Shown here piece by piece: positions 1 to 64,000 of a stretch of DNA of 64,000 nucleotides. The DNA lies in assembly GCF_014202425.1 (NCBI RefSeq), contig NZ_JACHGT010000012.1:62001-126000 (forward strand), in the 5' to 3' direction. Numbering within the stretch: position 1 is the first letter of the stretch; each line of letters starts with the position of its first letter. The notes under the pieces were generated by a model. That model did not search any database, was not told the origin of the DNA, and saw nothing but the letters and a program-made list of their open reading frames with translations. A program made the translations under genes and the position numbers. This DNA comes from Phytomonospora endophytica (GTDB lineage Bacteria; Actinomycetota; Actinomycetes; Mycobacteriales; Micromonosporaceae).

Positions 1-319
1 GCCCGCGCGGGGTCGCCGTGCAGCCGAGGGCGACGAGTCCGGCGACGCGGCCGGGGTGGCGGGCGGCCGTCGCGATGCTGACGTAACCGCCCATGGAGTG
101 CCCGACGAGGAGTGCGCGGCCGCCGACGGCGTCGATCGCCCGCGCGACGGTGTCCACGGCGGCGTCGAGGGTGAAGGGCGCGTCCTTGCGGCTGCCGTGG
201 CCGGGGAGGTCCGGCGTCGCGACGGGATGCTCGCGGCCGACGATCGCGGTCACCGGCCGCCACACGGTCCCGCTGATGCGGATGCCGTGCACGAACACCA
301 TCGGCAGCGCGTTCTCCAT
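1..319 (-). CDS. Alpha/beta hydrolase, C-terminus cut by window edge
   Basis: The minus-strand frame starts at ATG 319-317 and runs off the left edge, giving 106 N-terminal residues. It opens with a first beta strand followed by V-H-G (oxyanion-hole region, residues 10-12) and contains the nucleophile elbow G-H-S-M-G-G near residue 73, where Ser is the expected catalytic nucleophile. This is typical of the alpha/beta hydrolase fold; the Asp and His of the triad lie outside the window. A purine-rich ribosome binding site (GGAGGC) lies between the stop of the upstream sulfatase and this ATG, with only 11 nt separating the genes, so the two are probably one operon. The substrate is unknown. Confidence 0.85.
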   Translation of the reverse strand, partial: MENALPMVFVHGIRISGTVWRPVTAIVGREHPVATPDLPGHGSRKDAPFTLDAAVDTVARAIDAVGGRALLVGHSMGGYVSIATAARHPGRVAGLVALGCTATPRG

Positions 320-330
320 CCCGCCTCCGT

Positions 331-1749
331 TCACAGCAGTGTCAGCGCTTCGCGACCGGCGACGAGCCCGCCGTCTTCGACGTAGCCCTCGGGGCGGCCG
401 TCGAGTTCGGCGACCAGCCGCGCCCGCTGCCGCGCCAGCGCGTCGGTCTCGGCCGCGGCGAGGTCGCGGGTCTCGGCCGGGTCGGCGCGCAGGTCGAAGA
501 GCTGTTCGCGACCGTCGGCCGACAGCCACACGTACTTGTACCGCTCGTCGGTGATCCAGTGCATGGACTGCCCGAAGAGCTGATGCTCACCGTGCAAGTA
601 TTCGCGCACGCCGCCGCTTGCGCCACGCGCCAAGGGAAGCAGGCTCGAACCGTCCACTGTGGGCGTGTCGACGCCGGCCGCGGCGAGCAGCGTCGGCATG
701 ACGTCGCGCAGTTCGACGACCTCGTCGCTGACGACGCCGCCGGGCAGGCCCGGCCCGGCCAGCAGCATCGGGACCCGCGACGAACCCTCGTAGGGGTAGG
801 CCTTGCGCCACATGTGGTGCTCCCCGAGCATCTCGCCGTGGTCGCTGGTGAAGCAGATCCAGGTGTCGTCGAGCTCGCCGAACTCCGCGAGGACTTCCAG
901 GAAGTAGTTGACCTGGGCGTCGATGTGCGACATGTGGCCGAAGTACCCGGCGCGCGCCCGGTGGGCGGTGACCGGGTCGTACACGGCGACGTTGGCGTCG
1001 GCGCGCGCGTCGTTCCGCCAGCCCTCGTAGGTGCCGGTCCAGTCGCCGACGACCGGCTCGTAGGGCGGCGCCGACAGGTACTGCTCGAAGGCCCACGCGG
1101 GCGGGTCGTAGGGCGGGTGGGGCCGGTGGAAGGACAGGTTGAGGAAGAAGGGCGCGGTGGGGTCGCGGCGGTAGAGGAAGTCGACGGCCTCGGTGACGAC
1201 CCAGTTCGTCGGGTGCAGCGCCTCCGGCCCGTCCCAGGGGCGGGCGACGACGGAGTTGCACTGGAGCCCGAGCGCGGCCTCGTCGGCGCCCGGGTCACCG
1301 GTCCGCCGGGCGAGCCAGGCGCGGTAGTCGTCGTGCAGGCGCGGGTCACGGCGGCGGTCGCGGGCGAAGTGGAGGTAGCCGTCGTGCAGGACGACCTCGT
1401 CGAAGCCGATGCGGTGGCGCTCGGGGTACACGTGCATCTTGCCGATCGCGCGGGTCTGGTATCCGGCGCGGCCGAACTCGCCGGCCATGGTCACCGGGTA
1501 GTCCCAGGCGACGCCGTCCTGGTAGCCGACGCGGCCGTGCGAGCGCTGCGACAGGCCGGTGTGCAGGGCGGCGCGGGCGGGGATGCACGACGGGGTCGCG
1601 CTGTAGGCGCGGTCGAAGCGGGCGCCCCGGGCGGCGAGTTCGTCGAGGTAGGGGGTGCGGACGACGGGGTGTCCGGCGCCGGAGAGGGCGTCCCCACGCC
1701 ACTGGTCGGCGGTGATGAGCAGGACGTTGGGGCGTTTCGGGGACGTCAT
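331..1749 (-). CDS. Sulfatase family hydrolase (FGly type)
   Basis: Type I sulfatase/alkaline-phosphatase superfamily enzyme of 472 residues. The N-terminus reads R-P-N-V-L-L-I-T-A-D-Q-W-R-G-D, where Asp15 is an expected metal ligand, and the signature C-I-P-A-R sits at residues 55-59; Cys55 would be converted to formylglycine by a sulfatase-modifying enzyme encoded elsewhere. A D-H-G motif (T-S-D-H-G-E-M-L-G-E-H) supplies further metal ligands. No signal peptide is seen, so it should be cytosolic. The start at 1749 is chosen because it begins just before the conserved strand; an upstream in-frame start at 1800 would add 17 unconserved residues. Sulfate versus phosphonate ester specificity cannot be decided. 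It is followed after 11 nt by an alpha/beta hydrolase. Confidence 0.9.
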   Translation of the reverse strand: MTSPKRPNVLLITADQWRGDALSGAGHPVVRTPYLDELAARGARFDRAYSATPSCIPARAALHTGLSQRSHGRVGYQDGVAWDYPVTMAGEFGRAGYQTRAIGKMHVYPERHRIGFDEVVLHDGYLHFARDRRRDPRLHDDYRAWLARRTGDPGADEAALGLQCNSVVARPWDGPEALHPTNWVVTEAVDFLYRRDPTAPFFLNLSFHRPHPPYDPPAWAFEQYLSAPPYEPVVGDWTGTYEGWRNDARADANVAVYDPVTAHRARAGYFGHMSHIDAQVNYFLEVLAEFGELDDTWICFTSDHGEMLGEHHMWRKAYPYEGSSRVPMLLAGPGLPGGVVSDEVVELRDVMPTLLAAAGVDTPTVDGSSLLPLARGASGGVREYLHGEHQLFGQSMHWITDERYKYVWLSADGREQLFDLRADPAETRDLAAAETDALARQRARLVAELDGRPEGYVEDGGLVAGREALTLL

Positions 1750-1811
1750 GGTGATCGACAGTACGCCGCGGGCGCAGGCGGGGAGGGGACGGTAGCGCAC
1801 GTCACAGCGGC

Positions 1812-1862
1812 TTGACGGATACCCGTCACCGACCTAGGTTAGTGAACACTCACTAACCTAGG
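1812..1862 (+). promoter_or_regulatory. Promoter with TetR-like operator upstream of SGNH hydrolase
   Basis: A near-consensus promoter is visible: -35 TTGACG at 1812-1817, a 17-bp spacer, and -10 TAGGTT at 1835-1840. Overlapping the -10 and continuing into the ribosome binding site is a perfect inverted repeat with 13-bp arms, CCTAGGTTAGTGA at 1833-1845 and its complement at 1850-1862, spaced by 4 nt. The core (TTAGTGA...TCACTAA) resembles operators of TetR-family repressors, which is an inference; no regulator gene lies next to it. Confidence 0.8.
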
Positions 1863-1869
1863 AGCCGTC

Positions 1870-2598
1870 ATGAAACTCCTCTGCCTCGGCGACAGCATCA
1901 CCCGCGCGCAGGTCAGCGCCGACTACACCGCGATCCTCCGCGACCGCCTCCCACGTTTCACCGTCGTCGGCTCCGGCGTCAACCACGAGATGTCGGCGGG
2001 CCTGCTCGCGCGGCTCGACACCGCCGTTGCCGCGCGACCCGACGTCGTCACCGTCCTGATCGGCACCAACGACCTGCGCCACGCCCTCGACCCCCGCGAC
2101 GCCGACGCCCTCACCAAGCGGTGGGGACTGACCGGCCCGCACGACGCCGACGCCTACTGCGCCCACCTGTCCGGCATCGCCACCCGGCTGCGCGACGAGA
2201 CCGGCGCGCGCGTCGCGCTGATCTCCCCGCCCGTGCTCGGCGAGGACCCCGGCTCGCCCGCGATGGCGCTGGCCGCCGAGTACGCCGACATCACACGCGA
2301 GGTCGCCACCGAGCACGAGGTGGCCTACCTCCCGCTCCACGAGCGGATGCTCGAACTCCTCGGCGACGGCGGCCCCCGCTACCGAACCGGCGCGGTCTAC
2401 GCCGCCCGCGCGGCGATCCGGCACTTCGTGCTGCGGCAGGGATTCGACACCGTCTCGCGGTCGCGCGGGCTGCGCCTGACCACCGACACCGTGCACCTCA
2501 ACGGCGTCGGCGCGCGGCTCGTAGCCGACCTCATCGCGGGCTTCGCGCTCGCGCCCGCCCCCTTCGCCCCGGCCGGGGCGCCTACGATCAACCGGTGA
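1870..2598 (+). CDS. SGNH/GDSL-type esterase/lipase
   Basis: A 242-residue SGNH hydrolase. Block I G-D-S-I-T is at residues 7-11 with Ser9 as nucleophile, block III G-T-N-D at 65-68 with Asn67 in the oxyanion hole, and block V D-T-V-H at 206-209 giving the Asp206/His209 pair, so the full catalytic set is present. There is no signal peptide, so the enzyme should be intracellular; these proteins deacylate small esters, carbohydrates or lipids, and the substrate here is unknown. The ATG follows AGGAG with a 5-nt gap. Its stop overlaps the GTG of the next gene by 4 nt (GTGA), indicating translational coupling. Expression is probably controlled through the palindromic operator directly upstream. 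Confidence 0.9.
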   Translation: MKLLCLGDSITRAQVSADYTAILRDRLPRFTVVGSGVNHEMSAGLLARLDTAVAARPDVVTVLIGTNDLRHALDPRDADALTKRWGLTGPHDADAYCAHLSGIATRLRDETGARVALISPPVLGEDPGSPAMALAAEYADITREVATEHEVAYLPLHERMLELLGDGGPRYRTGAVYAARAAIRHFVLRQGFDTVSRSRGLRLTTDTVHLNGVGARLVADLIAGFALAPAPFAPAGAPTINR

Positions 2599-3341
2599 CC
2601 GAGGCTGACTGGACCGAGATCCGCGCGCGCGACACCATCCACGAGGACGACGGTTGTCTCGTCCTCAACAAGCCCGCCGGGCTGTCGGTCATGGGCGAGC
2701 GCCACGACACCGACCTCGTGCGCATCGCCGCCGAGGCCGGGGAGACGCTCTATCCGGCGCACCGGATCGACAAGGTCACCTCGGGCGCGATCCTGCTGGC
2801 CAAGGACGTCAAGGCGCACGGCGAGCTGACGCGACAGTTCAACAAGCGGACCGTCGGGAAGACCTACCTGGCGATCACCGCCTCGCGGGGGCTTCCGGAG
2901 GCGGGGACGGTCGAGCTGCCGTTGAGCGTCGGGCGGAAGAACCGGGTGCGGGTGGCGGCGCCGCGCGAGAGCATCGCCGAGCACGGGGGCGTGTGGACGG
3001 TGCCGGACGGCGACGTGTTCACGCACGTGAAGTCCTATGAGTCGGTGACGGCGTTCCGGCGCCTGTGGGAGGGCGGGGAACGGACGCTGCTGTCGGTGCG
3101 CCCGGAGACCGGGCGGCGGCACCAGATCCGTGTGCACCTGGCCTGGATCGGGCATCCGATAATCGGCGATCCGCTGTTCGACAAGGCCGTGACGGGCCGG
3201 ACGGGGCTGCATTCGTGGCGGCTGGCCTTCGACGCGCCGGGCGCCGACGGCGGCCGGGTCGAGGTGGAGGCGACGCCGGGCGGCGACTTCTGGGCGCTGG
3301 CGGGCGACGGGGTGCCGGGGGACGTGCTCGCGGGGGTGTAG
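2595..3341 (+). CDS. RluA-family RNA pseudouridine synthase
   Basis: A 248-residue RluA-type pseudouridine synthase that isomerises specific uridines in rRNA or tRNA. The catalytic motif H-R-I-D is at residues 56-59 with Asp59 as the nucleophile, followed by the conserved T-S-G, and near the C-terminus R-R-H-Q-I-R-V-H-L and G-D-P-L-F, both typical of the family. No S4 domain precedes the catalytic domain, so it is a stand-alone catalytic version. The GTG start at 2595 overlaps the stop of the SGNH gene, and starting here gives the usual N-terminal length. The exact target uridine cannot be read from sequence. Confidence 0.9.
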   Translation: MTEADWTEIRARDTIHEDDGCLVLNKPAGLSVMGERHDTDLVRIAAEAGETLYPAHRIDKVTSGAILLAKDVKAHGELTRQFNKRTVGKTYLAITASRGLPEAGTVELPLSVGRKNRVRVAAPRESIAEHGGVWTVPDGDVFTHVKSYESVTAFRRLWEGGERTLLSVRPETGRRHQIRVHLAWIGHPIIGDPLFDKAVTGRTGLHSWRLAFDAPGADGGRVEVEATPGGDFWALAGDGVPGDVLAGV

Positions 3342-3366
3342 GCGGGTGGCCGCTTAGGATCGTGGC

Positions 3367-3864
3367 GTGGCGGTGGTCATCAGAGCGGGCGAGGACCGGG
3401 ATCTGGTCGCGGTCGGGGCACTGCATTCCCGGACCCGGCGGGCGGCCTACCGCGAGCTGATGTCCGCCGAGGCGCTGGAAGCGATGAGTCCGCGGCGCCA
3501 GCACGCCGCGTGGGCCGAACGGGTGCCCCGGGAGCGGGAGACCCACCGGATGCTGGTCGCCGAACACGAGACGACCCTGCTCGGCTTCGGCTATGTCGGC
3601 GGCGGCGAGGACGGGTTCGGCTGGTTGTGCGCGCTCCACGTCGACCCCGCCGCGCACGGCACCGGCGTCGCGCGGCTTCTCCTGGCCCGCGCCGTCGACA
3701 CGCTGACCGAGCTCGGCCACGAGCGGCACGCGCTGTGGGTGATCGACGGCAACGCGCGGGCGATCGCCTTCTACACCAAGTCCGGGTGGTACCACGACGG
3801 GACGCGTCGCACGTCCAGCGTCGGCCCGGAGACCACCGAACAACTCCGCTACCGACGGGCCTGA
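3367..3864 (+). CDS. GNAT family N-acetyltransferase
   Basis: A 165-residue GNAT fold protein beginning at GTG 3367. The acetyl-CoA binding region is seen as L-H-V-D-P-A-A-H-G-T-G-V-A-R-L-L-L around residues 93-109 (the R/Q-x-x-G-x-G/A loop, here degenerate as H-G-T-G-V-A), followed by the C-terminal N-A-R-A-I-A-F-Y-T-K-S-G-W pattern typical of motif B. It transfers an acetyl group to an amine of unknown identity. It follows the pseudouridine synthase by 25 nt on the same strand and may be cotranscribed. Confidence 0.85.
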   Translation: MAVVIRAGEDRDLVAVGALHSRTRRAAYRELMSAEALEAMSPRRQHAAWAERVPRERETHRMLVAEHETTLLGFGYVGGGEDGFGWLCALHVDPAAHGTGVARLLLARAVDTLTELGHERHALWVIDGNARAIAFYTKSGWYHDGTRRTSSVGPETTEQLRYRRA

Positions 3865-3966
3865 CCGAGGGCGGCCACGAGTTCGCCGGTGATGTCGGCG
3901 CGGGCGATGGGCCAGACGACGCGGCATCCGTCGAGCGCCCCGCCCACCCCTGGCACGATTGCCTCC

Positions 3967-5337
3967 ATGCTCGTCCTTCAGGTCTGCGTCTTCGCGATCG
4001 CCGCGTGGCTCGGCGCGCACCTTCTGGCGCGTTCGCCGCGCAAGCCCGCCGTACGGTGGGCGGCGATCGGCGCCTTCGGTTGCGCGCTGGCGATCGCCGC
4101 CGACGCCGTCGGCCGCGGCCTCGCGAACCAGGACCACCTGCGGGTGGCGTCCTTCGCGTTGTTCGTCGTGCCGATGGTCGCGTGGCCGCTGGTCCTCGCG
4201 CGGCTGGCCGAACCCTCGGCGGTGACCCCGGCGTGGCAGCGCCGGCTGCTGGTCCTGTCGGTCGTGTCGCTGATCGTCGCCGGGGGCCTGGCCTTCGCCG
4301 ACCGCTCCGCCAACTGGGTGCCGGGCGTGCTGGCGGTCGTGCCGGTGCTGGCCTTCGCGGTGACCTTCCCGCGCATCCGGCACCGTCGGGTGCGGTCGCT
4401 GTCGCTGGTCGCGACGCTCCTTTTCGGTCTCGGGCTGTCCTTCCCCGCCTACGCCGCCGAACTGCTGCCCGACGGCCTGCTGCTGCCGATGCTCGGCGTC
4501 GACCTGATCGTCCTGGCCGTGGCCGTCGCGATCGCCGACGCCTTCGACGAGGGCACCGAACTGCGCGCCGACATGGCGCGCTCGGCGATCTTCTCCGGGC
4601 TCGCCGGGCTCGTCTTCGGCGGCCAGGTCGGCCTCGCCTTCCTCGTGACCGGGACGGGCCCGGCGATGACCGCGCTGCTGTTCGGCGTGGTCGCCGCCGC
4701 CGTCACCGGCCAGTCGGTGCACGGCGTCCTCAACCGGACCGTCGACCGCCTCGCCTTCGCGGGCCGTCCCGAGACCGTCCGCGAGCGCGAGGAGCTGCGG
4801 GAGGCGGCCGACGCCCTCGCGCGGCGGCCCGAGCCGTCAGCCTTCGCGTTTCCGCCGGATCGCGAGTTCACCCGGCTCGTCCGCCGCGCCTTGAGCGACT
4901 ACGCCCACCTCGGGCGGCTCGTCGCCAGTCCCCTCACCGGGCTGCCCGTCATCGGCGAGCGCCTTGCCGCGCGCGGGTCGGCCGATCAGCCGCTGGAGCG
5001 GGCGGCGGAGCTCAAGGCGGTCCTGCGGGAGGGCATCGAGCGGCTGCGGCCGCAACCGGGGCAGTTCTCGACGGCCGACGAGTGGCGTTTCTTCAACGCC
5101 GTGCACTACCCGTACGTGGTGGGTCTGCGCCCGTACAGCGTCCGCGCGCGGCACGAGAACCTGAGCCCGGACGCGGCGGCGGTCTTGACGTGGTTCCGGG
5201 CGGGCGTCCCGGAGCGGACGCTGCACAACTGGCAGAACCAGGCCGCCGCGCTCATCGCCGCCGACCTGAAAGGGCGTGCCGGCGCGGATTCGGCAGTGTC
5301 CGGCAGTGTCGCGCCTGTACCCGGCAGTGCTTCCTGA
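3967..5337 (+). CDS. Polytopic membrane protein, unknown function
   Basis: A 456-residue protein not recognised as a named family. The first ~250 residues contain about nine hydrophobic segments (roughly 3-20, 32-50, 61-80, 95-112, 118-135, 145-163, 172-192, 206-228 and 233-248), an arrangement resembling the sensor membrane domain of some actinobacterial regulators. The last ~200 residues are soluble and contain a conserved-looking stretch with F-F-N-A-V-H-Y-P-Y-V-V-G and L-H-N-W-Q. No kinase or nucleotide-binding motif is present. ATG 3967 is preferred because it begins at the first hydrophobic helix; an earlier in-frame start at 3889 gives a non-hydrophobic, low-complexity extension. Confidence 0.65.
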   Translation: MLVLQVCVFAIAAWLGAHLLARSPRKPAVRWAAIGAFGCALAIAADAVGRGLANQDHLRVASFALFVVPMVAWPLVLARLAEPSAVTPAWQRRLLVLSVVSLIVAGGLAFADRSANWVPGVLAVVPVLAFAVTFPRIRHRRVRSLSLVATLLFGLGLSFPAYAAELLPDGLLLPMLGVDLIVLAVAVAIADAFDEGTELRADMARSAIFSGLAGLVFGGQVGLAFLVTGTGPAMTALLFGVVAAAVTGQSVHGVLNRTVDRLAFAGRPETVREREELREAADALARRPEPSAFAFPPDREFTRLVRRALSDYAHLGRLVASPLTGLPVIGERLAARGSADQPLERAAELKAVLREGIERLRPQPGQFSTADEWRFFNAVHYPYVVGLRPYSVRARHENLSPDAAAVLTWFRAGVPERTLHNWQNQAAALIAADLKGRAGADSAVSGSVAPVPGSAS

Positions 5338-5388
5338 GCAGTGTCGATGTCGTCAACCGACGCACATCGCATCGAAGGAAGGCACGTC

Positions 5389-5811
5389 ATGACCACCGTC
5401 TCGAACCTCGCCCGTCCCGCCGCTCCCGCGTCCGCCTTCGGGTTCCTGCGGACCGTCATCCGCGTCGACGCGATCGCCTCGGGCCTGTCCGGGCTCATGC
5501 TCCTGGTCGTCGGCATGGGGATCGTCGACGACTTCACCGGCCTGCCCTCGTGGTTCCAGACCGTCGGGGGCGCGTTCCTCGTCGTGTTCGGGCTCGGCGG
5601 AGTGCTGCTGGCGTCGCGGCCTCGGCCGCCGCGTGGGCTGGTGTGGGCCATGGTCGTCGTCAACGCCGTGTGGGTCGTCGACACCGCGGTGCTGCTCATC
5701 GCGCAGGTGTGGCCGCTGACGGCGGCGGGTGTGGCGCTGATGATCGTCCAGGCCGTCGCGGTCGGCGTGTTCGCCGAGCTGGAGTACGTGGGCCTGCGCA
5801 GGACCCGCTAG
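5389..5811 (+). CDS. Four-helix integral membrane protein
   Basis: A 140-residue hydrophobic protein with four predicted transmembrane segments after a short Ala/Pro-rich N-terminus. The ATG at 5389 is preceded by GGAAGG with suitable spacing. No catalytic or ligand motif is visible, and I do not recognise the family beyond 'small actinobacterial integral membrane protein'. It follows the polytopic membrane protein by 51 nt on the same strand and ends just before a strong hairpin, so the two may form one transcription unit. Confidence 0.75.
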   Translation: MTTVSNLARPAAPASAFGFLRTVIRVDAIASGLSGLMLLVVGMGIVDDFTGLPSWFQTVGGAFLVVFGLGGVLLASRPRPPRGLVWAMVVVNAVWVVDTAVLLIAQVWPLTAAGVALMIVQAVAVGVFAELEYVGLRRTR

Positions 5812-5820
5812 GCCATGACA

Positions 5821-5853
5821 GCACGGCCCCGCCTTTTCCGGGCGGGGTCGTGC
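5821..5853 (+). terminator. Terminator-like hairpin
   Basis: Arms GCACGGCCCCGCC (5821-5833) and GGCGGGGTCGTGC (5841-5853) pair along 13 bp with one G-T pair around a 7-nt loop. It sits 10 nt after the stop of the four-helix membrane protein. No T tract follows, as is common in high-GC actinobacteria. Confidence 0.75.
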
Positions 5854-5900
5854 CGTCATCCAGGGCAGCCAAGACGCCGAAGTAATGCCATAATGGCGTC

Positions 5901-6449
5901 ATGCACCCCGTAGAGCTGAAAGGCCCTCGCGTCTCTTGGCGCGAGCTGGCCGTCGCCGATGCCCAGGACATGCACGACCTGATGTCCGACCCGCAGGTCT
6001 TCCGCTACATGAGCGACACCGAGGTCCCCGAGGTCGCCGCCTACGAGGCCTTCCTCATCGAGTACTGCGCCACCATCACCGAGCCCGAACGCATCCGCTA
6101 CAAGCTCGCCCTCACCCTCGACGGCGAGCTGATCGGCTCCGGCGGCGTCGACCTGTCCCCCTCGGGGAGGAAGAGCGAGATCGGCTACATGCTCGCCAGC
6201 CGCCACTGGGGCAAGGGCCTGGCGACCGAGGCCGCGGCCCTGCTCGTCGACTTCTGCCTCGACACCCTCGGCACCCACCGCGTCTGGGCGACCACCGACG
6301 TCACCAACCACGCCTCCCGGCGCGTCCTGGCGAAGGTGGGCCTGCGCGAGGAGGGCGTGATGCGCGGCTACTCGTTCAAGGACGACGTCTGGCACGACTC
6401 GGTGATGCACGGCATGGTCGCCACCGACGAGCGCCCGCTGAGAGGGTGA
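5901..6449 (+). CDS. RimJ/RimL-type GNAT acetyltransferase (copy 1)
   Basis: A 182-residue acetyltransferase of the RimJ/RimL (Acetyltransf_3) group. Typical elements are W-R-E-L near residue 13, S-D-P at about 28-30, E-I-G-Y-M-L-A-S-R-H-W-G-K-G-L-A-T-E-A (residues 93-111; the acetyl-CoA loop), and N-H-A-S-R-R-V-L-A-K-V-G-L towards the C-terminus. Such enzymes acetylate N-terminal or side-chain amines of proteins or small molecules; the target is unknown. The next gene encodes a protein of identical length and closely similar sequence, so this is one half of a tandem duplication. Confidence 0.9.
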   Translation: MHPVELKGPRVSWRELAVADAQDMHDLMSDPQVFRYMSDTEVPEVAAYEAFLIEYCATITEPERIRYKLALTLDGELIGSGGVDLSPSGRKSEIGYMLASRHWGKGLATEAAALLVDFCLDTLGTHRVWATTDVTNHASRRVLAKVGLREEGVMRGYSFKDDVWHDSVMHGMVATDERPLRG

Positions 6450-6454
6450 CGCCC

Positions 6455-7003
6455 GTGTACCCCGTGGAGATCAGCGGACCGCGCCTCGCCTGGCGCGAAC
6501 TGACCACCGGCGACGCCGACGCCCTCATCGACATGCTGTCCGACCCCGGCCTGTTCCGCTACGCCGCCGACCAGGAACTCCCCGACGTCGAGACCTACCG
6601 GGGTTTCCTCGCCGAGCAGATCGAGGCCGCCAGGACGCCCGAGCGTCACCGCTACAAGCTCGGCATCACCGTCGACGGCGTCATCGCCGGGATGGGCGGG
6701 CTGGAGATGACGTCGGCGACGGCCACCGCCGCCGAGATCGGTTACCTCCTCGCCCCGGCGTACTGGGGCGGCGGCATGGGCACCGAGGCGGCATCGCTGC
6801 TGGTCGACCTCGCCTTCGACCGGCTGAAGCTGCATCGCGTGTTCGCCGGCGCCGATCCGGCCAACCACGCCTCGATCCGCGTCCTGGAGAAGATCGGCAT
6901 GCGCTACGAGGGCACCCGTCGCGAGGACGTGTTCAAAGACGGGAAGTGGCGCGACTCGGTGACCTACGCGATCCTGGAGACCGACGCGCGGCCCGCGCGA
7001 TGA
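6455..7003 (+). CDS. RimJ/RimL-type GNAT acetyltransferase (copy 2)
   Basis: A 182-residue paralogue of the preceding gene, sharing the Y-P-V-E-I-S-G-P-R N-terminus, the S-D-P motif, the acetyl-CoA loop E-I-G-Y-L-L-A-P-A-Y-W-G-G-G-M-G-T-E-A and the C-terminal N-H-A-S-I-R-V-L-E-K-I-G. GTG 6455 is chosen over GTG 6446 because it aligns exactly with the start of copy 1 and is preceded by AGAGGG at proper spacing. The gene begins 5 nt after copy 1 and its TGA overlaps the ATG of the next gene, so all three are coupled. Confidence 0.88.
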   Translation: MYPVEISGPRLAWRELTTGDADALIDMLSDPGLFRYAADQELPDVETYRGFLAEQIEAARTPERHRYKLGITVDGVIAGMGGLEMTSATATAAEIGYLLAPAYWGGGMGTEAASLLVDLAFDRLKLHRVFAGADPANHASIRVLEKIGMRYEGTRREDVFKDGKWRDSVTYAILETDARPAR

Positions 7004-7482
7004 CCGACGGGGACGAGGTGAAGGTCCACTTCCGGATGGACGTCGACGCCGACGGCCGGCCGCCGGCGAGCGTCGAGAGCCTGTGGGCCGTCGACTTCGG
7101 CGACGGGACGGCGAGGCTGGAGAACACGCCGTGGTTCGCGCGCGGCGTCGCCTGCGGGGACGTCGTGGAGGTCGGTCCCGACGAGGACGGCGTCCTGTGG
7201 GCGGGAAAGAAGGTCCGGGGCTCGGGCCACTGCACGATCCGGCTGATCGTGCTGGAGGACGAGGGCTCGGCCGCGGCCCGGCAGGCTGCCCTGGACGACT
7301 TCGGCCCCCTGGGCACGACCGGTGAAGGGCTCGGCCGCTTCTCGATGGTCGCGCTAGACGTCCCGCCCGGGGCGGACCTGCCCGCGATCCGGCGGCTGCT
7401 GGACGGCGGCGCCGCCGACGGGCGGTGGCAGTGGGAGGAAGGCTGCATCACCGCCGCCTGGCAGGCGACCGACACGTCCTAG
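7000..7482 (+). CDS. DUF4265-like protein
   Basis: A 160-residue soluble protein whose first half (V-H-F-R-M-D-V-D... S-V-E-S-L-W-A-V... N-T-P-W-F-A-R-G-V-A-C-G-D-V-V) matches the pattern I associate with DUF4265 proteins; the function of that family is unknown. The ATG overlaps the stop of the upstream acetyltransferase (ATGA), so it is translationally coupled to it. Its own stop shares the tetranucleotide CTAG (7479-7482) with the stop of the convergent methyltransferase gene, leaving no intergenic DNA. Confidence 0.75.
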   Translation: MTDGDEVKVHFRMDVDADGRPPASVESLWAVDFGDGTARLENTPWFARGVACGDVVEVGPDEDGVLWAGKKVRGSGHCTIRLIVLEDEGSAAARQAALDDFGPLGTTGEGLGRFSMVALDVPPGADLPAIRRLLDGGAADGRWQWEEGCITAAWQATDTS

Positions 7483-8087
7483 TCCTCTTCGGCCCGCGTC
7501 ACCTTGAACACGCGGTAACCCTTCTGGCTGGCGTGGCGTTCGACCTCCCAGCCGCGCTCGCCGAGCCAGTCCTGGAGCGAGTCGGCGCCGAGGAACTTCG
7601 CCACGACCAGCCACGCCGTGCCGCCTTCGGCAAGGCGCGGCAGCCAGGTCTCCATGAGCTCGTGCACGACGGCCTTGCCGACGCGGATCGGCGGGTTCGA
7701 CCAGATCTCGTCGAAGGTGAGCTCGGCCGGGACCTCCTCGGGCGTGGCCGCGACGATCTTGTCGCCGAGGGAGTGCGCGTGGGCGTTCTCCCGCACCAGG
7801 TCGAGGGCCCGCGCGTTGACGTCGACGGCGTAGACCTCGCCGCCGCTCGCGGCGGCGAGGGCCGTGGCGATCGGGCCGTAACCGCAGCCGAGGTCGAGGT
7901 AGCGGCCGGACCCGGTCGGCAGGGGCGCCTTGCGCAGCAGGACGGCGGTGCCGGGGTCGAGGCGGTCGGCGGAGAACACGCCGGACGAGGCGACGAGGCG
8001 GAACTCGCGGCCCGCCGCACTCACGTTGACGTAGCGGCGGCGCTCCACCCCTTTGGGGTCGGCGGAAAAGTAATGCTCGGCGGACAT
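7479..8087 (-). CDS. RsmC-like class I SAM-dependent methyltransferase
   Basis: A 202-residue Rossmann-fold methyltransferase. Motif I D-L-G-C-G-Y-G is at residues 65-71, the acidic residue at the end of strand 2 is in A-V-D-V (87-90), and the catalytic N-P-P-I motif (131-134) marks it as an N-methyltransferase acting on a nucleobase or similar amine. The arrangement matches the C-terminal domain of RsmC/RlmG rRNA guanine-N2 methyltransferases, but actinobacterial single-domain versions have no assigned target. ATG 8087 is chosen because the residues before it (start 8138) are unconserved. Confidence 0.85.
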   Translation of the reverse strand: MSAEHYFSADPKGVERRRYVNVSAAGREFRLVASSGVFSADRLDPGTAVLLRKAPLPTGSGRYLDLGCGYGPIATALAAASGGEVYAVDVNARALDLVRENAHAHSLGDKIVAATPEEVPAELTFDEIWSNPPIRVGKAVVHELMETWLPRLAEGGTAWLVVAKFLGADSLQDWLGERGWEVERHASQKGYRVFKVTRAEED

Positions 8088-8258
8088 TCGGTCATTGTGC
8101 GGCACACGTTCGCGGGAGTGTTTCGCGGATCCGGGCACGCGCGGGTCCGCGCTTGACTACTGTCGGTCGGCGTGACTTATCGCACCGCGACCGACGCCCA
8201 CTCCCGGCGTCGCAGTCTCGACGGTGGTCCTTCCCCTTTCCGGGCGCCCGAGGCGTCG

Positions 8259-9122
8259 ATGGTCGAAGAACCGCTGTACCAACTGCCCGAAGACCCGTAC
8301 TCCCCCGCCGACGACGAACACCCGCAAGGCGAGGACGACACCGTCCATCGTGGACCCAACACGGCCGTCGACGAGACGCCCGACCCGCGGCTGGGCCGCA
8401 CGACCCGTGCGCTGTCGGCGAAGCGCCGCATCGCCCAGTCGCGCGCCAACTCCCGCTCGTGGATGCGGATCCTGGCCACCATCACCGGCATCGCGCTGCT
8501 CGCCGGCTGCGCGGCCGGGACCTTCTTCCTGCTGCGCGAGGACGCCGTGACCGAGGAGGGCACCGCCGGTGCGCCACCGACCGCGCAGTCCTCCCCCGCC
8601 GCCGACCCACTCGACTCCCGCGCGACCGACACCGCGCCCGTCACCGTCGAGGAGCTGTTCGCCGAAACCGGAGTGGTCGCGGCGTCGGGCACCTACGAGA
8701 CGGTGCGGACCCAGGCTTCGGAGAACTGCGCGGGCGCCGCCACCGGCGAGCTCGCCAAACTCCTCGACCGGCACGAGTGCAGCCAGGTCGTGCGGGCGAC
8801 GCTGCTGAGCCCCGACGGCGCCTTCGCGCTGACGGCCGGGGTGGTCAACCTCGTCGACGCCGAGTCGGCGCAGGCCGTCCGCAGCGGCGTCGAGGAGGAC
8901 GCCGGGGACTTCACGACACTGCACGGCGACGGGCAGACGGCCGTCCTCGGCCGGACGGCGACCGTCCTGGGCTACAACACCTACGGGCATTACCTGTTGT
9001 ACGTGGTCATCGCACCGACCGACGGGACCCGCCCCGACCAGGGCGACCCCGCCTACACCGCCATCGTCGGCGAGATCGTGGAGACGCACCTGGCGCAGGC
9101 GCTGCGACCGCGTCAGGGCTAG
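8259..9122 (+). CDS. Membrane-anchored protein with extracytoplasmic domain
   Basis: A 287-residue protein with an acidic cytoplasmic N-terminus (1-50), a basic stretch, one transmembrane helix at about 71-92, an acidic/Thr-Ala-Pro linker, and a C-terminal domain of roughly 170 residues outside the membrane. The domain contains two Cys residues (E-N-C-A-G-A and H-E-C-S-Q) that could form a disulfide. I do not recognise the family. ATG 8259 has GAGG in front; an in-frame GTG at 8172 would add 29 low-complexity residues and cannot be excluded. Its stop shares CTAG with the convergent MFS gene. Confidence 0.7.
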   Translation: MVEEPLYQLPEDPYSPADDEHPQGEDDTVHRGPNTAVDETPDPRLGRTTRALSAKRRIAQSRANSRSWMRILATITGIALLAGCAAGTFFLLREDAVTEEGTAGAPPTAQSSPAADPLDSRATDTAPVTVEELFAETGVVAASGTYETVRTQASENCAGAATGELAKLLDRHECSQVVRATLLSPDGAFALTAGVVNLVDAESAQAVRSGVEEDAGDFTTLHGDGQTAVLGRTATVLGYNTYGHYLLYVVIAPTDGTRPDQGDPAYTAIVGEIVETHLAQALRPRQG

Positions 9123-10366
9123 GCCGCGGTCACGACCTCCGCCGGGCGCGCGTCGGCGGGCGTGCGCAGCCGGCGGATCCGGCCGAGCACCATCGGCAGC
9201 GCCGAGACCGCCATCAGCAGCGTTCCGGCACCGACGCCCCAGCGTGAGCCGATCGCCTCGCCGAGCACGCCGCCGACGGCCGCGCCGATCGGGAGCACGC
9301 CGAAGGTGATCAGCCGGTAGCCGCCGTTGCTGCGGGCGAGCGCGCCTTTCGGCATGACGACCTGCCGGAGCGTCACCGACAGGACGTTGGCGGCGCCGAG
9401 TCCGAAGCCGGCGGCGAACTGGAGGACGCCGAGGGCGATGCCGAAGGCGCCGCCGGACCACGGCACGAACGCCAGCAGGAGGGGTGTTCCGGTCGAGAAG
9501 GCCAGTGCGGTGGCGAAGGCGCGGCCGTAGCCGAGGCGGGCGGCGGCGCGCAGGGCGATCATCGTGCCGAGGAAGGCGCCGGCGCCGGTACCGGAGAGGG
9601 CGACGCCGTACCAGCCGGGGCCGAGCCCGCGGTCGGTGACGGCGAGGACGACGAGGTTGACCATGAGGATCTGCGCGCCGGCGTTGTAGAGGGCGGCGTG
9701 GGCGGTCATCAGGCGCAGGAACGGGTTGCGGAGGACGACGCCGAGGCCGCTGAACAGTCCGGCCTTCACCGCGGGCGTGGCGGGCGGGGCCTCGGGGCGT
9801 TTCGCGCCGGCGATGCCGAGGGCGCTGCCGAGGTAGCTCACGGCGTCGACGGCGAGGGCGACGGCGGGGCCGAGGAACTGCACGAGCAGTCCGGCGAGGC
9901 CGGGGCCGGTGACCTGGGCGGCGGTGGTGGAGCCCTGCATGGCCTGGTTGGCCTGGCCGAGGTCGTCGTCGTCGACGAGGGTGGGGACGTAGGCGAAGGC
10001 GCCGATGTCGAAGACGGTGCTGGCCGCGCCCATGGTGAAGGCGACCGCCGCGAGCAGCGGGATGGACAGTCCGTCGAAGAGGTAGGCGAGGGGGACGGCG
10101 GCGAGCGCGGCGGCGCGCACGAGGTCGGCGCCGATCATGATGCCGCGTCGTCTTCGGCCTTCCAGCCAGTGCCCGGCCAGCAGCGGCAGCAGGATGCTGG
10201 GCAGGAAGGTGGCGGTGGCGACGGTGGCGACCCCGGCCGCGCCCGCGTCGAGCAGGAGCGTGGCGACCAGGGGCAACGCGATGTAGGTGATGTCGGCGCC
10301 CATCACCGAGACGGTGTGTCCGGCCCAGAACCTGCGGAAGTCCCGGTCACGACGAAGTACGTGCAA
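9119..10366 (-). CDS. MFS transporter, EntS-like exporter group
   Basis: A 415-residue major facilitator protein with about twelve hydrophobic segments. It opens with the D-x-x-F-R-R-F-W-A-G pattern of the MFS_3 (enterobactin-exporter-like) group and has a basic loop between helices 2 and 3 (L-E-G-R-R-R-R-G). It probably exports a hydrophobic compound or antibiotic; the substrate is unknown. The start is TTG 10366, placed after GGAGGT at good spacing; no better ATG lies in frame. It diverges from a CGNR-type regulator, and the shared intergenic region holds a perfect palindrome just downstream of a good -10 for this gene, suggesting substrate-responsive repression. Confidence 0.88.
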   Translation of the reverse strand: MHVLRRDRDFRRFWAGHTVSVMGADITYIALPLVATLLLDAGAAGVATVATATFLPSILLPLLAGHWLEGRRRRGIMIGADLVRAAALAAVPLAYLFDGLSIPLLAAVAFTMGAASTVFDIGAFAYVPTLVDDDDLGQANQAMQGSTTAAQVTGPGLAGLLVQFLGPAVALAVDAVSYLGSALGIAGAKRPEAPPATPAVKAGLFSGLGVVLRNPFLRLMTAHAALYNAGAQILMVNLVVLAVTDRGLGPGWYGVALSGTGAGAFLGTMIALRAAARLGYGRAFATALAFSTGTPLLLAFVPWSGGAFGIALGVLQFAAGFGLGAANVLSVTLRQVVMPKGALARSNGGYRLITFGVLPIGAAVGGVLGEAIGSRWGVGAGTLLMAVSALPMVLGRIRRLRTPADARPAEVVTAA

Positions 10367-10435
10367 GGTGTTACCTCCATGAAGCGTGAACCGGTAACGT
10401 TACCGGCATGAGGACTATAGAGGTAACCTTTCGGC
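10367..10435. promoter_or_regulatory. Divergent promoter region with GTTACC operator
   Basis: The 16-bp perfect palindrome CCGGTAACGTTACCGG occupies 10391-10406, and further GTTACC/GGTAAC half-sites lie at 10370-10375 and 10422-10427. On the minus strand a -10 TATAGT (10419-10414) precedes the palindrome, so a protein bound there would cover the transcription start of the MFS gene. A possible -35 TTGTCC lies 19 bp upstream. The CGNR-type protein encoded divergently is the obvious candidate regulator, but this is inference. Confidence 0.7.
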
Positions 10436-10984
10436 ATGGGACAACCGGGTGACCGTTCACCTGCGCCGGGCGTCGTCGCCCTGGTGCAGGACTTCGTCAA
10501 CACCACCGACATCGAGGTGGGCATCGACGACATGCGCACCCCCGCCGACCTCGTCGCCTTCGCCGAAGCGCACGGACTGCCCGCGGGCGAGTTCACCGCC
10601 GACGACGTCGAGGTCTGCCGGGCCGCGCGCGAGGCCCTCCGCGACGCCGCCCAGGCCAACGCCGGCGTCGACCTCGACGACGGCGGCGCCCTCGACACAC
10701 TCCTGGCACGCGGGCCGCTGACCGTGCGCATCGCCCCCAGCGGCGAGGCGACCGCCCGCCCCGCCGAGGGCCTCCGGGGCGCCGACGCGCTCCTCGCCGA
10801 ACTCGCCGCGGCCATCGTCGCGTCGGTCGCCGAAGGCACCTGGCGGCGGCTCAAGGCCTGCGCGATGGACTCCTGCCGCTGGGTCTACTACGACAAGAGC
10901 CCGGCCGGGCGCAGCCGCTGGTGCACCATGAGCATCTGCGGCAGCCGCGCCAAGATGCGCGCCTACCGGGGCCGCAAGGGCTAG
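10436..10984 (+). CDS. CGNR zinc finger / ABATE-domain regulator
   Basis: A 182-residue protein with an N-terminal ABATE-like domain (about 12-130) and a C-terminal CGNR zinc finger (about 138-180). The zinc ligands are Cys142, Cys147, Cys163 and Cys168; the signature C-G-N-R is slightly altered to C-G-S-R. Proteins of this type are predicted stress-linked transcription factors, with the zinc finger binding DNA. It diverges from an MFS exporter over 69 bp containing a palindromic operator, so it probably controls that exporter and itself. Confidence 0.85.
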   Translation: MGQPGDRSPAPGVVALVQDFVNTTDIEVGIDDMRTPADLVAFAEAHGLPAGEFTADDVEVCRAAREALRDAAQANAGVDLDDGGALDTLLARGPLTVRIAPSGEATARPAEGLRGADALLAELAAAIVASVAEGTWRRLKACAMDSCRWVYYDKSPAGRSRWCTMSICGSRAKMRAYRGRKG

Positions 10985-11052
10985 CGCCGGAGGTGTCGCA
11001 GCCGGGCGATAGCCTGCGCTGAAATCCCTTTCAGGACAAGGAAGACAGCCGC

Positions 11053-13311
11053 ATGTACGAACCCGGTTCCAAGGCCGCGCTCGCCCTTCTGGAGGCCGCC
11101 GAGCCGGGCGACTGGCCACGGCTGATCGCCTCCCGGCGCGAGATGCTGATCGCGCTCGCCCAACAGGCTCCGCGGCTTCCGCGGACCCTGATCGAGCACG
11201 CCTTGACCGGTGCCGAGCCCGGCCTGCTGCGCGCCATCGCCGACAACACCGCGCTCCAGGCCGAACGGCCCGACGTCCACGGCCGCCTCCTCGCCGACGG
11301 TTCGGCCCCGGTGCTCAAAGCCGTCCTCTACCGCGACTCCTCCCGCTACGGCGAGCAGCCGTGCTGGTCGCACGCCGAGGTCCGCGAGATGCTGGCCCGG
11401 CCCGGCCGGGACGATCCACTGTGGAGCGACCCGGAGCTGGTGCGACTACTGACGGGCGGGCTCCACTACACCCACCACACCGCGCCCGTCGTCTGCCGGG
11501 CGCCGGGCGTCGCCGCCGCCACCTACCGGGCGCGGTACGACATCCTGGGCACCACCGACCGGCTGCACGCGCTGGCCTCGGTCGCCGAGGCCGACGGCAT
11601 CGACGCCGTCGCCGCCCTCCTCGCCGAGCACGACACCCCGGAGGCGCCCCGGCCGCTCGACCTCGCCAGCCTGCGCGCCGCGCTGGAGGAGTTCCAGAGC
11701 ACCCGAAGCCTCCTCACCCACCTGCGCGCCCGCGACATCGTGCCCGGTCACCTGCTACGGCACTACGCGACCATCGACTGGGCAGCCGTGACGGCCGAAC
11801 ACCTCCGGAAGAAGTTCGCCAAGGAGACCGTCACCGCGCTCACCTCCCGTCCGGACTGCACCGCCGAGGCCGCCCGCGCCCTCGGCGACATCGCCGTGGT
11901 CGCCGCCGCCGGAGACCACGACTGGGTCATCGACCACGCCGTCCCCGCGAAGAACGCGCTGAAGGCCCTGCGCGGTACTCGGATCGAGCGCCTGGAACAG
12001 CTCGTCGCCGACGTCCTCGGCGACGACCCCGGCGCCTGGCGCGCCATGCGCGTCGAGGCCACCCGGCACAAGGGGACCATCGCCGAGCTGTTCACCCTCC
12101 TCACCGCCCGGGTCACGGCCGGCGACCTGCCCGACCGGCCCCGGCCCGGCGAGGTCCCACCACCCCCGGCGGGTGGCCGCCTCAGCCTCAAGATCGCCGA
12201 CGCGGCCTACCTGACCCTCCTCGACGCCGCCACCCCCGACGTTCGCCTCGCCCTCCTTCCGGTCCTCGACGGTCCCGCCGCGCACGCCCTGCTCACCCAG
12301 GGCCACGAGCGGATCCCGGAGTGGACCGACGTCCTCCTCGCACTCGGCGACGTCACCCTCCTGACGTGCCTCGCCGACGACCGGCGCCTGTCGGCCGAAG
12401 AGGTCACGCGCCTCATGGCGCTCGACGTCCCCGAGGTCAGCCACGCCCTCGGTGCCAGGCACCGCGACTGGGCGCCCCGGTCGGCCGTGAACTGCCCGGA
12501 CACCGGCCTGCGGACGGTCATCCTGACGAAGATCCATGTCCGCGGCGAGATCCCCCGGCTGCGGATCCTCCTCGACGAATGGGAACGCCACGGCCGCGAA
12601 GGCCTGCCCGCGATGATCAAGCTGACCGTCGCCCAGTCCGGCCTGCCCGCCTTCACCGCCGCCATCCGCCGCCGCGTCGAGGGCCTGCTCGCCCACGACG
12701 ATGAGGCCGCCGCCCTGGCCGAACTGCGCGCCCGCGTCCTTGACGGCGAATCCGCCGCCGGGCAGATCGCCCTGCTGCGCAAGGCATCGGCGAAGTACAA
12801 GACCGTCGGCATCGAACACCACGACTGGCACTGGGCCGATCTGCTCGCCGAGCACCGGCGCGAACCCTTCGCCGACCAGGTCTTCTTCGACCTCACCCGC
12901 GCCCCCGCCTGCCCGGATGACCTACGCGCGCTCGCCGACGGCATGGTCCGGCACTGGGAAACCGACGCCGAGGCCGAACTCGCCGACGGGAAACCCCTCG
13001 CCGACGTCCTCGCCGCCCATACCCTCATCGACCAGCAGACGCAGTGGATCCGGCGCCTGCTCCGCGGCGGGCACCTGACCTGGACCGACGTCCTCACCCA
13101 CGCCCGGCCCGCCAAGACCGCCCTGGCCGTCCTCACCGACGACGACCCCGAAGGCAGGAAACTCCTCGCCGAACACGTCACCGCCGAACTCGGAACCGCC
13201 GCCGACACCTGGCAGCTCGCCCTGACGATGCTGCCCGAGTTCACCGGCTCACCACTGGAACTGCTCCGGACGGCGAACCTCGCCGTCGGTGCCGCCCCGG
13301 GCGCCGCCTAA
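11053..13311 (+). CDS. Large mainly helical protein of unknown function
   Basis: A 752-residue soluble protein with no signal peptide or membrane segment. It is rich in Ala, Leu, Asp, Glu and Arg and reads as a long series of helices, with short stretches resembling HEAT-like repeats, but no catalytic motif is visible and I do not recognise the family. Segments such as R-H-R-D-W-A and H-H-D-W-H-W-A-D-L are the most distinctive. The codon pattern is like that of its neighbours, so there is no sign of recent transfer. The ATG follows a purine-rich AGGACAAGGAAG. Its TAA overlaps the stop of the convergent truA gene. Confidence 0.7.
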   Translation: MYEPGSKAALALLEAAEPGDWPRLIASRREMLIALAQQAPRLPRTLIEHALTGAEPGLLRAIADNTALQAERPDVHGRLLADGSAPVLKAVLYRDSSRYGEQPCWSHAEVREMLARPGRDDPLWSDPELVRLLTGGLHYTHHTAPVVCRAPGVAAATYRARYDILGTTDRLHALASVAEADGIDAVAALLAEHDTPEAPRPLDLASLRAALEEFQSTRSLLTHLRARDIVPGHLLRHYATIDWAAVTAEHLRKKFAKETVTALTSRPDCTAEAARALGDIAVVAAAGDHDWVIDHAVPAKNALKALRGTRIERLEQLVADVLGDDPGAWRAMRVEATRHKGTIAELFTLLTARVTAGDLPDRPRPGEVPPPPAGGRLSLKIADAAYLTLLDAATPDVRLALLPVLDGPAAHALLTQGHERIPEWTDVLLALGDVTLLTCLADDRRLSAEEVTRLMALDVPEVSHALGARHRDWAPRSAVNCPDTGLRTVILTKIHVRGEIPRLRILLDEWERHGREGLPAMIKLTVAQSGLPAFTAAIRRRVEGLLAHDDEAAALAELRARVLDGESAAGQIALLRKASAKYKTVGIEHHDWHWADLLAEHRREPFADQVFFDLTRAPACPDDLRALADGMVRHWETDAEAELADGKPLADVLAAHTLIDQQTQWIRRLLRGGHLTWTDVLTHARPAKTALAVLTDDDPEGRKLLAEHVTAELGTAADTWQLALTMLPEFTGSPLELLRTANLAVGAAPGAA

Positions 13312-14153
13312 CGCTCCAGCGTCCGCACCCGCCGCGTCGTCTCGTCACGGGCCACCCAGCCCGCCGCGTCGGCCGGATAGTCCACGCGCACGAGCGTCAG
13401 CCCGTGCGCGGGGGCCACGACGACCTCGCTGGAACGTTCCGTGCGCGACAGCAACCGCACCGGCCAGTCGGCCTCCCGGCGGCCGTCACCGACCGCCAGG
13501 AGCGCACCGACGAGGCTGCGCACCATCGAGTGGCAGAACGCGTCGGCCGACACCGCAACCACGATCCGGCCATCGGCCGCGCGCGACACGTCCAGGCGGG
13601 ACAGCGCACGGATCGTCGTCGCGCCCTCCCGCTTCTTGCAGAAGGCCGCGAAGTCGTGCTCGCCGAGCAGCGTCGCCGCCGCCCGCGCCATCTCCGCCAC
13701 GTCGAGGGGCCGGTTCCACGCGAGGGTGTCGCGCCGCCACAACGGCTCCACGCCCCAGGTCGCATCCGAGATCCGGTACTCGTAGTGCCGCGCCAGCGCC
13801 GAGAAGCGCGCGTCGAAGGCCCGGTCGATCGGCGCGACGGCCGTGACCCGCACATCCGGCGGGAGGATCCCGCGCAGCCGCCACAGGACCTTGCGCTCCC
13901 CGTCCTGCGCGGCCCAGCGGGCGGCGTCGACGTCGGCGTGACAGACCTGGCCGACGGCGTGGACACCGGCGTCGGTGCGCCCGGCGACGACGAAGGTCGC
14001 CGGAGGCCCGAACAGGTGCTCAAGGGCCGTGCGGACCTCACCGGCGACCGTCCGCGACGACGGCTGGGGCGCCCAGCCGTGGAAGTCGGTGCCGTCGTAG
14101 GAGACGGACAGGCGGAGTCGGACGGTTTCGGCGGCGGTCTCGGGCGCGGTCAC
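13308..14153 (-). CDS. truA: tRNA pseudouridine(38-40) synthase TruA
   Basis: TruA converts uridines 38-40 in the anticodon arm of many tRNAs to pseudouridine. The 281-residue protein carries the family motif A-G-R-T-D-A-G-V-H-A at residues 57-66, with Asp61 as catalytic nucleophile, and the early S-Y-D-G-T-D-F-H-G-W strand. Length is normal for the family. It lies downstream of rplQ, its usual place in actinobacteria, but separated by 215 bp that include a strong terminator, so it may have its own promoter. Confidence 0.95.
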   Translation of the reverse strand: MTAPETAAETVRLRLSVSYDGTDFHGWAPQPSSRTVAGEVRTALEHLFGPPATFVVAGRTDAGVHAVGQVCHADVDAARWAAQDGERKVLWRLRGILPPDVRVTAVAPIDRAFDARFSALARHYEYRISDATWGVEPLWRRDTLAWNRPLDVAEMARAAATLLGEHDFAAFCKKREGATTIRALSRLDVSRAADGRIVVAVSADAFCHSMVRSLVGALLAVGDGRREADWPVRLLSRTERSSEVVVAPAHGLTLVRVDYPADAAGWVARDETTRRVRTLER

Positions 14154-14316
14154 GCTGGTCAGAATCGCACGGGCGCGGGATCAGGGCAGGGGCAGGACCC
14201 CGGCGCCGCACGCCGTCGAAGCGCGCCGGCAGCCGGGCCGAAGCGAGGGCCGGTTCGGGCGTGGGTGTGGCCGCGCTCGGCCCGGATCGTCCACTTCGGA
14301 GGATCGGGTGACAAGA

Positions 14317-14350
14317 CGAAGGCCCCCACCGCGAGCGGTGGGGGCCTTCG
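14317..14350 (-). terminator. Terminator of the alpha operon after rplQ
   Basis: Perfect 16-bp arms (14317-14332 and 14335-14350) close on a GCGA-type tetraloop, giving a very stable hairpin 18 nt downstream of the rplQ stop. It is expected to end transcription of infA through rplQ and to separate truA. Confidence 0.9.
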
Positions 14351-14368
14351 GCGTCTGAAACGGGACGA

Positions 14369-14917
14369 CTACTTGTCGTCGTCCTTCTTCTCGTCGGCGT
14401 CGGTGTCGGCGGCCTCGGGGGCCTCCTCCTCCTTCGCCTCGGCGACAGGCGCGGGAGTCGCCTCGTCCTCGGTCTCACCGGCGAGCGCGGCGACGGCCTC
14501 GGTCTTGGCGGCCTTGCGGGCCTGCTTCTTGGCGGCGGGCGCGGGGGCGGTCTGAACAACCAGCTCCTCCACCAGCTCGATCTGCGCCATGGGCGCGTTG
14601 TCGCCCTTGCGCGGGCCGAGCTTGGTGATGCGCGTGTAGCCGCCGTTGCGGGTCTCGTAGCGCGGCGCGATCTCCTCGAAGAGGGCGTGCGCGACGTCCT
14701 TCTCGTGGAGAAGGGCGATCGCACGACGACGCGACGCGAGGTCGCCCCGCTTGGCGAAGGTCACCAGTCGCTCGGCGAAGGGACGCAGCTTGCGCGCCTT
14801 GGCCTCGGTCGTCTTGATCTTGCCGTGCTTGAACAGCGACGTGGCCAGGTTGGCCAGCAGCAGCTTCTCGTGCGACGGCCCCGCGCCGAGGCGCGCGCCC
14901 TTGGTGGGCTGTGGCAT
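14369..14917 (-). CDS. rplQ: 50S ribosomal protein L17
   Basis: L17 of the large subunit, lining the peptide exit side. The 182-residue protein has the standard core in the first ~118 residues ([16 protein letters not shown]... [15 protein letters not shown]) followed by a ~60-residue Ala/Glu/Lys-rich tail ending in D-E-K-K-D-D-D-K. Such tails are usual in actinobacteria and absent from E. coli L17. It is the last gene of the alpha block, 35 nt after rpoA. Confidence 0.97.
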
Positions 14918-14952
14918 TGGTCTAGCTCCTTGGTCTTTTTGCCGCCGCAGCC

Positions 14953-15969
14953 TTAGAGCTGCTCGGTCTCCCGGTAGTCCTCGCCGTCGTCGTCACCGAA
15001 GGCGTCGACTGCCTCGGCAGGGTCGAAGGTGCCCACGGAGTCCTTGAGGGACAGACCCATGCCGGCGAGCTTCATCTTCACTTCGTCGATCGACTTCTGC
15101 CCGAAATTCCTTATATCGAGCAGGTCGGCCTCGGTGCGGTTTATCAATTCCCCGACCGTGTCCACGCCTTCGCGCTTCAGGCAGTTGTACGACCGCACGG
15201 TCAGTTCCAGGTCCTCGATCGGCAGCGCGAGATCGGCGGCCATCTGGGCGTCCTGCGGGGACGGCCCGACGTCGATGCCCTCGGCGGTCGAGTCGAGTTC
15301 GCGGTACAGACCGAACAGCTCCACCAGGGTGGAACCGGCGGAGGCCAGTGCGGTGCGCGGCGTCGTGGACGCCTTGGTCTCGACATCGACGATGAGCTTG
15401 TCGAAGTCGGTGCGCTGCTCGACACGGGTCGCCTCGACGCGGTAGCTGACCTTGAGCACCGGCGAGTAGATCGAGTCGATCGGGATGCGGCCGATCTCGG
15501 AGTTCGGCTGCTTGTTCTGCGGCGCGCTGACGTAGCCGCGGCCCCGCTCGACGGTGAACTCCATGTCGAGGCGGCCCTTGCCGTTGAGCGTGGCGAGGTG
15601 CAGCTCGGGGTTGTGCACCGACACACCGGCGGGCGGCTGGATGTCACCTGCGGTGACCTCGCCCGGGCCCTGCTTGCGCAGGTACATGGTGACCGGCTCG
15701 TCGTGATCGCTCGAAACGCACAGCTGCTTGACGGCCAGCACCAGCTCGACGACGTCTTCCTTCACGCCGGGGATGGTGGTGAACTCGTGCAGCACGCCGT
15801 CGATCTTGATCGAGGTGACGGCGGCGCCGGGGATCGAGCTGAGCAGCGTACGGCGCAGCGAGTTCCCGAGGGTGTAGCCGAAGCCGGGCTCAAGAGGTTC
15901 GATGGTGAACTTCGAGCGCGTCTCGGAGATGGACTCTTCGACCAGGGACGGCCGCTGAGTGATGAGCAC
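14953..15969 (-). CDS. rpoA: DNA-directed RNA polymerase subunit alpha
   Basis: The alpha subunit nucleates polymerase assembly and contacts upstream promoter DNA and activators. The 338-residue product has the N-terminal dimerisation/assembly domain (about 1-225, with [12 protein letters not shown]) and the C-terminal helix-hairpin-helix domain (about 245-315, with E-L-x-V-R-S-Y-N-C-L-K and N-F-G-Q-K-S), then an acidic tail. GTG 15969 is chosen because V/M-L-I-T-Q-R-P is the family start and GGAGGAAC precedes it; the frame open to 16032 is not conserved. Confidence 0.97.
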
Positions 15970-16065
15970 TGTTCCTCCAGTTGTACGGGGACGCCCGCTA
16001 TTTGACGTCCGCGAACATGTGCGGCCGCGCACCGGCGAGTTCCGCCGGGCGCGGCCGGTGAGCCA

Positions 16066-16692
16066 CTACTTCGAGTAGAGCTCGACGATGAGCTGTTCCT
16101 GAACCTGCGTGTCGATGACCTGACGGGCAGGCAGCGAGTGCACGAGGATCTTCATGCGGCTCGGGATGGGCTCCAGCCACGCCGGGACGCGCTTCTCGCC
16201 GGCCTCGGCACGGGCGATCACGAAGGGCGTCATCTCGACGGACTTGGTGCGCACCTCGACGATGTCCTTGGGGGACACGCGGTACGACGGGATGTCCACC
16301 TTGCGGCCGTTGACCATGAAGTGGCCGTGCTTGACCAGCTGGCGGGCCATGTCACGCGACTTGGCGTAGCCGGCGCGGTACACGACGTTGTCCAGGCGGG
16401 ATTCGAGGATCTCCAGGAGGACCTCACCGGTCTTGCCCTGGCGCTTGTTGGCTTCCTCGTAGTAGTTCCGGAACTGCTTCTCCAGAACACCGTAGGTGCG
16501 CTTGGCCTTCTGCTTCTCGCGCATCTGAAGGAGGTACTCGGTCTCCTTCGGACGGCCGCGGCCGTGCTGCCCGGGCGGGTAGGGACGCGACTCAAGGGGG
16601 CACTTCGCGCTTTCGCACTTGCTGCCCTTGAGGAAGAGCTTGACCTTTTCACGACGGCAGCGGCGGCAGTCGGGTCCGGTGTAACGAGCCAT
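16066..16692 (-). CDS. rpsD: 30S ribosomal protein S4
   Basis: S4 is a primary 16S rRNA binder that starts assembly of the 30S body. The 208-residue protein is the zinc-binding form, with Cys9, Cys12, Cys26 and Cys31 in the N-terminal region, followed by the S4 RNA-binding domain (around residues 95-160, with R-L-D-N-V-V-Y-R). In E. coli S4 also represses translation of the alpha operon at the leader of rpsM, relevant to the structured region at 17563-17640. It starts 17 nt after rpsK. Confidence 0.97.
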   Translation of the reverse strand: MARYTGPDCRRCRREKVKLFLKGSKCESAKCPLESRPYPPGQHGRGRPKETEYLLQMREKQKAKRTYGVLEKQFRNYYEEANKRQGKTGEVLLEILESRLDNVVYRAGYAKSRDMARQLVKHGHFMVNGRKVDIPSYRVSPKDIVEVRTKSVEMTPFVIARAEAGEKRVPAWLEPIPSRMKILVHSLPARQVIDTQVQEQLIVELYSK

Positions 16693-16708
16693 GTCTCTCT
16701 ATCTCCCC

Positions 16709-17113
16709 TTAGACCCGGCGCCGCTTGGGCGGACGGCAGCCGTTGTGCGGCTGCGGGGTCACATCCTGAATCTGACCGACTTCGAGACCCGCCGCCTGCA
16801 GCGAACGGATCGCGGTCTCACGGCCGGAGCCGGGACCCTTCACGAAGACGTCGACCTTGCGCATGCCGTGCTCCATCGCGCGACGGGCAGCGGCCTCGGC
16901 GGCCATCTGCGCGGCGAACGGAGTCGACTTGCGGGAGCCCTTGAAGCCGACCTGGCCCGACGAGGACCAGGAGATGACGGCCCCGGTGGGGTCGGTGATG
17001 GAGACGATCGTGTTGTTGAACGTGCTCTTGATGTGAGCGTGCCCGTGGGCGACGTTCTTCTTTTCTTTACGACGGAGCTTCTTGGTGGCTCCGGCGCGTG
17101 CCTTAGGCGGCAT
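16709..17113 (-). CDS. rpsK: 30S ribosomal protein S11
   Basis: S11 sits on the 30S platform close to the mRNA exit region. The 134-residue protein has a basic N-terminal tail ([10 protein letters not shown]) and the conserved [16 protein letters not shown] core, ending in P-P-K-R-R-R-V. Length is normal. It lies 39 nt downstream of rpsM and 16 nt upstream of rpsD in the alpha block. Confidence 0.97.
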
Positions 17114-17152
17114 ATGTCTTTGCGCTCCTTGGTGTAAGCCTGTACGGACCGG

Positions 17153-17533
17153 TTACTTCTTGCCGGGCTTCTTCTTGCCGGCCACGGTGCGCTTCGGACC
17201 CTTGCGGGTACGAGCGTTCGTGCGGGTGCGCTGTCCACGCACCGGCAGACCGCGGCGGTGCCGGATGCCCTGGTAGCAACCGATCTCGACCTTGCGGCGG
17301 ATGTCTGCGGCAACCTCGCGGCGAAGGTCGCCTTCCACCTGGTAGTTCTGCTCGATCCAGTCGCGGAGCTGCACGATCTCCGCGTCCGTGAGGTCTTTGA
17401 CCCGCTTGTTCTGGTCGATGCCCGTGCCGACGCACGTGGCGATCGCGCGGGTACGGCCGAGGCCGAAGATGTACGTGAGGCCGATCTCCAGGCGCTTCTC
17501 GCGCGGAAGGTCGACACCTACTAGACGTGCCAT
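17153..17533 (-). CDS. rpsM: 30S ribosomal protein S13
   Basis: S13 forms intersubunit bridges at the 30S head and contacts P-site tRNA. The product has 126 residues with the standard [10 protein letters not shown] start, the helix-two-turn-helix region, the [12 protein letters not shown] motif and a Lys-rich C-terminus. ATG 17533 follows GGAG and matches the family start; the open frame up to 17647 covers the structured leader, not coding sequence. The 166-bp gap to rpmJ contains nested stems that may regulate this gene. Confidence 0.97.
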
Positions 17534-17562
17534 TAAGGGCTGGTACTCCTCAGATGTACGGA

Positions 17563-17640
17563 GGTGGTCGCCACCCCTGCCCTCGTCAGCCCATGTCACC
17601 TTGGTGACGAGACGAGGCCCTGGCCTCCGATACCAGGGGT
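17563..17640 (-). promoter_or_regulatory. Structured leader upstream of rpsM, candidate r-protein regulatory RNA
   Basis: Within the rpmJ-rpsM gap three stems nest perfectly: an outer 7-bp stem (17573-17579 with 17634-17640), a middle 7-bp stem CCTCGTC (17581-17587) with GACGAGG (17611-17617), and an inner 6-bp stem GTCACC (17595-17600) with GGTGAC (17603-17608). A competing hairpin GGTGG/CCACC (17563-17575) lies on the rpsM side and overlaps the outer stem. The position equals that of the S4-binding alpha-operon leader of E. coli; equivalence is inference. Confidence 0.6.
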
Positions 17641-17699
17641 CGTCCACGCGAAAACGCGTGAACGGCGGGGAAACGCTGCGGTGCCTTGTGGTCTGGCTA

Positions 17700-17813
17700 C
17701 TAACCCTGACGCTGCTTGTGGCGCGGGTCCTCGCAGATCACCATGACCCGGCCGTGGCGGCGGATCACGCGACACTTGTTGCAGATCTTCTTGACGCTCG
17801 GCTTGACCTTCAC
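17700..17813 (-). CDS. rpmJ: 50S ribosomal protein L36 (zinc type)
   Basis: L36 is a small zinc-ribbon protein of the large subunit that stabilises 23S rRNA folds near the base of the L7/L12 stalk. The 37-residue reading frame begins at GTG 17813 and reads [14 protein letters not shown], ending R-H-K-Q-R-Q-G. Zinc ligands are Cys11, Cys14, Cys27 and His32, so this is the zinc-containing paralogue type. It lies 25 nt downstream of infA, its standard position. Confidence 0.96.
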
Positions 17814-17838
17814 GGCTGCCCTACTGTGTTCTCGTCGG

Positions 17839-18060
17839 TCAGCGGTAGCGGTAGACGATCCGCCCGCGGGAAAGGTCGTATGGAGATAGCTCCACGACGA
17901 CCCGGTCCTCGGGAAGGATCCGGATGTAGTGCTGTCGCATCTTGCCGCTGATGTGCGCCAGTACCTTGTGGCCGTTGGTCAGCTCAACCCGGAACATGGC
18001 GTTGGGCAGAGGCTCGATGACACGACCCTCGATCTCGATGGCGCCGTCTTTTTTCGGCAT
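17839..18060 (-). CDS. infA: Translation initiation factor IF-1
   Basis: IF-1 is an S1/OB-fold protein that occupies the ribosomal A site during initiation. The 73-residue protein starts [21 protein letters not shown] and ends with G-R-I-V-Y-R-Y-R, the normal length for the family. ATG 18060 is preceded by GGAGG. It is the first gene of the alpha block here; upstream genes are unrelated accessory genes, so it must have its own promoter in the 360 bp before it. Confidence 0.97.
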
Positions 18061-18419
18061 GTCCTCCGCTACCGTGACTCTCTGATTGCGAATACTCGGT
18101 CCTGAAACGTTCGGCGCGCCTTGCACCCCAGCCGCTCCGCATGGCCTTGGGAAGCGCTCCTAGGCACAGCAGAATGGGCGCGGTGCGCCGTCGATGAACT
18201 CTACTCCCCTTGCGCGTGGCGTGCCACTTCGGGTCGCGAAGGGGGGCCGGGGGTGGTGAGAGTCACCGCCCCCGGAGCACGTCACCCGGCTCGTCCGCGC
18301 GTTGCGGCGGGACGTTCAGGAGACCGCGATCACGTTCCGGCGTCGCGGGCCGTACCCCTGTCACCAGGTATACCCCGGACGGGAACTCGGTGGCGAGTTC
18401 GACGGCGGCGGAGCGTCGG
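18061..18419. other. Non-coding region upstream of infA
   Basis: No credible gene is seen; open frames here are GC-driven. The part next to infA must contain its promoter and leader, but I could not pick a convincing -35/-10 pair. The distal part contains a terminator-like hairpin at 18247-18275. Confidence 0.6.
18247..18275 (-). terminator. Terminator-like hairpin
   Basis: Thirteen-bp arms, CCGGGGGTGGTGA (18247-18259) and TCACCGCCCCCGG (18263-18275), with one G-T pair and a 3-nt loop. It lies about 145 nt downstream of the accessory gene ending at 18420 and would insulate the infA promoter from it. Confidence 0.7.
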
Positions 18420-19013
18420 CTAACCGTCCCCCAACTCCAGTTCAAGACCGCCCCGGTCGCCGCGGACGAGCAGCAGGTCGGTTTCGGTCCCGCCCGAAGG
18501 GCCCGTGGAGCGCAGCTCGTACACGCCGGGCAGGACCCACACGCCGAAGCCGGTCGCGTCCGCCTCCGGGAAGGCCGTTCCCGCGAAGTCGACGTCGCGC
18601 GGTTCTCCGGCGACGGTGACGATCGCGCGCTCGACCGGGCAGTCGACGAACGGGAAGTGGTCGTGCCCCACCACCGGGATCGTGATGGTGGTGGGCTCGA
18701 CGCCGTCGGCGGTGACCTTGAGGTGGACGTCGTAGTCGTCGGGCGCGTCGGTCATCTCGACATCCAGGATCTCGGCGTCGCGCCAAGGGCGGCTGGGCGG
18801 CGTTCCGGCGGGTTCCTCACACCAGGGATGGATCATGTCCGCGATCGCGGCCGGGTCCCCGCCTTCGACGGCGGCCAGGAATTCGAGGGCGAAGCTCCCA
18901 CTCGGTTTCCACCCCGAGCAGGCGAAGAACCCCCCGCCGCAGAGCACGAGGAGGACCGCGCCCGCCAGCAGTTTCAGCCACAGGTCGCGATGCCGCTCCA
19001 CGGCTAAACCCAT
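18420..19013 (-). CDS. Membrane-anchored protein, paralogue of its neighbour
   Basis: A 197-residue protein with a short basic N-terminus, one hydrophobic helix at about 17-35 ending in a C-S-G sequence, and an extracytoplasmic domain. The domain begins F-A-L-E-F-L-A-A-V-E-G-G-D and contains a late V-W-V-L-P-G-V-Y-E-L strand. The neighbour at 19095 has the same architecture (start M-G-L, helix, I-A-L-D-L-I-E-A-I-E-D-R-D, V-W-L-L-P-G-I-Y-T-V), so the two are diverged tandem paralogues. The family is not recognised. The Cys in A-C-S-G could be a lipobox-like site but lacks the usual preceding residues. Confidence 0.72.
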   Translation of the reverse strand: MGLAVERHRDLWLKLLAGAVLLVLCGGGFFACSGWKPSGSFALEFLAAVEGGDPAAIADMIHPWCEEPAGTPPSRPWRDAEILDVEMTDAPDDYDVHLKVTADGVEPTTITIPVVGHDHFPFVDCPVERAIVTVAGEPRDVDFAGTAFPEADATGFGVWVLPGVYELRSTGPSGGTETDLLLVRGDRGGLELELGDG

Positions 19014-19094
19014 GCCGTCACGGTACGGCGGTTTCGGCCCGCCGTGTGTCCCGTGCACGCTCGGCGGGTTGCGACAGATCGCACCCCGGGGAGC

Positions 19095-19703
19095 TCACGC
19101 CACCGCCGTCAGGGCGAGGGCCGGCTCCTCCTCCAGCGTCACCGTCAGCCGCCCGGCGAGGGCGACTCCACCGTCACCGGTCGCGGTGACCGTGTAGATC
19201 CCCGGGAGCAGCCAGACGTGCACCATCGCGCCGGACCCGACATCACGGCCGTCGATCGTCACGGCGGTGAGGCCACCCCCGATTTTCGCGGTGATCGCGC
19301 CCCTGACCATCGGGTCGAGGATCACCTCACGGCCCTTCACCGTCCCGACGGCGAAGTTCAGCCGGGCGCCTCCGCTGCGCGTCAGGTCGGTCGAGGCGAC
19401 CTCGACGACGACGTCGTAGTCGTAGCTGGAGTCGTTCGGCGAGGTCTCGACGATCCGGGCGTCGGTCCACGGGAAGTCGGGCAGGACCGCTTCGGCCGGG
19501 CCGGGGGCGCCGTTGAGGCTGTCGGTGAGGGAGGCGATCTCGTCGAGGTCGCGGTCCTCGATCGCCTCGATGAGGTCCAGCGCGATCCGGCCCTCCGGCC
19601 GGTGCACCAGCAGGTAGGTACCGACCATGAGCAGGAACGCGGCGAAAACGGCCCCCACCCAGACCAACACCGGGTGCCCGCGTGCCGCCGTCATCAGTCC
19701 CAT
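19095..19703 (-). CDS. Membrane-anchored protein, paralogue of its neighbour
   Basis: A 202-residue protein with one transmembrane helix at about 12-33 and an extracytoplasmic domain of about 165 residues ending in beta-rich sequence. It shares architecture and several motifs with the gene 81 nt downstream (18420), including the helix after the membrane segment and the V-W-L-L-P-G-I-Y-T-V strand. ATG 19703 gives the same M-G-L start as the paralogue; the frame open to 19793 runs into the divergent promoter of the protease. No function can be assigned. Confidence 0.72.
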   Translation of the reverse strand: MGLMTAARGHPVLVWVGAVFAAFLLMVGTYLLVHRPEGRIALDLIEAIEDRDLDEIASLTDSLNGAPGPAEAVLPDFPWTDARIVETSPNDSSYDYDVVVEVASTDLTRSGGARLNFAVGTVKGREVILDPMVRGAITAKIGGGLTAVTIDGRDVGSGAMVHVWLLPGIYTVTATGDGGVALAGRLTVTLEEEPALALTAVA

Positions 19704-19754
19704 CGGCACACGGTAGCCACTCCGCGCATCTGTGAACTTTGTGAATAGCCGCCC

Positions 19755-19784
19755 TTGACGCACCCCCGTCCAGCCCGATAGCAA
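19755..19784 (+). promoter_or_regulatory. Putative promoter of the M4 protease gene
   Basis: TTGACG at 19755-19760 and TAGCAA at 19779-19784 with an 18-bp spacer form a fair promoter about 60 nt upstream of the protease ATG. Just before it, GTGAA occurs twice 4 nt apart (around 19731-19744), which may be a regulator site. The -10 is imperfect. Confidence 0.45.
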
Positions 19785-19843
19785 TACGGGCAATGTTGTT
19801 TAAAGCTGTTGGCTTCACCGCCCACGGCTCAAGGGAGGCAACA

Positions 19844-22429
19844 ATGGTCCGACCCACCCTCCGGCGCGGCGCGCTCTTAGCCGTCGCCGCACTGGCCGCG
19901 ACGGCCCTCGGCGCGCCCCCCGCGCACGCCGACCCCGACCTCACCCCGCTCGACGTCCAGGCCCTCGACGCCGCGCTCGCCCACACCGGCGGCACCGCCC
20001 GCGCGGCGGCAACCGACTTCACGCCCCTGTCGGCGACCTCCGACGGCGCCGACACCACCGTCCGGCTCCAGCAGCTCCACCACGGCGTCCCCGTCTTCGG
20101 CGCCCACGCCCTCGTCCACCTCACCGACGGCGCCGCCGACCCCGGGCAGGACCCGGTGACCGGGAAGACCTTCGCGCTGACCGTCGGCACGACGGCCCGC
20201 GTCCCCGCCGAGACCGCCGGGCACAAGGCCCTGGCGAGCCTCACCGACCCCCGCACCCGCTCCGGGGCGACCGTCACCGGTGCCGAGCTCACCGTCCTCC
20301 CGCTGGGGTCGGGCGTGCTCACCTGGCGCGTGAGCCTCTCCGGCCTCGACCACGAGAAGCGGACGCCGATGATGCGCGACGTGTTCGTCGACGCGCTGAC
20401 CGGCGGCGTGCGGATGTCCTACGACACCGTCCAGTTCGCCGGACCCGCCGACGGCGACGGTGTCGCCCACGACGGCCGCACCCTCCCGCTGAAGGTCCAC
20501 ACCACCGACACCGGCACCTTCGAGATGCGCGACCGCTCCCGCCCGATGTGGGACGGCGTCAACGGCGAGATCGTCACCTACGACGCCGAAGGCCGCAACT
20601 ACTGGGAGTACTCCGGCCAGTTCCCGCCCGACACGCCCGTCGTGGCGGGCCCGACCGCGTCCTTCGGCGGCCGCGCCACCGACTCCGGCGCCGTCGACGC
20701 GCACTGGGGCGCCGGACAGGTCTACGAGTACTACAAGTCGCGCTTCGGCCGCGAAGGCCTCGACGGCGAGGGCGGCTCGATGATCTCGGTCGTCGGCACC
20801 ACCTACTTCGGCCGGCCCTTCGTCAACGCCTTCTGGGACGGCACGAAGATGGTCTACGGCTGGTCCACGGGTGAGATCCGGCCGCTGTCGGCCGACCTCG
20901 ACGTGGTCGGCCACGAGATGACCCACGGCGTCATCACCAACAGCGCCGACCTCGTCTACATCGGACAGTCCGGCGCCATGAACGAGGCGCTCGCCGACTA
21001 CTTCGGCAACGCCGTCGACGTCGACGTGACCGGCACCGACATGGCCGACCCCGGCTCGGGGCTGCTCGGCGAGGACCTGTGCCGCACGACCACCCCGGCC
21101 GACTGCGCCCTGCGCGACCTCAACGACGGCCGCACCACCATCGACAGCTTCCTCGGGGTGAACATCCGCAGCGACTCCGGCGGCGTCCACCTCAACTCCA
21201 CGATCTTCTCCGGCGCCCTCTGGGACGTCCGGCAGAAGCTCGACACCGCGCTGACCGACAAGGTCGTCTACAAGGCGCTCACCGAGTACATGACGCCGAC
21301 CGACACCTTCAGCGACGGCCGCGCGGCCGTCGAGGCCGCCGCGCGCAAGCTCGGCCTGTCACGCGCCGACCGCAAGGTCATCGCCGACGCCTTCGCCGCG
21401 CACGGGATCTACCCCGGCTGGGAGAAGGACCTGGGCGTCGACAGCCGCGTGCTGTTCGAGGCCGTCACCGACCGGTCGGTCACCTTCGACGCCGACGGCG
21501 GCGCCTACGTCGTGACCAGTTCCGACACCCACGGCGAGGCCTACCCGACGATCTGGGCCGGCCGCACCGACGGGCACGGGAAGGCCAAGGCGGTCAGCCC
21601 CGATGACGGCCGCTACCACTCCAGCCCCTCCACGGACGGCAAGACCGTGGTGTGGACAGCGGAGGGCTACACGCCCGAAGGCGAGCCGTGGGCGGCGGTG
21701 CTGGCGCGCTCGCTGAAGGGCGGACCGGTCCGCACGGTCGCCGAGGCCTTCGACGGCACGAGTTACGCCTCGCCGACCGTCGACGGCGAGACGATCGCGT
21801 GGACGGCCAGCGAGATCCCCGCCTTCGAGACGAACGTCTACGTCAAGGCCGGAACGGCCGCGCCGGTCGCGGTCACGCCCGCGGCCGGGATCCAGGGGTC
21901 CTGGCTGGATCTGCGCGGCGGGCGCCTCGGTTACGTCGAGATCGACTCCTCGGGCGGCTGGACATACCGGCCGGTCGTGTACGAGCTCGCGACGGGCGCG
22001 AAGACCTACTTCGAGAACCGCCCGGAGTTCGTCTACAACAAGGACGTCGTGCTCGGCTCGAAGGGCCCGAGCTGGGTCCAGGACGTCGACGTCGACGGCA
22101 ACGCCGCCATCATGCAGGCGAAGTACGACGGCACGGGCGTGCGGGCGCTGATCGCCGAGGACGACGCCGACGCGCCCTTCCAGCCCGTCCTGGACGGCAA
22201 CGACCTGTTCCTGACCTACAGCTCCCGCGACGCCTCGGCGGCCGGGAACGCCGGGCTGGCGAAGCTGTTCCAGCTCCCGGCCGTGGGCGGGGAGCCGTGG
22301 CGCGTGTCGTGCAACCGCGGCGACCAGGGCCAGTTCGCCGTCGACGGGCTCCTGCGCGTCGTGTGGCTCGACGGGACGACGGGCATCACCAACGTCGTCA
22401 CACGTGCCCTGCCCGCCGGACGCTGCTAG
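19844..22429 (+). CDS. Secreted thermolysin-family (M4) metalloprotease with C-terminal propeller-like region
   Basis: An 861-residue secreted zinc endopeptidase. A signal peptide occupies about 1-27 (A-P-P-A-H-A then D-P-D). An FTP/PepSY-like propeptide follows to about 240, then the M4 domain beginning near D-A-H-W-G-A-G (~285). The zinc motif H-E-M-T-H is at 357-361, the third ligand Glu381 lies in N-E-A-L-A-D exactly 20 residues on, and the catalytic G-G-V-H (His449) matches His231 of thermolysin. From about 545 to the end a beta-rich region carries repeated T-I-W-A-G-R, K-T-V-V-W-T-A and E-T-I-A-W-T-A patterns like TolB/PD40 propeller blades. Typical M4 enzymes are ~550 residues, so this extension is unusual. 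ATG 19844 follows AGGGAGG. Confidence 0.9.
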   Translation: MVRPTLRRGALLAVAALAATALGAPPAHADPDLTPLDVQALDAALAHTGGTARAAATDFTPLSATSDGADTTVRLQQLHHGVPVFGAHALVHLTDGAADPGQDPVTGKTFALTVGTTARVPAETAGHKALASLTDPRTRSGATVTGAELTVLPLGSGVLTWRVSLSGLDHEKRTPMMRDVFVDALTGGVRMSYDTVQFAGPADGDGVAHDGRTLPLKVHTTDTGTFEMRDRSRPMWDGVNGEIVTYDAEGRNYWEYSGQFPPDTPVVAGPTASFGGRATDSGAVDAHWGAGQVYEYYKSRFGREGLDGEGGSMISVVGTTYFGRPFVNAFWDGTKMVYGWSTGEIRPLSADLDVVGHEMTHGVITNSADLVYIGQSGAMNEALADYFGNAVDVDVTGTDMADPGSGLLGEDLCRTTTPADCALRDLNDGRTTIDSFLGVNIRSDSGGVHLNSTIFSGALWDVRQKLDTALTDKVVYKALTEYMTPTDTFSDGRAAVEAAARKLGLSRADRKVIADAFAAHGIYPGWEKDLGVDSRVLFEAVTDRSVTFDADGGAYVVTSSDTHGEAYPTIWAGRTDGHGKAKAVSPDDGRYHSSPSTDGKTVVWTAEGYTPEGEPWAAVLARSLKGGPVRTVAEAFDGTSYASPTVDGETIAWTASEIPAFETNVYVKAGTAAPVAVTPAAGIQGSWLDLRGGRLGYVEIDSSGGWTYRPVVYELATGAKTYFENRPEFVYNKDVVLGSKGPSWVQDVDVDGNAAIMQAKYDGTGVRALIAEDDADAPFQPVLDGNDLFLTYSSRDASAAGNAGLAKLFQLPAVGGEPWRVSCNRGDQGQFAVDGLLRVVWLDGTTGITNVVTRALPAGRC

Positions 22430-22445
22430 ACCGGAAGGTGTGGAG

Positions 22446-22475
22446 GCGGGCGCGCGGCCTCGGCCGCGCGCCCGC
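22446..22475 (+). terminator. Terminator after the protease gene
   Basis: Perfect 14-bp arms GCGGGCGCGCGGCC (22446-22459) and its complement (22462-22475) around a 2-nt loop, 17 nt after the protease stop. Confidence 0.85.
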
Positions 22476-22619
22476 TCACGCTGCCGGGGCGGCGGCGTTC
22501 GTGGCGGCGTTCGTGGCGGCGATGCGCATGCCGGGCCGCGCGGGGCGCGTCACGCGCCGAGAGCCGCTCCGGCGCCGCGATCCGGCGGGTCGCGTGTCAC
22601 CTCACGCACCGACCTTCCC

Positions 22620-23850
22620 CGCCTGGCGCCGTGTCCGCCGCGCGGTTGCCTCACGCCCACCGAACTCGCCCGGGAGCAGGTCGCGAGCCGACGCTCGTCC
22701 CGGCAACGCGCCCCGGCCGGTCGGGAGCGCGGTCACCTCACGCCCGGCCAAGCCGCCCGAGGCACCTCACGAGCCGACGCTGGCCCCACCACCGCGCCCA
22801 CCACCGCGCCCGCCGGACCGCGCGCGGGTGCGGGGGCAACTCGCCGGAGCCATCCGGGGCAGGTCACGAACCGACGCTCGCCCCGCCGCGACCACTGGGC
22901 TGCGCGCGGTCACCTCACGCCCGGCCAAGCCGCCCGAGGCACCTCACGAGCCGACGCTGGCCTCACCACCGCACCCGGAGGGCCGCGCGGTTGTGCGCGG
23001 GTATGCCCGGTTGTGCGGCGACCCGCCGAAGCCGTCCAGGTCACGTCACGCGAGCGCCGACGTTCGTCCCGGCGCCACATTCGGCGGCTGCGTGCGCGGT
23101 TACCTCACGCTCGTCACAGCCACCCGGAAGCAGGTCACGAACCGACGCTGGCCCCGCCACCGCACCCGGCGGGCCGCGCGCGCACTCACCTCACGCCCAC
23201 CGCAGCCACCTGAGGACAGGTCACGAACCGACGCTCGTCCCGCCACCGCACCCGGCGAGCCGCACGGTTGTGCGGCGACTCGCCGAAACCGTCCAGGTCA
23301 CGTCACGCGAGCGCCGCCCCCCACGCCGCGCCCGGCGAGCCGCGCGCGCACTCACCTCACGCCCACCGCAGCCACCCGGAAGCAGGTCACCAGCCGACGC
23401 CCGCCCCCCGCCCGCCCGCCGGGCTGGGCCGGGCACGGTTATGCGCAGGTGTGCGGTTGTGCGGCAACTCGCCGAAACCGTCCACGTCACGTCAGGCGAG
23501 CGCCGCCCCCCGCACCCGCACCCGGCGAGCCGCGCGCGCACTCACCTCACGCCCACCGCAGCCGCCATCCGCCCCCGCCGGGCCGGGCCGGACCGCGCAC
23601 TGTTATGCGCAGGGGTGCGGTTGTGCGGCAACTCGCCGAAACCGTCCAGGTCACGTCACGCCCCCCGCCACCGCCCGCCGGACCGCGCACGGTTATGCGC
23701 AGGTGTGCGGTTGTGCGGCAACTCGCCGAAACCGTCCAGGTCACGTCACGCGAGCGCCAACCCCCGCCACCGCCCCGCCGAGCCGCGCGCACTCACCCCA
23801 CGCCCACCGCAGCCGCCATCCGCCCCCGCCCCCCACCACCGCTCCCCACC
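22620..23850. repeat. Non-coding array of two interleaved degenerate repeat families
   Basis: Two unit types alternate. Type B, about 70 nt, has copies near 22988-23058, 23263-23315 (shortened), 23434-23504, 23598-23661 and 23688-23758; the last two sit in a 90-bp period. Its core contains ACGGTT...AACCGT and GTTG...CAAC inverted repeats, then CCAGGTCACGTCACG. Type A contains CACCTCACGCCC followed by CACGAACCGACGC-like sequence; one pair at 22727-22785 and 22904-22962 is almost identical over ~59 bp at 177-bp spacing, and others lie near 23174, 23341, 23531 and 23781. GGTCAC recurs about every 60-90 nt. All frames look open because of GC content, but unit spacing shifts frame (23434 to 23598 is 164 bp), arguing against coding. 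Confidence 0.8.
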
Positions 23851-23856
23851 CCCCGC

Positions 23857-24768
23857 TCACACCACAATCCGCCGCGGCGTCCCGAAGGCCTCGACGTGGT
23901 GCGCGCCGACGAAGGCGTTCGACTTCGCGATCCGTCCGCCGACGATGCGGAGCACGTCGACGACGTGCGCCTCGTAGTGGGACGCGCCGGGTTCGCGCAG
24001 GTAGCGCAGCAGCGCCGGGCGGCTGTTGGCCACGGCCGGGAAGGTGCGCCAGTCGTAGGGGCGCGCGAGGAAGGCGGCCGCGGCCTCGGCACCGACGACC
24101 GGCGGCGCCGGCGGCGTGGTGATCCGCACGTCCTCGGCGAGCAGCGCCCGGAAGTCGGCGGCGGAGCTCTCGGCGGCGTAGCGGCGCAGGACGTCCTCGT
24201 CGGCGGGGGTGAGTTCGGGGCGGCGCCGGTCGCGGGGGTCTTCGGGCGCGTGGCGGCGGACGGTGGCGCGGGCGCGCTGGAGGAGGCTGTTGGCGGCGGG
24301 GGTTCCACGCCGAGCGCGGCGGCGACCTCGCCGGAGCTCCAGCCGTGCACCTCGCGCAGGACGAAGGCCGGGCGGGCAGGTGGGTCAGGGCGGCGATGAG
24401 AGCGAGCTCGACGGTATCCACGGCGGCGCGGCCGTCGTGCGGGTCGTTGCCTTGCGGGTGTCGAGGAAGGCGTTGGTGGCGATCCGGTAGAGCCACGTGC
24501 GGGCCGAGGCGCGTCCCTCGAAGGCCTCCCGTGCCTCCCAGGTGCGCAGGAAGGTCTCCTGGACGAGGTCGTCGGCGACGTTGCCGGTGAGGCGGCAGCA
24601 GTGCGCGAGCAGTTCGCGGTGGTGCGCGGTCTGGGCGGCTTCGAACCACGCCCGTCTCGCCTCGGGCCCGGGTGGTGCGACACGGTACCCGCCGGACCGA
24701 TGACGATCGGCGGGGTTCGTCGTCGGAGCCGCGATCGCGAAGCGCTGCTGTCGCGCGAGAAGGCGCAC
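23857..24768 (-). pseudogene. Decayed ECF sigma factor with SnoaL-like C-terminal domain
   Basis: Joined across frames the minus strand encodes an ECF sigma factor: region 2 (A-H-H-R-E-L-L-A-H-C-C-R-L-T-G... D-L-V-Q-E-T-F-L-R-T-W-E), region 4 (E-L-A-L-I-A-A-L-T-H-L-P-A-R-P... L-R-E-V-H-G-W-S-S-G-E-V-A-A-A-L-G-V) and a C-terminal SnoaL-like domain ending G-T-P-R-R-I-V-V at 23857. Three separate single-base deletions break it: near 24450 (after F-L-D-T-R-K), near 24364 (after L-P-A-R-P) and near 24297 (after G-V-E-P). All are next to short homopolymer or GC runs, so sequencing error must be excluded. The start is uncertain; GTG 24768 is the furthest in-frame candidate and overlaps the divergent remnant. 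Confidence 0.75.
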
Positions 24769-25079
24769 ACCCGTGAGGGCGACGCGATCGCCGCCGCCCG
24801 CAGGCGCCTGCCGGTGACCGAGGTCGACGCGGGCATCCCCTTCACCGGTGCTCCTCGGCCGGCATCGAGGGCCGGGGTTTCCCCGCCGACGCCTTCGCCT
24901 TCTTCCTGCGGCGGGACGAACGGGTGTTCCTGACCTACGAGACCGACCATCGCGGCTGCGAGGTGATGATGCCGGCGCTGCTGCTGCTCGACATGGGCGT
25001 CCACGGCCGCCAGGAGACCTGGGAGGACTCGCCTGAGGGCTGGCCGCAGGACGCGGCCCGGCGTGACCGCCTGACATGA
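24700..25079 (+). pseudogene. Remnant of a DUF899 (thioredoxin-like) gene with internal deletion
   Basis: From ATG 24700 the frame reads R-D-R-E-A-L-L-S-R-E-K-A-H-T-R... A-A-R-R-R-L-P-V-T-E-V-D, the typical N-terminal ~45 residues of DUF899 proteins. Near 24850 the reading frame changes and the sequence jumps to the C-terminal part, F-F-L-R-R-D-E-R-V-F-L-T-Y-E-T... G-R-Q-E-T-W-E-D-S-P-E-G-W-P-Q, ending at TGA 25077-25079. The central half, about 100-120 residues including the thioredoxin-like core, is missing. It overlaps the 5' end of the decayed sigma factor on the other strand. Confidence 0.7.
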
Positions 25080-25080
25080 C

Positions 25081-25110
25081 GACGCCCCCGGGCACCCGGC
25101 CCGGGGCGTC
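25081..25110. terminator. Hairpin between convergent genes
   Basis: GACGCCCCCGGG (25081-25092) pairs with CCCGGGGCGTC (25100-25110) with one bulged base. It lies 2 nt after the DUF899 remnant and 12 nt after pnuC on the opposite strand, so it can serve both directions. Confidence 0.75.
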
Positions 25111-25121
25111 GCCGAGAGCCT

Positions 25122-25772
25122 CTAGTCGGCGGCCGCCGCGGCGGCCTGCACCGACCGCAGGGCGGTCTTGCGCCAGTCGAGGAAACCCTTGACGACCAGC
25201 GCGGCGAAGACCACGTAGACCAGTGCCGAGAAGTACAGGCCGGACTTGATCTGGAGGGGCACGCCCACGATGTCGACGGCGAGCCACACCAGCCAGAACT
25301 CGACCAGCCCGACGGCCTGCGCACCGAACGCGACGAGTGTCCCGACGAAGATCCAGGCGTCCGGGAAGGGGTTCCACGAGGCGTGGAAGCCCTGCGCGTT
25401 CAGGTAGGTCAGCAGCCCGCCGAAGGCGCCCGTCCCGACGACCATCGCCACGCCGATGAGGAGGCGCTCGCGGGCGGTCGCGGTCCGCACGACCATCCCG
25501 AAGACCGTGCGCTTGTGCCGGGTCCAGGCCCACCAGCCGTAGACGGAGATCAGCAGGATCGCGACCTGCCGCGCGGCCAGGCCGCCGAGGGTCGCCGACA
25601 TGTAGACGATGAACAGCATCACCGTGGCGAGGATCTGCACCGGCCAGGTCCAGATCGTGCGGCGGTCGGCGAGCAGCACGACCAGCAGCGCCGACAGCTG
25701 GCCGACGAGCTCGGCCCAGGAGATGTGCTGATCGAGGATCGTCAGGCCGCTGTTAAGGAGGAACTCGCTCAC
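25122..25772 (-). CDS. pnuC: PnuC-family nicotinamide riboside transporter
   Basis: An integral membrane protein of 216 residues with about seven hydrophobic segments. The signature region W-P-V-Q-I-L-A-T... Q-V-A-I-L-L-I-S-V-Y-G-W-W-A-W matches PnuC, which imports nicotinamide riboside by facilitated diffusion for NAD salvage. A second family feature is the late D-x-V-x-V-P-L-Q-I-K-S-G-L-Y. GTG 25772 gives a normal N-terminus; another GTG at 25844 would add 24 residues and no strong ribosome binding site decides between them. No NAD-responsive riboswitch is evident upstream. Confidence 0.85.
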   Translation of the reverse strand: MSEFLLNSGLTILDQHISWAELVGQLSALLVVLLADRRTIWTWPVQILATVMLFIVYMSATLGGLAARQVAILLISVYGWWAWTRHKRTVFGMVVRTATARERLLIGVAMVVGTGAFGGLLTYLNAQGFHASWNPFPDAWIFVGTLVAFGAQAVGLVEFWLVWLAVDIVGVPLQIKSGLYFSALVYVVFAALVVKGFLDWRKTALRSVQAAAAAAD

Positions 25773-25850
25773 GAGCGCGAAGCGTACACCGAGCGGAAGG
25801 GCTTCGGGCGCGCTGAAACCGTTGGTGCGCGAACGGCCCGGCACGGCCGG

Positions 25851-26459
25851 TCAGGGTCGGCGTGAGATGACCATGAGGTATTCGCAGGGAGCGTTCGTCC
25901 GGTTGGCGAAGCCGTGTTCGGCGTCGGCCTGGAAGAACAGCGAATCGCCGCTGTTCAGGGTCTCGCTGATCCCGCCGATCGCGACGGTGAGCGTGCCTTT
26001 CAGGACCACGAGCTGCTTCTCCGTGCCCGGCGGATACGCGGGCAGCAGCCCCATGGAGACCTGGGCCGGGAGGTAGTGGACGACCATCTCGGCTCCTCCC
26101 GCGCCCGGAGCCGCCGACACCATGTGCCGCTCGAAGCCGGTCTCGGGGTCGCGGAAGACGGGCCGCTCGTTCTTGCGCATGACGACGGCCACGCCGGACG
26201 CGGCGGCGGCCGGAGCGCCGATCAGGTCGGAGAGGGCCACGTCGAGCGCGTGGGCGATCTTCGACGCGACGCCGATCGTCGGGCTCTTCTCACCGCGTTC
26301 GACCTTGGACAGCATCGCCCGGCTGACCGACGACAGCGTGGACAGCCGCTCCAGGGTCAGGCCCGCCTCCTCGCGGTGTCGCCGCACGTTCCCGCCGAAC
26401 GCGCCGGCCAGGTCGTCGCCGTGCTGTGGTTCGGCCGCGTTCTCGTCCTGCTCGACCAT
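25851..26459 (-). CDS. XRE-family regulator with C-terminal cupin domain
   Basis: A 202-residue regulator with an N-terminal lambda-repressor-like helix-turn-helix (about 24-80: R-R-H-R-E-E-A-G-L-T-L-E-R-L-S... S-R-A-M-L-S-K-V-E-R-G-E-K-S-P-T) and a cupin domain at about 120-200 (G-T-L-T-V... L-N-S-G-D-S-L-F-F-Q-A-D-A-E-H-G-F-A-N), which usually senses a small metabolite. It diverges from a metallo-beta-lactamase-fold hydrolase over 97 bp containing TCTCCT/AGGAGA inverted repeats, so autoregulation and control of that hydrolase are likely. Confidence 0.9.
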   Translation of the reverse strand: MVEQDENAAEPQHGDDLAGAFGGNVRRHREEAGLTLERLSTLSSVSRAMLSKVERGEKSPTIGVASKIAHALDVALSDLIGAPAAAASGVAVVMRKNERPVFRDPETGFERHMVSAAPGAGGAEMVVHYLPAQVSMGLLPAYPPGTEKQLVVLKGTLTVAIGGISETLNSGDSLFFQADAEHGFANRTNAPCEYLMVISRRP

Positions 26460-26504
26460 CGCGCTCCTCGATCAATGGGCACTCGCCGCCAACAGTGTAC
26501 GGTT

Positions 26505-26529
26505 TCTCCTAAAGGAGATTCGGTCTCCT
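26505..26529. promoter_or_regulatory. Putative operator of the XRE-cupin regulator
   Basis: TCTCCT (26505-26510) and AGGAGA (26513-26518) form an inverted repeat with a 2-nt spacer, and a third half-site TCTCCT follows at 26524-26529. The site lies between the divergent regulator and hydrolase genes and is the only obvious symmetrical element there. Confidence 0.6.
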
Positions 26530-26556
26530 ATTGAAGATGGACATGACGGAGGTTCC

Positions 26557-27375
26557 ATGCGTTTCCTTTCCAGCGGCCGCCTCCACGCCGCCTTCGAACT
26601 CGGCGAGCTGCGGGTGGTCTCGCTGCGCGACGGGTACATCGACATGCCGCCGACACGGCTTCGCGACGAGGACGGCTGCGCGCTCGCCGAGCTCCCCGCC
26701 GCCGTCCCGCTGGCCGGCGACAACCTGCGGCTGTCGGTCAACGCCTTCCACGTCACCGACGGCACCCGGTCGCTCCTCGTCGACACCGGCGCGTCCGACG
26801 CCTGGCACGACCCGACCATGGGCCTGATCTACGACGCGCTCGATGAAGCGGGCGTCGACCGAGCCCACATCACCGACGTGGCCATCACCCACCGGCACGA
26901 GGACCACGTCAGCGGCCTCATCGCGCCCGGCGGGGCGGAGGCCTTTCCCAAGCTGGAACGCGTGTGGATCGGCGCGGGCGACGTCTCGGTGTTCACCGGG
27001 CGGCTCGCGCCGGTCCGCGACCGCGTCATGCCCGTCGCGGAGGAGGTCGCCATCAACGACTGGGCCACCGCGATCCCGGCGCCCGGCCACACCCCCGGCC
27101 ACACCGTCTACGAGGTCGCGAGCGGCGACGGCCGCCTGCTCATCTGGGGCGACACCGTGCACGTGCCCACCCTCCAGTTCGAGCGGCCGGACGTGACCTG
27201 GGAGCTCGACGGCGACCAGCCCCAGGCCCGTGCCGCGCGAGCGGCGCTCCTCGAACGGCTGACCCTCCCGCACCACTTCGTGGCCGGCGCCCACCTCGAC
27301 TCACCCGGCATCGCCCGCGTGACCCCTTCCGGCCACGGCTACACGCTGGAGTACCTCGCGCCACCGATCGGCTGA
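26557..27375 (+). CDS. Metallo-beta-lactamase-fold hydrolase
   Basis: A 272-residue MBL-fold protein. The metal motif T-H-R-H-E-D-H is at residues 111-117 (His112, His114, Asp116, His117), with later ligands expected in G-H-T-P-G-H, W-G-D-T and A-G-A-H-L. The family includes lactonases, glyoxalase II-like and other thioester hydrolases; the closest impression is the group of cytosolic quorum-quenching-like or N-acyl hydrolases, but specificity is not assignable. ATG 26557 follows GGAGG. Divergence from an XRE-cupin regulator suggests induction by its substrate. Confidence 0.88.
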   Translation: MRFLSSGRLHAAFELGELRVVSLRDGYIDMPPTRLRDEDGCALAELPAAVPLAGDNLRLSVNAFHVTDGTRSLLVDTGASDAWHDPTMGLIYDALDEAGVDRAHITDVAITHRHEDHVSGLIAPGGAEAFPKLERVWIGAGDVSVFTGRLAPVRDRVMPVAEEVAINDWATAIPAPGHTPGHTVYEVASGDGRLLIWGDTVHVPTLQFERPDVTWELDGDQPQARAARAALLERLTLPHHFVAGAHLDSPGIARVTPSGHGYTLEYLAPPIG

Positions 27376-27388
27376 CCGAGCCGGCGAC

Positions 27389-27437
27389 ACCGGGCACACC
27401 CGCCCGAACACCGTGAAGCCGTGCGGGTGTGCCCGGT
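27389..27437 (+). terminator. Terminator after the MBL-fold gene
   Basis: Arms of 15 bp, 27389-27403 and 27423-27437 (core CCGGGCACACCCGC), pair perfectly around a 19-nt loop, shortly after the stop of the hydrolase gene. Confidence 0.75.
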
Positions 27438-27511
27438 CACTCACCCTGGACCTCAACCGGAGTTCAGGCTGTTGACTGGGCGCTACCGATCACCCCACGA
27501 CGGGAGCGACC

Positions 27512-28465
27512 ATGCGCGTCATTCGCCTGCACGAGTACGGACCGGCGCAGAACCTGCGGCTCGAAGAGGCCCCCGACCCGGCCCCCGAGGCCGGGCGCGT
27601 GCGCGTCCGGATCGCCGCTTCCGGCGTCCAGCTGCTGGAGACCTGGCTGCGTGAAGGCAAGCGGGTCGGGCCGCACCCGGCGCCGAAACTGCCCGCCGTG
27701 CTCGGCGGGGAGGTCGCGGGAGTCGTCGACGCCCTCGGCGAAGGCGTCCCGGCCGGGCTCCTCGGGCAGCGCGTCGCGCTCGGCCTCGACCACGGCGGCT
27801 ACGCCGAATACGTCCTGGCCCGGCCCGAAGACCTCCACCCGCTCCCCGCCGGACTCGGCACCGCCGAGGCCGTCGCGATGCTCAACACCGGCGTCACCGC
27901 CCACGCCGTGTGGGACCTCGCCGAAGCCGGACCGGGCGACGTCGTCCTCGTGACGGCGGCCGCCGGCGGCATCGGCGGACAACTCGTCCAGCTCGCCAAG
28001 GCCTCCGGCGCGACCGTCGTCGGCCTCGCGGGAGGCGAGGCGAAACTGCGGCTCGTGCGCGAGGCGGGCGCCGACGCCGCCGTCGACTACCGCGAACCCG
28101 GCTGGCCGGACCGCGTCGCCGAGGCCGTGGGCTCGGTGACCGTCGCCCTCGACGGCGTGGGCGGCGAGATCGCGGCCGAGGCCTGGCGACTGGCCGACCG
28201 CGGTGTCTCCTTCGGCGCCGCCGCCGACAACGGCGACATCGGCGGCGAACTGCCCGACGGCGTCCGCTCGCTGTTCACCGCACCCGTGATGGCCGACTTC
28301 GGCAACCCCGAGGCCACGCGCCGGCATGTCGCCCGCGCCTTCGCCGCGGCCGCCGAAGGTCGCGTCCGGACGCCCGTCAGCGCCTACCCGCTCGCCGAGG
28401 CCGCCGAGGCGCACCGCGCGATGGCCGCCCGCGAGACCATCGGGAAGGTCGTCCTGCTGCCTTGA
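27512..28465 (+). CDS. Quinone oxidoreductase-like MDR family protein
   Basis: A 317-residue medium-chain dehydrogenase/reductase. It lacks the zinc-binding Cys/His residues and has the quinone-reductase-like arrangement: N-terminal GroES-like domain (1-125) and Rossmann domain with A-A-A-G-G-I-G-G-Q-L-V-Q-L-A around 150-163 for NADPH. The C-terminal H-R-A-M-A-A-R-E-T-I-G-K-V-V-L is characteristic. It probably reduces quinones or enones. ATG 27512 is preceded by GGGAG. It lies on the same strand as the following VOC gene, 54 nt away. Confidence 0.9.
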   Translation: MRVIRLHEYGPAQNLRLEEAPDPAPEAGRVRVRIAASGVQLLETWLREGKRVGPHPAPKLPAVLGGEVAGVVDALGEGVPAGLLGQRVALGLDHGGYAEYVLARPEDLHPLPAGLGTAEAVAMLNTGVTAHAVWDLAEAGPGDVVLVTAAAGGIGGQLVQLAKASGATVVGLAGGEAKLRLVREAGADAAVDYREPGWPDRVAEAVGSVTVALDGVGGEIAAEAWRLADRGVSFGAAADNGDIGGELPDGVRSLFTAPVMADFGNPEATRRHVARAFAAAAEGRVRTPVSAYPLAEAAEAHRAMAARETIGKVVLLP

Positions 28466-28519
28466 CCCGGCGAGACCGACGACGGTCACCCCGGCCGGAA
28501 TCTACCTAGACTGACGAAC

Positions 28520-28900
28520 ATGGCATGCCGCATCAGTGAACTCATCCTCGACTGCGCCGACCCCGAACGGCTCGCCGCCTTCTGGAGCGAGGTCCTCGGC
28601 TACGTCGAGATCGAACGCGAGGACGACGGAAGCATCCACCTCGCACCGCCCGGCGCCGGCTTCGGCGGACCTCAGCCCACCCTGCTCCTCAGCGCCAGCG
28701 ACGACCCACGCACCGGAAAACTCCCCCTGCACCTCGACGTCAACGCCACCGACCGCGACCAGGACGCCGAACTCGAACGACTGCTCACGCTCGGCGCCGT
28801 ACCCGCCGACGTCGGCCAGACCGGCGAGGAGAGCTGGCACGTCCTGGCCGACCCCGAAGGCAACGTCTTCTGCCTCCTGCGCGCCAGGCTCGACCCCTAG
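28520..28900 (+). CDS. VOC superfamily (glyoxalase-like) protein
   Basis: A 126-residue protein of the vicinal oxygen chelate fold, glyoxalase_6-like. It has two beta-alpha-beta-beta-beta halves: L-I-L-D-C-A-D-P-E-R-L-A-A-F-W at the start and H-V-L-A-D-P-E-G-N-V-F-C-L-L near the end, the latter being the usual C-terminal motif. Function in this group ranges from resistance to isomerisation and is unknown here. Its stop shares CTAG with the convergent DUF1707 gene. Confidence 0.87.
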   Translation: MACRISELILDCADPERLAAFWSEVLGYVEIEREDDGSIHLAPPGAGFGGPQPTLLLSASDDPRTGKLPLHLDVNATDRDQDAELERLLTLGAVPADVGQTGEESWHVLADPEGNVFCLLRARLDP

Positions 28901-29409
28901 GCCCGTCCCCGGCGCTCCGCACGGCGGCGCGCGTCGGCCGCGAGCCGGTCGGCGCGCGTCACCCGCTCCCCCACCGTCAGGCTCAGGTACACCGCGCCCA
29001 GCGGCCCGGCCACCCACAGCGGCCACGGGTACCAGGTACCCGAACCGGTCAGCAGGGTCAGGAACCACACCAGCGTCGTGATCGACACCGGGATCATCCA
29101 CGACACCCACAGCCACTTGATCCACTGCGGTGTCCCGCTGAGCAGCTCCTCGGGATCGATCGACACCAGCCGCGGCCGCACGATCTCGACGTGGCCGTCG
29201 GACACGCGCGGAAGATCGGAGATGATCGGCGCGAGCTCACCGACGGTCTTGGCCTCGTAGGCCTCCCGCAGCCGCTCGTCGTACTCGGCGAGAGTCAGCC
29301 GGCCCTCGTCGATGGCGACCTTGAGCAGTTTGCTGACCAGCTCCCGATCGGCGTCCGAGATCCGCAGATTGTCGTTGCTCTCCACCGTGGCTCCGAGGGG
29401 TTCAGTCAT
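28897..29409 (-). CDS. DUF1707 membrane protein (copy 2)
   Basis: A 170-residue protein with an N-terminal DUF1707 (SHOCT-like) domain at about 15-67 (L-R-I-S-D-A-D-R-E... V-A-I-D-E-G-R-L-T-L-A-E-Y-D-E-R) and two transmembrane helices in the second half, then a basic C-terminal tail. DUF1707 proteins are common in actinobacteria and associate with the membrane; their role is unknown. The ATG lies 8 nt inside the end of the upstream paralogue (29402), so translation is coupled. Confidence 0.85.
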   Translation of the reverse strand: MTEPLGATVESNDNLRISDADRELVSKLLKVAIDEGRLTLAEYDERLREAYEAKTVGELAPIISDLPRVSDGHVEIVRPRLVSIDPEELLSGTPQWIKWLWVSWMIPVSITTLVWFLTLLTGSGTWYPWPLWVAGPLGAVYLSLTVGERVTRADRLAADARRRAERRGRA

Positions 29410-29875
29410 CGCTCTTGGCGACGTAGGCGATGGTCCGGACGATCATGATGAGGGCGACGATCCCGACCGGCCACACGAACCAGAAATCGCCGTCGTTGTC
29501 GAAGCCGTCGGTCGCCACACCGATGAACCACAGGCCCGTGACCAGCACGGACATGCCCAGCCAGCCCGTCCAGCCCTTGCGCACCGACCGGCGGTCGCGC
29601 TCGCGGCGGCGGGCCTTCTTCTCGCCCACCGGGTCGAGGGGCAGCAGCGGCGAGGTCGCCAGCCGCGACCGGCCCGCGGGCGCGGGCGGCGGCAGGTCGG
29701 TCAGCAGGGGCTTGAGCTCGGCGTAGGTCTGCGCGGCGTACGCGGCGGCGGTCCGCTCGTCGAACTCCGTCAGGTTCAGCCGGCCCTCGTTCAGCGCGAC
29801 CCGCAATCTCTCGACGACCTGTTCCCGGTCGGCGTTGGACGCCCGCATGCGGCTCTGACCGCCGTCACTGTCCAC
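29402..29875 (-). CDS. DUF1707 membrane protein (copy 1)
   Basis: A 157-residue paralogue of the following gene, with DUF1707 at about 9-62 (R-A-S-N-A-D-R-E-Q-V... A-L-N-E-G-R-L-N-L-T-E-F-D-E-R), a basic linker and two transmembrane helices. GTG 29875 is preferred because GAGGTG stands 6 nt in front; an in-frame ATG at 29902 has no ribosome binding site and adds nine residues. It follows map by about 100 nt on the same strand and is the first gene of the accessory block inserted before infA. Confidence 0.83.
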   Translation of the reverse strand: MDSDGGQSRMRASNADREQVVERLRVALNEGRLNLTEFDERTAAAYAAQTYAELKPLLTDLPPPAPAGRSRLATSPLLPLDPVGEKKARRRERDRRSVRKGWTGWLGMSVLVTGLWFIGVATDGFDNDGDFWFVWPVGIVALIMIVRTIAYVAKSDD

Positions 29876-29972
29876 TGTGTTCACCTCGTGCGTCCGTCCC
29901 ATGGTGCGTCAAGAATGCCATCGGGATGACGTCAGATGCGAGCCCGGAGCCGAGATTGGGGGGTTACCCCTA

Positions 29973-30806
29973 CTACCGCCGCGCGGCGGCGGTGACCAGA
30001 TCACCGAGGCGCCCCACGCCACCGTCGGTGGCGGTGAGCACCCACACGCCGTCGGCGCACAGACCGACCGAGTGCTCGACGTGCGCGGCGAAGGACCCGT
30101 CCGCGGTGACGACGGTCCAGGCGTCGTCGAGTTCGACGGTGTCCGGCGAACCCATGGTGATCATCGGCTCGATGGCCAGGGCCATGCCGGTCTTGAGCTT
30201 GGCGCCCTGATTGGGCTTACCGTAGTTGAGGATGTGCGGGTCCTGGTGCATCTCGGTGCCGATGCCGTGCCCGCCGTAGCCCTCGACGATGCCGTAGTCG
30301 CCGGCGGCGATCACGGCCGTCTCCACGGCGTGCGAGATGTCGGTGAGGCGCCCGCCGACGCGTGCGGCGGCGATACCCGCCCACAGCGCGTCCTCCGCGG
30401 CCGCGACCATCGCCAGCAGCGCCGGGTCGACCTCGCCGACCGGGAGCGTGATGGCCGCGTCGCCGTGCCAGCCGTCCAGGATGGCGCCGACGTCGACGGA
30501 GATGAGGTCGCCCTCGGTGAGGACCTGCTTCGGCGAGGGGATCGCGTGCACGACCTGCTCGTTCACCGAGGAGCAGATCGAGGCCGGGTAGGCCCCGTCG
30601 CCCAGGTCGTACCCCAGGAACGACGGGACCGCGCCGTGGTCGCGGATCACGGTCTCGGCGATGGTGTCGAGATCCTTCGTGGTGACGCCCGGCTTCGTGG
30701 CCTCGCGCAGGGCGTCATGGACGGCCGCGACGACCAGTCCCGCCTTGCGCATCAGCCCGATCTGCTCGGGCGTCTTGATCTCGATGTGCTCCCTGCGCCA
30801 CCCCAC
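29973..30806 (-). CDS. map: Methionine aminopeptidase type I
   Basis: Removes the initiator Met from nascent proteins. The 277-residue protein has the pita-bread fold with metal ligands Asp105, Asp116, His180, Glu213 and Glu244 at the canonical spacing and His88 as substrate-contacting residue. Length is that of type Ia enzymes without extra zinc finger. The start is GTG 30806. It is the last gene of secY-adk-map, 15 nt after adk; in most actinobacteria infA follows closely, but here the alpha block begins 11.9 kb away. Confidence 0.95.
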   Translation of the reverse strand: MGWRREHIEIKTPEQIGLMRKAGLVVAAVHDALREATKPGVTTKDLDTIAETVIRDHGAVPSFLGYDLGDGAYPASICSSVNEQVVHAIPSPKQVLTEGDLISVDVGAILDGWHGDAAITLPVGEVDPALLAMVAAAEDALWAGIAAARVGGRLTDISHAVETAVIAAGDYGIVEGYGGHGIGTEMHQDPHILNYGKPNQGAKLKTGMALAIEPMITMGSPDTVELDDAWTVVTADGSFAAHVEHSVGLCADGVWVLTATDGGVGRLGDLVTAAARR

Positions 30807-30821
30807 CGTGAAATCCCCGTC

Positions 30822-31475
30822 TTATCCGTCGTAGGAACGCAGGACGTCGAGTGCGCGAGCCGTCACGTCCTCGACCGGTCCGGTCGCGTCGATGCCGGCC
30901 AGCTTGCCCTGGGCGCTGTAGAAGCCCACCAGGGGCGCGGTCTTGTCGGCGTACTCGCGCAGCCGGTTGGCGACCGTCTCGGCCTTGTCGTCGTCGCGCT
31001 GGTACAGCTCGCCGCCGCAACGATCACAGATGCCCTCGACGGTCGTCGGGTCGAACTCCAGGTGCCAGGTCTTGCCGCACCCACCGCAGGTCCGGCGGCC
31101 CGAGAGCCGCCGGATGACCTCGTCGTCCTCGACGACCAGTTCGAGCACCAGATCGAGCTGGGTGCCCATGTCGGCGAGCATCTTGTCCAGCGTGTTGGCC
31201 TGAGGCACCGTCCGCGGGAACCCGTCGAGCAGGAACCCGTCGGTGGCGTCGGGCTCGGCCAGACGAGCGGCCACCATGTTGATGACCAGCTCGTCCGGCA
31301 CGAGATCACCGGCGTCCATGTAGCGCTTGGCCTCGATGCCCAGCTCAGTCTTCCCGGCCACGTTGGCGCGCAGAATGTCGCCGGTCGAGATCTTCGGTAT
31401 GGACAGCTGAGCGGCGATGAACTCCGCCTGCGTGCCCTTACCGGCGCCCGGGGGCCCTACGAGTACCAGTCGCAT
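30822..31475 (-). CDS. adk: Adenylate kinase (zinc LID type)
   Basis: Interconverts ATP + AMP and 2 ADP. The 217-residue protein has the P-loop G-P-P-G-A-G-K-G-T at 7-15, the AMP-binding D-G-F-P-R-T region at 84-89 and a long LID domain with Cys130, Cys133, Cys150 and Cys153, which should bind a structural zinc as in Gram-positive enzymes. It sits 32 nt after secY and 15 nt before map in the standard spc-operon tail. Confidence 0.96.
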
Positions 31476-31507
31476 CCAACCACTCTCTCGTTCAAACGAC
31501 CCGCGCG

Positions 31508-32830
31508 CTAACGAAGGAAGCCCTCGTAGTTGCGCTGCATCAGCTGGCTCTCGATCTGCTTGACCGACTCCAGGCCGACACCGACGATGATCAGCACGGA
31601 GGTGCCGCCGAACGGGAAGTTCTGCAGGACCTGGCCGCCGCCGAGCCAGATCAGCGCAAGGTTGGGCAGGATCGCAATGATGCCAAGGTAAAGGGACCCT
31701 GGCAATGTGATCCTGTTCAAGACGTACTCAAGGTACTGCGCGGTCGGCTTGCCGGGTCGGATACCGGGTACGAAACCGCCGACCTTCTTCATGTTGTCGG
31801 CGACCTCGGTCGGGTTGAACGAGATGGCCACGTAGAAGAACGTGAAGAAGATGATCAGCAGGAAGTAGACCGTGATGTGCACCCAGCTGCTGGGCATCAC
31901 CAGGTTGTCGTTGACCCACGTGGCGAACGCGCCGGGCGTGGAGTCGAGCTGCGTGATCAGCGACGGGATGTAGAGCAGCGACGAGGCGAAGATGACCGGG
32001 ATCACCGAGGCCTGGTTGACCTTCAGCGGAATGTAGGTCGACGTGCCGCCGTACATGCGCCGGCCGATCTGGCGCTTGGCGTACTGCACCGGGATCCGCC
32101 GCTGCGACTGTTCCACGAACACCACGAGCGCGATGATGGCGATGCCGACGGCGATGATCGCGCCGAAGACGAACCAGTTGGTCGCGTCCTTGATGTTCAT
32201 GCCCTCGGTGGGGAGGCGCGCGGCGATGTTGGTGAAGATCAGGATCGACATGCCGTTGCCGACACCCCGGTCGGTGATGAGCTCACCGAACCACATGATG
32301 ACCGCGGTACCGGCGGTCATCGTCATGACCAGGACCGTCAGCGTGAGCCAGTCCGGGATCTTCTCGTTGACCGGCACGACATCGCGCGGGCAGTTGGCGA
32401 ACATCTGGCCGCCGCGCGCCAGCGCGACGTAACCGGAGGCCTGGAGGACCGCGAGGCCCAGCGTCAGGTACCGGGTGTACTGGGTGATCTTCGCCTGGCC
32501 GGGCTGCCCCTCCTTCTTGAGGGACTCCAGCCGCGGGATCACCACCGTCAGGAGCTGCAGGATGATGCTCGCGGTGATGTAGGGCATGACGCCCAGCGCG
32601 AACACCGACAGCTGAAGCAGGGCGCCACCGGAGAACAGGTTCAACAGGGTGAAGACGTCTGTCGACTTGTCCTCGCTGGCGAGGTTAAGGCAGTACTGGG
32701 CGTTCTCATACGACACGCCAGGACTGGGCAGCTGGGCCCCGAACCGGTACAGCGCGAGGATGAAGAGCGTGAACAGGATCTTCTTACGCAGATCGGGGGT
32801 CCGAAAGGCGCTGAAGAAGGCGGAGAGCAA
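31508..32830 (-). CDS. secY: Preprotein translocase subunit SecY
   Basis: The channel-forming subunit of the Sec translocon in the cytoplasmic membrane. The 440-residue protein has ten transmembrane helices; characteristic stretches are [13 protein letters not shown], the plug-region start, and the cytoplasmic loop with [14 protein letters not shown]. The start is TTG 32830 after AGGAGG. A terminator after rplO and 225 bp of intergenic DNA precede it, so secY-adk-map probably has its own promoter. Confidence 0.97.
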
Positions 32831-32991
32831 CTCATTCCTCCTGCGCGGCGGGGCCTGGGGGCCAGGCAGTGGCGTCGGTCACGGGCATTGGACGCAGCGA
32901 CCGGTGAATCCGGCCGAACATCCACGAACTTGTGACGGGGTGCACAAGCCCGGCTTTACTGTCGCAGGACTTTAACAGCCCCGAGGTACGA

Positions 32992-33031
32992 CCGGGGGCT
33001 CCCCTTCGTGTCAACGAAAGGGAACCCCCGG
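32992..33031 (-). terminator. Terminator after rplO
   Basis: A long hairpin (CCGGGGG paired with CCCCCGG, then TCCC/GGGA and TTCG/CGAA, with two C-A mismatches and a 6-nt loop) starts 25 nt beyond the rplO stop. It separates the ribosomal genes from secY. Confidence 0.8.
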
Positions 33032-33055
33032 TGATTGTCTTCACTTCACGTCGCT

Positions 33056-33505
33056 CTACTTGCCGACCACGGTGACCGAACCGCCGGCGGCGGCGATCTT
33101 GTCCTTGGCGGAAGTCGAGAACGCGTGTGCGCTGACCTGCAGTGTCACGCCGTCCAGCTCGCCCGAGCCGAGCACCTTGACCGGCTGGCCCTTGCGGACC
33201 GCGCCCGAGGCGACGAGCTCGTCGGGACCGATCTGCCCGCCCTTGGGGAACAGCTCGGCCAGCTTGTCCAGGTTCACGACCTGGTAGACGACCTTGAACT
33301 TGTTCTTGAAGCCCTTGAGCTTCGGCAGCCGCATGTGGAGGGGCATCTGCCCACCCTCGAAGGCGGCCGGAACGTTCTTGCGGGCCTTCGTACCCTTGGT
33401 ACCGCGGCCGGCGGTCTTACCCTTCGAACCCTCACCGCGACCGACGCGGGTCTTGGCGGTGTTCGAGCCCGGAGCCGGGCGCAGGTGGTGGATCTTGACC
33501 GTCAT
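33056..33505 (-). CDS. rplO: 50S ribosomal protein L15
   Basis: L15 binds 23S rRNA domains late in 50S assembly. The 149-residue protein has the Gly/Arg/Lys-rich N-terminal extension ([16 protein letters not shown]) and a globular L18e/L15P domain containing [12 protein letters not shown]. The ATG follows the rpmD stop by 2 nt. A terminator follows the gene. Confidence 0.97.
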
Positions 33506-33507
33506 GG

Positions 33508-33690
33508 TTAGTCGACCTCCTCAACCGAGACGAGGTGCGTCACGGTCGCGATCATGCCCCGGATCTCCGGGCGGTCTTCCTTGACGACCACGTCGTTGAT
33601 CCGCTTCAAGCCGAGGCTGCGAAGCGTGTGGCGCTGGTTCTGCTTGTTCCCGATCACCGAACGGCGCTGGGTGACTTTGAGTCGAGCCAT
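33508..33690 (-). CDS. rpmD: 50S ribosomal protein L30
   Basis: L30 is a small 23S rRNA-binding protein. The 60-residue product shows the conserved V-T-Q-R-R-S-V-I-G... [14 protein letters not shown] pattern and the final beta strand with [11 protein letters not shown]. Its length is typical. It lies 17 nt downstream of rpsE and 2 nt upstream of rplO. Confidence 0.97.
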
Positions 33691-33707
33691 GTCTATGCCA
33701 CCCCCGC

Positions 33708-34322
33708 TTACTGCTCGACGCCGGCCATGGCGCGCAGCATGGCGGCCGGGGCGACGTCCTCAAGCGGCAGGCCGCGGCGCTTGGCCACGTCCTCGGGCGA
33801 TTCCAGGCTCTTCAGCGCCTTCACCGTGGCGTGCACGATGTTGATCGAGTTGCTCGATCCCAGGCTCTTGCTGAGGATGTCGTGGATGCCGGCGCACTCC
33901 AGCACCGCGCGAACCGAACCACCGGCGATGACGCCGGTACCGGCCGAGGCGGGCTTGAGCATGACGACGCCGGCGGCGTCCTCACCGATGATGGGGTGCG
34001 GGATGGTCGCGCCGATCCGCGGCACCTTGAAGAAGTTCTTCTTGGCCTCTTCGACACCCTTGGCGATCGCCGCGGGCACCTCCTTGGCCTTCCCGTAGCC
34101 GACGCCGACGGTGCCGTTGCCGTCGCCCACCACGACGAGCGCGGTGAAGCTGAACCGGCGGCCACCCTGGACGACCTTGGCTACGCGGTTGATCGAGACG
34201 ACGCGTTCGATGTGCGGAGTCTTCTCCGCAGCACCGCCGCGGCCGCCGTCGCGACGGTCACGGCGTCCGCGGCCTTCGCCGCCACCCGCCGTTCCGCCGC
34301 CCGTGCGCTGCTGAGCTGCCAT
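33708..34322 (-). CDS. rpsE: 30S ribosomal protein S5
   Basis: S5 lines the mRNA entry tunnel and affects translational accuracy. The 204-residue product has a Gly/Arg-rich N-terminal extension of about 35 residues, the double-stranded RNA-binding domain ([19 protein letters not shown]), then the S5 C-terminal domain. In nearly all bacteria it follows rplR directly; here 880 bp of non-coding repetitive DNA and terminator hairpins intervene, so a local promoter is needed. Immediately upstream is a lower-GC stretch with TATAGC, a weak -10 candidate. Confidence 0.97.
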
Positions 34323-35201
34323 CAGGCACTTACCTCTCTGCTACTCAAGTGCTATAACGCCAGCGAAGGTCGCTGACTCGCTTCCGTCCCGGAGGACGGA
34401 TGTGGTCGAGGCGGTGCCCGCCCACGTGGCCGCGAAGACTCTACCGACGCACGCCCGAAGACGTGACGACGGGTGCCGCCCGCATGAGCGGAGAGTCCCG
34501 GACCGCTCCGGCGGGGCGAGAAGCCACGCCGGAGGTATGGAGTTGTCATGACGGCGGGCTCACGCCCGCCTCGGCGCGGCACCGCGGTGAGGCGGTGCGT
34601 GCGCCGGTCTCGCCCGGCTCCGCTCGCACGGGGCCGGTGCCGCGACCGGAGTCGCGGCGCCGTCGCCGCCGGAGCGGGACGGAAGTCTCGATGGCGGGCT
34701 CGTGGTTGAGAGACGTGCCTGCCGGATGCCGGGTCGTGCGGGACTCGGCGATGTGGTTGTCTCGGCGGGCTCACGCTCGCCCTCTCGCCCCGCGCCGCCC
34801 GAAGGCGGTGCGGGTGATGCCCGGTGCCGCTCACGCGATGCCGGTGCCGTCTCGCCGAAGCGAACGGATACCTGTGCGGCGGGCTCTCGCTCGCCTCCCG
34901 CGCGATGCCGGTACCGGAACCGGAGTCCCCGCACCGTCCCCGCCGGACGTCACCGCCAACGGCCACGCAGCACAGCCGTAGATGTACTTGTCTCGCTGTC
35001 TCGTCCATCCGAGGCGGTGCCGGAGCCTCGCCGGAACGAACGTCCCACCGCGCCGCCGAAGCCACGCGGGCCTCACCGAACCCGGCCCGACGCACCCGCC
35101 CCAGAACCGGCCGAAGCGGATGGGGCGATGTCACCCCATCCGCGCACGACCGAACCGCCGGCGGCCCGGGCCGTGAAACCCGGCCCGGGGCGCCATGCGG
35201 T
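34323..35201. repeat. 880-bp non-coding, hairpin-rich repetitive spacer splitting rplR and rpsE
   Basis: No convincing gene is present; long frames here are Arg/Pro-rich and lack domain features. An 18-nt element forming a GGCGGG/CCCGCC hairpin occurs at 34553-34570 (GGCGGGCTCACGCCCGCC), with variants at 34764-34781 and 34878-34895 and a half copy at 34693. The 5' flank ATGT-GTTGTCTCG-like sequence recurs before some copies and alone at about 34984. Other short words (GGTGCCG, GATGCCGG) also recur. The left end must supply the rpsE promoter, the right end carries rplR terminators. Confidence 0.7.
35116..35189 (-). terminator. Tandem terminator hairpins after rplR
   Basis: The first hairpin is CCCGGGCC (35165-35172) with GGCCCGGG (35182-35189), 13 nt past the rplR stop. 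The second is GCGGATGGGG (35116-35125) with CCCCATCCGC (35134-35143), a perfect 10-bp stem with an 8-nt loop. Together they would end or attenuate transcription inside what is normally one operon. Confidence 0.75.
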
Positions 35202-35597
35202 CTAGAAGCTCAGCCCACCCTCGCGGGCGGCGTCGGCGAGAGCCGCGATACGGCCGTGGTAGCGGTTGCCGCCACGGTCGAAGACGGCCTTGTCGAACCC
35301 GGCGGCCTTGGCGCGGTCGGCCAGCAGCGCGCCGACCTTCTTCGCCTGGGCGGTCTTGTCGCCCTCGAAGCCCTTGAGCTCGGCGTCCAGCGTCGACGCG
35401 GAAGCGACCGTGTGGCCCTTCGTGTCGTCGATGAGCTGCACGACGATGTGCCGGATGGACCGGGTGACCACCAGGCGCGGACGCTCGGTGGTGCCGGAGA
35501 TGTTCTTACGAACCCGGAAGTGACGTCGGTCGCGGGCGACACGGCGGATACCGCTGATGCCCCCGGAGTTGCGACGCTTGGCGAGCGTGGCCGACAT
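35202..35597 (-). CDS. rplR: 50S ribosomal protein L18
   Basis: L18 binds 5S rRNA in the central protuberance. The 131-residue protein has an Arg-rich N-terminus ([15 protein letters not shown]) and the conserved [12 protein letters not shown] and [11 protein letters not shown] motifs. Its ATG follows the rplF TAA without a gap (TAAATG), implying coupling. Two hairpins follow its stop, instead of the usual rpsE. Confidence 0.97.
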
Positions 35598-36137
35598 TTA
35601 CCTACCTGCCTTCCCCGCCTTGCGGCGGATGTGCTCGCCGACGTACTTGACGCCCTTGCCCTTGTACGGCTCCGGCGGCCGGATCTTGCGGATGTTGGCG
35701 GAGACCTCGCCGACCTTCTGCTTGTCGATTCCCTCGACGTGGAAGAGGGTCGGGCGCTCCACCGAGAACGTGATGCCCTCGGGGGCCTTCACGACGACCG
35801 GGTGCGAGAAGCCCAGCGCGAACTCAAGGTCCGTGCCCTTCAACTGCACGCGGTAACCGGTGCCGTTGATCTCCAGGCTCTTCTTGTACCCCTCGGTCAC
35901 ACCGACGACCATGTTGGCCACCAGGGTGCGCGACAGACCGTGCAGGGCACGGGACTGGCGCTCGTCGTCGGGGCGCTCCACCAGCAGCTCGCCGCTGTCG
36001 GCCTTGCTGATCGTGATGGGCTCGGCCAGGGTGTGCGACAGCTCGCCCTTGGGGCCCTTCACCTTGACGAAGGTGCCCTCGATGGCGACGTCCACGCCGG
36101 CCGGGACCGGGATTGACTTACGTCCGATGCGCGACAT
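35598..36137 (-). CDS. rplF: 50S ribosomal protein L6
   Basis: L6 sits near the factor-binding site of the 50S subunit. The 179-residue protein has two homologous L6 domains; the C-terminal signature Y-K-G-K-G-V-K-Y is present. The start [10 protein letters not shown] at 36137 is the family start and follows GGAGG; the frame open to 36344 is out-of-register rpsH sequence. It begins 16 nt after rpsH. Confidence 0.97.
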
Positions 36138-36153
36138 GTGCTCGCAGCCTCCT

Positions 36154-36561
36154 TTACCAGACGTAGGCGAGGACTTCCCCGCCCACCCCACGCTTGCGAG
36201 CCTGCCGGTCGGTGAGGAGGCCATCGGACGTGGACACGATGGCCACACCCAGGCCGCCCAGCACGCGCGGCAGCTCAGTCGACTTGGCGTACACCCGCAG
36301 GCCCGGCTTGGACACGCGACGGATGCCGGCGAGGCTCCGCTCACGGTTCTGGCCGAACTTCAGGTCGACGACCAGCGTCCTGCCAACCTTGCCTTCGGCG
36401 GGGTCCTCGACCTTCCAGCCGGCGATGTAACCCTCGGCCTTGAGGACCTCGGCGATGTTCGCCTTGATCTTCGAGTGAGGCATCACGACCTGGTCGTGGT
36501 ACGCCTGGTTGGCGTTGCGCAGACGCGTCAGCATGTCTGCGATCGGGTCGGTCATTGTCAT
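36154..36561 (-). CDS. rpsH: 30S ribosomal protein S8
   Basis: S8 binds helix 21 of 16S rRNA and in E. coli represses the spc operon. The 135-residue product starts [19 protein letters not shown] and ends [12 protein letters not shown] 36561 is chosen by family length; ATG 36555 (two codons in) is an alternative. The 87-bp gap to rpsN is the longest inside this part of the block apart from the rplR-rpsE spacer. Confidence 0.97.
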
Positions 36562-36648
36562 TGCGGTACTTGCCCTTCTCGCCCCGGTTCCCAAGGGCGT
36601 CCGAGGACGCCGGCGAGGGCCTGTGGCGAAGTTGAAGTTGAGTTCCTG

Positions 36649-36834
36649 TTACCAGGAGGCTTTCCACACACCGGGCAGCTCGCCCCGGTGCGCCATGCTG
36701 CGCAGGCAAACCCGGCACAGGCCGAACTTCCGGTACACAGCCTTCGGCCGCCCGCACTTGGTGCAGCGGGTGTACGCGCGAACCGCGAACTTCGGCTTCT
36801 GCGCGGCCTTGTGGATCAGCGCCTTCTTCGCCAT
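36649..36834 (-). CDS. rpsN: 30S ribosomal protein S14, zinc type
   Basis: S14 is part of the 30S head. This 61-residue short form carries a zinc ribbon with Cys24, Cys27, Cys40 and Cys43 (C-T-K-C and C-R-V-C), the type Z version that needs zinc; the long zinc-free paralogue is not in the window. The ATG follows the rplE stop by 2 nt. Confidence 0.97.
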
Positions 36835-36836
36835 CG

Positions 36837-37397
36837 TCACTTCTCCTTGTACGGGAAGCCGAGCAGCTTGAGCAGCGCACGGCCTTCGTCATCCGACTTG
36901 GCCGAGGTCACCACGGTGATGTCCATGCCGCGAACCCGGTCGATCTTGTCCTGGTCGATCTCGTGGAACACCGACTGCTCGGTGAGCCCGAAGGTGTAGT
37001 TGCCGTTGCCGTCGAACTGCTGGTCCGACAGTCCGCGGAAGTCGCGGATACGGGGCAGCGAGATGGACAGCAGACGGTCCAGGAACTCCCACATCCGGTC
37101 GCCGCGGAGCGTGACCTTCGCACCGATCGGCATGCCCTCGCGCAGCTTGAACTGCGCGATGGACTTGCGCGCCCGGCGAAGCAGCGGCTTCTGGCCGGTG
37201 ATGGTGGTGAGGTCGCGCACGGCGCCGTCGATGAGCTTGGAGTCGCGAGCCGCGTCCCCGACACCCATGTTGACGACGATCTTCACGACACCCGGGATCT
37301 GCATCGGGTTGCTGTAGCCGAACTGCTCCTTCAGCGAGCCCGCGATCTCCTCGCGGTAACGCTGCTTGAGGCGCGGCAGAGTCTTAACGTCACTCAT
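36837..37397 (-). CDS. rplE: 50S ribosomal protein L5
   Basis: L5 binds 5S rRNA and contacts the P-site tRNA and S13. The 186-residue product has the conserved [29 protein letters not shown] and G-M-D-I-T-V-V-T motifs. Its length is typical. It starts 2 nt after rplX. Confidence 0.97.
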
Positions 37398-37399
37398 GT

Positions 37400-37714
37400 T
37401 CAGAGGTCCTTACCCGTGCGACGGGAGACACGGACCTTGCGGCCGTCCTCGTCACGGCGGTATCCGACGCGGGTCGGCTGGTTGTCGGCGTCGAGCACCA
37501 TGACGTTCGAGACGTCGATGGCCGCTTCCTGCGTGATGATGCCGCCGGTCTTGGAGCCGCGCTGGGTCTGCGAGACCCGCTCGTGCTTCTTGACGCGGTT
37601 GACACCCTCGACGAGAACCTTGCCGGTCCGCGGGTAAGCCTCGATGACCTGACCCTCGGCGCCCTTGTCCTTGCCGGCGATGACCCGTACCCGGTCGCCC
37701 TTTTTGATCTTCAT
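37400..37714 (-). CDS. rplX: 50S ribosomal protein L24
   Basis: L24 initiates 50S assembly at the 5' end of 23S rRNA. The 104-residue protein begins with a KOW motif ([18 protein letters not shown]) and contains the G-V-N-R-V-K-K-H motif. Only 3 nt separate it from rplN and 2 nt from rplE. Confidence 0.97.
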
Positions 37715-37717
37715 TGG

Positions 37718-38086
37718 TTACAGCACCTCCGGCGCGAGGGAGATGATCTTCATGAAGCGCTTGTCCCGCAGCTCGCGGCCCACCGGGCCGAAGATGCGCG
37801 TACCGCGCGGCTCGCCGTCGTCCTTGATGATGACGGCGGCGTTCTCGTCGAAGCGGATGTACGAGCCATCCGGACGACGCTTCTCCTTGGCGGTCCGAAC
37901 GACGACGGCGCGAACGACGTCACCCTTCTTGATACCGGCACCCGGAATGGCGTCCTTGACGGTGGCCACGATGAGGTCGCCGATGCCGGCGTAACGCCGA
38001 CCCGAACCACCGAGCACGCGGATGCACAGGATCTGCCTGGCACCGGTGTTGTCGGCGACGCGAAGTCGCGACTCCTGCTGAATCAC
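37718..38086 (-). CDS. rplN: 50S ribosomal protein L14
   Basis: L14 forms bridges with 16S rRNA. The 122-residue product has the signature [17 protein letters not shown] and the C-terminal [12 protein letters not shown]. It is the usual first gene of the spc operon, but here it follows rpsQ by only 9 nt, so the S10 and spc blocks are probably cotranscribed. Confidence 0.97.
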
Positions 38087-38095
38087 GTCGGCTCC

Positions 38096-38365
38096 CTACT
38101 TGGCTTTCTCGAGGATCTCCACGACGCGCCAGCGCTTGGTGGCCGACAGCGGACGGGTCTCCATGATCTGGACCCGGTCGCCGACGCCGCACTGGTTGTG
38201 CTCGTCGTGTGCCTTGTACTTCTTGGTGCGGCGCAAGACCTTGCCGTAGAGCGGGTGCTTGACCCGGTCCTCGACCTCGATGACCGCGGTCTTGTCCATC
38301 TTGTCGCTCACGACGAGGCCCTCACGGACCTTCCGTCGCGCACGCGTTCCCTGCGTACTGCTCAT
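38096..38365 (-). CDS. rpsQ: 30S ribosomal protein S17
   Basis: S17 is an OB-fold protein of the 30S body. The 89-residue product shows [23 protein letters not shown] and the [13 protein letters not shown] strand. Its ATG overlaps the rpmC stop by 4 nt (ATGA), implying coupled translation. Confidence 0.97.
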
Positions 38366-38598
38366 GAAGCCTCAACCTCCGTCGGCGCGACGGACAGGCC
38401 CAGCTCGCGCTCGCGCATGATCGTGTAGATCCGGGCGATGTTGTGGCGCACGGCCTTCAATCCCCGGTTGTCGTCGAGCTGACCGGTCGCGGCCTGCATC
38501 CGCAGATTGAACAGCTCTTGCTTGCATTCCTTCAGCCGCGCGAGCAGCTCTTCGTCGGTGAGCTCTCGCAGCTCACCGGCAGCGACAGTCGCCGCCAT
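38362..38598 (-). CDS. rpmC: 50S ribosomal protein L29
   Basis: L29 lies at the polypeptide exit near the signal recognition particle and trigger factor site. The 78-residue helical hairpin contains [20 protein letters not shown] and [15 protein letters not shown]. Its ATG overlaps the rplP stop by one base. Confidence 0.97.
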
Positions 38599-39023
38599 CA
38601 GACCTCACCCACTTCGCGCGTCACGATCCGGCACTTCATCGGCAGCTTGTGCATGGCGCGGCGAAGTGCCTCGCGCGCGATCTGCTCGTTCGGGAACGAC
38701 AGCTCGAACATGACCCGGCCGGGCTTGACGTTCGCGATCCACCACTCGGGAGTTCCCTTACCGGAACCCATGCGGGTCTCGGCGGGCTTCTTCGTGATCG
38801 CCTGGTCCGGGAAGATGTTGATCCAGACCTTGCCGCCACGCTTGATGTGACGGGTCATCGCGATACGAGCCGACTCGATCTGCCGGTTCGTCACGTACGC
38901 CGGGCTCAGAGCCTGGATGCCGTACTCGCCGAAAGTGACCTTCGTGCCGCCCTTGCTCTTACCCGATCGCTTCGGGTTGTGCGGCTTACGGAAGCCCTTC
39001 GGGGGCTTACGTGGCATAAGCAT
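38598..39023 (-). CDS. rplP: 50S ribosomal protein L16
   Basis: L16 positions A-site tRNA near the peptidyl transferase centre. The 141-residue protein contains [22 protein letters not shown] and the R-M-G-S-G-K-G motif. The start at 39023 aligns with the family M-L-x-P-R start; GTG/ATG choices further in are not needed. It begins 6 nt after rpsC. Confidence 0.97.
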
Positions 39024-39029
39024 GGCTGC

Positions 39030-39842
39030 TCAGCCCTCCTGCTTCGTTTCACCGGAGGCGGCGCGGCCGGCCTCGGTGCCTGTTGCGGTGGTACCCGACG
39101 CGCCGGAGCGCAGACGGCCCGGACGGTCGCCGCCGCCGCCACGACGCGCACCCCGGTCGGGACGCTCGCCGGCACGACGCTGCGGACGCTGCTGCTGGTC
39201 GCCATCACGACCGGGAACACCCTCGCCCTTGTAGATCCACACCTTCACGCCGATCTGGCCGAAGTTGGTGCGGGCCTCGAACAGGCCGTAGTCGATGTTC
39301 GCGCGCAGCGTGTGCAGCGGGACGCGACCCTCGCGGTAGAACTCGGAGCGGGACATCTCGGCGCCGCCGAGACGGCCGCCGCACTGGACCCGGATGCCCT
39401 TGACCATCGGGTTGCGCATGGCCGACTGAATGGCCTTGCGCATCGCGCGACGGAAGTTGACCCGGCTGGCCAGCTGCTCGGCGATGCCCTGCGCGACGAG
39501 CTGGGCGTCCGACTCGGGGTTCTTGACCTCAAGAATGTTCAGCTGCACCTGCTTGCCGCCGGTGAGCTTCTCCAGCTTGCCGCGGAGACGCTCGGCCTCG
39601 GCACCCTTGCGGCCGATGACGATGCCCGGACGCGCGGTGTGGATGTCGACGCGGACCTTTTCACGGGTGCGCTCGATGTCGACCTTCGCGATGCCGGCGC
39701 GCTCAAGGCCCTTCGACATCAGCTTCCGGATCTGGACATCCTCGGCCACGTAGTCCTTGTAGAGCTTGTCGGCGTACCAGCGCGACGTCCAGTCGGTGCT
39801 GATACCGAGCCGGAACCCGTGCGGGTGAATCTTTTGGCCCAT
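39030..39842 (-). CDS. rpsC: 30S ribosomal protein S3
   Basis: S3 forms part of the mRNA entry helicase site. The 270-residue protein has the N-terminal KH domain ([18 protein letters not shown] at about 65-82) and C-terminal S3 domain to about 210, then a ~60-residue Arg/Gly/Gln-rich disordered tail not present in E. coli S3 but common in actinobacteria. Its ATG shares one base with the rplV stop. Confidence 0.97.
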
Positions 39843-40372
39843 TACTCGGCCGCCTCCTTCTTAGACGCCTTCTTCTCGTCGGCGTCCTCGGCGGTCGCCT
39901 CGATCGTGTCGTCGTTCTCCGTCGCCTCGGTGACCTCGGCGGCGGCCGGGGCCGCCGTCTTGGTCGCCGCACGACGCTGCGGGCGAGGAACGGTGACGGA
40001 CCCCTGGCCCGCCGCCACGCTCTCCACCACGATCGTGATGTGGCTGGTCCGCTTACGGATCCGGTACGCACGCCCGTGGGCACGCGGCCGGTACCGCTTC
40101 ATCGTCGGGCCCTCGTCAACGCGGGCCTCGGCGATGAGCAGCGACTCGGGGTCGAGCCGCTCGTTGTTCTCCGCGTTGGCGATCGCGCTGGCGACCACCT
40201 TGTACACGGGTTCGCTCGCCGCCTGCGGGGCGAACTTCAGAACCGTCAGCGCCTCGGTCGCGGGAAGGCCACGAACGAGGTTGACGACACGACGCGCCTT
40301 GTTCGGCGAGACGCGGACGTGCCGTGCAACGGCCCGTGCGCCAGGCGCCGGAATGGCGTCATTGCTTGCCAT
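39842..40372 (-). CDS. rplV: 50S ribosomal protein L22
   Basis: L22 lines the exit tunnel with its beta-hairpin. The 176-residue protein has the core in the first ~120 residues ([17 protein letters not shown] and [18 protein letters not shown]), and an Ala/Glu/Asp/Lys-rich C-terminal extension of ~55 residues. No deletion is seen in the tunnel loop that would suggest macrolide resistance. It follows rpsS by 28 nt. Confidence 0.97.
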
Positions 40373-40400
40373 CGAAATCCCCTTGCTCGTTAACCCGCGC

Positions 40401-40682
40401 CTAGCGGCGGCGGCTCTTGCGGTCGTCTTTGTCGTGCGAGCGGAACGTCCGGGTCAGCGCGAACTCGCCGAGCTTGTGCCCGACCATCGCCTCGCTGACG
40501 AAGACCGGGACGTGCTTCCGGCCGTCGTGGACGGCCAGGGTCAGACCGATCATCTCGGGGATGATCGTCGACCGGCGCGACCAGGTCTTGATGACGTTCT
40601 TGCTGTTCGTCTCGACGGCCTTCTCAACCTTCTTGAGAAGGTGGTCGTCGATGAACGGACCCTTCTTCAAACTGCGCGGCAT
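40401..40682 (-). CDS. rpsS: 30S ribosomal protein S19
   Basis: S19 forms a complex with S13 in the 30S head. The 93-residue product begins [16 protein letters not shown] and contains [14 protein letters not shown] and [12 protein letters not shown], all standard. It lies 11 nt after rplB. Confidence 0.97.
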
Positions 40683-40693
40683 GTCCTGCTACC

Positions 40694-41530
40694 TCATCGC
40701 TTCCGGTTCACGTAGCGGCGCCGGACGATGAGCCGGTCGCTCGGCTTGCGCTTGGCACGGGTGCGGCCCTCCGGCTTACCCTGCGGGTTCACCGGGTGAC
40801 GGCCACCTGAGGTCTTACCCTCACCACCACCGTGCGGGTGGTCGACCGGGTTCATGGCGACACCACGAACCGTGGGACGACGGCCCTTCCAGCGCATGCG
40901 GCCGGCCTTGCCCCAGTTGATGTTCGACTGTTCGGCGTTGCCGACCTCGCCGACCGTCGCGCGGCAGCGCGTGTCGACCAGGCGGATCTCACCGGACGGC
41001 ATGCGCAGGTGCGCGTACTGCCCCTCACGGGCCAGCAGCTGGATCGACGAACCCGCGGAGCGGGCCATCTTCGCGCCGCCGCCCGGCCGCAGCTCCACCG
41101 CGTGGATGGTCGTACCCACGGGGATGTTGCGCAGCGGGAGGTTGTTACCCGGCTTGATGTCGGCGCTGGGGCCGTTCTCGATCGCCGCGCCCTGCTTCAG
41201 GTCCTTCGGCGCCAGGATGTAGCGCTTCTCACCGTCGGCGTAGTGCAGCAGCGCGATGCGCGCGGTGCGGTTCGGGTCGTACTCGATGTGCGCGACCTTG
41301 GCCGGGATGCCGTCCTTGTCGTGACGACGGAAGTCGATCAGACGGTACTGGCGCTTGTGCCCGCCACCGCGGTGCCGCGTGGTGATGCGGCCGTGCGAGT
41401 TGCGGCCACCGCTGGAGGTCAGCGGACGCAGCAGCGACTTCTCGGGGGTGGAGCGGGTGACCTCGACGAAGTCGGCGACGCTCGACCCGCGACGACCGGG
41501 GGTCGTCGGCTTGTATTTGCGGATGCCCAT
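40694..41530 (-). CDS. rplB: 50S ribosomal protein L2
   Basis: L2 is needed for subunit association and peptidyl transferase centre integrity. The 278-residue product has two SH3-like/OB domains, the [11 protein letters not shown] motif and the C-terminal [13 protein letters not shown] with the functionally important His. Length is standard. It follows rplW by 14 nt. Confidence 0.97.
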
Positions 41531-41544
41531 TTCTGCGAAGCTCC

Positions 41545-41859
41545 CTAACCGGCCGCGGCGCCGAAGATCTCGGAGAGAGCGGTGCTGTCTCCGTCAACGG
41601 TCACGATCGCGCGCTTGGTGTCCTTGCGCTTGCCCCAGCCGGTGCGGGTGCGCTTGCGCTTGCCCTCACGGTTGAGAGTGTTCACGCTGGCGACCTTCAC
41701 CTCGAAGATCTCCTGGATGGCGTTCTTGATGTGAGTCTTATTCGCATCAGTCGCGACCAGGAACGTGAACTTGTTCAGCTCGGTGAGGCCGTAGCTCTTC
41801 TCCGAGATGACCGGCGCGAGGATGATGTCGCGCGGGTCCGAGGTGTCGATGCCACTCAT
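41545..41859 (-). CDS. rplW: 50S ribosomal protein L23
   Basis: L23 docks trigger factor and SRP at the tunnel exit. The 104-residue product contains [27 protein letters not shown] and the C-terminal basic loop [11 protein letters not shown]. Its ATG overlaps the rplD stop by 4 nt. Confidence 0.97.
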
Positions 41860-42515
41860 GCCGCGGCCTCCTCGTCCTTGGTGGTGCCGTTGCCGACGAA
41901 GATGTCGTAGGCGCCCTTGGTGAAGACCACGTCGTCGTTGACGAGCACGTCGTAGGTGTTCAGCTGGTCGACGACCAGGATGTGCACCGAAGGCTCGTTG
42001 CGCAGGCTCATCCAGGTGACCTCGTCGAAGCGGTCGAGAACGACCAGCACCCGACGGGACTCGGTGACCTTGCGCAGCGACGCGATCGCCGTCTTGGTCT
42101 TGGGGGTCTCACCCTCGACGAGGGCGGAGACGACGTGGACCTGGCCGTTGCGGGCGCGGTCCGACAGGGCGCTGCGCAGGGCGGCGGCCTTCATCTTCTT
42201 GGGCGTCCGCTGCGAGTAGTCGCGCGGCACGGGACCGTGCACGACGCCACCACCGGCGAACTGCGGAGCGCGGGTCGAACCCTGACGGGCGCGGCCGGTG
42301 CCCTTCTGACGGTACGGCTTCTTGCCGCCGCCGGCGACCTCGCCGCGGGTCTTCACCTTGTGCGTGCCCTGGCGCGCCGCAGCGAGCTGCGCGACGACGA
42401 CCTGGTGCATCAGCGGGATGTTGACCTGGCGGTCGAACATGTCGGCCGGGAGATCCACGGTCTCGGTGGACTTCTTGTCACCGACCGGGTTCTTGACGTC
42501 TACCTGGAGGCTCAT
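41856..42515 (-). CDS. rplD: 50S ribosomal protein L4
   Basis: L4 contributes to the exit-tunnel constriction and regulates the S10 operon in E. coli. The 219-residue product has the tunnel loop [23 protein letters not shown] (about 56-78) intact and the conserved [11 protein letters not shown]. Its ATG overlaps the rplC stop by 4 nt. Confidence 0.97.
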
Positions 42516-43180
42516 TTGCTAACACCACCCTTGGCGAGCGAGGTCTTCGCGGCCGTGCGGATCAGCACGAGGCCGCCCTTGGGACCGGGAAGCGCGCCCT
42601 TGATCAGCAGCAGGTTGTTCTCGGTGTCCACCGCGTGGATGACCAGGTTCTGCACGGTCTGGCGAACGCCACCCATGCGACCGGCCATGCGCATGCCCTT
42701 GAAGACACGACCCGGGGTGGCGCATCCGCCGATCGAGCCCGGGGAGCGGTGCTTGCGCTGCACGCCGTGACCGGCGCCGAGGCCGCTGAAGCCGTGACGC
42801 TTCATGACACCGGCGTAGCCCTTGCCCTTGGTGGTACCCGTGATGTCGACGAGCTTGATCTCGGCGAACTTGTCGACCGTGATCTCGTCGCCGGCGGCGT
42901 ACTCACCGGCGTCGGAGGTGCGCATCTCCACCGCGTGGCGGCGGGGCGCGGTCTCCGACTTGGCGTAGTGGCCGCGGAGCGGCTGCGTGACCTTGCGGGG
43001 GTCGATCGCGCCGAACGCGAGCTGCACCGCCGAGTAGCCGTCCGTGTCAGGGGTGCGCACCTGCGTCACCACACACGGGCCGGCCTGCACGACGGTGACG
43101 GGGACGACGCGGTTGTTCTCGTCCCACACCTGGGTCATACCGAGCTTCGTGCCCAGAATGCCGTTGACTTGCCTGTCCAT
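42512..43180 (-). CDS. rplC: 50S ribosomal protein L3
   Basis: L3 is an early assembly protein reaching the peptidyl transferase centre. The 222-residue product starts [16 protein letters not shown] and contains the L3 signature [21 protein letters not shown]. It follows rpsJ by 12 nt. Confidence 0.97.
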
Positions 43181-43192
43181 CGCCTCTGGTCC

Positions 43193-43501
43193 CTACAGCT
43201 TGATCTCGATGTCGACACCGGCGGGGAGGTCGAGGCGCATCAGCGAGTCGACCGTCTTCGGTGTCGGGTCAAGGATGTCGATCAGGCGCTTGTGCGTGCG
43301 CATCTCGAAGTGCTCACGCGAGTCCTTGTACTTGTGCGGCGAACGGATCACGCAGAAGCGGTTGACCTCAGTCGGGAGCGGCACGGGCCCCGCGATGTTG
43401 GCACCGGTACGCGTAACCGTCTCGACGATCTTTCGCGCCGAGGAGTCCACGACCTCGTGGTCGTAGGCCTTGAGCCGAATGCGGATCTTCTGTCCCGCCA
43501 T
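43193..43501 (-). CDS. rpsJ: 30S ribosomal protein S10
   Basis: S10 is a 30S head protein and, as NusE, a transcription antitermination partner. The 102-residue product contains [15 protein letters not shown] and the [19 protein letters not shown] motif. It heads the S10 block; a tuf terminator and about 220 bp of leader precede it. Confidence 0.97.
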
Positions 43502-43819
43502 GGTTCCTTTACTCTCATCCCACTCGTTTCAGGGCCCTTGTCCGGTCCCCGAGGTCGGGCGTGTCGCGGTCTGCGGGCAGTCTCGTCCCTGGGCATGCCA
43601 GAGCCGGATGTCGCTCGCGCGTTTTCCTCAAGCCTCGCGCCAGACGCGCGGTGCGGCTCGGACACGTACGCAAACAAGGCGCAGTGGTGCCCACCGCCCC
43701 GCAGGGCGCAACCTGTTCATTATGCCGTACGCCGGGGAACGCGCCCACTCCGGGGTGCGTTCCCCGGCGTACGTCACACCGAACTCGAAAAGTCCGGCGT
43801 GTGCGTTATAGCTGCCGAA
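43502..43819. other. tuf-rpsJ intergenic region
   Basis: Contains the tuf terminator (43726-43773) and the rpsJ promoter/leader. A CATAAT on the minus strand just beyond the terminator is a possible -10, but I see no convincing -35. No gene is present. Confidence 0.6.
43726..43773 (-). terminator. Terminator after tuf
   Basis: Perfect 17-bp arms (43726-43742 and 43757-43773, core GTACGCCGGGGAACGC) around a 14-nt loop, about 47 nt past the tuf stop. This is one of the strongest hairpins in the window and separates the str and S10 operons. Confidence 0.88.
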
Positions 43820-45013
43820 CTACTTCAGGATCTTCGTGACACGGCCGGAACCGACCGTGCGGCCACCCTCGCGGATGGCGAAGAGGAGACCCTCTTCCAT
43901 GGCGATCGGCTGGATCAGCTCGACCGTCATGGAGGTGCTGTCACCGGGCATGACCATGTCGGTGCCCTCGGGGAGGGTCACGACGCCGGTCACGTCGGTG
44001 GTGCGGAAGTAGAACTGCGGGCGGTAGTTGTTGAAGAACGGCGTGTGACGGCCGCCCTCGTCCTTGGAGAGGACGTAGACCTGACCCTCGAAGTTCGTGT
44101 GCGGGGTCGTGGTGCCCGGCTTGATGACACACTGGCCGCGCTCGACGTCCTCGCGCTTGATACCGCGCAGGAGCAGACCGACGTTCTCACCTGCGCGAGC
44201 GTCGTCGAGGGTCTTGCGGAACATCTCGATGGCGGTGACCTTGGTGGTCAGCGCCTTCTCCTTGATGCCGATGATCTCGACGTCCTCGTTGGGGAGGAGC
44301 ACACCGCGCTCGACACGGCCGGTGACGACCGTACCGCGACCGGTGATCGTGAAGACGTCCTCGACGGGCATGAGGAACGGCTTCTCGGTCTCACGCGCCG
44401 GCGTCGGGATCGAGCTGTCGACGGCGTCCATGAGCTCGCCCACGGAGTTCGCCCACGCCTCGTCGCCCTCAAGAGCCTTGAGCGCCGAGACCTTGACGAC
44501 GGGAGCGTCGTCACCGGGGAACTCGTAGGTGCTCAGGAGCTCACGGACCTCCATCTCGACGAGTTCGAGGATCTCCTCGTCGTCGACCATGTCGGACTTG
44601 TTGAGCGCGACGACGATGTACGGAACACCGACCTGGCGGGCCAGGAGCACGTGCTCCTTGGTCTGCGGCATCGGGCCGTCGGTCGCCGAGACCACCAGGA
44701 TCGCGCCGTCCATCTGCGCGGCACCGGTGATCATGTTCTTGATGTAGTCGGCGTGACCGGGGCAGTCAACGTGAGCGTAGTGACGCTCTTCGGTCTGGTA
44801 CTCCACGTGCGCGATCGAGATCGTGATGCCGCGCTGCTTCTCTTCAGGCGCCTTGTCGATCTCGTCGAACGGGGTGTACGGGTTGAGGTCCGGGAACTTG
44901 TCGTGCAGGACCTTGGTGATGGCCGCCGTCAGCGTCGTCTTACCGTGGTCGATGTGACCGATGGTGCCGATGTTGACGTGCGGCTTAGTCCGCTCGAACT
45001 TCGCCTTCGCCAC
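43820..45013 (-). CDS. tuf: Elongation factor Tu
   Basis: EF-Tu delivers aminoacyl-tRNA to the ribosome as a GTPase. The 397-residue product has G1 G-H-I-D-H-G-K-T at 19-26, G3 D-C-P-G-H, G4 N-K-S-D and domains 2 and 3 complete to V-T-K-I-L-K. The conserved C-terminal Thr that Doc kinases modify lies in the T-V-G-S-G-R-V-T region. GTG start after AGGAGGACGAC. Separated from fusA by 380 bp containing a relic of the fusA 3' end. Confidence 0.98.
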
Positions 45014-45393
45014 TGTCGTCCTCCTGTGGACATCTGATTACTACGTCGATTTACCTGAGGTCACAGCCCTGGGTCTCTTGACCTGGGGCCGTGCGGGTTA
45101 TGCAGTGCTTCTCGCCGGATCCGGCGGCCGGTTCACGACCGCCCTCACCGCGCTTCGGTGGTGGCCTACCCGGCGGTGAAGCCCGGTGGGCCGTGCCGAC
45201 TCCCCGACTCCGACCCTGGCACCAACCCGTTTCGGGGTCGCCACCGGGGTCGAAGCCGGTCGGTCGAACGCTTACTTACTCGCCCGTGGCCTTGGCGATA
45301 CGGAGACTCGCCTAGCGGCTCGTTTCCGTATCGAAACCCGCGATGCTCTGCTTATTGATCATCGCGAGTCTCCGGGTGGGTTCGCCTAGCGGC
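45014..45393. other. fusA-tuf spacer with relic of the fusA 3' end
   Basis: On the minus strand, 80-120 nt past the fusA stop, the sequence again reads R-I-A-K-A-T-G-E-stop (around 45276-45302), matching the fusA end I-I-A-K-A-T-G-E-stop with synonymous differences. A 13-bp direct repeat CGCCTAGCGGCTC lies at 45309-45321 and 45383-45395. Stems CGATACGGA/TCCGTATCG (45296-45304, 45325-45333) and CGCGATG/CATCGCG lie between. The rest, next to tuf, must include its promoter and leader; I see no clear -35/-10. Confidence 0.6.
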
Positions 45394-47493
<2,100 letters not shown>

Positions 47494-47618
47494 TGTCTTG
47501 TCCTGATTCTCTAGTCGTGTAACTCACTGGCCGCCCACTACCAACGGCTCGGTCAAATCTCTGATCGCGCTCGCCGTTGGCGTGGGCCCTCGGTATGCGC
47601 CGAGGACGACACGAGTAT

Positions 47619-47640
47619 GCCGCTCGCGTACGCGAGCGGC
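47619..47640 (-). promoter_or_regulatory. Perfect 22-bp palindrome between rpsG and fusA
   Basis: Sequence 47619-47640 (core CGCTCGCGTACGCGAGCG) is a perfect palindrome ending 8 nt from the rpsG stop. As RNA it would form a stem with a tight loop. It may be an attenuator, a partial terminator or an RNase processing site that sets the fusA level. Confidence 0.6.
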
Positions 47641-47647
47641 GACTCGT

Positions 47648-48118
47648 TTACCAGCGGTAGTGCGCGAAGGCCTTGTTGGACTCGGCCATCTTGTGGGTGT
47701 CTTCGCGACGCTTGACAGCGGCACCGAGGCCGTTGCTGGCGTCGAGCAGCTCGTTCATGAGGCGCTCGGTCATCGTCTTCTCACGACGGGCGCGGCTGAA
47801 GACAACCAGCCAGCGAAGCCCGAGCGTGGTCGCACGAGACGGACGGACGTCGACCGGCACCTGGTAGGTCGCGCCACCGACACGGCGGCTGCGGACCTCA
47901 AGGGCGGGCTTGACGTTGTCGAGGGCGCGCTTGAGCGTGACGACCGGGTCGGTCTCGCTCTTGGCGCGGGTGCCCTCAAGGGCGTTGTAGACGATGCGCT
48001 CGGCGAGCTGACGCTTACCGCGCACCAGGACCTTGTTGATCAGCTGAGTGACCAGGACCGAGTGGTACACGGGGTCGGCGGCGAGCGGACGGCGCGGAGC
48101 CGGGCCTTTACGAGGCAT
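47648..48118 (-). CDS. rpsG: 30S ribosomal protein S7
   Basis: S7 organises the 30S head and in E. coli regulates the str operon. The 156-residue product starts [12 protein letters not shown] and ends H-Y-R-W, with the conserved [14 protein letters not shown] motif. It follows rpsL by 2 nt. Confidence 0.97.
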
Positions 48119-48120
48119 TG

Positions 48121-48495
<375 letters not shown>

Positions 48496-48972
48496 CGGGT
48501 TTCTCTTCTCCCTTTGGCTCCTCATGGCATCCTGCCGGAGCCGAGCCGTCTACTCCTGGTTGTTTCGATCTCGCCTGTCTTGTGCGGGCTCGCACCGGCT
48601 TGTCGGTGCTTGTCCGCCCCCCGCGCTCGGGCGTGTCGCCTTCGCGCACCTCAAGCCGTTCTTCGCACTCGAAGTCTTGGGGTTACGCCGTGCCTCACCC
48701 GAGGTGGTGCACGCGCGCGAACCCGGGCACAGGGCCCGGGCACAAGGGGGAAGCGTACCCACCATATGGTCGGCGGGTCAAAGCGGACTCGCGAACGTCA
48801 TGAGGAGTGCTCAGGCTCACCTCGGCGCTCGGGTGACCGCTCGTTTCACCCCTGCTGTGTAGCTGTTGTGTTTCTCCTTGTCGTGATGCCGCCTTCGCAC
48901 CAACACGAGAGCACACCGCAGAACAGCATAGCGCCCGGCGGCCCCGGGCATCCACCAGGGGTCGCGTCGCGG
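48496..48972. other. Leader and promoter region of the str operon
   Basis: No gene is seen. The promoter is at 48752-48781, leaving a leader of about 250 nt before rpsL that contains direct repeats of GTGCCCGGG. The portion beyond the promoter (48782-48972) shows nothing recognisable. Confidence 0.65.
48752..48781 (-). promoter_or_regulatory. Promoter of rpsL-rpsG
   Basis: On the minus strand: -35 TTGACC (48781-48776), 18-bp spacer, -10 TACGCT (48757-48752). The spacer contains the perfect palindrome ACCATATGGT (48761-48770), a possible regulator site. Confidence 0.75.
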
Positions 48973-49782
48973 TCACCGGCCGCGTGGGGACTCACTCGAC
49001 GTCGGGGACGGGCCGATCGGCGGGTTGTCGGACTGCCCCGGTTCGTCGGAGAAGGCCGCCACGGCCAGGATCATCATCACCGTCAGCAGGAACCCCACGC
49101 CACCGAGGACCATTCCCGTGATGGCCGTGCCCCTGCCGGTGTACTCGCCGCCGGAGGCCTTCACCTGCCGCATGCCGACGACTGCCAGCGCCAGTGAGGC
49201 ACCGCACAGGAAGACGGCGAGGACGGTGAAGGCGACGCCGAAGACGGTGTCGAACATGATCCCGACGCACCCGACGGCGATGGCCGCGAGGATGCCGGCC
49301 GAACCGGCGAGCACCCCGCCGATCGCCGGGCCGGAGTGGATCGGCTTGATCTGGGGCAGCATCAGCTGGTAGCCGCCTCCGGCGGAGCCGGGCGCTATCC
49401 GGCCGGTGTAGCCGTAGGGCATGGTCGGGCGGCCGATGCGCGGCGGGACCGGCGTCGGGGCGCCCATGGGCTGCTTGACCGGGGGCACCGGCGGTAGCAG
49501 CGGGTCCTGCCGCGGGCGGGCCGGCGGGGGCGGGCCGCCGAAGATCTCGGGGCCGGGGACCGCGGTGACCGGGGCCGTTTCGGGTACGAAGCCGTCGGTG
49601 CGGGGCTCGGCGAGGGCGTCGAAGTCCTCTTCACGGGCGCGTTTGGCCGCGAGCCACTCCGGCGAGCCCGGTTCGAAGGAGCGCCGGGCGGCCTGGGCCT
49701 CGGGGCGCTCCTCGGGCGCGGCGAAGGGGTAGGAGCTCGGCTGCGGCGGCTGCTCGTCACGCCGGTCGGGGGAGTCGGTCAC
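48973..49782 (-). CDS. DUF4190-like membrane protein
   Basis: A 269-residue protein. The first ~140 residues are Pro-rich and charged (cytoplasmic, low complexity); the rest has a glycine-rich A-I-G-G-V-L-A-G-S-A-G-I-L-A-A-I-A segment, two more helices and the R-G-T-A-I-T-G-M-V-L-G-G-V-G-F-L pattern typical of DUF4190. Function unknown. GTG 49782 is chosen because it lies just after the upstream stop; ATG 49797, overlapping the upstream gene, is possible. Confidence 0.72.
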   Translation of the reverse strand: MTDSPDRRDEQPPQPSSYPFAAPEERPEAQAARRSFEPGSPEWLAAKRAREEDFDALAEPRTDGFVPETAPVTAVPGPEIFGGPPPPARPRQDPLLPPVPPVKQPMGAPTPVPPRIGRPTMPYGYTGRIAPGSAGGGYQLMLPQIKPIHSGPAIGGVLAGSAGILAAIAVGCVGIMFDTVFGVAFTVLAVFLCGASLALAVVGMRQVKASGGEYTGRGTAITGMVLGGVGFLLTVMMILAVAAFSDEPGQSDNPPIGPSPTSSESPRGR

Positions 49783-49786
49783 CGCA

Positions 49787-50152
49787 TCAGTCCACATCGG
49801 AGGGGAAGTCGTTCCCGGCGGGGCCGCCGCCGGCCACCCCGATCCGGCTGACGAGCCACAGCAGGAGCCCGAGGAGGACCGCGGCCACGGCGATGAGCAG
49901 TGCCAGCTGCGCCAGCCACCGGCCTCGCCTGACCCGGGCGCTGCCGGTCAGGAAGCCCTGGGAGGCGACGATCTCGGCCTCGGCCTGCCCCGCCAGCCGA
50001 AGCGCCAGCACGGCGGGGATGACACCGCCGATGAACGGCGCCGTGATCACCGCGACGACGGCGAGCGCCAACGCGGTCACCGCCTTGGTGGACGGCACCG
50101 GGTCGGGATCGCGGGGGTCGCGGATCTCGGCGGACGGAAGCTGCGGCTGCAC
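49787..50152 (-). CDS. Small membrane protein, DUF4190-like
   Basis: A 121-residue protein with a charged, Pro-rich N-terminus and three hydrophobic segments (T-A-L-A-L-A-V-V-A-V-I-T-A-P-F-I-G-G-V-I-P-A-V-L-A-L, then one long terminal helix). The first pair resembles DUF4190. It precedes the larger DUF4190-like gene, with which it forms a pair. The GTG 50152 start has a weak ribosome binding site. Confidence 0.7.
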   Translation of the reverse strand: MQPQLPSAEIRDPRDPDPVPSTKAVTALALAVVAVITAPFIGGVIPAVLALRLAGQAEAEIVASQGFLTGSARVRRGRWLAQLALLIAVAAVLLGLLLWLVSRIGVAGGGPAGNDFPSDVD

Positions 50153-50260
50153 TCCCCCATCATGCCCGGCGGCGGCGACCGGGTTGAAGGGATGGGAGGA
50201 CTGGGGTGAGGGCGGGGGTTGTACCGGGGCACGGCGAGGGCTCGGCTCACCGCCTTGCGC

Positions 50261-50734
50261 TCACCCGCACTCTCCGCCGAAGTACAGCCCGACGGCTCGC
50301 CAGCCGCCTTCGCGGGGACGCAGTACGACGGTGACGAGCGTCGTCGGCCGGTCGGGCGGTGGGCCGGTGGCGGCCGTCCCGTCGGTGTGCGTGTCGCGCT
50401 GGGCGTCGAAGTCGACGCACGAGGCCACGGCCCAGCCCGTCCCGCGCTGTTCGGCTCCGGCGGGGGTCCGGGTGACCGGGCCGACGGTCACCTCGTCGCG
50501 TGCGGCCTTCTCGCGCATCGCCTGCCGCAGGCTCGTCAGGAGCGGGTCGGCGGCGACGGTGTCGAGCGCTTCGCCGTCGGCGGTGGCCTGGGCCTCGGAC
50601 CAGGCCGTCCAGTAGGCGGCTTCGGCGGTGGCGACGTCGGCCGGTGGGGTGGGCGCGGTGGCGGGTGGCGCGGCGGAAGACGCGCAGGCGGTGAGCGCGA
50701 GCAGGGCCGCGATCACGAGGATCGCGGGCCTCAT
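50261..50734 (-). CDS. Small lipoprotein
   Basis: A 157-residue secreted lipoprotein. The signal peptide of 16 residues ends in a lipobox L-T-A-C with Cys17 as lipidation site, followed by a Ser/Ala/Pro/Thr linker and a C-terminal domain with two further Cys residues (V-A-S-C and G-G-E-C). No family is recognised; the late beta-rich part (T-T-L-V-T-V-V-L-R-P-R-E-G-G-W-R-A-V-G-L-Y) suggests an NTF2-like or Mce-associated fold. Its ATG overlaps the stop of the upstream lipoprotein by 4 nt. Confidence 0.78.
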   Translation of the reverse strand: MRPAILVIAALLALTACASSAAPPATAPTPPADVATAEAAYWTAWSEAQATADGEALDTVAADPLLTSLRQAMREKAARDEVTVGPVTRTPAGAEQRGTGWAVASCVDFDAQRDTHTDGTAATGPPPDRPTTLVTVVLRPREGGWRAVGLYFGGECG

Positions 50735-51594
50735 GTCCGCTCCCCCACGATCGCGCGTGCGCGTTGAAGCTCCGCGGCGAGGGCGGTTTCGACGACGGCG
50801 AGCCGCGTCTGCTCCCGTGCGGCCAGTGCGGCCTGGTACCCGTTGAGCAGCCCGAACCAGACTCCCGCCAGCCCGGTCTCGTTCTTGCACGCCACGTCCG
50901 CGCTCGCCAGGGTCTTCTCGACTTTCGTCACCGTCCGTGGCCAGTACTGGAACCGCGCCTCCCCCGGGCCGGCGTACTCCCAGCCCCGCGTCGCCATGCA
51001 GGCGCTCCACGCGCCAAGGGCATCGACGGCCCTCGGGTCCGACGCGACGGCTTCCTCGGCGGCCGCGCCCAGCTCGGCCACGACGCCCAGGTCCGGAGGC
51101 GGCCCGAAGGCGCGGTCGGCTTCGGCGGCGCACCCGCCGTCGGGGACGCCGTCGGGTGCCGGCTCACCCGGGTAGGCGCCGAGGTAGGCGACACGTTCCC
51201 CCTCGGGCATCCGCCGCGACTCGGCCGCGCGGCGGTCGGGCGGTGCGCGGTAGCCGTGGGCGGCGGCGTGGCCGGCGTCGAGCAGGCCGATCGACATGCC
51301 CGACTCCCAGGGCCTCGGCTCCGGCGGCGGGCCGGGCCGCCAGCCGGGATGACCGAGGCGGGTCATGCACGCGGCGGCCAGGACGTCGCGGGCCTCGGCG
51401 ACGAGGCGCTCGCCGTCGAGGTCGTGCCGGTAGGCCGCCAGGGGCAGGGCCCCGGCGGTGTCGGCGGGGATTTCGCCGCCCGGGGACAGTGACGGGCGCG
51501 GCAATGGTTCGGCGGCGGGTTCGGAAGCGCAGCCGGCCAGCAGAAGGACCAGTGCGATCAGGGAATTCGCCGGGCGTTCGAGACGGAGTCGCAT
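50731..51594 (-). CDS. Lipoprotein of unknown function
   Basis: A 287-residue protein with a signal peptide ending in lipobox L-A-G-C and a mature region containing several Cys residues (A-A-C-M-T-R, G-G-C-A-A-E, S-A-C-M-A-T-R-G-W, V-A-C-K-N-E-T-G). The C-M-x-x-x-G-W/P spacing and the paired Cys resemble a family of secreted actinobacterial proteins with C-M-x-x-x-G-x repeats. Function unknown. ATG 51594 is preferred to ATG 51603. Coupled to the smaller lipoprotein downstream. Confidence 0.78.
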   Translation of the reverse strand: MRLRLERPANSLIALVLLLAGCASEPAAEPLPRPSLSPGGEIPADTAGALPLAAYRHDLDGERLVAEARDVLAAACMTRLGHPGWRPGPPPEPRPWESGMSIGLLDAGHAAAHGYRAPPDRRAAESRRMPEGERVAYLGAYPGEPAPDGVPDGGCAAEADRAFGPPPDLGVVAELGAAAEEAVASDPRAVDALGAWSACMATRGWEYAGPGEARFQYWPRTVTKVEKTLASADVACKNETGLAGVWFGLLNGYQAALAAREQTRLAVVETALAAELQRARAIVGERT

Positions 51595-51821
51595 GATTGT
51601 CATCCTCGTGGCGCAAGACGATTTATTTCGCTCGCGGAAAGGTCTCCGTGGCGTACATTTCCCGCCCTCGCGAGTCGCCGTGATCGCGCAGTGGGAATGC
51701 GCGGATCGCGGGGGCGGGCGTGCCTTTCGCGTCGGTTTCGGTGATCAGTGCTAAACGGGGATCTGTGGGCGGTGAAAACGGGTGCGCGCCCATAGCGCCG
51801 GGCGCGCACCCGCGTGGTGTT

Positions 51822-52133
51822 CTAGCAGTGCGGGATGCCGCCGTCCCACCAGATCACCGAGTCGTGCGAGTAGCCCGTGACGCCCGTGGTGCGGTTGCGG
51901 TGGTAGTTCCACTCACCGTTCCAGCAGTACACGTCGGCGCCCTGGCCGATGTACCCCAGGCCCAGCGGACCGCCGGTGCCCAGGCCACGCCAGATCCTGG
52001 CGCCGTTGACGCTGTAGTCGCCGGAGTTGGCGATCGCCGGGCCGGCGACCCCGATCGACGCGACGGCGATGAGCCCGACCGCAAGGGCCTTCAGCCCTGG
52101 TTTGGACGGTAGAATCGCACGCAGTTTCCCCAT
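51822..52133 (-). CDS. Small secreted protein, bacterial SH3-like
   Basis: A 103-residue precursor with a signal peptide (about 1-35, ending A-I-A before N-S-G) and a ~68-residue mature domain rich in Gly, Trp and Tyr (G-A-R-I-W-R-G... V-Y-C-W-N-G-E-W-N-Y-H-R-N-R-T-T-G-V-T-G-Y) with two Cys residues that may pair. The pattern resembles small secreted SH3-like domains. ATG 52133 follows AAGGAG. The role is unknown. Confidence 0.75.
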   Translation of the reverse strand: MGKLRAILPSKPGLKALAVGLIAVASIGVAGPAIANSGDYSVNGARIWRGLGTGGPLGLGYIGQGADVYCWNGEWNYHRNRTTGVTGYSHDSVIWWDGGIPHC

Positions 52134-52331
52134 TAGGCGCTCCTTGTGAGTAGGGGAACGACGGTCGCGGCGTCGCACCGCCGCGGCCGTTCTCTGGATA
52201 CGTTCCAAGCTACGTAACGACCGCGATCAATTCAAGGCCGTACCTCAAGCTGACGGATTCCCGCCATTGCCACGGTTTCTTCTTTGTGTCATCCTCCCCA
52301 TGACGAGCAAGGAGACCGAGGGGGTTTTCGG

Positions 52332-52577
52332 ATGGTGGAAAGGGCAGGTCAGCGGCCCAACCTGAGGCAGCTGCGGATCTTGCTCCTGCTGTCGCAAGGA
52401 CACACCGACCAACAGATAGCCGAGCAGCTCTACCTGGGGATACGCACGGTTGAGCGGGAAATCGGCCGCCTCATGGAGATGTCGGGGACCCGGACGCGCT
52501 TCAGTCTGGGCGCGGCCGCCTCCCGCCTCGGCTGGCTGCATTCGCCCACGGGGGCGGCGAGCGGCCGCACACTGTGA
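52332..52577 (+). CDS. Solitary LuxR-type HTH protein (copy 1)
   Basis: An 81-residue protein consisting almost only of a GerE/LuxR-type helix-turn-helix: Q-L-R-I-L-L-L-L-S-Q-G-H-T-D-Q-Q-I-A-E-Q and the recognition helix L-G-I-R-T-V-E-R-E-I. No receiver or ligand domain is attached. ATG 52332 follows GAGGGGG; an in-frame TTG at 52284 would extend it. A paralogue lies 560 bp downstream. Confidence 0.82.
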   Translation: MVERAGQRPNLRQLRILLLLSQGHTDQQIAEQLYLGIRTVEREIGRLMEMSGTRTRFSLGAAASRLGWLHSPTGAASGRTL

Positions 52578-53140
52578 CCGAGGTCATAAGCAAGGGGCCT
52601 ATTCGAACAATTAAAGAATTGCCGGACTAAAGCATTGAACGAACGAAGGGCCTCGTGCGAATTGTCGTACGGGGCCATTTCATTCGCCGGGGAACAATGG
52701 CCGGAGCCGGCGTCGAGAGGCACGGGCGCGATCGGCGCGGCCGCCGCGCGGGTAAGAATCCGGCCGCCTCGCGGCTTCCGGGCCGGGCGGGGCACGCCAG
52801 GAGGCCCGCGGCGCCCCTCCCCGCCGCCGCGAGCCCCTGACCTCGCGAGCCGCCGACCGCGCTGCCCCCTCGCGGCGGCCTTCGCGTCCCGCGACGACCA
52901 CGCTAGGCGCACGCCCCGGCCCGCCGGGAACGCTTCCGCGGGAGCTGGCGCATAGCCGCCAGAAAGCACCGGTGCTTACATTCAAATACTTCGATGGTGA
53001 CGGGTAGTTGACTGTTTTCGGCCGCACCCAGGCTGTATTCGGTGTTGTGCCGGGCTCGTGACCATGGGATTATCCGCCACGGTGGGGCGCAATTACCGAT
53101 CCGGCAGCCATGATGGGATCGGTGGATCGCGGGATACGGG
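52578..53140. other. Intergenic region between two LuxR-type HTH genes
   Basis: No gene recognised. Composition is mixed: AT-richer stretches at 52580-52660 and 52975-53060 flank a very GC-rich centre (about 52730-52930). The 14-bp perfect palindrome AAGCACCGGTGCTT lies at 52964-52977 and could be the binding site for one of the neighbouring HTH proteins. Confidence 0.6.
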
Positions 53141-53416
53141 GTGAGAAGGATGTGGGGTGTCACTGCGGCGGCCACGGTCGCACGCGGGCAGGAACCCGGT
53201 GAGCGGCAGAGCTTCAGGGAAGGGGTGCGGCTCAACGAGAGGCAGACGCTCATCGTCGGCATGCTGGCCGAGGGGGCGTCCGACACGCAGATCGCGCGCC
53301 GGCTCTACATCGGCCAGCGCACGGTACAGCGGGAGGTCGCCGCGCTGATGGCGCTGGTCGGCGCGGCCTCCCGCTTCGCCCTCGGCGCCGAGGCCGCGCT
53401 GCGCGGCTGGCTGTAG
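53141..53416 (+). CDS. Solitary LuxR-type HTH protein (copy 2)
   Basis: A 91-residue paralogue of the gene at 52332, sharing A-x-G-x-x-D-x-Q-I-A-x-x-L-Y-I/L-G-x-R-T-V-x-R-E-V/I and the S/T-R-F-A/S-L-G-A-x-A-A-x-x-G-W-L end. It is again a LuxR-type DNA-binding domain without a sensor domain. The start could be GTG 53141 or ATG 53150; neither has a clear ribosome binding site. It converges with rpoC and is followed by a terminator hairpin. Confidence 0.78.
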   Translation: MRRMWGVTAAATVARGQEPGERQSFREGVRLNERQTLIVGMLAEGASDTQIARRLYIGQRTVQREVAALMALVGAASRFALGAEAALRGWL

Positions 53417-53429
53417 GAGCACGGATACG

Positions 53430-53468
53430 CCTCAGGGCGCCCCTCCCGAAGGAGAAGGCGCCCTGAGG
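53430..53468. terminator. Terminator between LuxR-type gene and rpoC
   Basis: Perfect 12-bp arms CCTCAGGGCGCC (53430-53441) and GGCGCCCTGAGG (53457-53468) around a 15-nt loop that itself can fold. It lies between convergent genes and can act in both directions. Confidence 0.85.
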
Positions 53469-53471
53469 ATC

Positions 53472-53525
53472 GTCGGGGTCGTCGGGGTCGTCGGGGTCGT
53501 CGGGGTCGTCCTAGAACGTCCCGCC
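53472..53525. repeat. 9-bp tandem repeat plus duplicated rpoC 3' end
   Basis: GTCGGGGTC is repeated four times without change at 53472-53507. Directly after it, 53508-53525 repeats 18 bp (GTCCTAGAACGTCCCGCC) found again at 53570-53587, where it is the end of rpoC encoding G-G-T-F-stop. The copy therefore also reads G-G-T-F-stop on the minus strand. Confidence 0.85.
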
Positions 53526-53572
53526 CGTCGCAGCGGATCCACTCACGCGAACCCGCCGCGATGGCGGTGGTC

Positions 53573-56500
53573 CTAGAACGTCCCGCCGATGTCGAAGTCG
53601 TCGAGCGGAACCGCGGCCCCGCCACCGGGACCGAAGCCGAAGCCGCTGGGCTCGTCGTACCCGGACATCGAGTAGACGCGCGCCTTGGCCTCCTCGGTCG
53701 GCTCGACCCGAACGTTGCGGTACTTGGCGATGCCCGTACCGGCCGGGATGAGCTTACCGATGATGACGTTCTCCTTGAGGCCGACGAGGTTGTCGCCCTT
53801 GGCGTTCATCGCGGCCTCGGTGAGCACGCGGGTGGTCTCCTGGAAGGAGGCCGCCGACAGCCACGAGTCGGTCGCGAGCGACGCCTTGGTGATCCCCATG
53901 AGCACCGGACGGCCGGAGGCCGGCTCCTGGCCCTCGGAGACGATGCGGCGGTTCTCGGTCTCGAAACGCGCGCGGTCGGTCAGCGAGCCCGGCAGGAACT
54001 CGGTCGCGCCGGAGTCGATGACGGTGACGCGCTTGAGCATCTGCCGCACGATGATCTCGATGTGCTTGTCGTGGATCATCACGCCCTGCGAGCGGTAGAC
54101 CTTCTGCACCTCGTCCACGAGGTGCATCTGCACCTGACGCGGGCCGAGGATGCGCAGCAGCTCGTGCGGGTCGACGGTGCCGACGTGCAGCTTCTCACCG
54201 ACGTTGACGTGACCGCCCTCGTGGACGTTCATGCGCACACGACGCGAGACCTTGTCGTACACGACCTCTTCGCCGCCGTCGTCCGGGACGATGATGATCT
54301 TGCGCGACTTGTCGCTGTCCTCGATGCGGATCCGTCCGGCGACCTCCGCGATGGAGGTCTTGCCCTTCGGGACACGCGCCTCGAAGATCTCCTGCACACG
54401 CGGCAGACCCTGCGTGATGTCGTCACCCGCCACACCACCGGTGTGGAAGGTGCGCATCGTCAGCTGGGTACCGGGCTCACCGATCGACTGGGCGGCGATG
54501 ATGCCGACCGCCTCGCCGATGTCGACGCGCTGACCGGTCGGCATCGAGCGGCCGTAGCAGGCACCGCAGACACCGATCGCGGACTCGCAGGTGAGGACCG
54601 AGCGGACCCGGACCTCGATGACGCCGTTGGCGACGAGCTCGTCGATCATCGGCGCCGACAGGTCGGTGCCCTCCGCGACGATGACCTTCCCCTTGGCGTC
54701 GGAGACGTCCTCGGCGATGGTGCGCGCGTAGACCGCGGTCTCGGCGTGCTCGTGCTTGATGATCGAGCCGTCTTCGTGCTTCTCGGCGATCGGGAGGCGG
54801 ATCGCCCGCTCGGTACCGCAGTCCTCCTCGCGGACGATGACGTCCTGCGACACGTCCACCAGTCGCCGGGTCAGGTAACCCGAGTCGGCGGTACGCAGAG
54901 CGGTGTCGGCGAGGCCCTTACGGGAACCGTGGGTCGAGATGAAGTACTCCAGGACCGACAGGCCCTCGCGCAGCGAGGACTTGATCGGACGCGGGATGAT
55001 CTCGCCCTTCGGGTTGGCCACCAGGCCACGGATCGCGGCGATCTGACGCAGCTGAAGCATGTTGCCTCGGGCGCCGGAGTTGATCATCTTCCACAGGGGG
55101 TTCTCCTGCGGAAGCGAGTGGTCGAGCTCCTTGGCGATCTCGTTGGTCGCCTTCGTCCAGATCTCGATCAGCTCGCCGCGACGCTCCTCGGCGGTCATCA
55201 GACCACGCTGGTACTGCTTCTCGATCCGCTCGGCGTCCTTCTCGTAACGCTCCAGGATCTCCGGCTTGCGCGCCGGCGGGACGACGTCCTCGATGCCGAT
55301 GGTCACGCCCGACCAGGTGGCCCAGTGGAAACCGGCCTCCTTGAGCGCGTCCAGCGACGCCGCCAGCTGCACCTTGGGGTACCGCTCGGCGAGGTCGTTG
55401 ACGATGTCCGACAGCTGGCCCTTGCGGACCTCGTAGTTCACGAAGCGGTAGTCGACCGGCAGGGTCTCGTTGAACAGGACCCGGCCGAGGGTGGTGTCGA
55501 GCACGAGCGGCGTGCCCGGCTCCCAGCCCTCGGGGCCTTCGAAGGCCGGCACGCCCGGACCGTTGTCGACCGCGTAGACCCCGTCGAGCAGGATCTTGAT
55601 CGGCGACGCCAGGTTCAGCACACCCGCGTCCAGGGCCATGATCGCCTCGGCGAGCGAGCTGAACGAACGCCCGTTGCCGATCACGTCGTCGCGGCCGTGG
55701 GTCAGGTGGTACAGACCGATGATCATGTCCTGGGTGGGCATGGTCACCGGACGGCCGTCGGACGGCTTGAGGATGTTGTTGCTCGACAGCATCAGGATCC
55801 GGGCCTCGGCCTGCGCCTCGGCCGACAGCGGCACGTGCACCGCCATCTGGTCACCGTCGAAGTCGGCGTTGAAGGCGGTGCAGACCAGCGGGTGGATCTG
55901 GATCGCCTTGCCCTCGACCAGCTGCGGCTCGAAGGCCTGGATGCCGAGACGGTGCAGCGTGGGCGCACGGTTCAGCATGACCGGGTGCTCGGTGATGACC
56001 TCTTCGAGGACGTCCCACACGACCGGGCGCGCGCGCTCGACCATGCGCTTGGCCGACTTGATGTTCTGCGCGTGGTTCAAGTCCACCAGGCGCTTCATCA
56101 CGAACGGCTTGAACAGTTCGAGGGCCATCTGCTTCGGCAGGCCGCACTGGTGCAGCTTCAGGCGCGGGCCGACGACGATGACCGAACGGCCCGAGTAGTC
56201 GACGCGCTTGCCGAGCAGGTTCTGCCGGAAACGACCCTGCTTGCCCTTCAGCATGTCGCTGAGGGACTTCAGGGGACGGTTACCGGGACCGGTCACCGGG
56301 CGTCCACGACGGCCGTTGTCGAACAGCGCGTCCACGGACTCCTGGAGCATCCGCTTCTCGTTGTTGACGATGATCTCGGGCGCGCCGAGGTCGATCAGCC
56401 TCTTGAGACGGTTGTTCCGGTTGATGACCCGGCGGTACAGGTCGTTGAGGTCGGAGGTCGCGAAACGGCCACCGTCGAGCTGCACCATCGGGCGCAGCTC

Positions 56501-57466
56501 CGGCGGGATCACCGGAACGCAGTCGAGGACCATGCCCATCGGCGAGTTGCCGGTGGTCGAGAAGGCCGCGACGACCTTGAGCCGCTTGAGGGCACGGACC
56601 TTCTTCTGGCCCTTGCCGGAGCGGATCGTCTCGCGCAGGGACTCCGACTCGTCGTTCAGGTCGAGGTTGGCGAGGAGCTCCTTGATGGCCTCCGCACCCA
56701 TGCCGCCCTTGAAGTAGTCGCCGAAGCGGTCGTAGAGCTCGCGGTAGAGGAGCTCGTCACCGATCAGCTGCTTCGAGTCCAGCTTGCGGAAGGTGTCCAT
56801 CACCTCTTCGAGGCGGTCGATCTCCCGCTGGGCCTTGTCGCGCAGCTGGCGCATCTCGCGCTCGCCGCCCTCCTTGACCTTGCGGCGGACGTCCGAGCGG
56901 GCGCCCTCGGCCTCAAGCTCGGCCAGGTCGGCCTCCAGCTTCGAGGCGCGCTTCTCCAGCTCGGAGTCGCGCAGGTTCTCCAGCTGGCGCTTCTCGGCGG
57001 CGATCTCGTTCTCGACCGTCGACATGTCGCGCGTGCGGGCCTCGGCGTCGACCGAGGTGATCACGTACGCGGCGAAGTAGATGATCTTCTCAAGGTCCTT
57101 CGGCGCGATGTCGAGCAAGTAGCCCAACCGCGACGGGACGCCCTTGAAGTACCAGATGTGGGTGACGGCGGCGGCCAGCTCGATGTGGCCCATCCGCTCA
57201 CGGCGCACCTTCGCGCGGGTCACCTCGACGCCGCAGCGCTCACAGATGATGCCCTTGAAGCGGACGCGCTTGTACTTGCCGCAGTAGCACTCCCAGTCGC
57301 GGGTCGGGCCGAAGATCTTCTCGCAGAAGAGCCCGTCCTTTTCCGGCTTGAGCGTGCGGTAGTTGATCGTCTCCGGCTTCTTGACCTCGCCGTGCGACCA
57401 CTGACGGATGTCCTCTGCTGTGGCCAGACCGATCCGAAGCTCATCGAAGAAGTTCACGTCGAGCAC
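53573..57466 (-). CDS. rpoC: DNA-directed RNA polymerase subunit beta prime
   Basis: The largest polymerase subunit. The 1297-residue product starts [10 protein letters not shown] at GTG 57466, has the first zinc site at Cys60, Cys62, Cys75 and Cys78, a long coiled-coil insertion around 140-250 typical of actinobacteria, the catalytic N-A-D-F-D-G-D near residue 535 binding Mg2+, and the second Cys cluster ([11 protein letters not shown]). The end G-G-T-F-stop is duplicated 62 bp downstream. It follows rpoB by 83 nt. Confidence 0.98.
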
Positions 57467-57549
57467 TAGGTTTCAATCCCCTTGTTGCTAGATCTGGTTC
57501 TCTGGGATTTGTGGGGCCGGGCTGTCACACCCGGCCCCGTCGATCTGGC

Positions 57550-60500
57550 TTAAGCGCCTTCGAGGTCGACGCTGCTCGGCTCGTGCCGGGACAGGTCGAT
57601 ACCGAGCTCCTCCGCCGCGCGGAAGATCTCGTCGTCGGTGTCGCGCATTTCGAGCGCCACGCCGTCGCTGGAGAGCACCTCGACGTTCAGGCACAGCGAC
57701 TGCAGCTCCTTCAGGAGCACCTTGAACGACTCCGGAACACCGGGCTCGGGGATGTTCTCCCCCTTCACCACGGCCTCGTAGACCTTCACGCGGCCGACGA
57801 CGTCGTCGGACTTGATGGTCAGGAGCTCCTGCAGGGCGTAAGCGGCGCCGTACGCCTGCATCGCCCAGCACTCCATCTCACCGAAACGCTGGCCGCCGAA
57901 CTGCGCCTTACCACCCAGCGGCTGCTGCGTGATCATCGAGTACGGACCGGTCGAACGCGCGTGGATCTTGTCGTCGACGAGGTGGTTGAGCTTCAGGATG
58001 TACATGTAGCCCACCGCGATGGCGTCCGGGATCGGCTCACCGGAACGGCCGTCGTACAGCCGCGCCTTGCCGTTACCGCCGACCATGCGCTCGCCGTCGC
58101 GGTTGGGGAGGGTGTTCTCCAGCAGCCCGACGATCTCGTCTTCCTTGACACCGTCGAAGACCGGGGTACCGACGTTGCTGTCGGCCGGCGCCTCACTGGC
58201 ACCGATCGCGTGCAGCGCCTTCTTCCAGTCGGCGTCGTCGCCCTCGATCTTCCAGCCGCGCTTGGCGATCCACCCGAGGTGGACCTCAAGAACCTGGCCG
58301 ATGTTCATACGGCCGGGGACACCCAGCGGGTTCAGCACGACGTCCACGGGGGTGCCGTCCTCAAGGAACGGCATGTCCTCCTGCGGGACGATCTTCGAGA
58401 TGACGCCCTTGTTGCCGTGCCGGCCGGCGAGCTTGTCACCGTCGGAGATCTTCCGCTTCTGGGCGACGTACACGCGCACCAGCTCGTTCACGCCCGGGGA
58501 CAGCTCGTCGCCGTCGTCGCGCGAGAACGTGCGGACACCGATGACCGTGCCGGTCTCACCGTGCGGAACCTTCAGCGAGGTGTCGCGGACCTCGCGCGCC
58601 TTCTCACCGAAGATCGCGCGGAGCAGCCGCTCCTCCGGGGTCAGCTCGGTCTCGCCCTTGGGCGTGACCTTACCGACGAGGATGTCGCCGTCGCGGACCT
58701 CGGCGCCGATGCGGATGATCCCGCGCTCGTCGAGGTCGGCCAGCATCTCCTCGGAGACGTTCGGGATGTCCCGGGTGATCTCCTCCGGACCCAGCTTGGT
58801 GTCGCGGGCGTCGACCTCGTGCTCCTCGATGTGCACCGAGGTGAGCTCGTCCTCCTGCACGAGGCGCTGCGACAGGATGATCGCGTCCTCGTAGTTGTGG
58901 CCCTCCCACGACATGAACGCCACGAGGAGGTTCTTGCCGAGCGCCATCTCACCCTTTTCGGTGGACGGACCATCGGCCAGGACCTGACCGCGCTCGACGC
59001 GGTCGCCCTCGTTGACCACGGGGATCTGGTTGACGCAGGTGCCCGCGTTCGACCGGCGGAACTTGTGCAGCAGGTAGGTACGACGGTGGCCGTCGTCCTG
59101 GTGCACGGTCACGTAGTCGGCGCACAGGTCCTCGACGACACCGGCCTCTTCGGCGACGACGACGTCACCGGCGTCGACCGCGGCACGGTACTCCATGCCC
59201 GTACCGACGACCGGGGACTTCGGACGGATCAGCGGCACCGCCTGGCGCTGCATGTTCGCGCCCATGAGGGCACGGTTGGCGTCGTCGTGCTCCAGGAACG
59301 GGATCATCGCGGTCGCGACCGAGGTCATCTGCCGCGGCGAGACGTCCATGTAGTCGACGGAGCTGGCCGGCGCGAGGTCGGCCTCACCGCCCTTACGGCG
59401 GACGAGGACGCGGTCCTCGGCGAAGGAACCGTCGCTGCGCAGCGGCGTGTTCGCCTGCGCCTTGATGTAACGGTCCTCTTCGTCGGCCGTCAGGTAGTCG
59501 ATCTGGTCGGTGACCTTGCCGTCGACGACCTTGCGGTACGGCGTCTCGATGAAGCCGAACGGGTTGACCCGCGCGAAGCTCGACAGGGCGCCGATCAGGC
59601 CGATGTTCGGGCCTTCCGGCGTCTCGATCGGGCACATCCGGCCGTAGTGCGACGGGTGGACGTCACGGACCTCCATGCCGGCGCGGTCGCGCGAAAGACC
59701 ACCCGGGCCCAGCGCGGACAGCCGACGACGGTGGGTCATGCCCGCGAGCGGGTTGACCTGGTCCATGAACTGCGACAGCTGCGAGGTGCCGAAGAACTCC
59801 TTGATCGCCGCCACGACGGGACGGATGTTGATCAGGGTCTGCGGCGTGATGGCCTCGACGTCCTGCGTCGTCATGCGCTCGCGGACGACGCGCTCCATCC
59901 GGGACAGGCCGACACGGACCTGGTTCTGGATGAGCTCGCCGACGGTGCGCAGGCGGCGGTTGCCGAAGTGGTCGATGTCGTCGGCCTCGTAGCCCTCTTC
60001 GCCGTTGTGCAGGCGGACGAGGTACTCGATGGTGGCGACGAGGTCCTCTTCGGTGAGGGTGTTCGTCTGGACCGGGTTGTCGGCGTGGAACTTCTTGTTC
60101 AGCTTGTACCGGCCGACCTTGGCCATGTCGTAGCGCTTCGGGTTGAAGAACAGGTTCTCCAGCAGCGCCTGCGCGTTGTCCTTGGTCGGCGGCTCGCCCG
60201 GACGAAGCTTGCGGTATATATCGAGCAACGCCTCATCGGTGCCCGCGACGTGGTCCTTCTCCAGCGTGGCCATCATGATCTCGGACCAGCCGAAGCGCTC
60301 GCGGATCTGCTCGCCGCTCCAGCCGATGGCCTTCAGCAGGACCGTGACGGCCTGACGCCGCTTCCGGTCGATGCGGACACCGACGGTCTCGCGCTTGTCG
60401 ACGTCGAACTCCAGCCACGCGCCACGGCCGGGGATGACCTTGACGAGGGAGAGGTCGCGGTCGCTGGTCTTGTCCGGCTGCTTGTCGAAGTACACGCCGG

Positions 60501-60987
60501 GAGAGCGGACGAGCTGGGAGACGACGACACGCTCGGTGCCGTTGATGATGAACGTCCCCTTCGGGGTCATCATCGGGAAGTCACCCATGAACACCGTCTG
60601 GCTCTTGATCTCACCGGTGTTGTGGTTGATGAACTCCGCGGTGACGAACAGCGGGGCGCAATAGGTGAGGTCCTTCTCCTTGCACTCCTCGGTGGAGGCT
60701 TTCACCTCGTCGAAGCGCGGATTCGAGAAGGAGAGGGACATCGTGCCCGAAAAGTCCTCAATGGGACTGATTTCTTCGAGGATCTCGTCAAGACCGCACT
60801 TAGGCGAGGTCTCGTCGGAGACCCTGGAACGCCAAGCCTCATTGCCGACGAGCCAGTCGAAGGACTCGTTTTGGATGGCGAGGAGGTTGGGTACCTCAAG
60901 GGTCTCTTTGATCCTGCCGAATGAAATCCGACGAGGAGCGAGTGCGCTCGTAGTGAGATTGGTCTTCGCAGGGCGGGAAGCTGCCAA
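57550..60987 (-). CDS. rpoB: DNA-directed RNA polymerase subunit beta
   Basis: The second large polymerase subunit and rifampicin target. TTG 60987 is chosen: it follows GGAAGGA and gives the actinobacterial start [10 protein letters not shown], 1145 residues; the frame open to 61035 lies in the leader. In the rifampicin region Asp409, His419 and Ser424 (E. coli 516, 526, 531) are wild type, but the residue equal to E. coli Asn518 is Val411. Followed by rpoC. Upstream are a leader of ~140 nt and a clear promoter; rplJ/rplL are not within the following 3 kb. Confidence 0.98.
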
Positions 60988-61035
60988 GATGCGTCCTTCC
61001 GAGGACCTGTGTTGCAACGGCCGTTTAGCGCGCAC

Positions 61036-61677
61036 CCCACGCGGCCCGTGTCAAACTCCCATAACCGGACATTTAGCCGATTAAAGGGCAGTTACCCACG
61101 GGTTCAAGAGTGAGAGGGCAGCGCAAACTAGCAGTGTAGCCGAAGCACAGACGACTGTCCAGGCGCCCTCTAGAACCCCCGGCCGGACGCCTCTTGGAAC
61201 CAGTATGGCCACGCGTGAGTGGCGTTGTCTGCGCATAGCTTGCCTTGACGGAGGTCACGTCGTCAAGGGGACGGCCGGATTTGGTCACGAAGCCGTCACG
61301 GTGAAGGAAGTGGCGGGCGTGACTGGAGTGATGACGAATGGGAGAGGCGGCGGGGAGTTTACTGAGGTGGAGCCAGGACTAGCGCTTTCGAACAGGTGAT
61401 CGCGATACGCAAAGAGGCCCGGCGGGGACGAAGGGGACGCGAAGCCCGCGGCGGAAGTGAAGACCCCCAGCCCGCCCCGGCTACCCCCGCGGTTGCCCTA
61501 TCGGCCTTGGCGGCGCCGCAGCTCGTGCGTAAGTTGACCTGACCGGGCGGCCCGTAGCCCGGCAGTCACGCCCCGTGAACTCGGTGACGTGCGCCATTCA
61601 GCCCGAACCGACGGCTTCCAGCCGCGCTTTACGCACCCCATTCATGCCTATTCATCCACTTTCCTTCAGGAGTGATC
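61036..61677. other. Divergent region between rpoB and a membrane protein gene
   Basis: Holds the rpoB leader (61036-61126) and promoter (61133-61161). The remaining 500 bp toward 61677 has no recognisable gene; a 64-codon frame at 61205-61399 lacks a ribosome binding site and family features. No rplJ/rplL sequence is present. Confidence 0.65.
61133..61161 (-). promoter_or_regulatory. Promoter of rpoB-rpoC
   Basis: On the minus strand: -35 TGGACA (61161-61156), 17-bp spacer, -10 TACACT (61138-61133), each close to the housekeeping consensus. The predicted start near 61126 gives a leader of about 140 nt. A sequence with GGCTACACTGCTAG around the -10 is what I would expect for an actinobacterial rpoB promoter. 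Confidence 0.85.
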
Positions 61678-62493
61678 GTGGACAACGCCGTCCCCCCGCC
61701 CCCTCCGCCCTTCGCCCCTCCGCCCGGGCCCGCGCCGGTCGTGCCGCCGCGCAAGAGTCCCGTGTATCGCCGGTGGTGGTTCATCGTCGGCGCCGTCGTG
61801 CTCCTGCTGTGCGTGTGCGGCGGTGGCGTCGCCGCGCTCAACTCCGGCGGCGACGACGCATCGCCGAACTCGGCGAACAACGCGCCGGGCGAGGAGCCCA
61901 AGGACGAGGCCCCCGCCGACGACACGGCGGCCGAGCCCGAGACCGACCCCTACGACGACGAGTACGGCACCTTCGAGGCCGTCGAGAAGTCCGGCAGCGG
62001 CGACACCGTCCTCAAGCTGCCCGCCGGCGCACGCGCCGGAATCGTGACCGCCCGCCACGACGGTTCGGCGAACTTCATCATCAGCGGACTCGACAAGGAC
62101 AACGAACCGACCGGTGACCTGCTCGTCAACACCATCGGCAACTACAAGGGCAGCACGGCCTTCGGCCTGAGCGCCCTCGGCGAACCCGCGACCTTCGAGG
62201 TCAAGGCCGACGGCGACTGGACGATCACGATCGCCCCGCTATCGGCCGCCAAGGCCCTCCCGTCCCCGGCGAAAGGCGGCGGCGACGCCGTGTACCGCTA
62301 CGACGGAGACGCGGCGACGTGGGACGCCGAGCACTCGGGTCAGGCGAACTTCATCGTCACGCAGTATCCGCTCGGCGGCTTCCCGAACCTCGCGATCAAC
62401 GAGATCGGGAAGTACGAGGGCACGGTCGCGGCGAAAGCCGGACCGTCGATCGTCACCGTCATGGCCGACGGCAAGTGGAGTCTGACGGCCTAA
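61678..62493 (+). CDS. Membrane-anchored protein with two tandem beta-rich repeats
   Basis: A 271-residue protein: Pro-rich cytoplasmic N-terminus (1-30), one transmembrane helix (about 35-55) with a C-V-C-G-G-G exit, an acidic linker, then two homologous ~75-residue domains. Each has S-G-S/K-G-G-G-D, a central S-A/Q-N-F-I-I/V and an N-x-I-G-N/K-Y-K/E-G-x end, and a final A-D-G-D/K-W-T/S-I/L. The repeated domain resembles secreted beta-sandwich modules; family not named. GTG 61678 follows AGGAG at 5 nt; GTG 61672 overlaps that site. Confidence 0.8.
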   Translation: MDNAVPPPPPPFAPPPGPAPVVPPRKSPVYRRWWFIVGAVVLLLCVCGGGVAALNSGGDDASPNSANNAPGEEPKDEAPADDTAAEPETDPYDDEYGTFEAVEKSGSGDTVLKLPAGARAGIVTARHDGSANFIISGLDKDNEPTGDLLVNTIGNYKGSTAFGLSALGEPATFEVKADGDWTITIAPLSAAKALPSPAKGGGDAVYRYDGDAATWDAEHSGQANFIVTQYPLGGFPNLAINEIGKYEGTVAAKAGPSIVTVMADGKWSLTA

Positions 62494-62541
62494 CCCGAGC
62501 CGGGGCCGCGCGGAGTGAGGGCGCGGCCCCGTCGGGGCCTG

Positions 62542-62922
62542 TCACACCTCGACCAGCCCCGCCAGCGCGGCCGCGATGTCACCGACCTCGCGCAGTTCGC
62601 CCGAGGCGACCGCGATGGTCAGGTCGTAGGCCTCGTCGTTCGTCGCCGTCACCCGCACGCCGTTGAGTTCGAGGAACGTGTACGTCGCGAGCCAGGCCAA
62701 ACGCTTGTTGCCATCGACCAGTGGATGGAAACGCGCGATGGAGTGCATAAGCGCCGCAGCCTTCTCCAGCAGGTTCGGGTACTGCTCCTCCCCGAAGAGC
62801 ACTGTTCGTGGACGCTCCGCCGCCGAAGCCAAAAGGCCGGGATCCCGCAAGAGGACCCGGCCTTCGATCGCGGCTTCGGCAATGGTGGATAGGTGTTCAG
62901 CCGTGAGATAGATCAGGGTCAC
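62542..62922 (-). CDS. Doc-type toxin (Fic-fold kinase family)
   Basis: A 126-residue Doc/Fic-family toxin. The active-site motif is H-P-L-V-D-G-N-K-R at residues 66-74. The Lys73 where AMP-transferring Fic enzymes have Gly is the mark of Doc-type enzymes, which in phage P1 phosphorylate EF-Tu on a conserved Thr and stop translation. The start is GTG 62922, overlapping the antitoxin stop (GTGA), so both are cotranslated, antitoxin first. Target and activity here are inferred from family. Confidence 0.9.
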   Translation of the reverse strand: MTLIYLTAEHLSTIAEAAIEGRVLLRDPGLLASAAERPRTVLFGEEQYPNLLEKAAALMHSIARFHPLVDGNKRLAWLATYTFLELNGVRVTATNDEAYDLTIAVASGELREVGDIAAALAGLVEV

Positions 62923-63125
62923 GATTTACCGAGCCGGTCAAGCGCATCAGCGTAACGCGCCGCACCCGCACGCGCGATGTCTTCGACGGCACGGTCGACG
63001 CCATGCCGACGGATGTACTCGTCCACGGCGTTCACCACAAGGCTGTGCAGGCTTCGGTGTTCGCGCTCGGCGAGAGCCTTGGCACGAGCGTCGATGTCTT
63101 CGGGGAGCCGCAGGTTCATAGCCAT
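62919..63125 (-). CDS. Ribbon-helix-helix antitoxin
   Basis: A 68-residue protein of the Arc/MetJ-like ribbon-helix-helix fold: M-N-L-R-L-P-E-D forms the DNA-binding strand and D-A-R-A-K-A-L-A-E-R-E-H-R-S-L-H-S-L-V the two helices; the C-terminal half should neutralise the toxin. P1 Doc is paired with Phd, so a ribbon-helix-helix partner is a different antitoxin class. ATG 63125 or 63119 could be used. It overlaps the toxin gene by 4 nt and is preceded by a repeated GGTACC element likely to be its operator. Confidence 0.85.
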   Translation of the reverse strand: MAMNLRLPEDIDARAKALAEREHRSLHSLVVNAVDEYIRRHGVDRAVEDIARAGAARYADALDRLGKS

Positions 63126-63133
63126 ACCATAAC

Positions 63134-63150
63134 GGTACCACTTCGGTACC
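63134..63150 (-). promoter_or_regulatory. Putative operator of the toxin-antitoxin pair
   Basis: GGTACC occurs at 63134-63139 and 63145-63150, each a palindrome, separated by 5 nt and 9 nt upstream of the antitoxin start. Centre-to-centre spacing is 11 bp, one helical turn, as expected for cooperative binding of a ribbon-helix-helix dimer pair. Confidence 0.65.
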
Positions 63151-63230
63151 ATCGAAATTGTCATGCGCGGAATTGTCGCGTATTGACTAATCTCGGTACG
63201 TGGCGGGTTGCTCGTCTTTACGGTGTCCCC

Positions 63231-63878
63231 ATGCGCATCCTCCTCATCGGCGCCGGCGGCATGGTCGGCAGCCGCGTCGCCACCGAAGCACTGCGGCGTG
63301 GCCATGACGTCGTCGCCGTCACTCGCAGCGGCCGGGCCGACGGTGTCCCGCCGAGTCCGCGCCTTTCGCGCGTCTCCGCCGACGCGAACGACCCGAAGGC
63401 CGTGGCGGAACTCGCGGAGGGCGTCGACGTGGTCGTCGCGGCCGTGGCGCCGCCACGGGACGGGTCGCCGCCGACGGGCCCGTTCCTGGCGGTGGCGAGC
63501 GCGATCATCGACGGGACGCGTGAGTCGGGCACCCGGCGTCTCGTCTGGGTGGGCGGCGCGGGGAGTCTGGAGGTCGGCGGCGGTATGCGCCTGTCGGACA
63601 CGGCCGACTTCCCCGACGCCTACAAGGGTGAGGCGGCCGCTCAGGGCGAGGTCCTGGACGTGTTCCGCGAGATCACCGACCTGGACTGGACCTACGTCTC
63701 CCCCGCCGCCTCGATCGCGCCGGGTGAGCGCACGGGCGAGTTCCGGGTCGGCGCGAATCGCCTGTTGACCGACGCGAAGGGCCGCAGCCACATCAGCGCG
63801 GAGGACTACGCGGTGGCGCTGGTCGACGCGCTGGAGAGCGGCGACCACGTGCGCGAACGCATCACGGTCGCCTATTGA
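63231..63878 (+). CDS. NAD(P)-binding atypical SDR protein
   Basis: A 215-residue Rossmann-fold protein of the NAD(P)H-binding / NmrA-like atypical short-chain dehydrogenase group. The nucleotide motif G-A-G-G-M-V-G-S is at residues 8-15, followed by R-R-G-H-D-V-V-A-V-T-R. It has no classic Tyr-x-x-x-Lys catalytic pair. Such proteins reduce small substrates or sense redox state. ATG 63231 begins directly at the first strand. Its stop overlaps or adjoins the convergent GNAT gene. Confidence 0.85.
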   Translation: MRILLIGAGGMVGSRVATEALRRGHDVVAVTRSGRADGVPPSPRLSRVSADANDPKAVAELAEGVDVVVAAVAPPRDGSPPTGPFLAVASAIIDGTRESGTRRLVWVGGAGSLEVGGGMRLSDTADFPDAYKGEAAAQGEVLDVFREITDLDWTYVSPAASIAPGERTGEFRVGANRLLTDAKGRSHISAEDYAVALVDALESGDHVRERITVAY

Positions 63879-64000
63879 CGCAGGTCTTTGGTCATGAACA
63901 CGCGGCTGGTCCCCGGCGGTTCGCAGGGGACTTCGCCGAGGTCGGTCCACCCGTGCTTCCGGTAGAAGCCCGGTGCCTGGAAGGTGATCGTGTAGAGCAC
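63872..64000 (-). CDS. GNAT acetyltransferase, N-terminus cut by window edge
   Basis: The minus-strand frame from the right edge to TAG at 63872 reads 42 residues with T-F-Q-A-P-G-F-Y-R-K-H-G-W and G-T-S-R-V-F-M-T-K-D-L. This is the usual C-terminal end of a GNAT acetyltransferase (motif B onwards). The rest is outside the window. Its stop overlaps the end of the convergent SDR gene. Confidence 0.85.
   Translation of the reverse strand: MLYTITFQAPGFYRKHGWTDLGEVPCEPPGTSRVFMTKDLRQ

Follow-up and report, generated by a model that had tools for sequence, protein, structure and literature searches.

The DNA between a metalloprotease gene and a sigma-factor gene of Phytomonospora endophytica is very probably a locus-specific, non-coding minisatellite, multiplied by slippage or exchange, since diverged and without function. 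It was found in the window, the whole stretch of 64,000 nt that was analysed. The repeats are genuine, extend over about 1.2 kb (22590-23856) and lie where a sequence-only reading had placed them. That reading had considered a structural RNA array, an array of sites for a DNA-binding protein and a decaying satellite, of which the last fits best. The gap that the array fills (22430-23856) lies between the 3' ends of the M4 metalloprotease gene and of the sigma-factor gene, whose frame is interrupted (Table 1). Replication slippage or unequal crossing-over would have generated head-to-tail copies of a dimeric unit, A followed by B and 146-192 nt long. Substitutions and length changes in the C-rich spacers would have led to the later divergence, and the right end may have been homogenised later than the left. 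The array would make no protein. The inverted repeats within B are likely passive, recurring because the unit was copied.

The repetition of the array exceeds chance by far. Of the 12-mers in the array, 45.3% recur; 500 first-order Markov sequences averaged 0.26% and did not exceed 2.0%. A tandem repeat search, proposed together with the sequence-only reading, returned periods of 177, 86 and 90 nt (Tandem Repeats Finder). The GC content of the array is 78%. The motif CACCTCACGCCC has five exact occurrences in the array and variants close by. Of the 14 G-quadruplex motifs that the window contains on both strands, one minus-strand motif lies in the array.

Five copies of B, the number estimated from the letters alone, are located at 22984-23063, 23257-23320, 23431-23509, 23594-23673 and 23684-23763. 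Their cores are 257, 189, 164 and 90 nt apart; the A cores have spacings of 136, 177, 190, 86, 166, 190 and 251 nt. A nearly identical pair of A units is indeed present (22727-22799 and 22904-22976), with a length of 73 nt at 97% identity instead of the roughly 59 nt first given. The five B copies were aligned with ten A-type units (A0-A8 plus h1). This decomposition is our own and was derived from the repeat search, spacings and alignments. The units are ordered A0, A1, A2-h1, A3-B1, A4, A5-B2, A6-B3, A7-B4, B5-A8, with five A+B dimers in the length range given above (the first with h1 in the place of B), a solitary A and a terminal B-A pair. A1 was also matched by a profile search, A0 weakly (E=0.087).

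Table 1. Positions of the array units and of the flanking features in the window; D1-D7 are the labels used in the unit comparison.
Feature	Position	Strand	Evidence
M4 (thermolysin-like) metalloprotease, 878 aa	19793..22429	+	Pfam Peptidase_M4, Peptidase_M4_C
Perfect 14-bp inverted repeat directly after the protease gene, outside the array	22446..22475	+	repeat search
Degenerate A-type units (A0, A1) at the left array end	22590..22726	+	alignment
Dimer 1 (D1), A2 and the A/B chimeric unit h1 (22832-22904)	22727..22903	+	repeats, pairwise scores, profile
Dimer 2 (D2), A3 and B1	22904..23095	+	repeats, alignment, unit identities
Single A unit A4 (D3)	23096..23181	+	alignment, profile
Dimer 3 (D4), A5 and B2	23182..23347	+	repeats, alignment, identities
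Dimer 4 (D5), A6 and B3	23348..23537	+	repeats, alignment, identities
Dimer 5 (D6), truncated A7 and B4	23538..23683	+	repeats, alignment, identities
Right end (D7), B5, then truncated A8 into the C-rich tail	23684..23856	+	repeats, alignment, identities
Sigma-70 family gene, frame interrupted, upstream end approximate	23857..24672	-	Sigma70_r2 E=3.8e-16

The GC content is flat across the codon phases. Three parts of the array gave 0.77/0.76/0.78, 0.76/0.77/0.76 and 0.82/0.74/0.76, in comparison to 0.96/0.68/0.53 for the protease gene and 0.46/0.67/0.95 for pnuC. This agrees with the earlier view that the region is non-coding and a protein unlikely. The observation that the unit spacing breaks the reading frame also held for the B cores. 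Long open frames of 448 and 915 aa cross the array, which is unsurprising at this GC content, and Pfam gave no match for either frame at E≤0.01. A protein-coding array was rejected on codon-phase GC, Pfam and spacing. The long frames and the disturbed frame of the adjoining sigma gene could also point to a frame-broken remnant of a repetitive protein-coding gene, which is hardly credible in view of the flat codon-phase GC, the lack of a Pfam match at this threshold and a spacing that is not in threes.

The alternation of A and B was described from the sequence as two interleaved families. The alternation is real, but both types probably belong to a single minisatellite whose higher-order unit is a dimer. 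In a head-on comparison of a single A with a single B, the relationship is not clear (score 25; 58 of 2000 shuffles scored as high). The unit h1 had a pairwise score of 58 to one A and of 39 to one B, and none of 2000 shuffles reached either. An A profile including h1 detected B1 at E=1.1e-5; without h1, the profile detected h1 at 1.9e-6 and B1 at just 0.066. A and B may go back to a common ancestor; alternatively, h1 may have arisen by recombination between two unrelated units. One diverged minisatellite is preferred because h1 resembles both unit types and similarity is greater between adjacent than between distant units. Neighbours among D1-D7 share a mean identity of 90.6% in comparison to 86.5% for all 21 pairs, a value reached by 8 of 5040 orderings. 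The identity peaks at the right end, where the last three pairs of neighbours share 91%, 94% and 98%. Seven rough units underlie this gradient, among them a single A and one unit with B before A. Such a pattern of neighbour similarity is expected under local duplication and exchange.

The identity between D1-D7 ranges from 81 to 98%, so most copies can be told apart. This weighs against an assembly artefact, in which copies were made, lost or scrambled from a misassembled shorter repeat. The assembly is a draft of 35 contigs and some copies are 97% identical, but with the array placed within a 288-kb contig such an origin is very unlikely. The exact copy number is doubtful.

Of the 44 cells in which both arms of the nested B stem have a letter, 43 (97.7%) are paired; B2 is without the outer left arm. 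Sliding the stem by 1-3 columns reduced the pairing to 20.5-61.4% of cells, a comparison in which the stem itself was derived from the same copies. The good retention of the stem and the position between convergent genes would suit a structured RNA array, or folded transcript elements serving as terminators or insulators between these genes. The pairing of GTTG with CGAC through a G-T pair, noticed in the sequence, is present in two copies as U-G. Changes in the proposed stem are one-sided only, and the number of pairs changed on both sides is zero. All 500 column shuffles equalled the observed pair counts because so little varies. Such a nested stem was present in 23.6% of 2000 shuffled B units. 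In the whole array, six nestings were counted; 200 shuffles averaged 14.4, and 195 of them had at least six. Taken alone, the nested stem is within chance expectation.

Folding provided no support for an RNA. Folds of single B units had z values between -0.92 and +1.03 (ten folds, five per strand, 200 shuffles each). Folds of 971 nt, one per strand and each a part of the array, had z values of +1.78 and +0.65 and were equalled or surpassed in stability by 18 and 16 of 20 shuffles, respectively. Extra stability over shuffles was found neither in the single B units nor in the 971-nt folds. The RNAalifold consensus of the five B copies differed from the proposed stem; one of its pairs has changes on both sides, and its covariation term (+0.6) is unfavourable. 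A search of the window with Rfam yielded no match at gathering scores, and a consensus scan for promoters and terminators, which expects almost nothing here anyway, found nothing. The sigma genes of relatives lack such an array downstream. With folds at shuffle level, no both-sides change in the proposed stem and no Rfam match, the structural-RNA array of the sequence-only reading is unsupported, and an array of RNAs or folded transcript elements is highly improbable.

Within the B core, 5 of 42 alignment columns vary, in comparison to 16 of 20 ungapped columns flanking it on either side. The consensus of most copies is CGGTTGTGCGGCRACTCGCCGAARCCGTCCAGGTCACGTCACGC. In the simplest account, the core is the copied unit and its edges are junctions; selection on the core could also explain its conservation. 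A well-kept core in intergenic, non-coding DNA would be expected of an array of sites for a DNA-binding protein (nucleoid, partition or origin type), in which the B core would be the putative site and the spacers could drift. The boundary of a copied unit accounts for the sharp edges equally well. The spacing is irregular, the array is missing at the locus of the nearest relative and a 22-base core pattern, which a shorter true site would escape, was matched only within the array when up to 3 mismatches were allowed. The core remains the one positive point for such binding sites, which are an unlikely explanation of the array. It is quite unlikely that the core is a lineage-specific, multi-copy putative site of a protein, held under selection among drifting spacers and serving as a boundary that separates the protease gene from a sigma gene of recent arrival. 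Function is, we infer, absent from the array.

The minisatellite appears at a single place in the genome. At up to 3 mismatches, the 22-base B-core pattern had five matches in the genome and a 25-base A pattern had four, all in the array; the reversed controls gave none. CACCTCACGCCC had seven matches, five of them in the array, and its reversed control had two. The A (without h1) and B profiles, run over 1.26 Mb of the genome, detected nothing better than E=0.24 outside the window. The BLASTN comparison with the host genome and relatives, suggested earlier for one B unit, was run with the whole array. It gave weak matches in host and relatives and no convincing second genome copy. In the own genome, 42 matches were obtained at E≤1; outside the array, the strongest had E=1.1e-4 and 74% identity over 79 bases. 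Among 200 family genomes including the own one, with two candidates scored per genome, 192 had a match at E≤0.01. The best match outside the own genome among those listed had E=2.8e-9 and covered about 93 bases of the C-rich tail at 75% identity. The matches listed were up to 141 bases long and many lay, by eye, in the C-rich spacers and tail; on this visual basis, the weak matches outside the array were taken as compositional. An exact 22-mer was not found in a wider contig collection, a 22-base pattern not in viral contigs, and plasmids and phages gave no blastn match at E≤1e-5; records of or near the host genome were possibly left out of these collections. A dispersed repeat was rejected, as neither pattern, profile nor BLAST searches revealed a convincing second copy.

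The protease gene is followed by a perfect inverted repeat (Table 1), which is perhaps a terminator candidate of that gene; a terminator consensus scan that requires a T run found none. On the other side, the sigma-70 family gene, which we take to be of the ECF type, perhaps encodes a SnoaL-like C-terminus: the SnoaL_2 match of this part had only E=0.0046, below the curated cut-off. A 326-aa sigma protein of a relative aligns in one frame to 24672-23875 with 55% identity. In the window, a stop at 24385-24387 interrupts the open frame of the gene (minus strand), indicating a pseudogene or a sequencing error.

The nearest named relative found was Actinorhabdospora filicis (L075), with a protease of 71% identity. 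Its protease gene ends 57 bp from a convergent pnuC, and this gap contains neither array nor sigma gene. Matches to the sigma C-terminus were present in 112 of 200 family genomes, the own one included. Thirty sigma loci including the own one were compared. In the 1.4 kb downstream of the sigma matches, the 12-mer repeat fraction was at most 0.019 at the 29 other loci, several of which are distant matches (38-49% identity), in comparison to 0.423 here. A transfer of the array together with the sigma gene was rejected, as none of the 29 other loci had comparable repetition downstream. In view of the A. filicis gap and the 29 sigma loci, the array was detected in this lineage alone and not observed to travel with the sigma gene, in a comparison in which the genus is represented by the own genome alone.

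Known repeat systems resemble the array in part. CRISPR arrays consist of short, almost identical repeats separated by unique spacers of constant length; here, the spacing is irregular and the 'spacers' are themselves repeated, and a CRISPR array was rejected. Iteron and parS-like arrays contain a short conserved core repeated several times in non-coding DNA. The array shares this feature, but it has no dispersed sites of the 22-base core, an irregular spacing and no known protein partner. Mycobacterial interspersed repetitive units (MIRUs) have a unit length similar to that of the array, and their copies are dispersed over the genome. The similar unit length and the actinobacterial host are the likeness to the array. 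According to excerpts of the source, MIRUs are apparently mobile; they insert at start codons and carry an ORF that is coupled to the gene (PMC12548453). The array was rejected as MIRU: it occupies one locus in a 3'-3' gap, has flat codon-phase GC and related dispersed copies were not found. Titles and abstract openings in the literature revealed, among the matches listed, no closer counterpart.

Bacterial non-coding satellites, including those of actinobacteria, are covered by the survey of Subirana and Messeguer 2019 (PMC6749651). For Streptomyces coelicolor, excerpts of the survey give 38 satellites, or 4.20 per Mb, with repeats over 30 nt in 21.1% (PMC6749651). Like the satellites in these excerpts, the array has tandem units longer than 30 nt, is intergenic and has a sequence unique to one locus (PMC6749651). 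Head-to-tail units of this length and the absence of a coding signature are traits of a minisatellite. CACCTCACGCCC occurs at four places inside 644 nt, in keeping with the seed rule in the excerpts (a 10-mer at least 4 times within 800 nt; PMC6749651), applied here without the program of the survey. Unlike the accepted satellites, the array does not have the at least 60% of repeats with identical length that the excerpts describe (PMC6749651), because its unit length is irregular (A-core spacings of 86-251 nt). As described there, this rule is a quality filter of the 2019 survey and not part of the satellite definition.

A second, dispersed family was observed elsewhere in the genome. Its unit is near 61 nt at L291 and its core GAGCGAAGCGAGACNCGC had 89 matches at up to 1 mismatch, with none for the reversed control. 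The matches form 23 clusters, counted by hand, of which 6 are single matches, and are located on contigs C1, C2, C3, C5, C6, C7, C11, C20 and C25. The arrays at L188 (2329-3200), L196 (4577-5692) and L291 (16006-17135) are non-coding-like, tandem and mutually related. The exact pattern, with 28 matches in the own genome, was absent from the 37 relatives searched. As far as excerpts of the survey go, dispersed non-coding satellite families with long repeats were reported only in Leptospira interrogans and Methanocella conradii (PMC6749651). With just two such cases, the GAGCGAAGCGAGACNCGC family may merit a separate look, and it looks more unusual than the array of the window.

Further arrays were screened with our own thresholds (period ≥30, TRF score ≥150; non-coding-like with a codon-phase GC range <0.15). 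In a 1.2 Mb sample of the own genome, 13 of 16 array rows were non-coding-like, at ten places (two rows at L196 and three at L291). The first 800 kb of this sample were partly picked near weak BLAST hits of the array; in the further 400 kb, chosen blind, 6 of 6 rows were non-coding-like. Three relatives, with 400 kb each, had 5 of 12, 9 of 19 and 1 of 8 non-coding-like rows. These counts leave out the borderline array L213 (range shown as 0.15) and include arrays inside coding-like ORFs, L215 in the own genome and L249 and L259 in the relative G003. Divergent gaps of the own genome had no non-coding-like array rows, a result of small numbers and a simple gene caller, by which 45 of 201 gaps >400 bp were divergent. 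The 11 other array regions of the own genome that were compared did not match the array of the window (blastn, E≤1e-4). L195 (3089-3876; reported periods 73, 179 and 219 nt) and L209 (12598-13113; 94 and 189 nt) are non-coding-like minisatellites with their own unit sequences. A 171-nt tandem repeat at L199 (1130-2046) lies in a coding-like stretch (codon-phase GC range 0.57) and probably encodes a repetitive protein.

The screen indicates several non-coding minisatellites per megabase in the own genome and in at least some relatives. Since the genome has other such arrays, the array of the window looks ordinary. It is a caution for the interpretation of similar regions: nested inverted repeats kept across GC-rich tandem copies are a product of copying alone and no evidence of an RNA.
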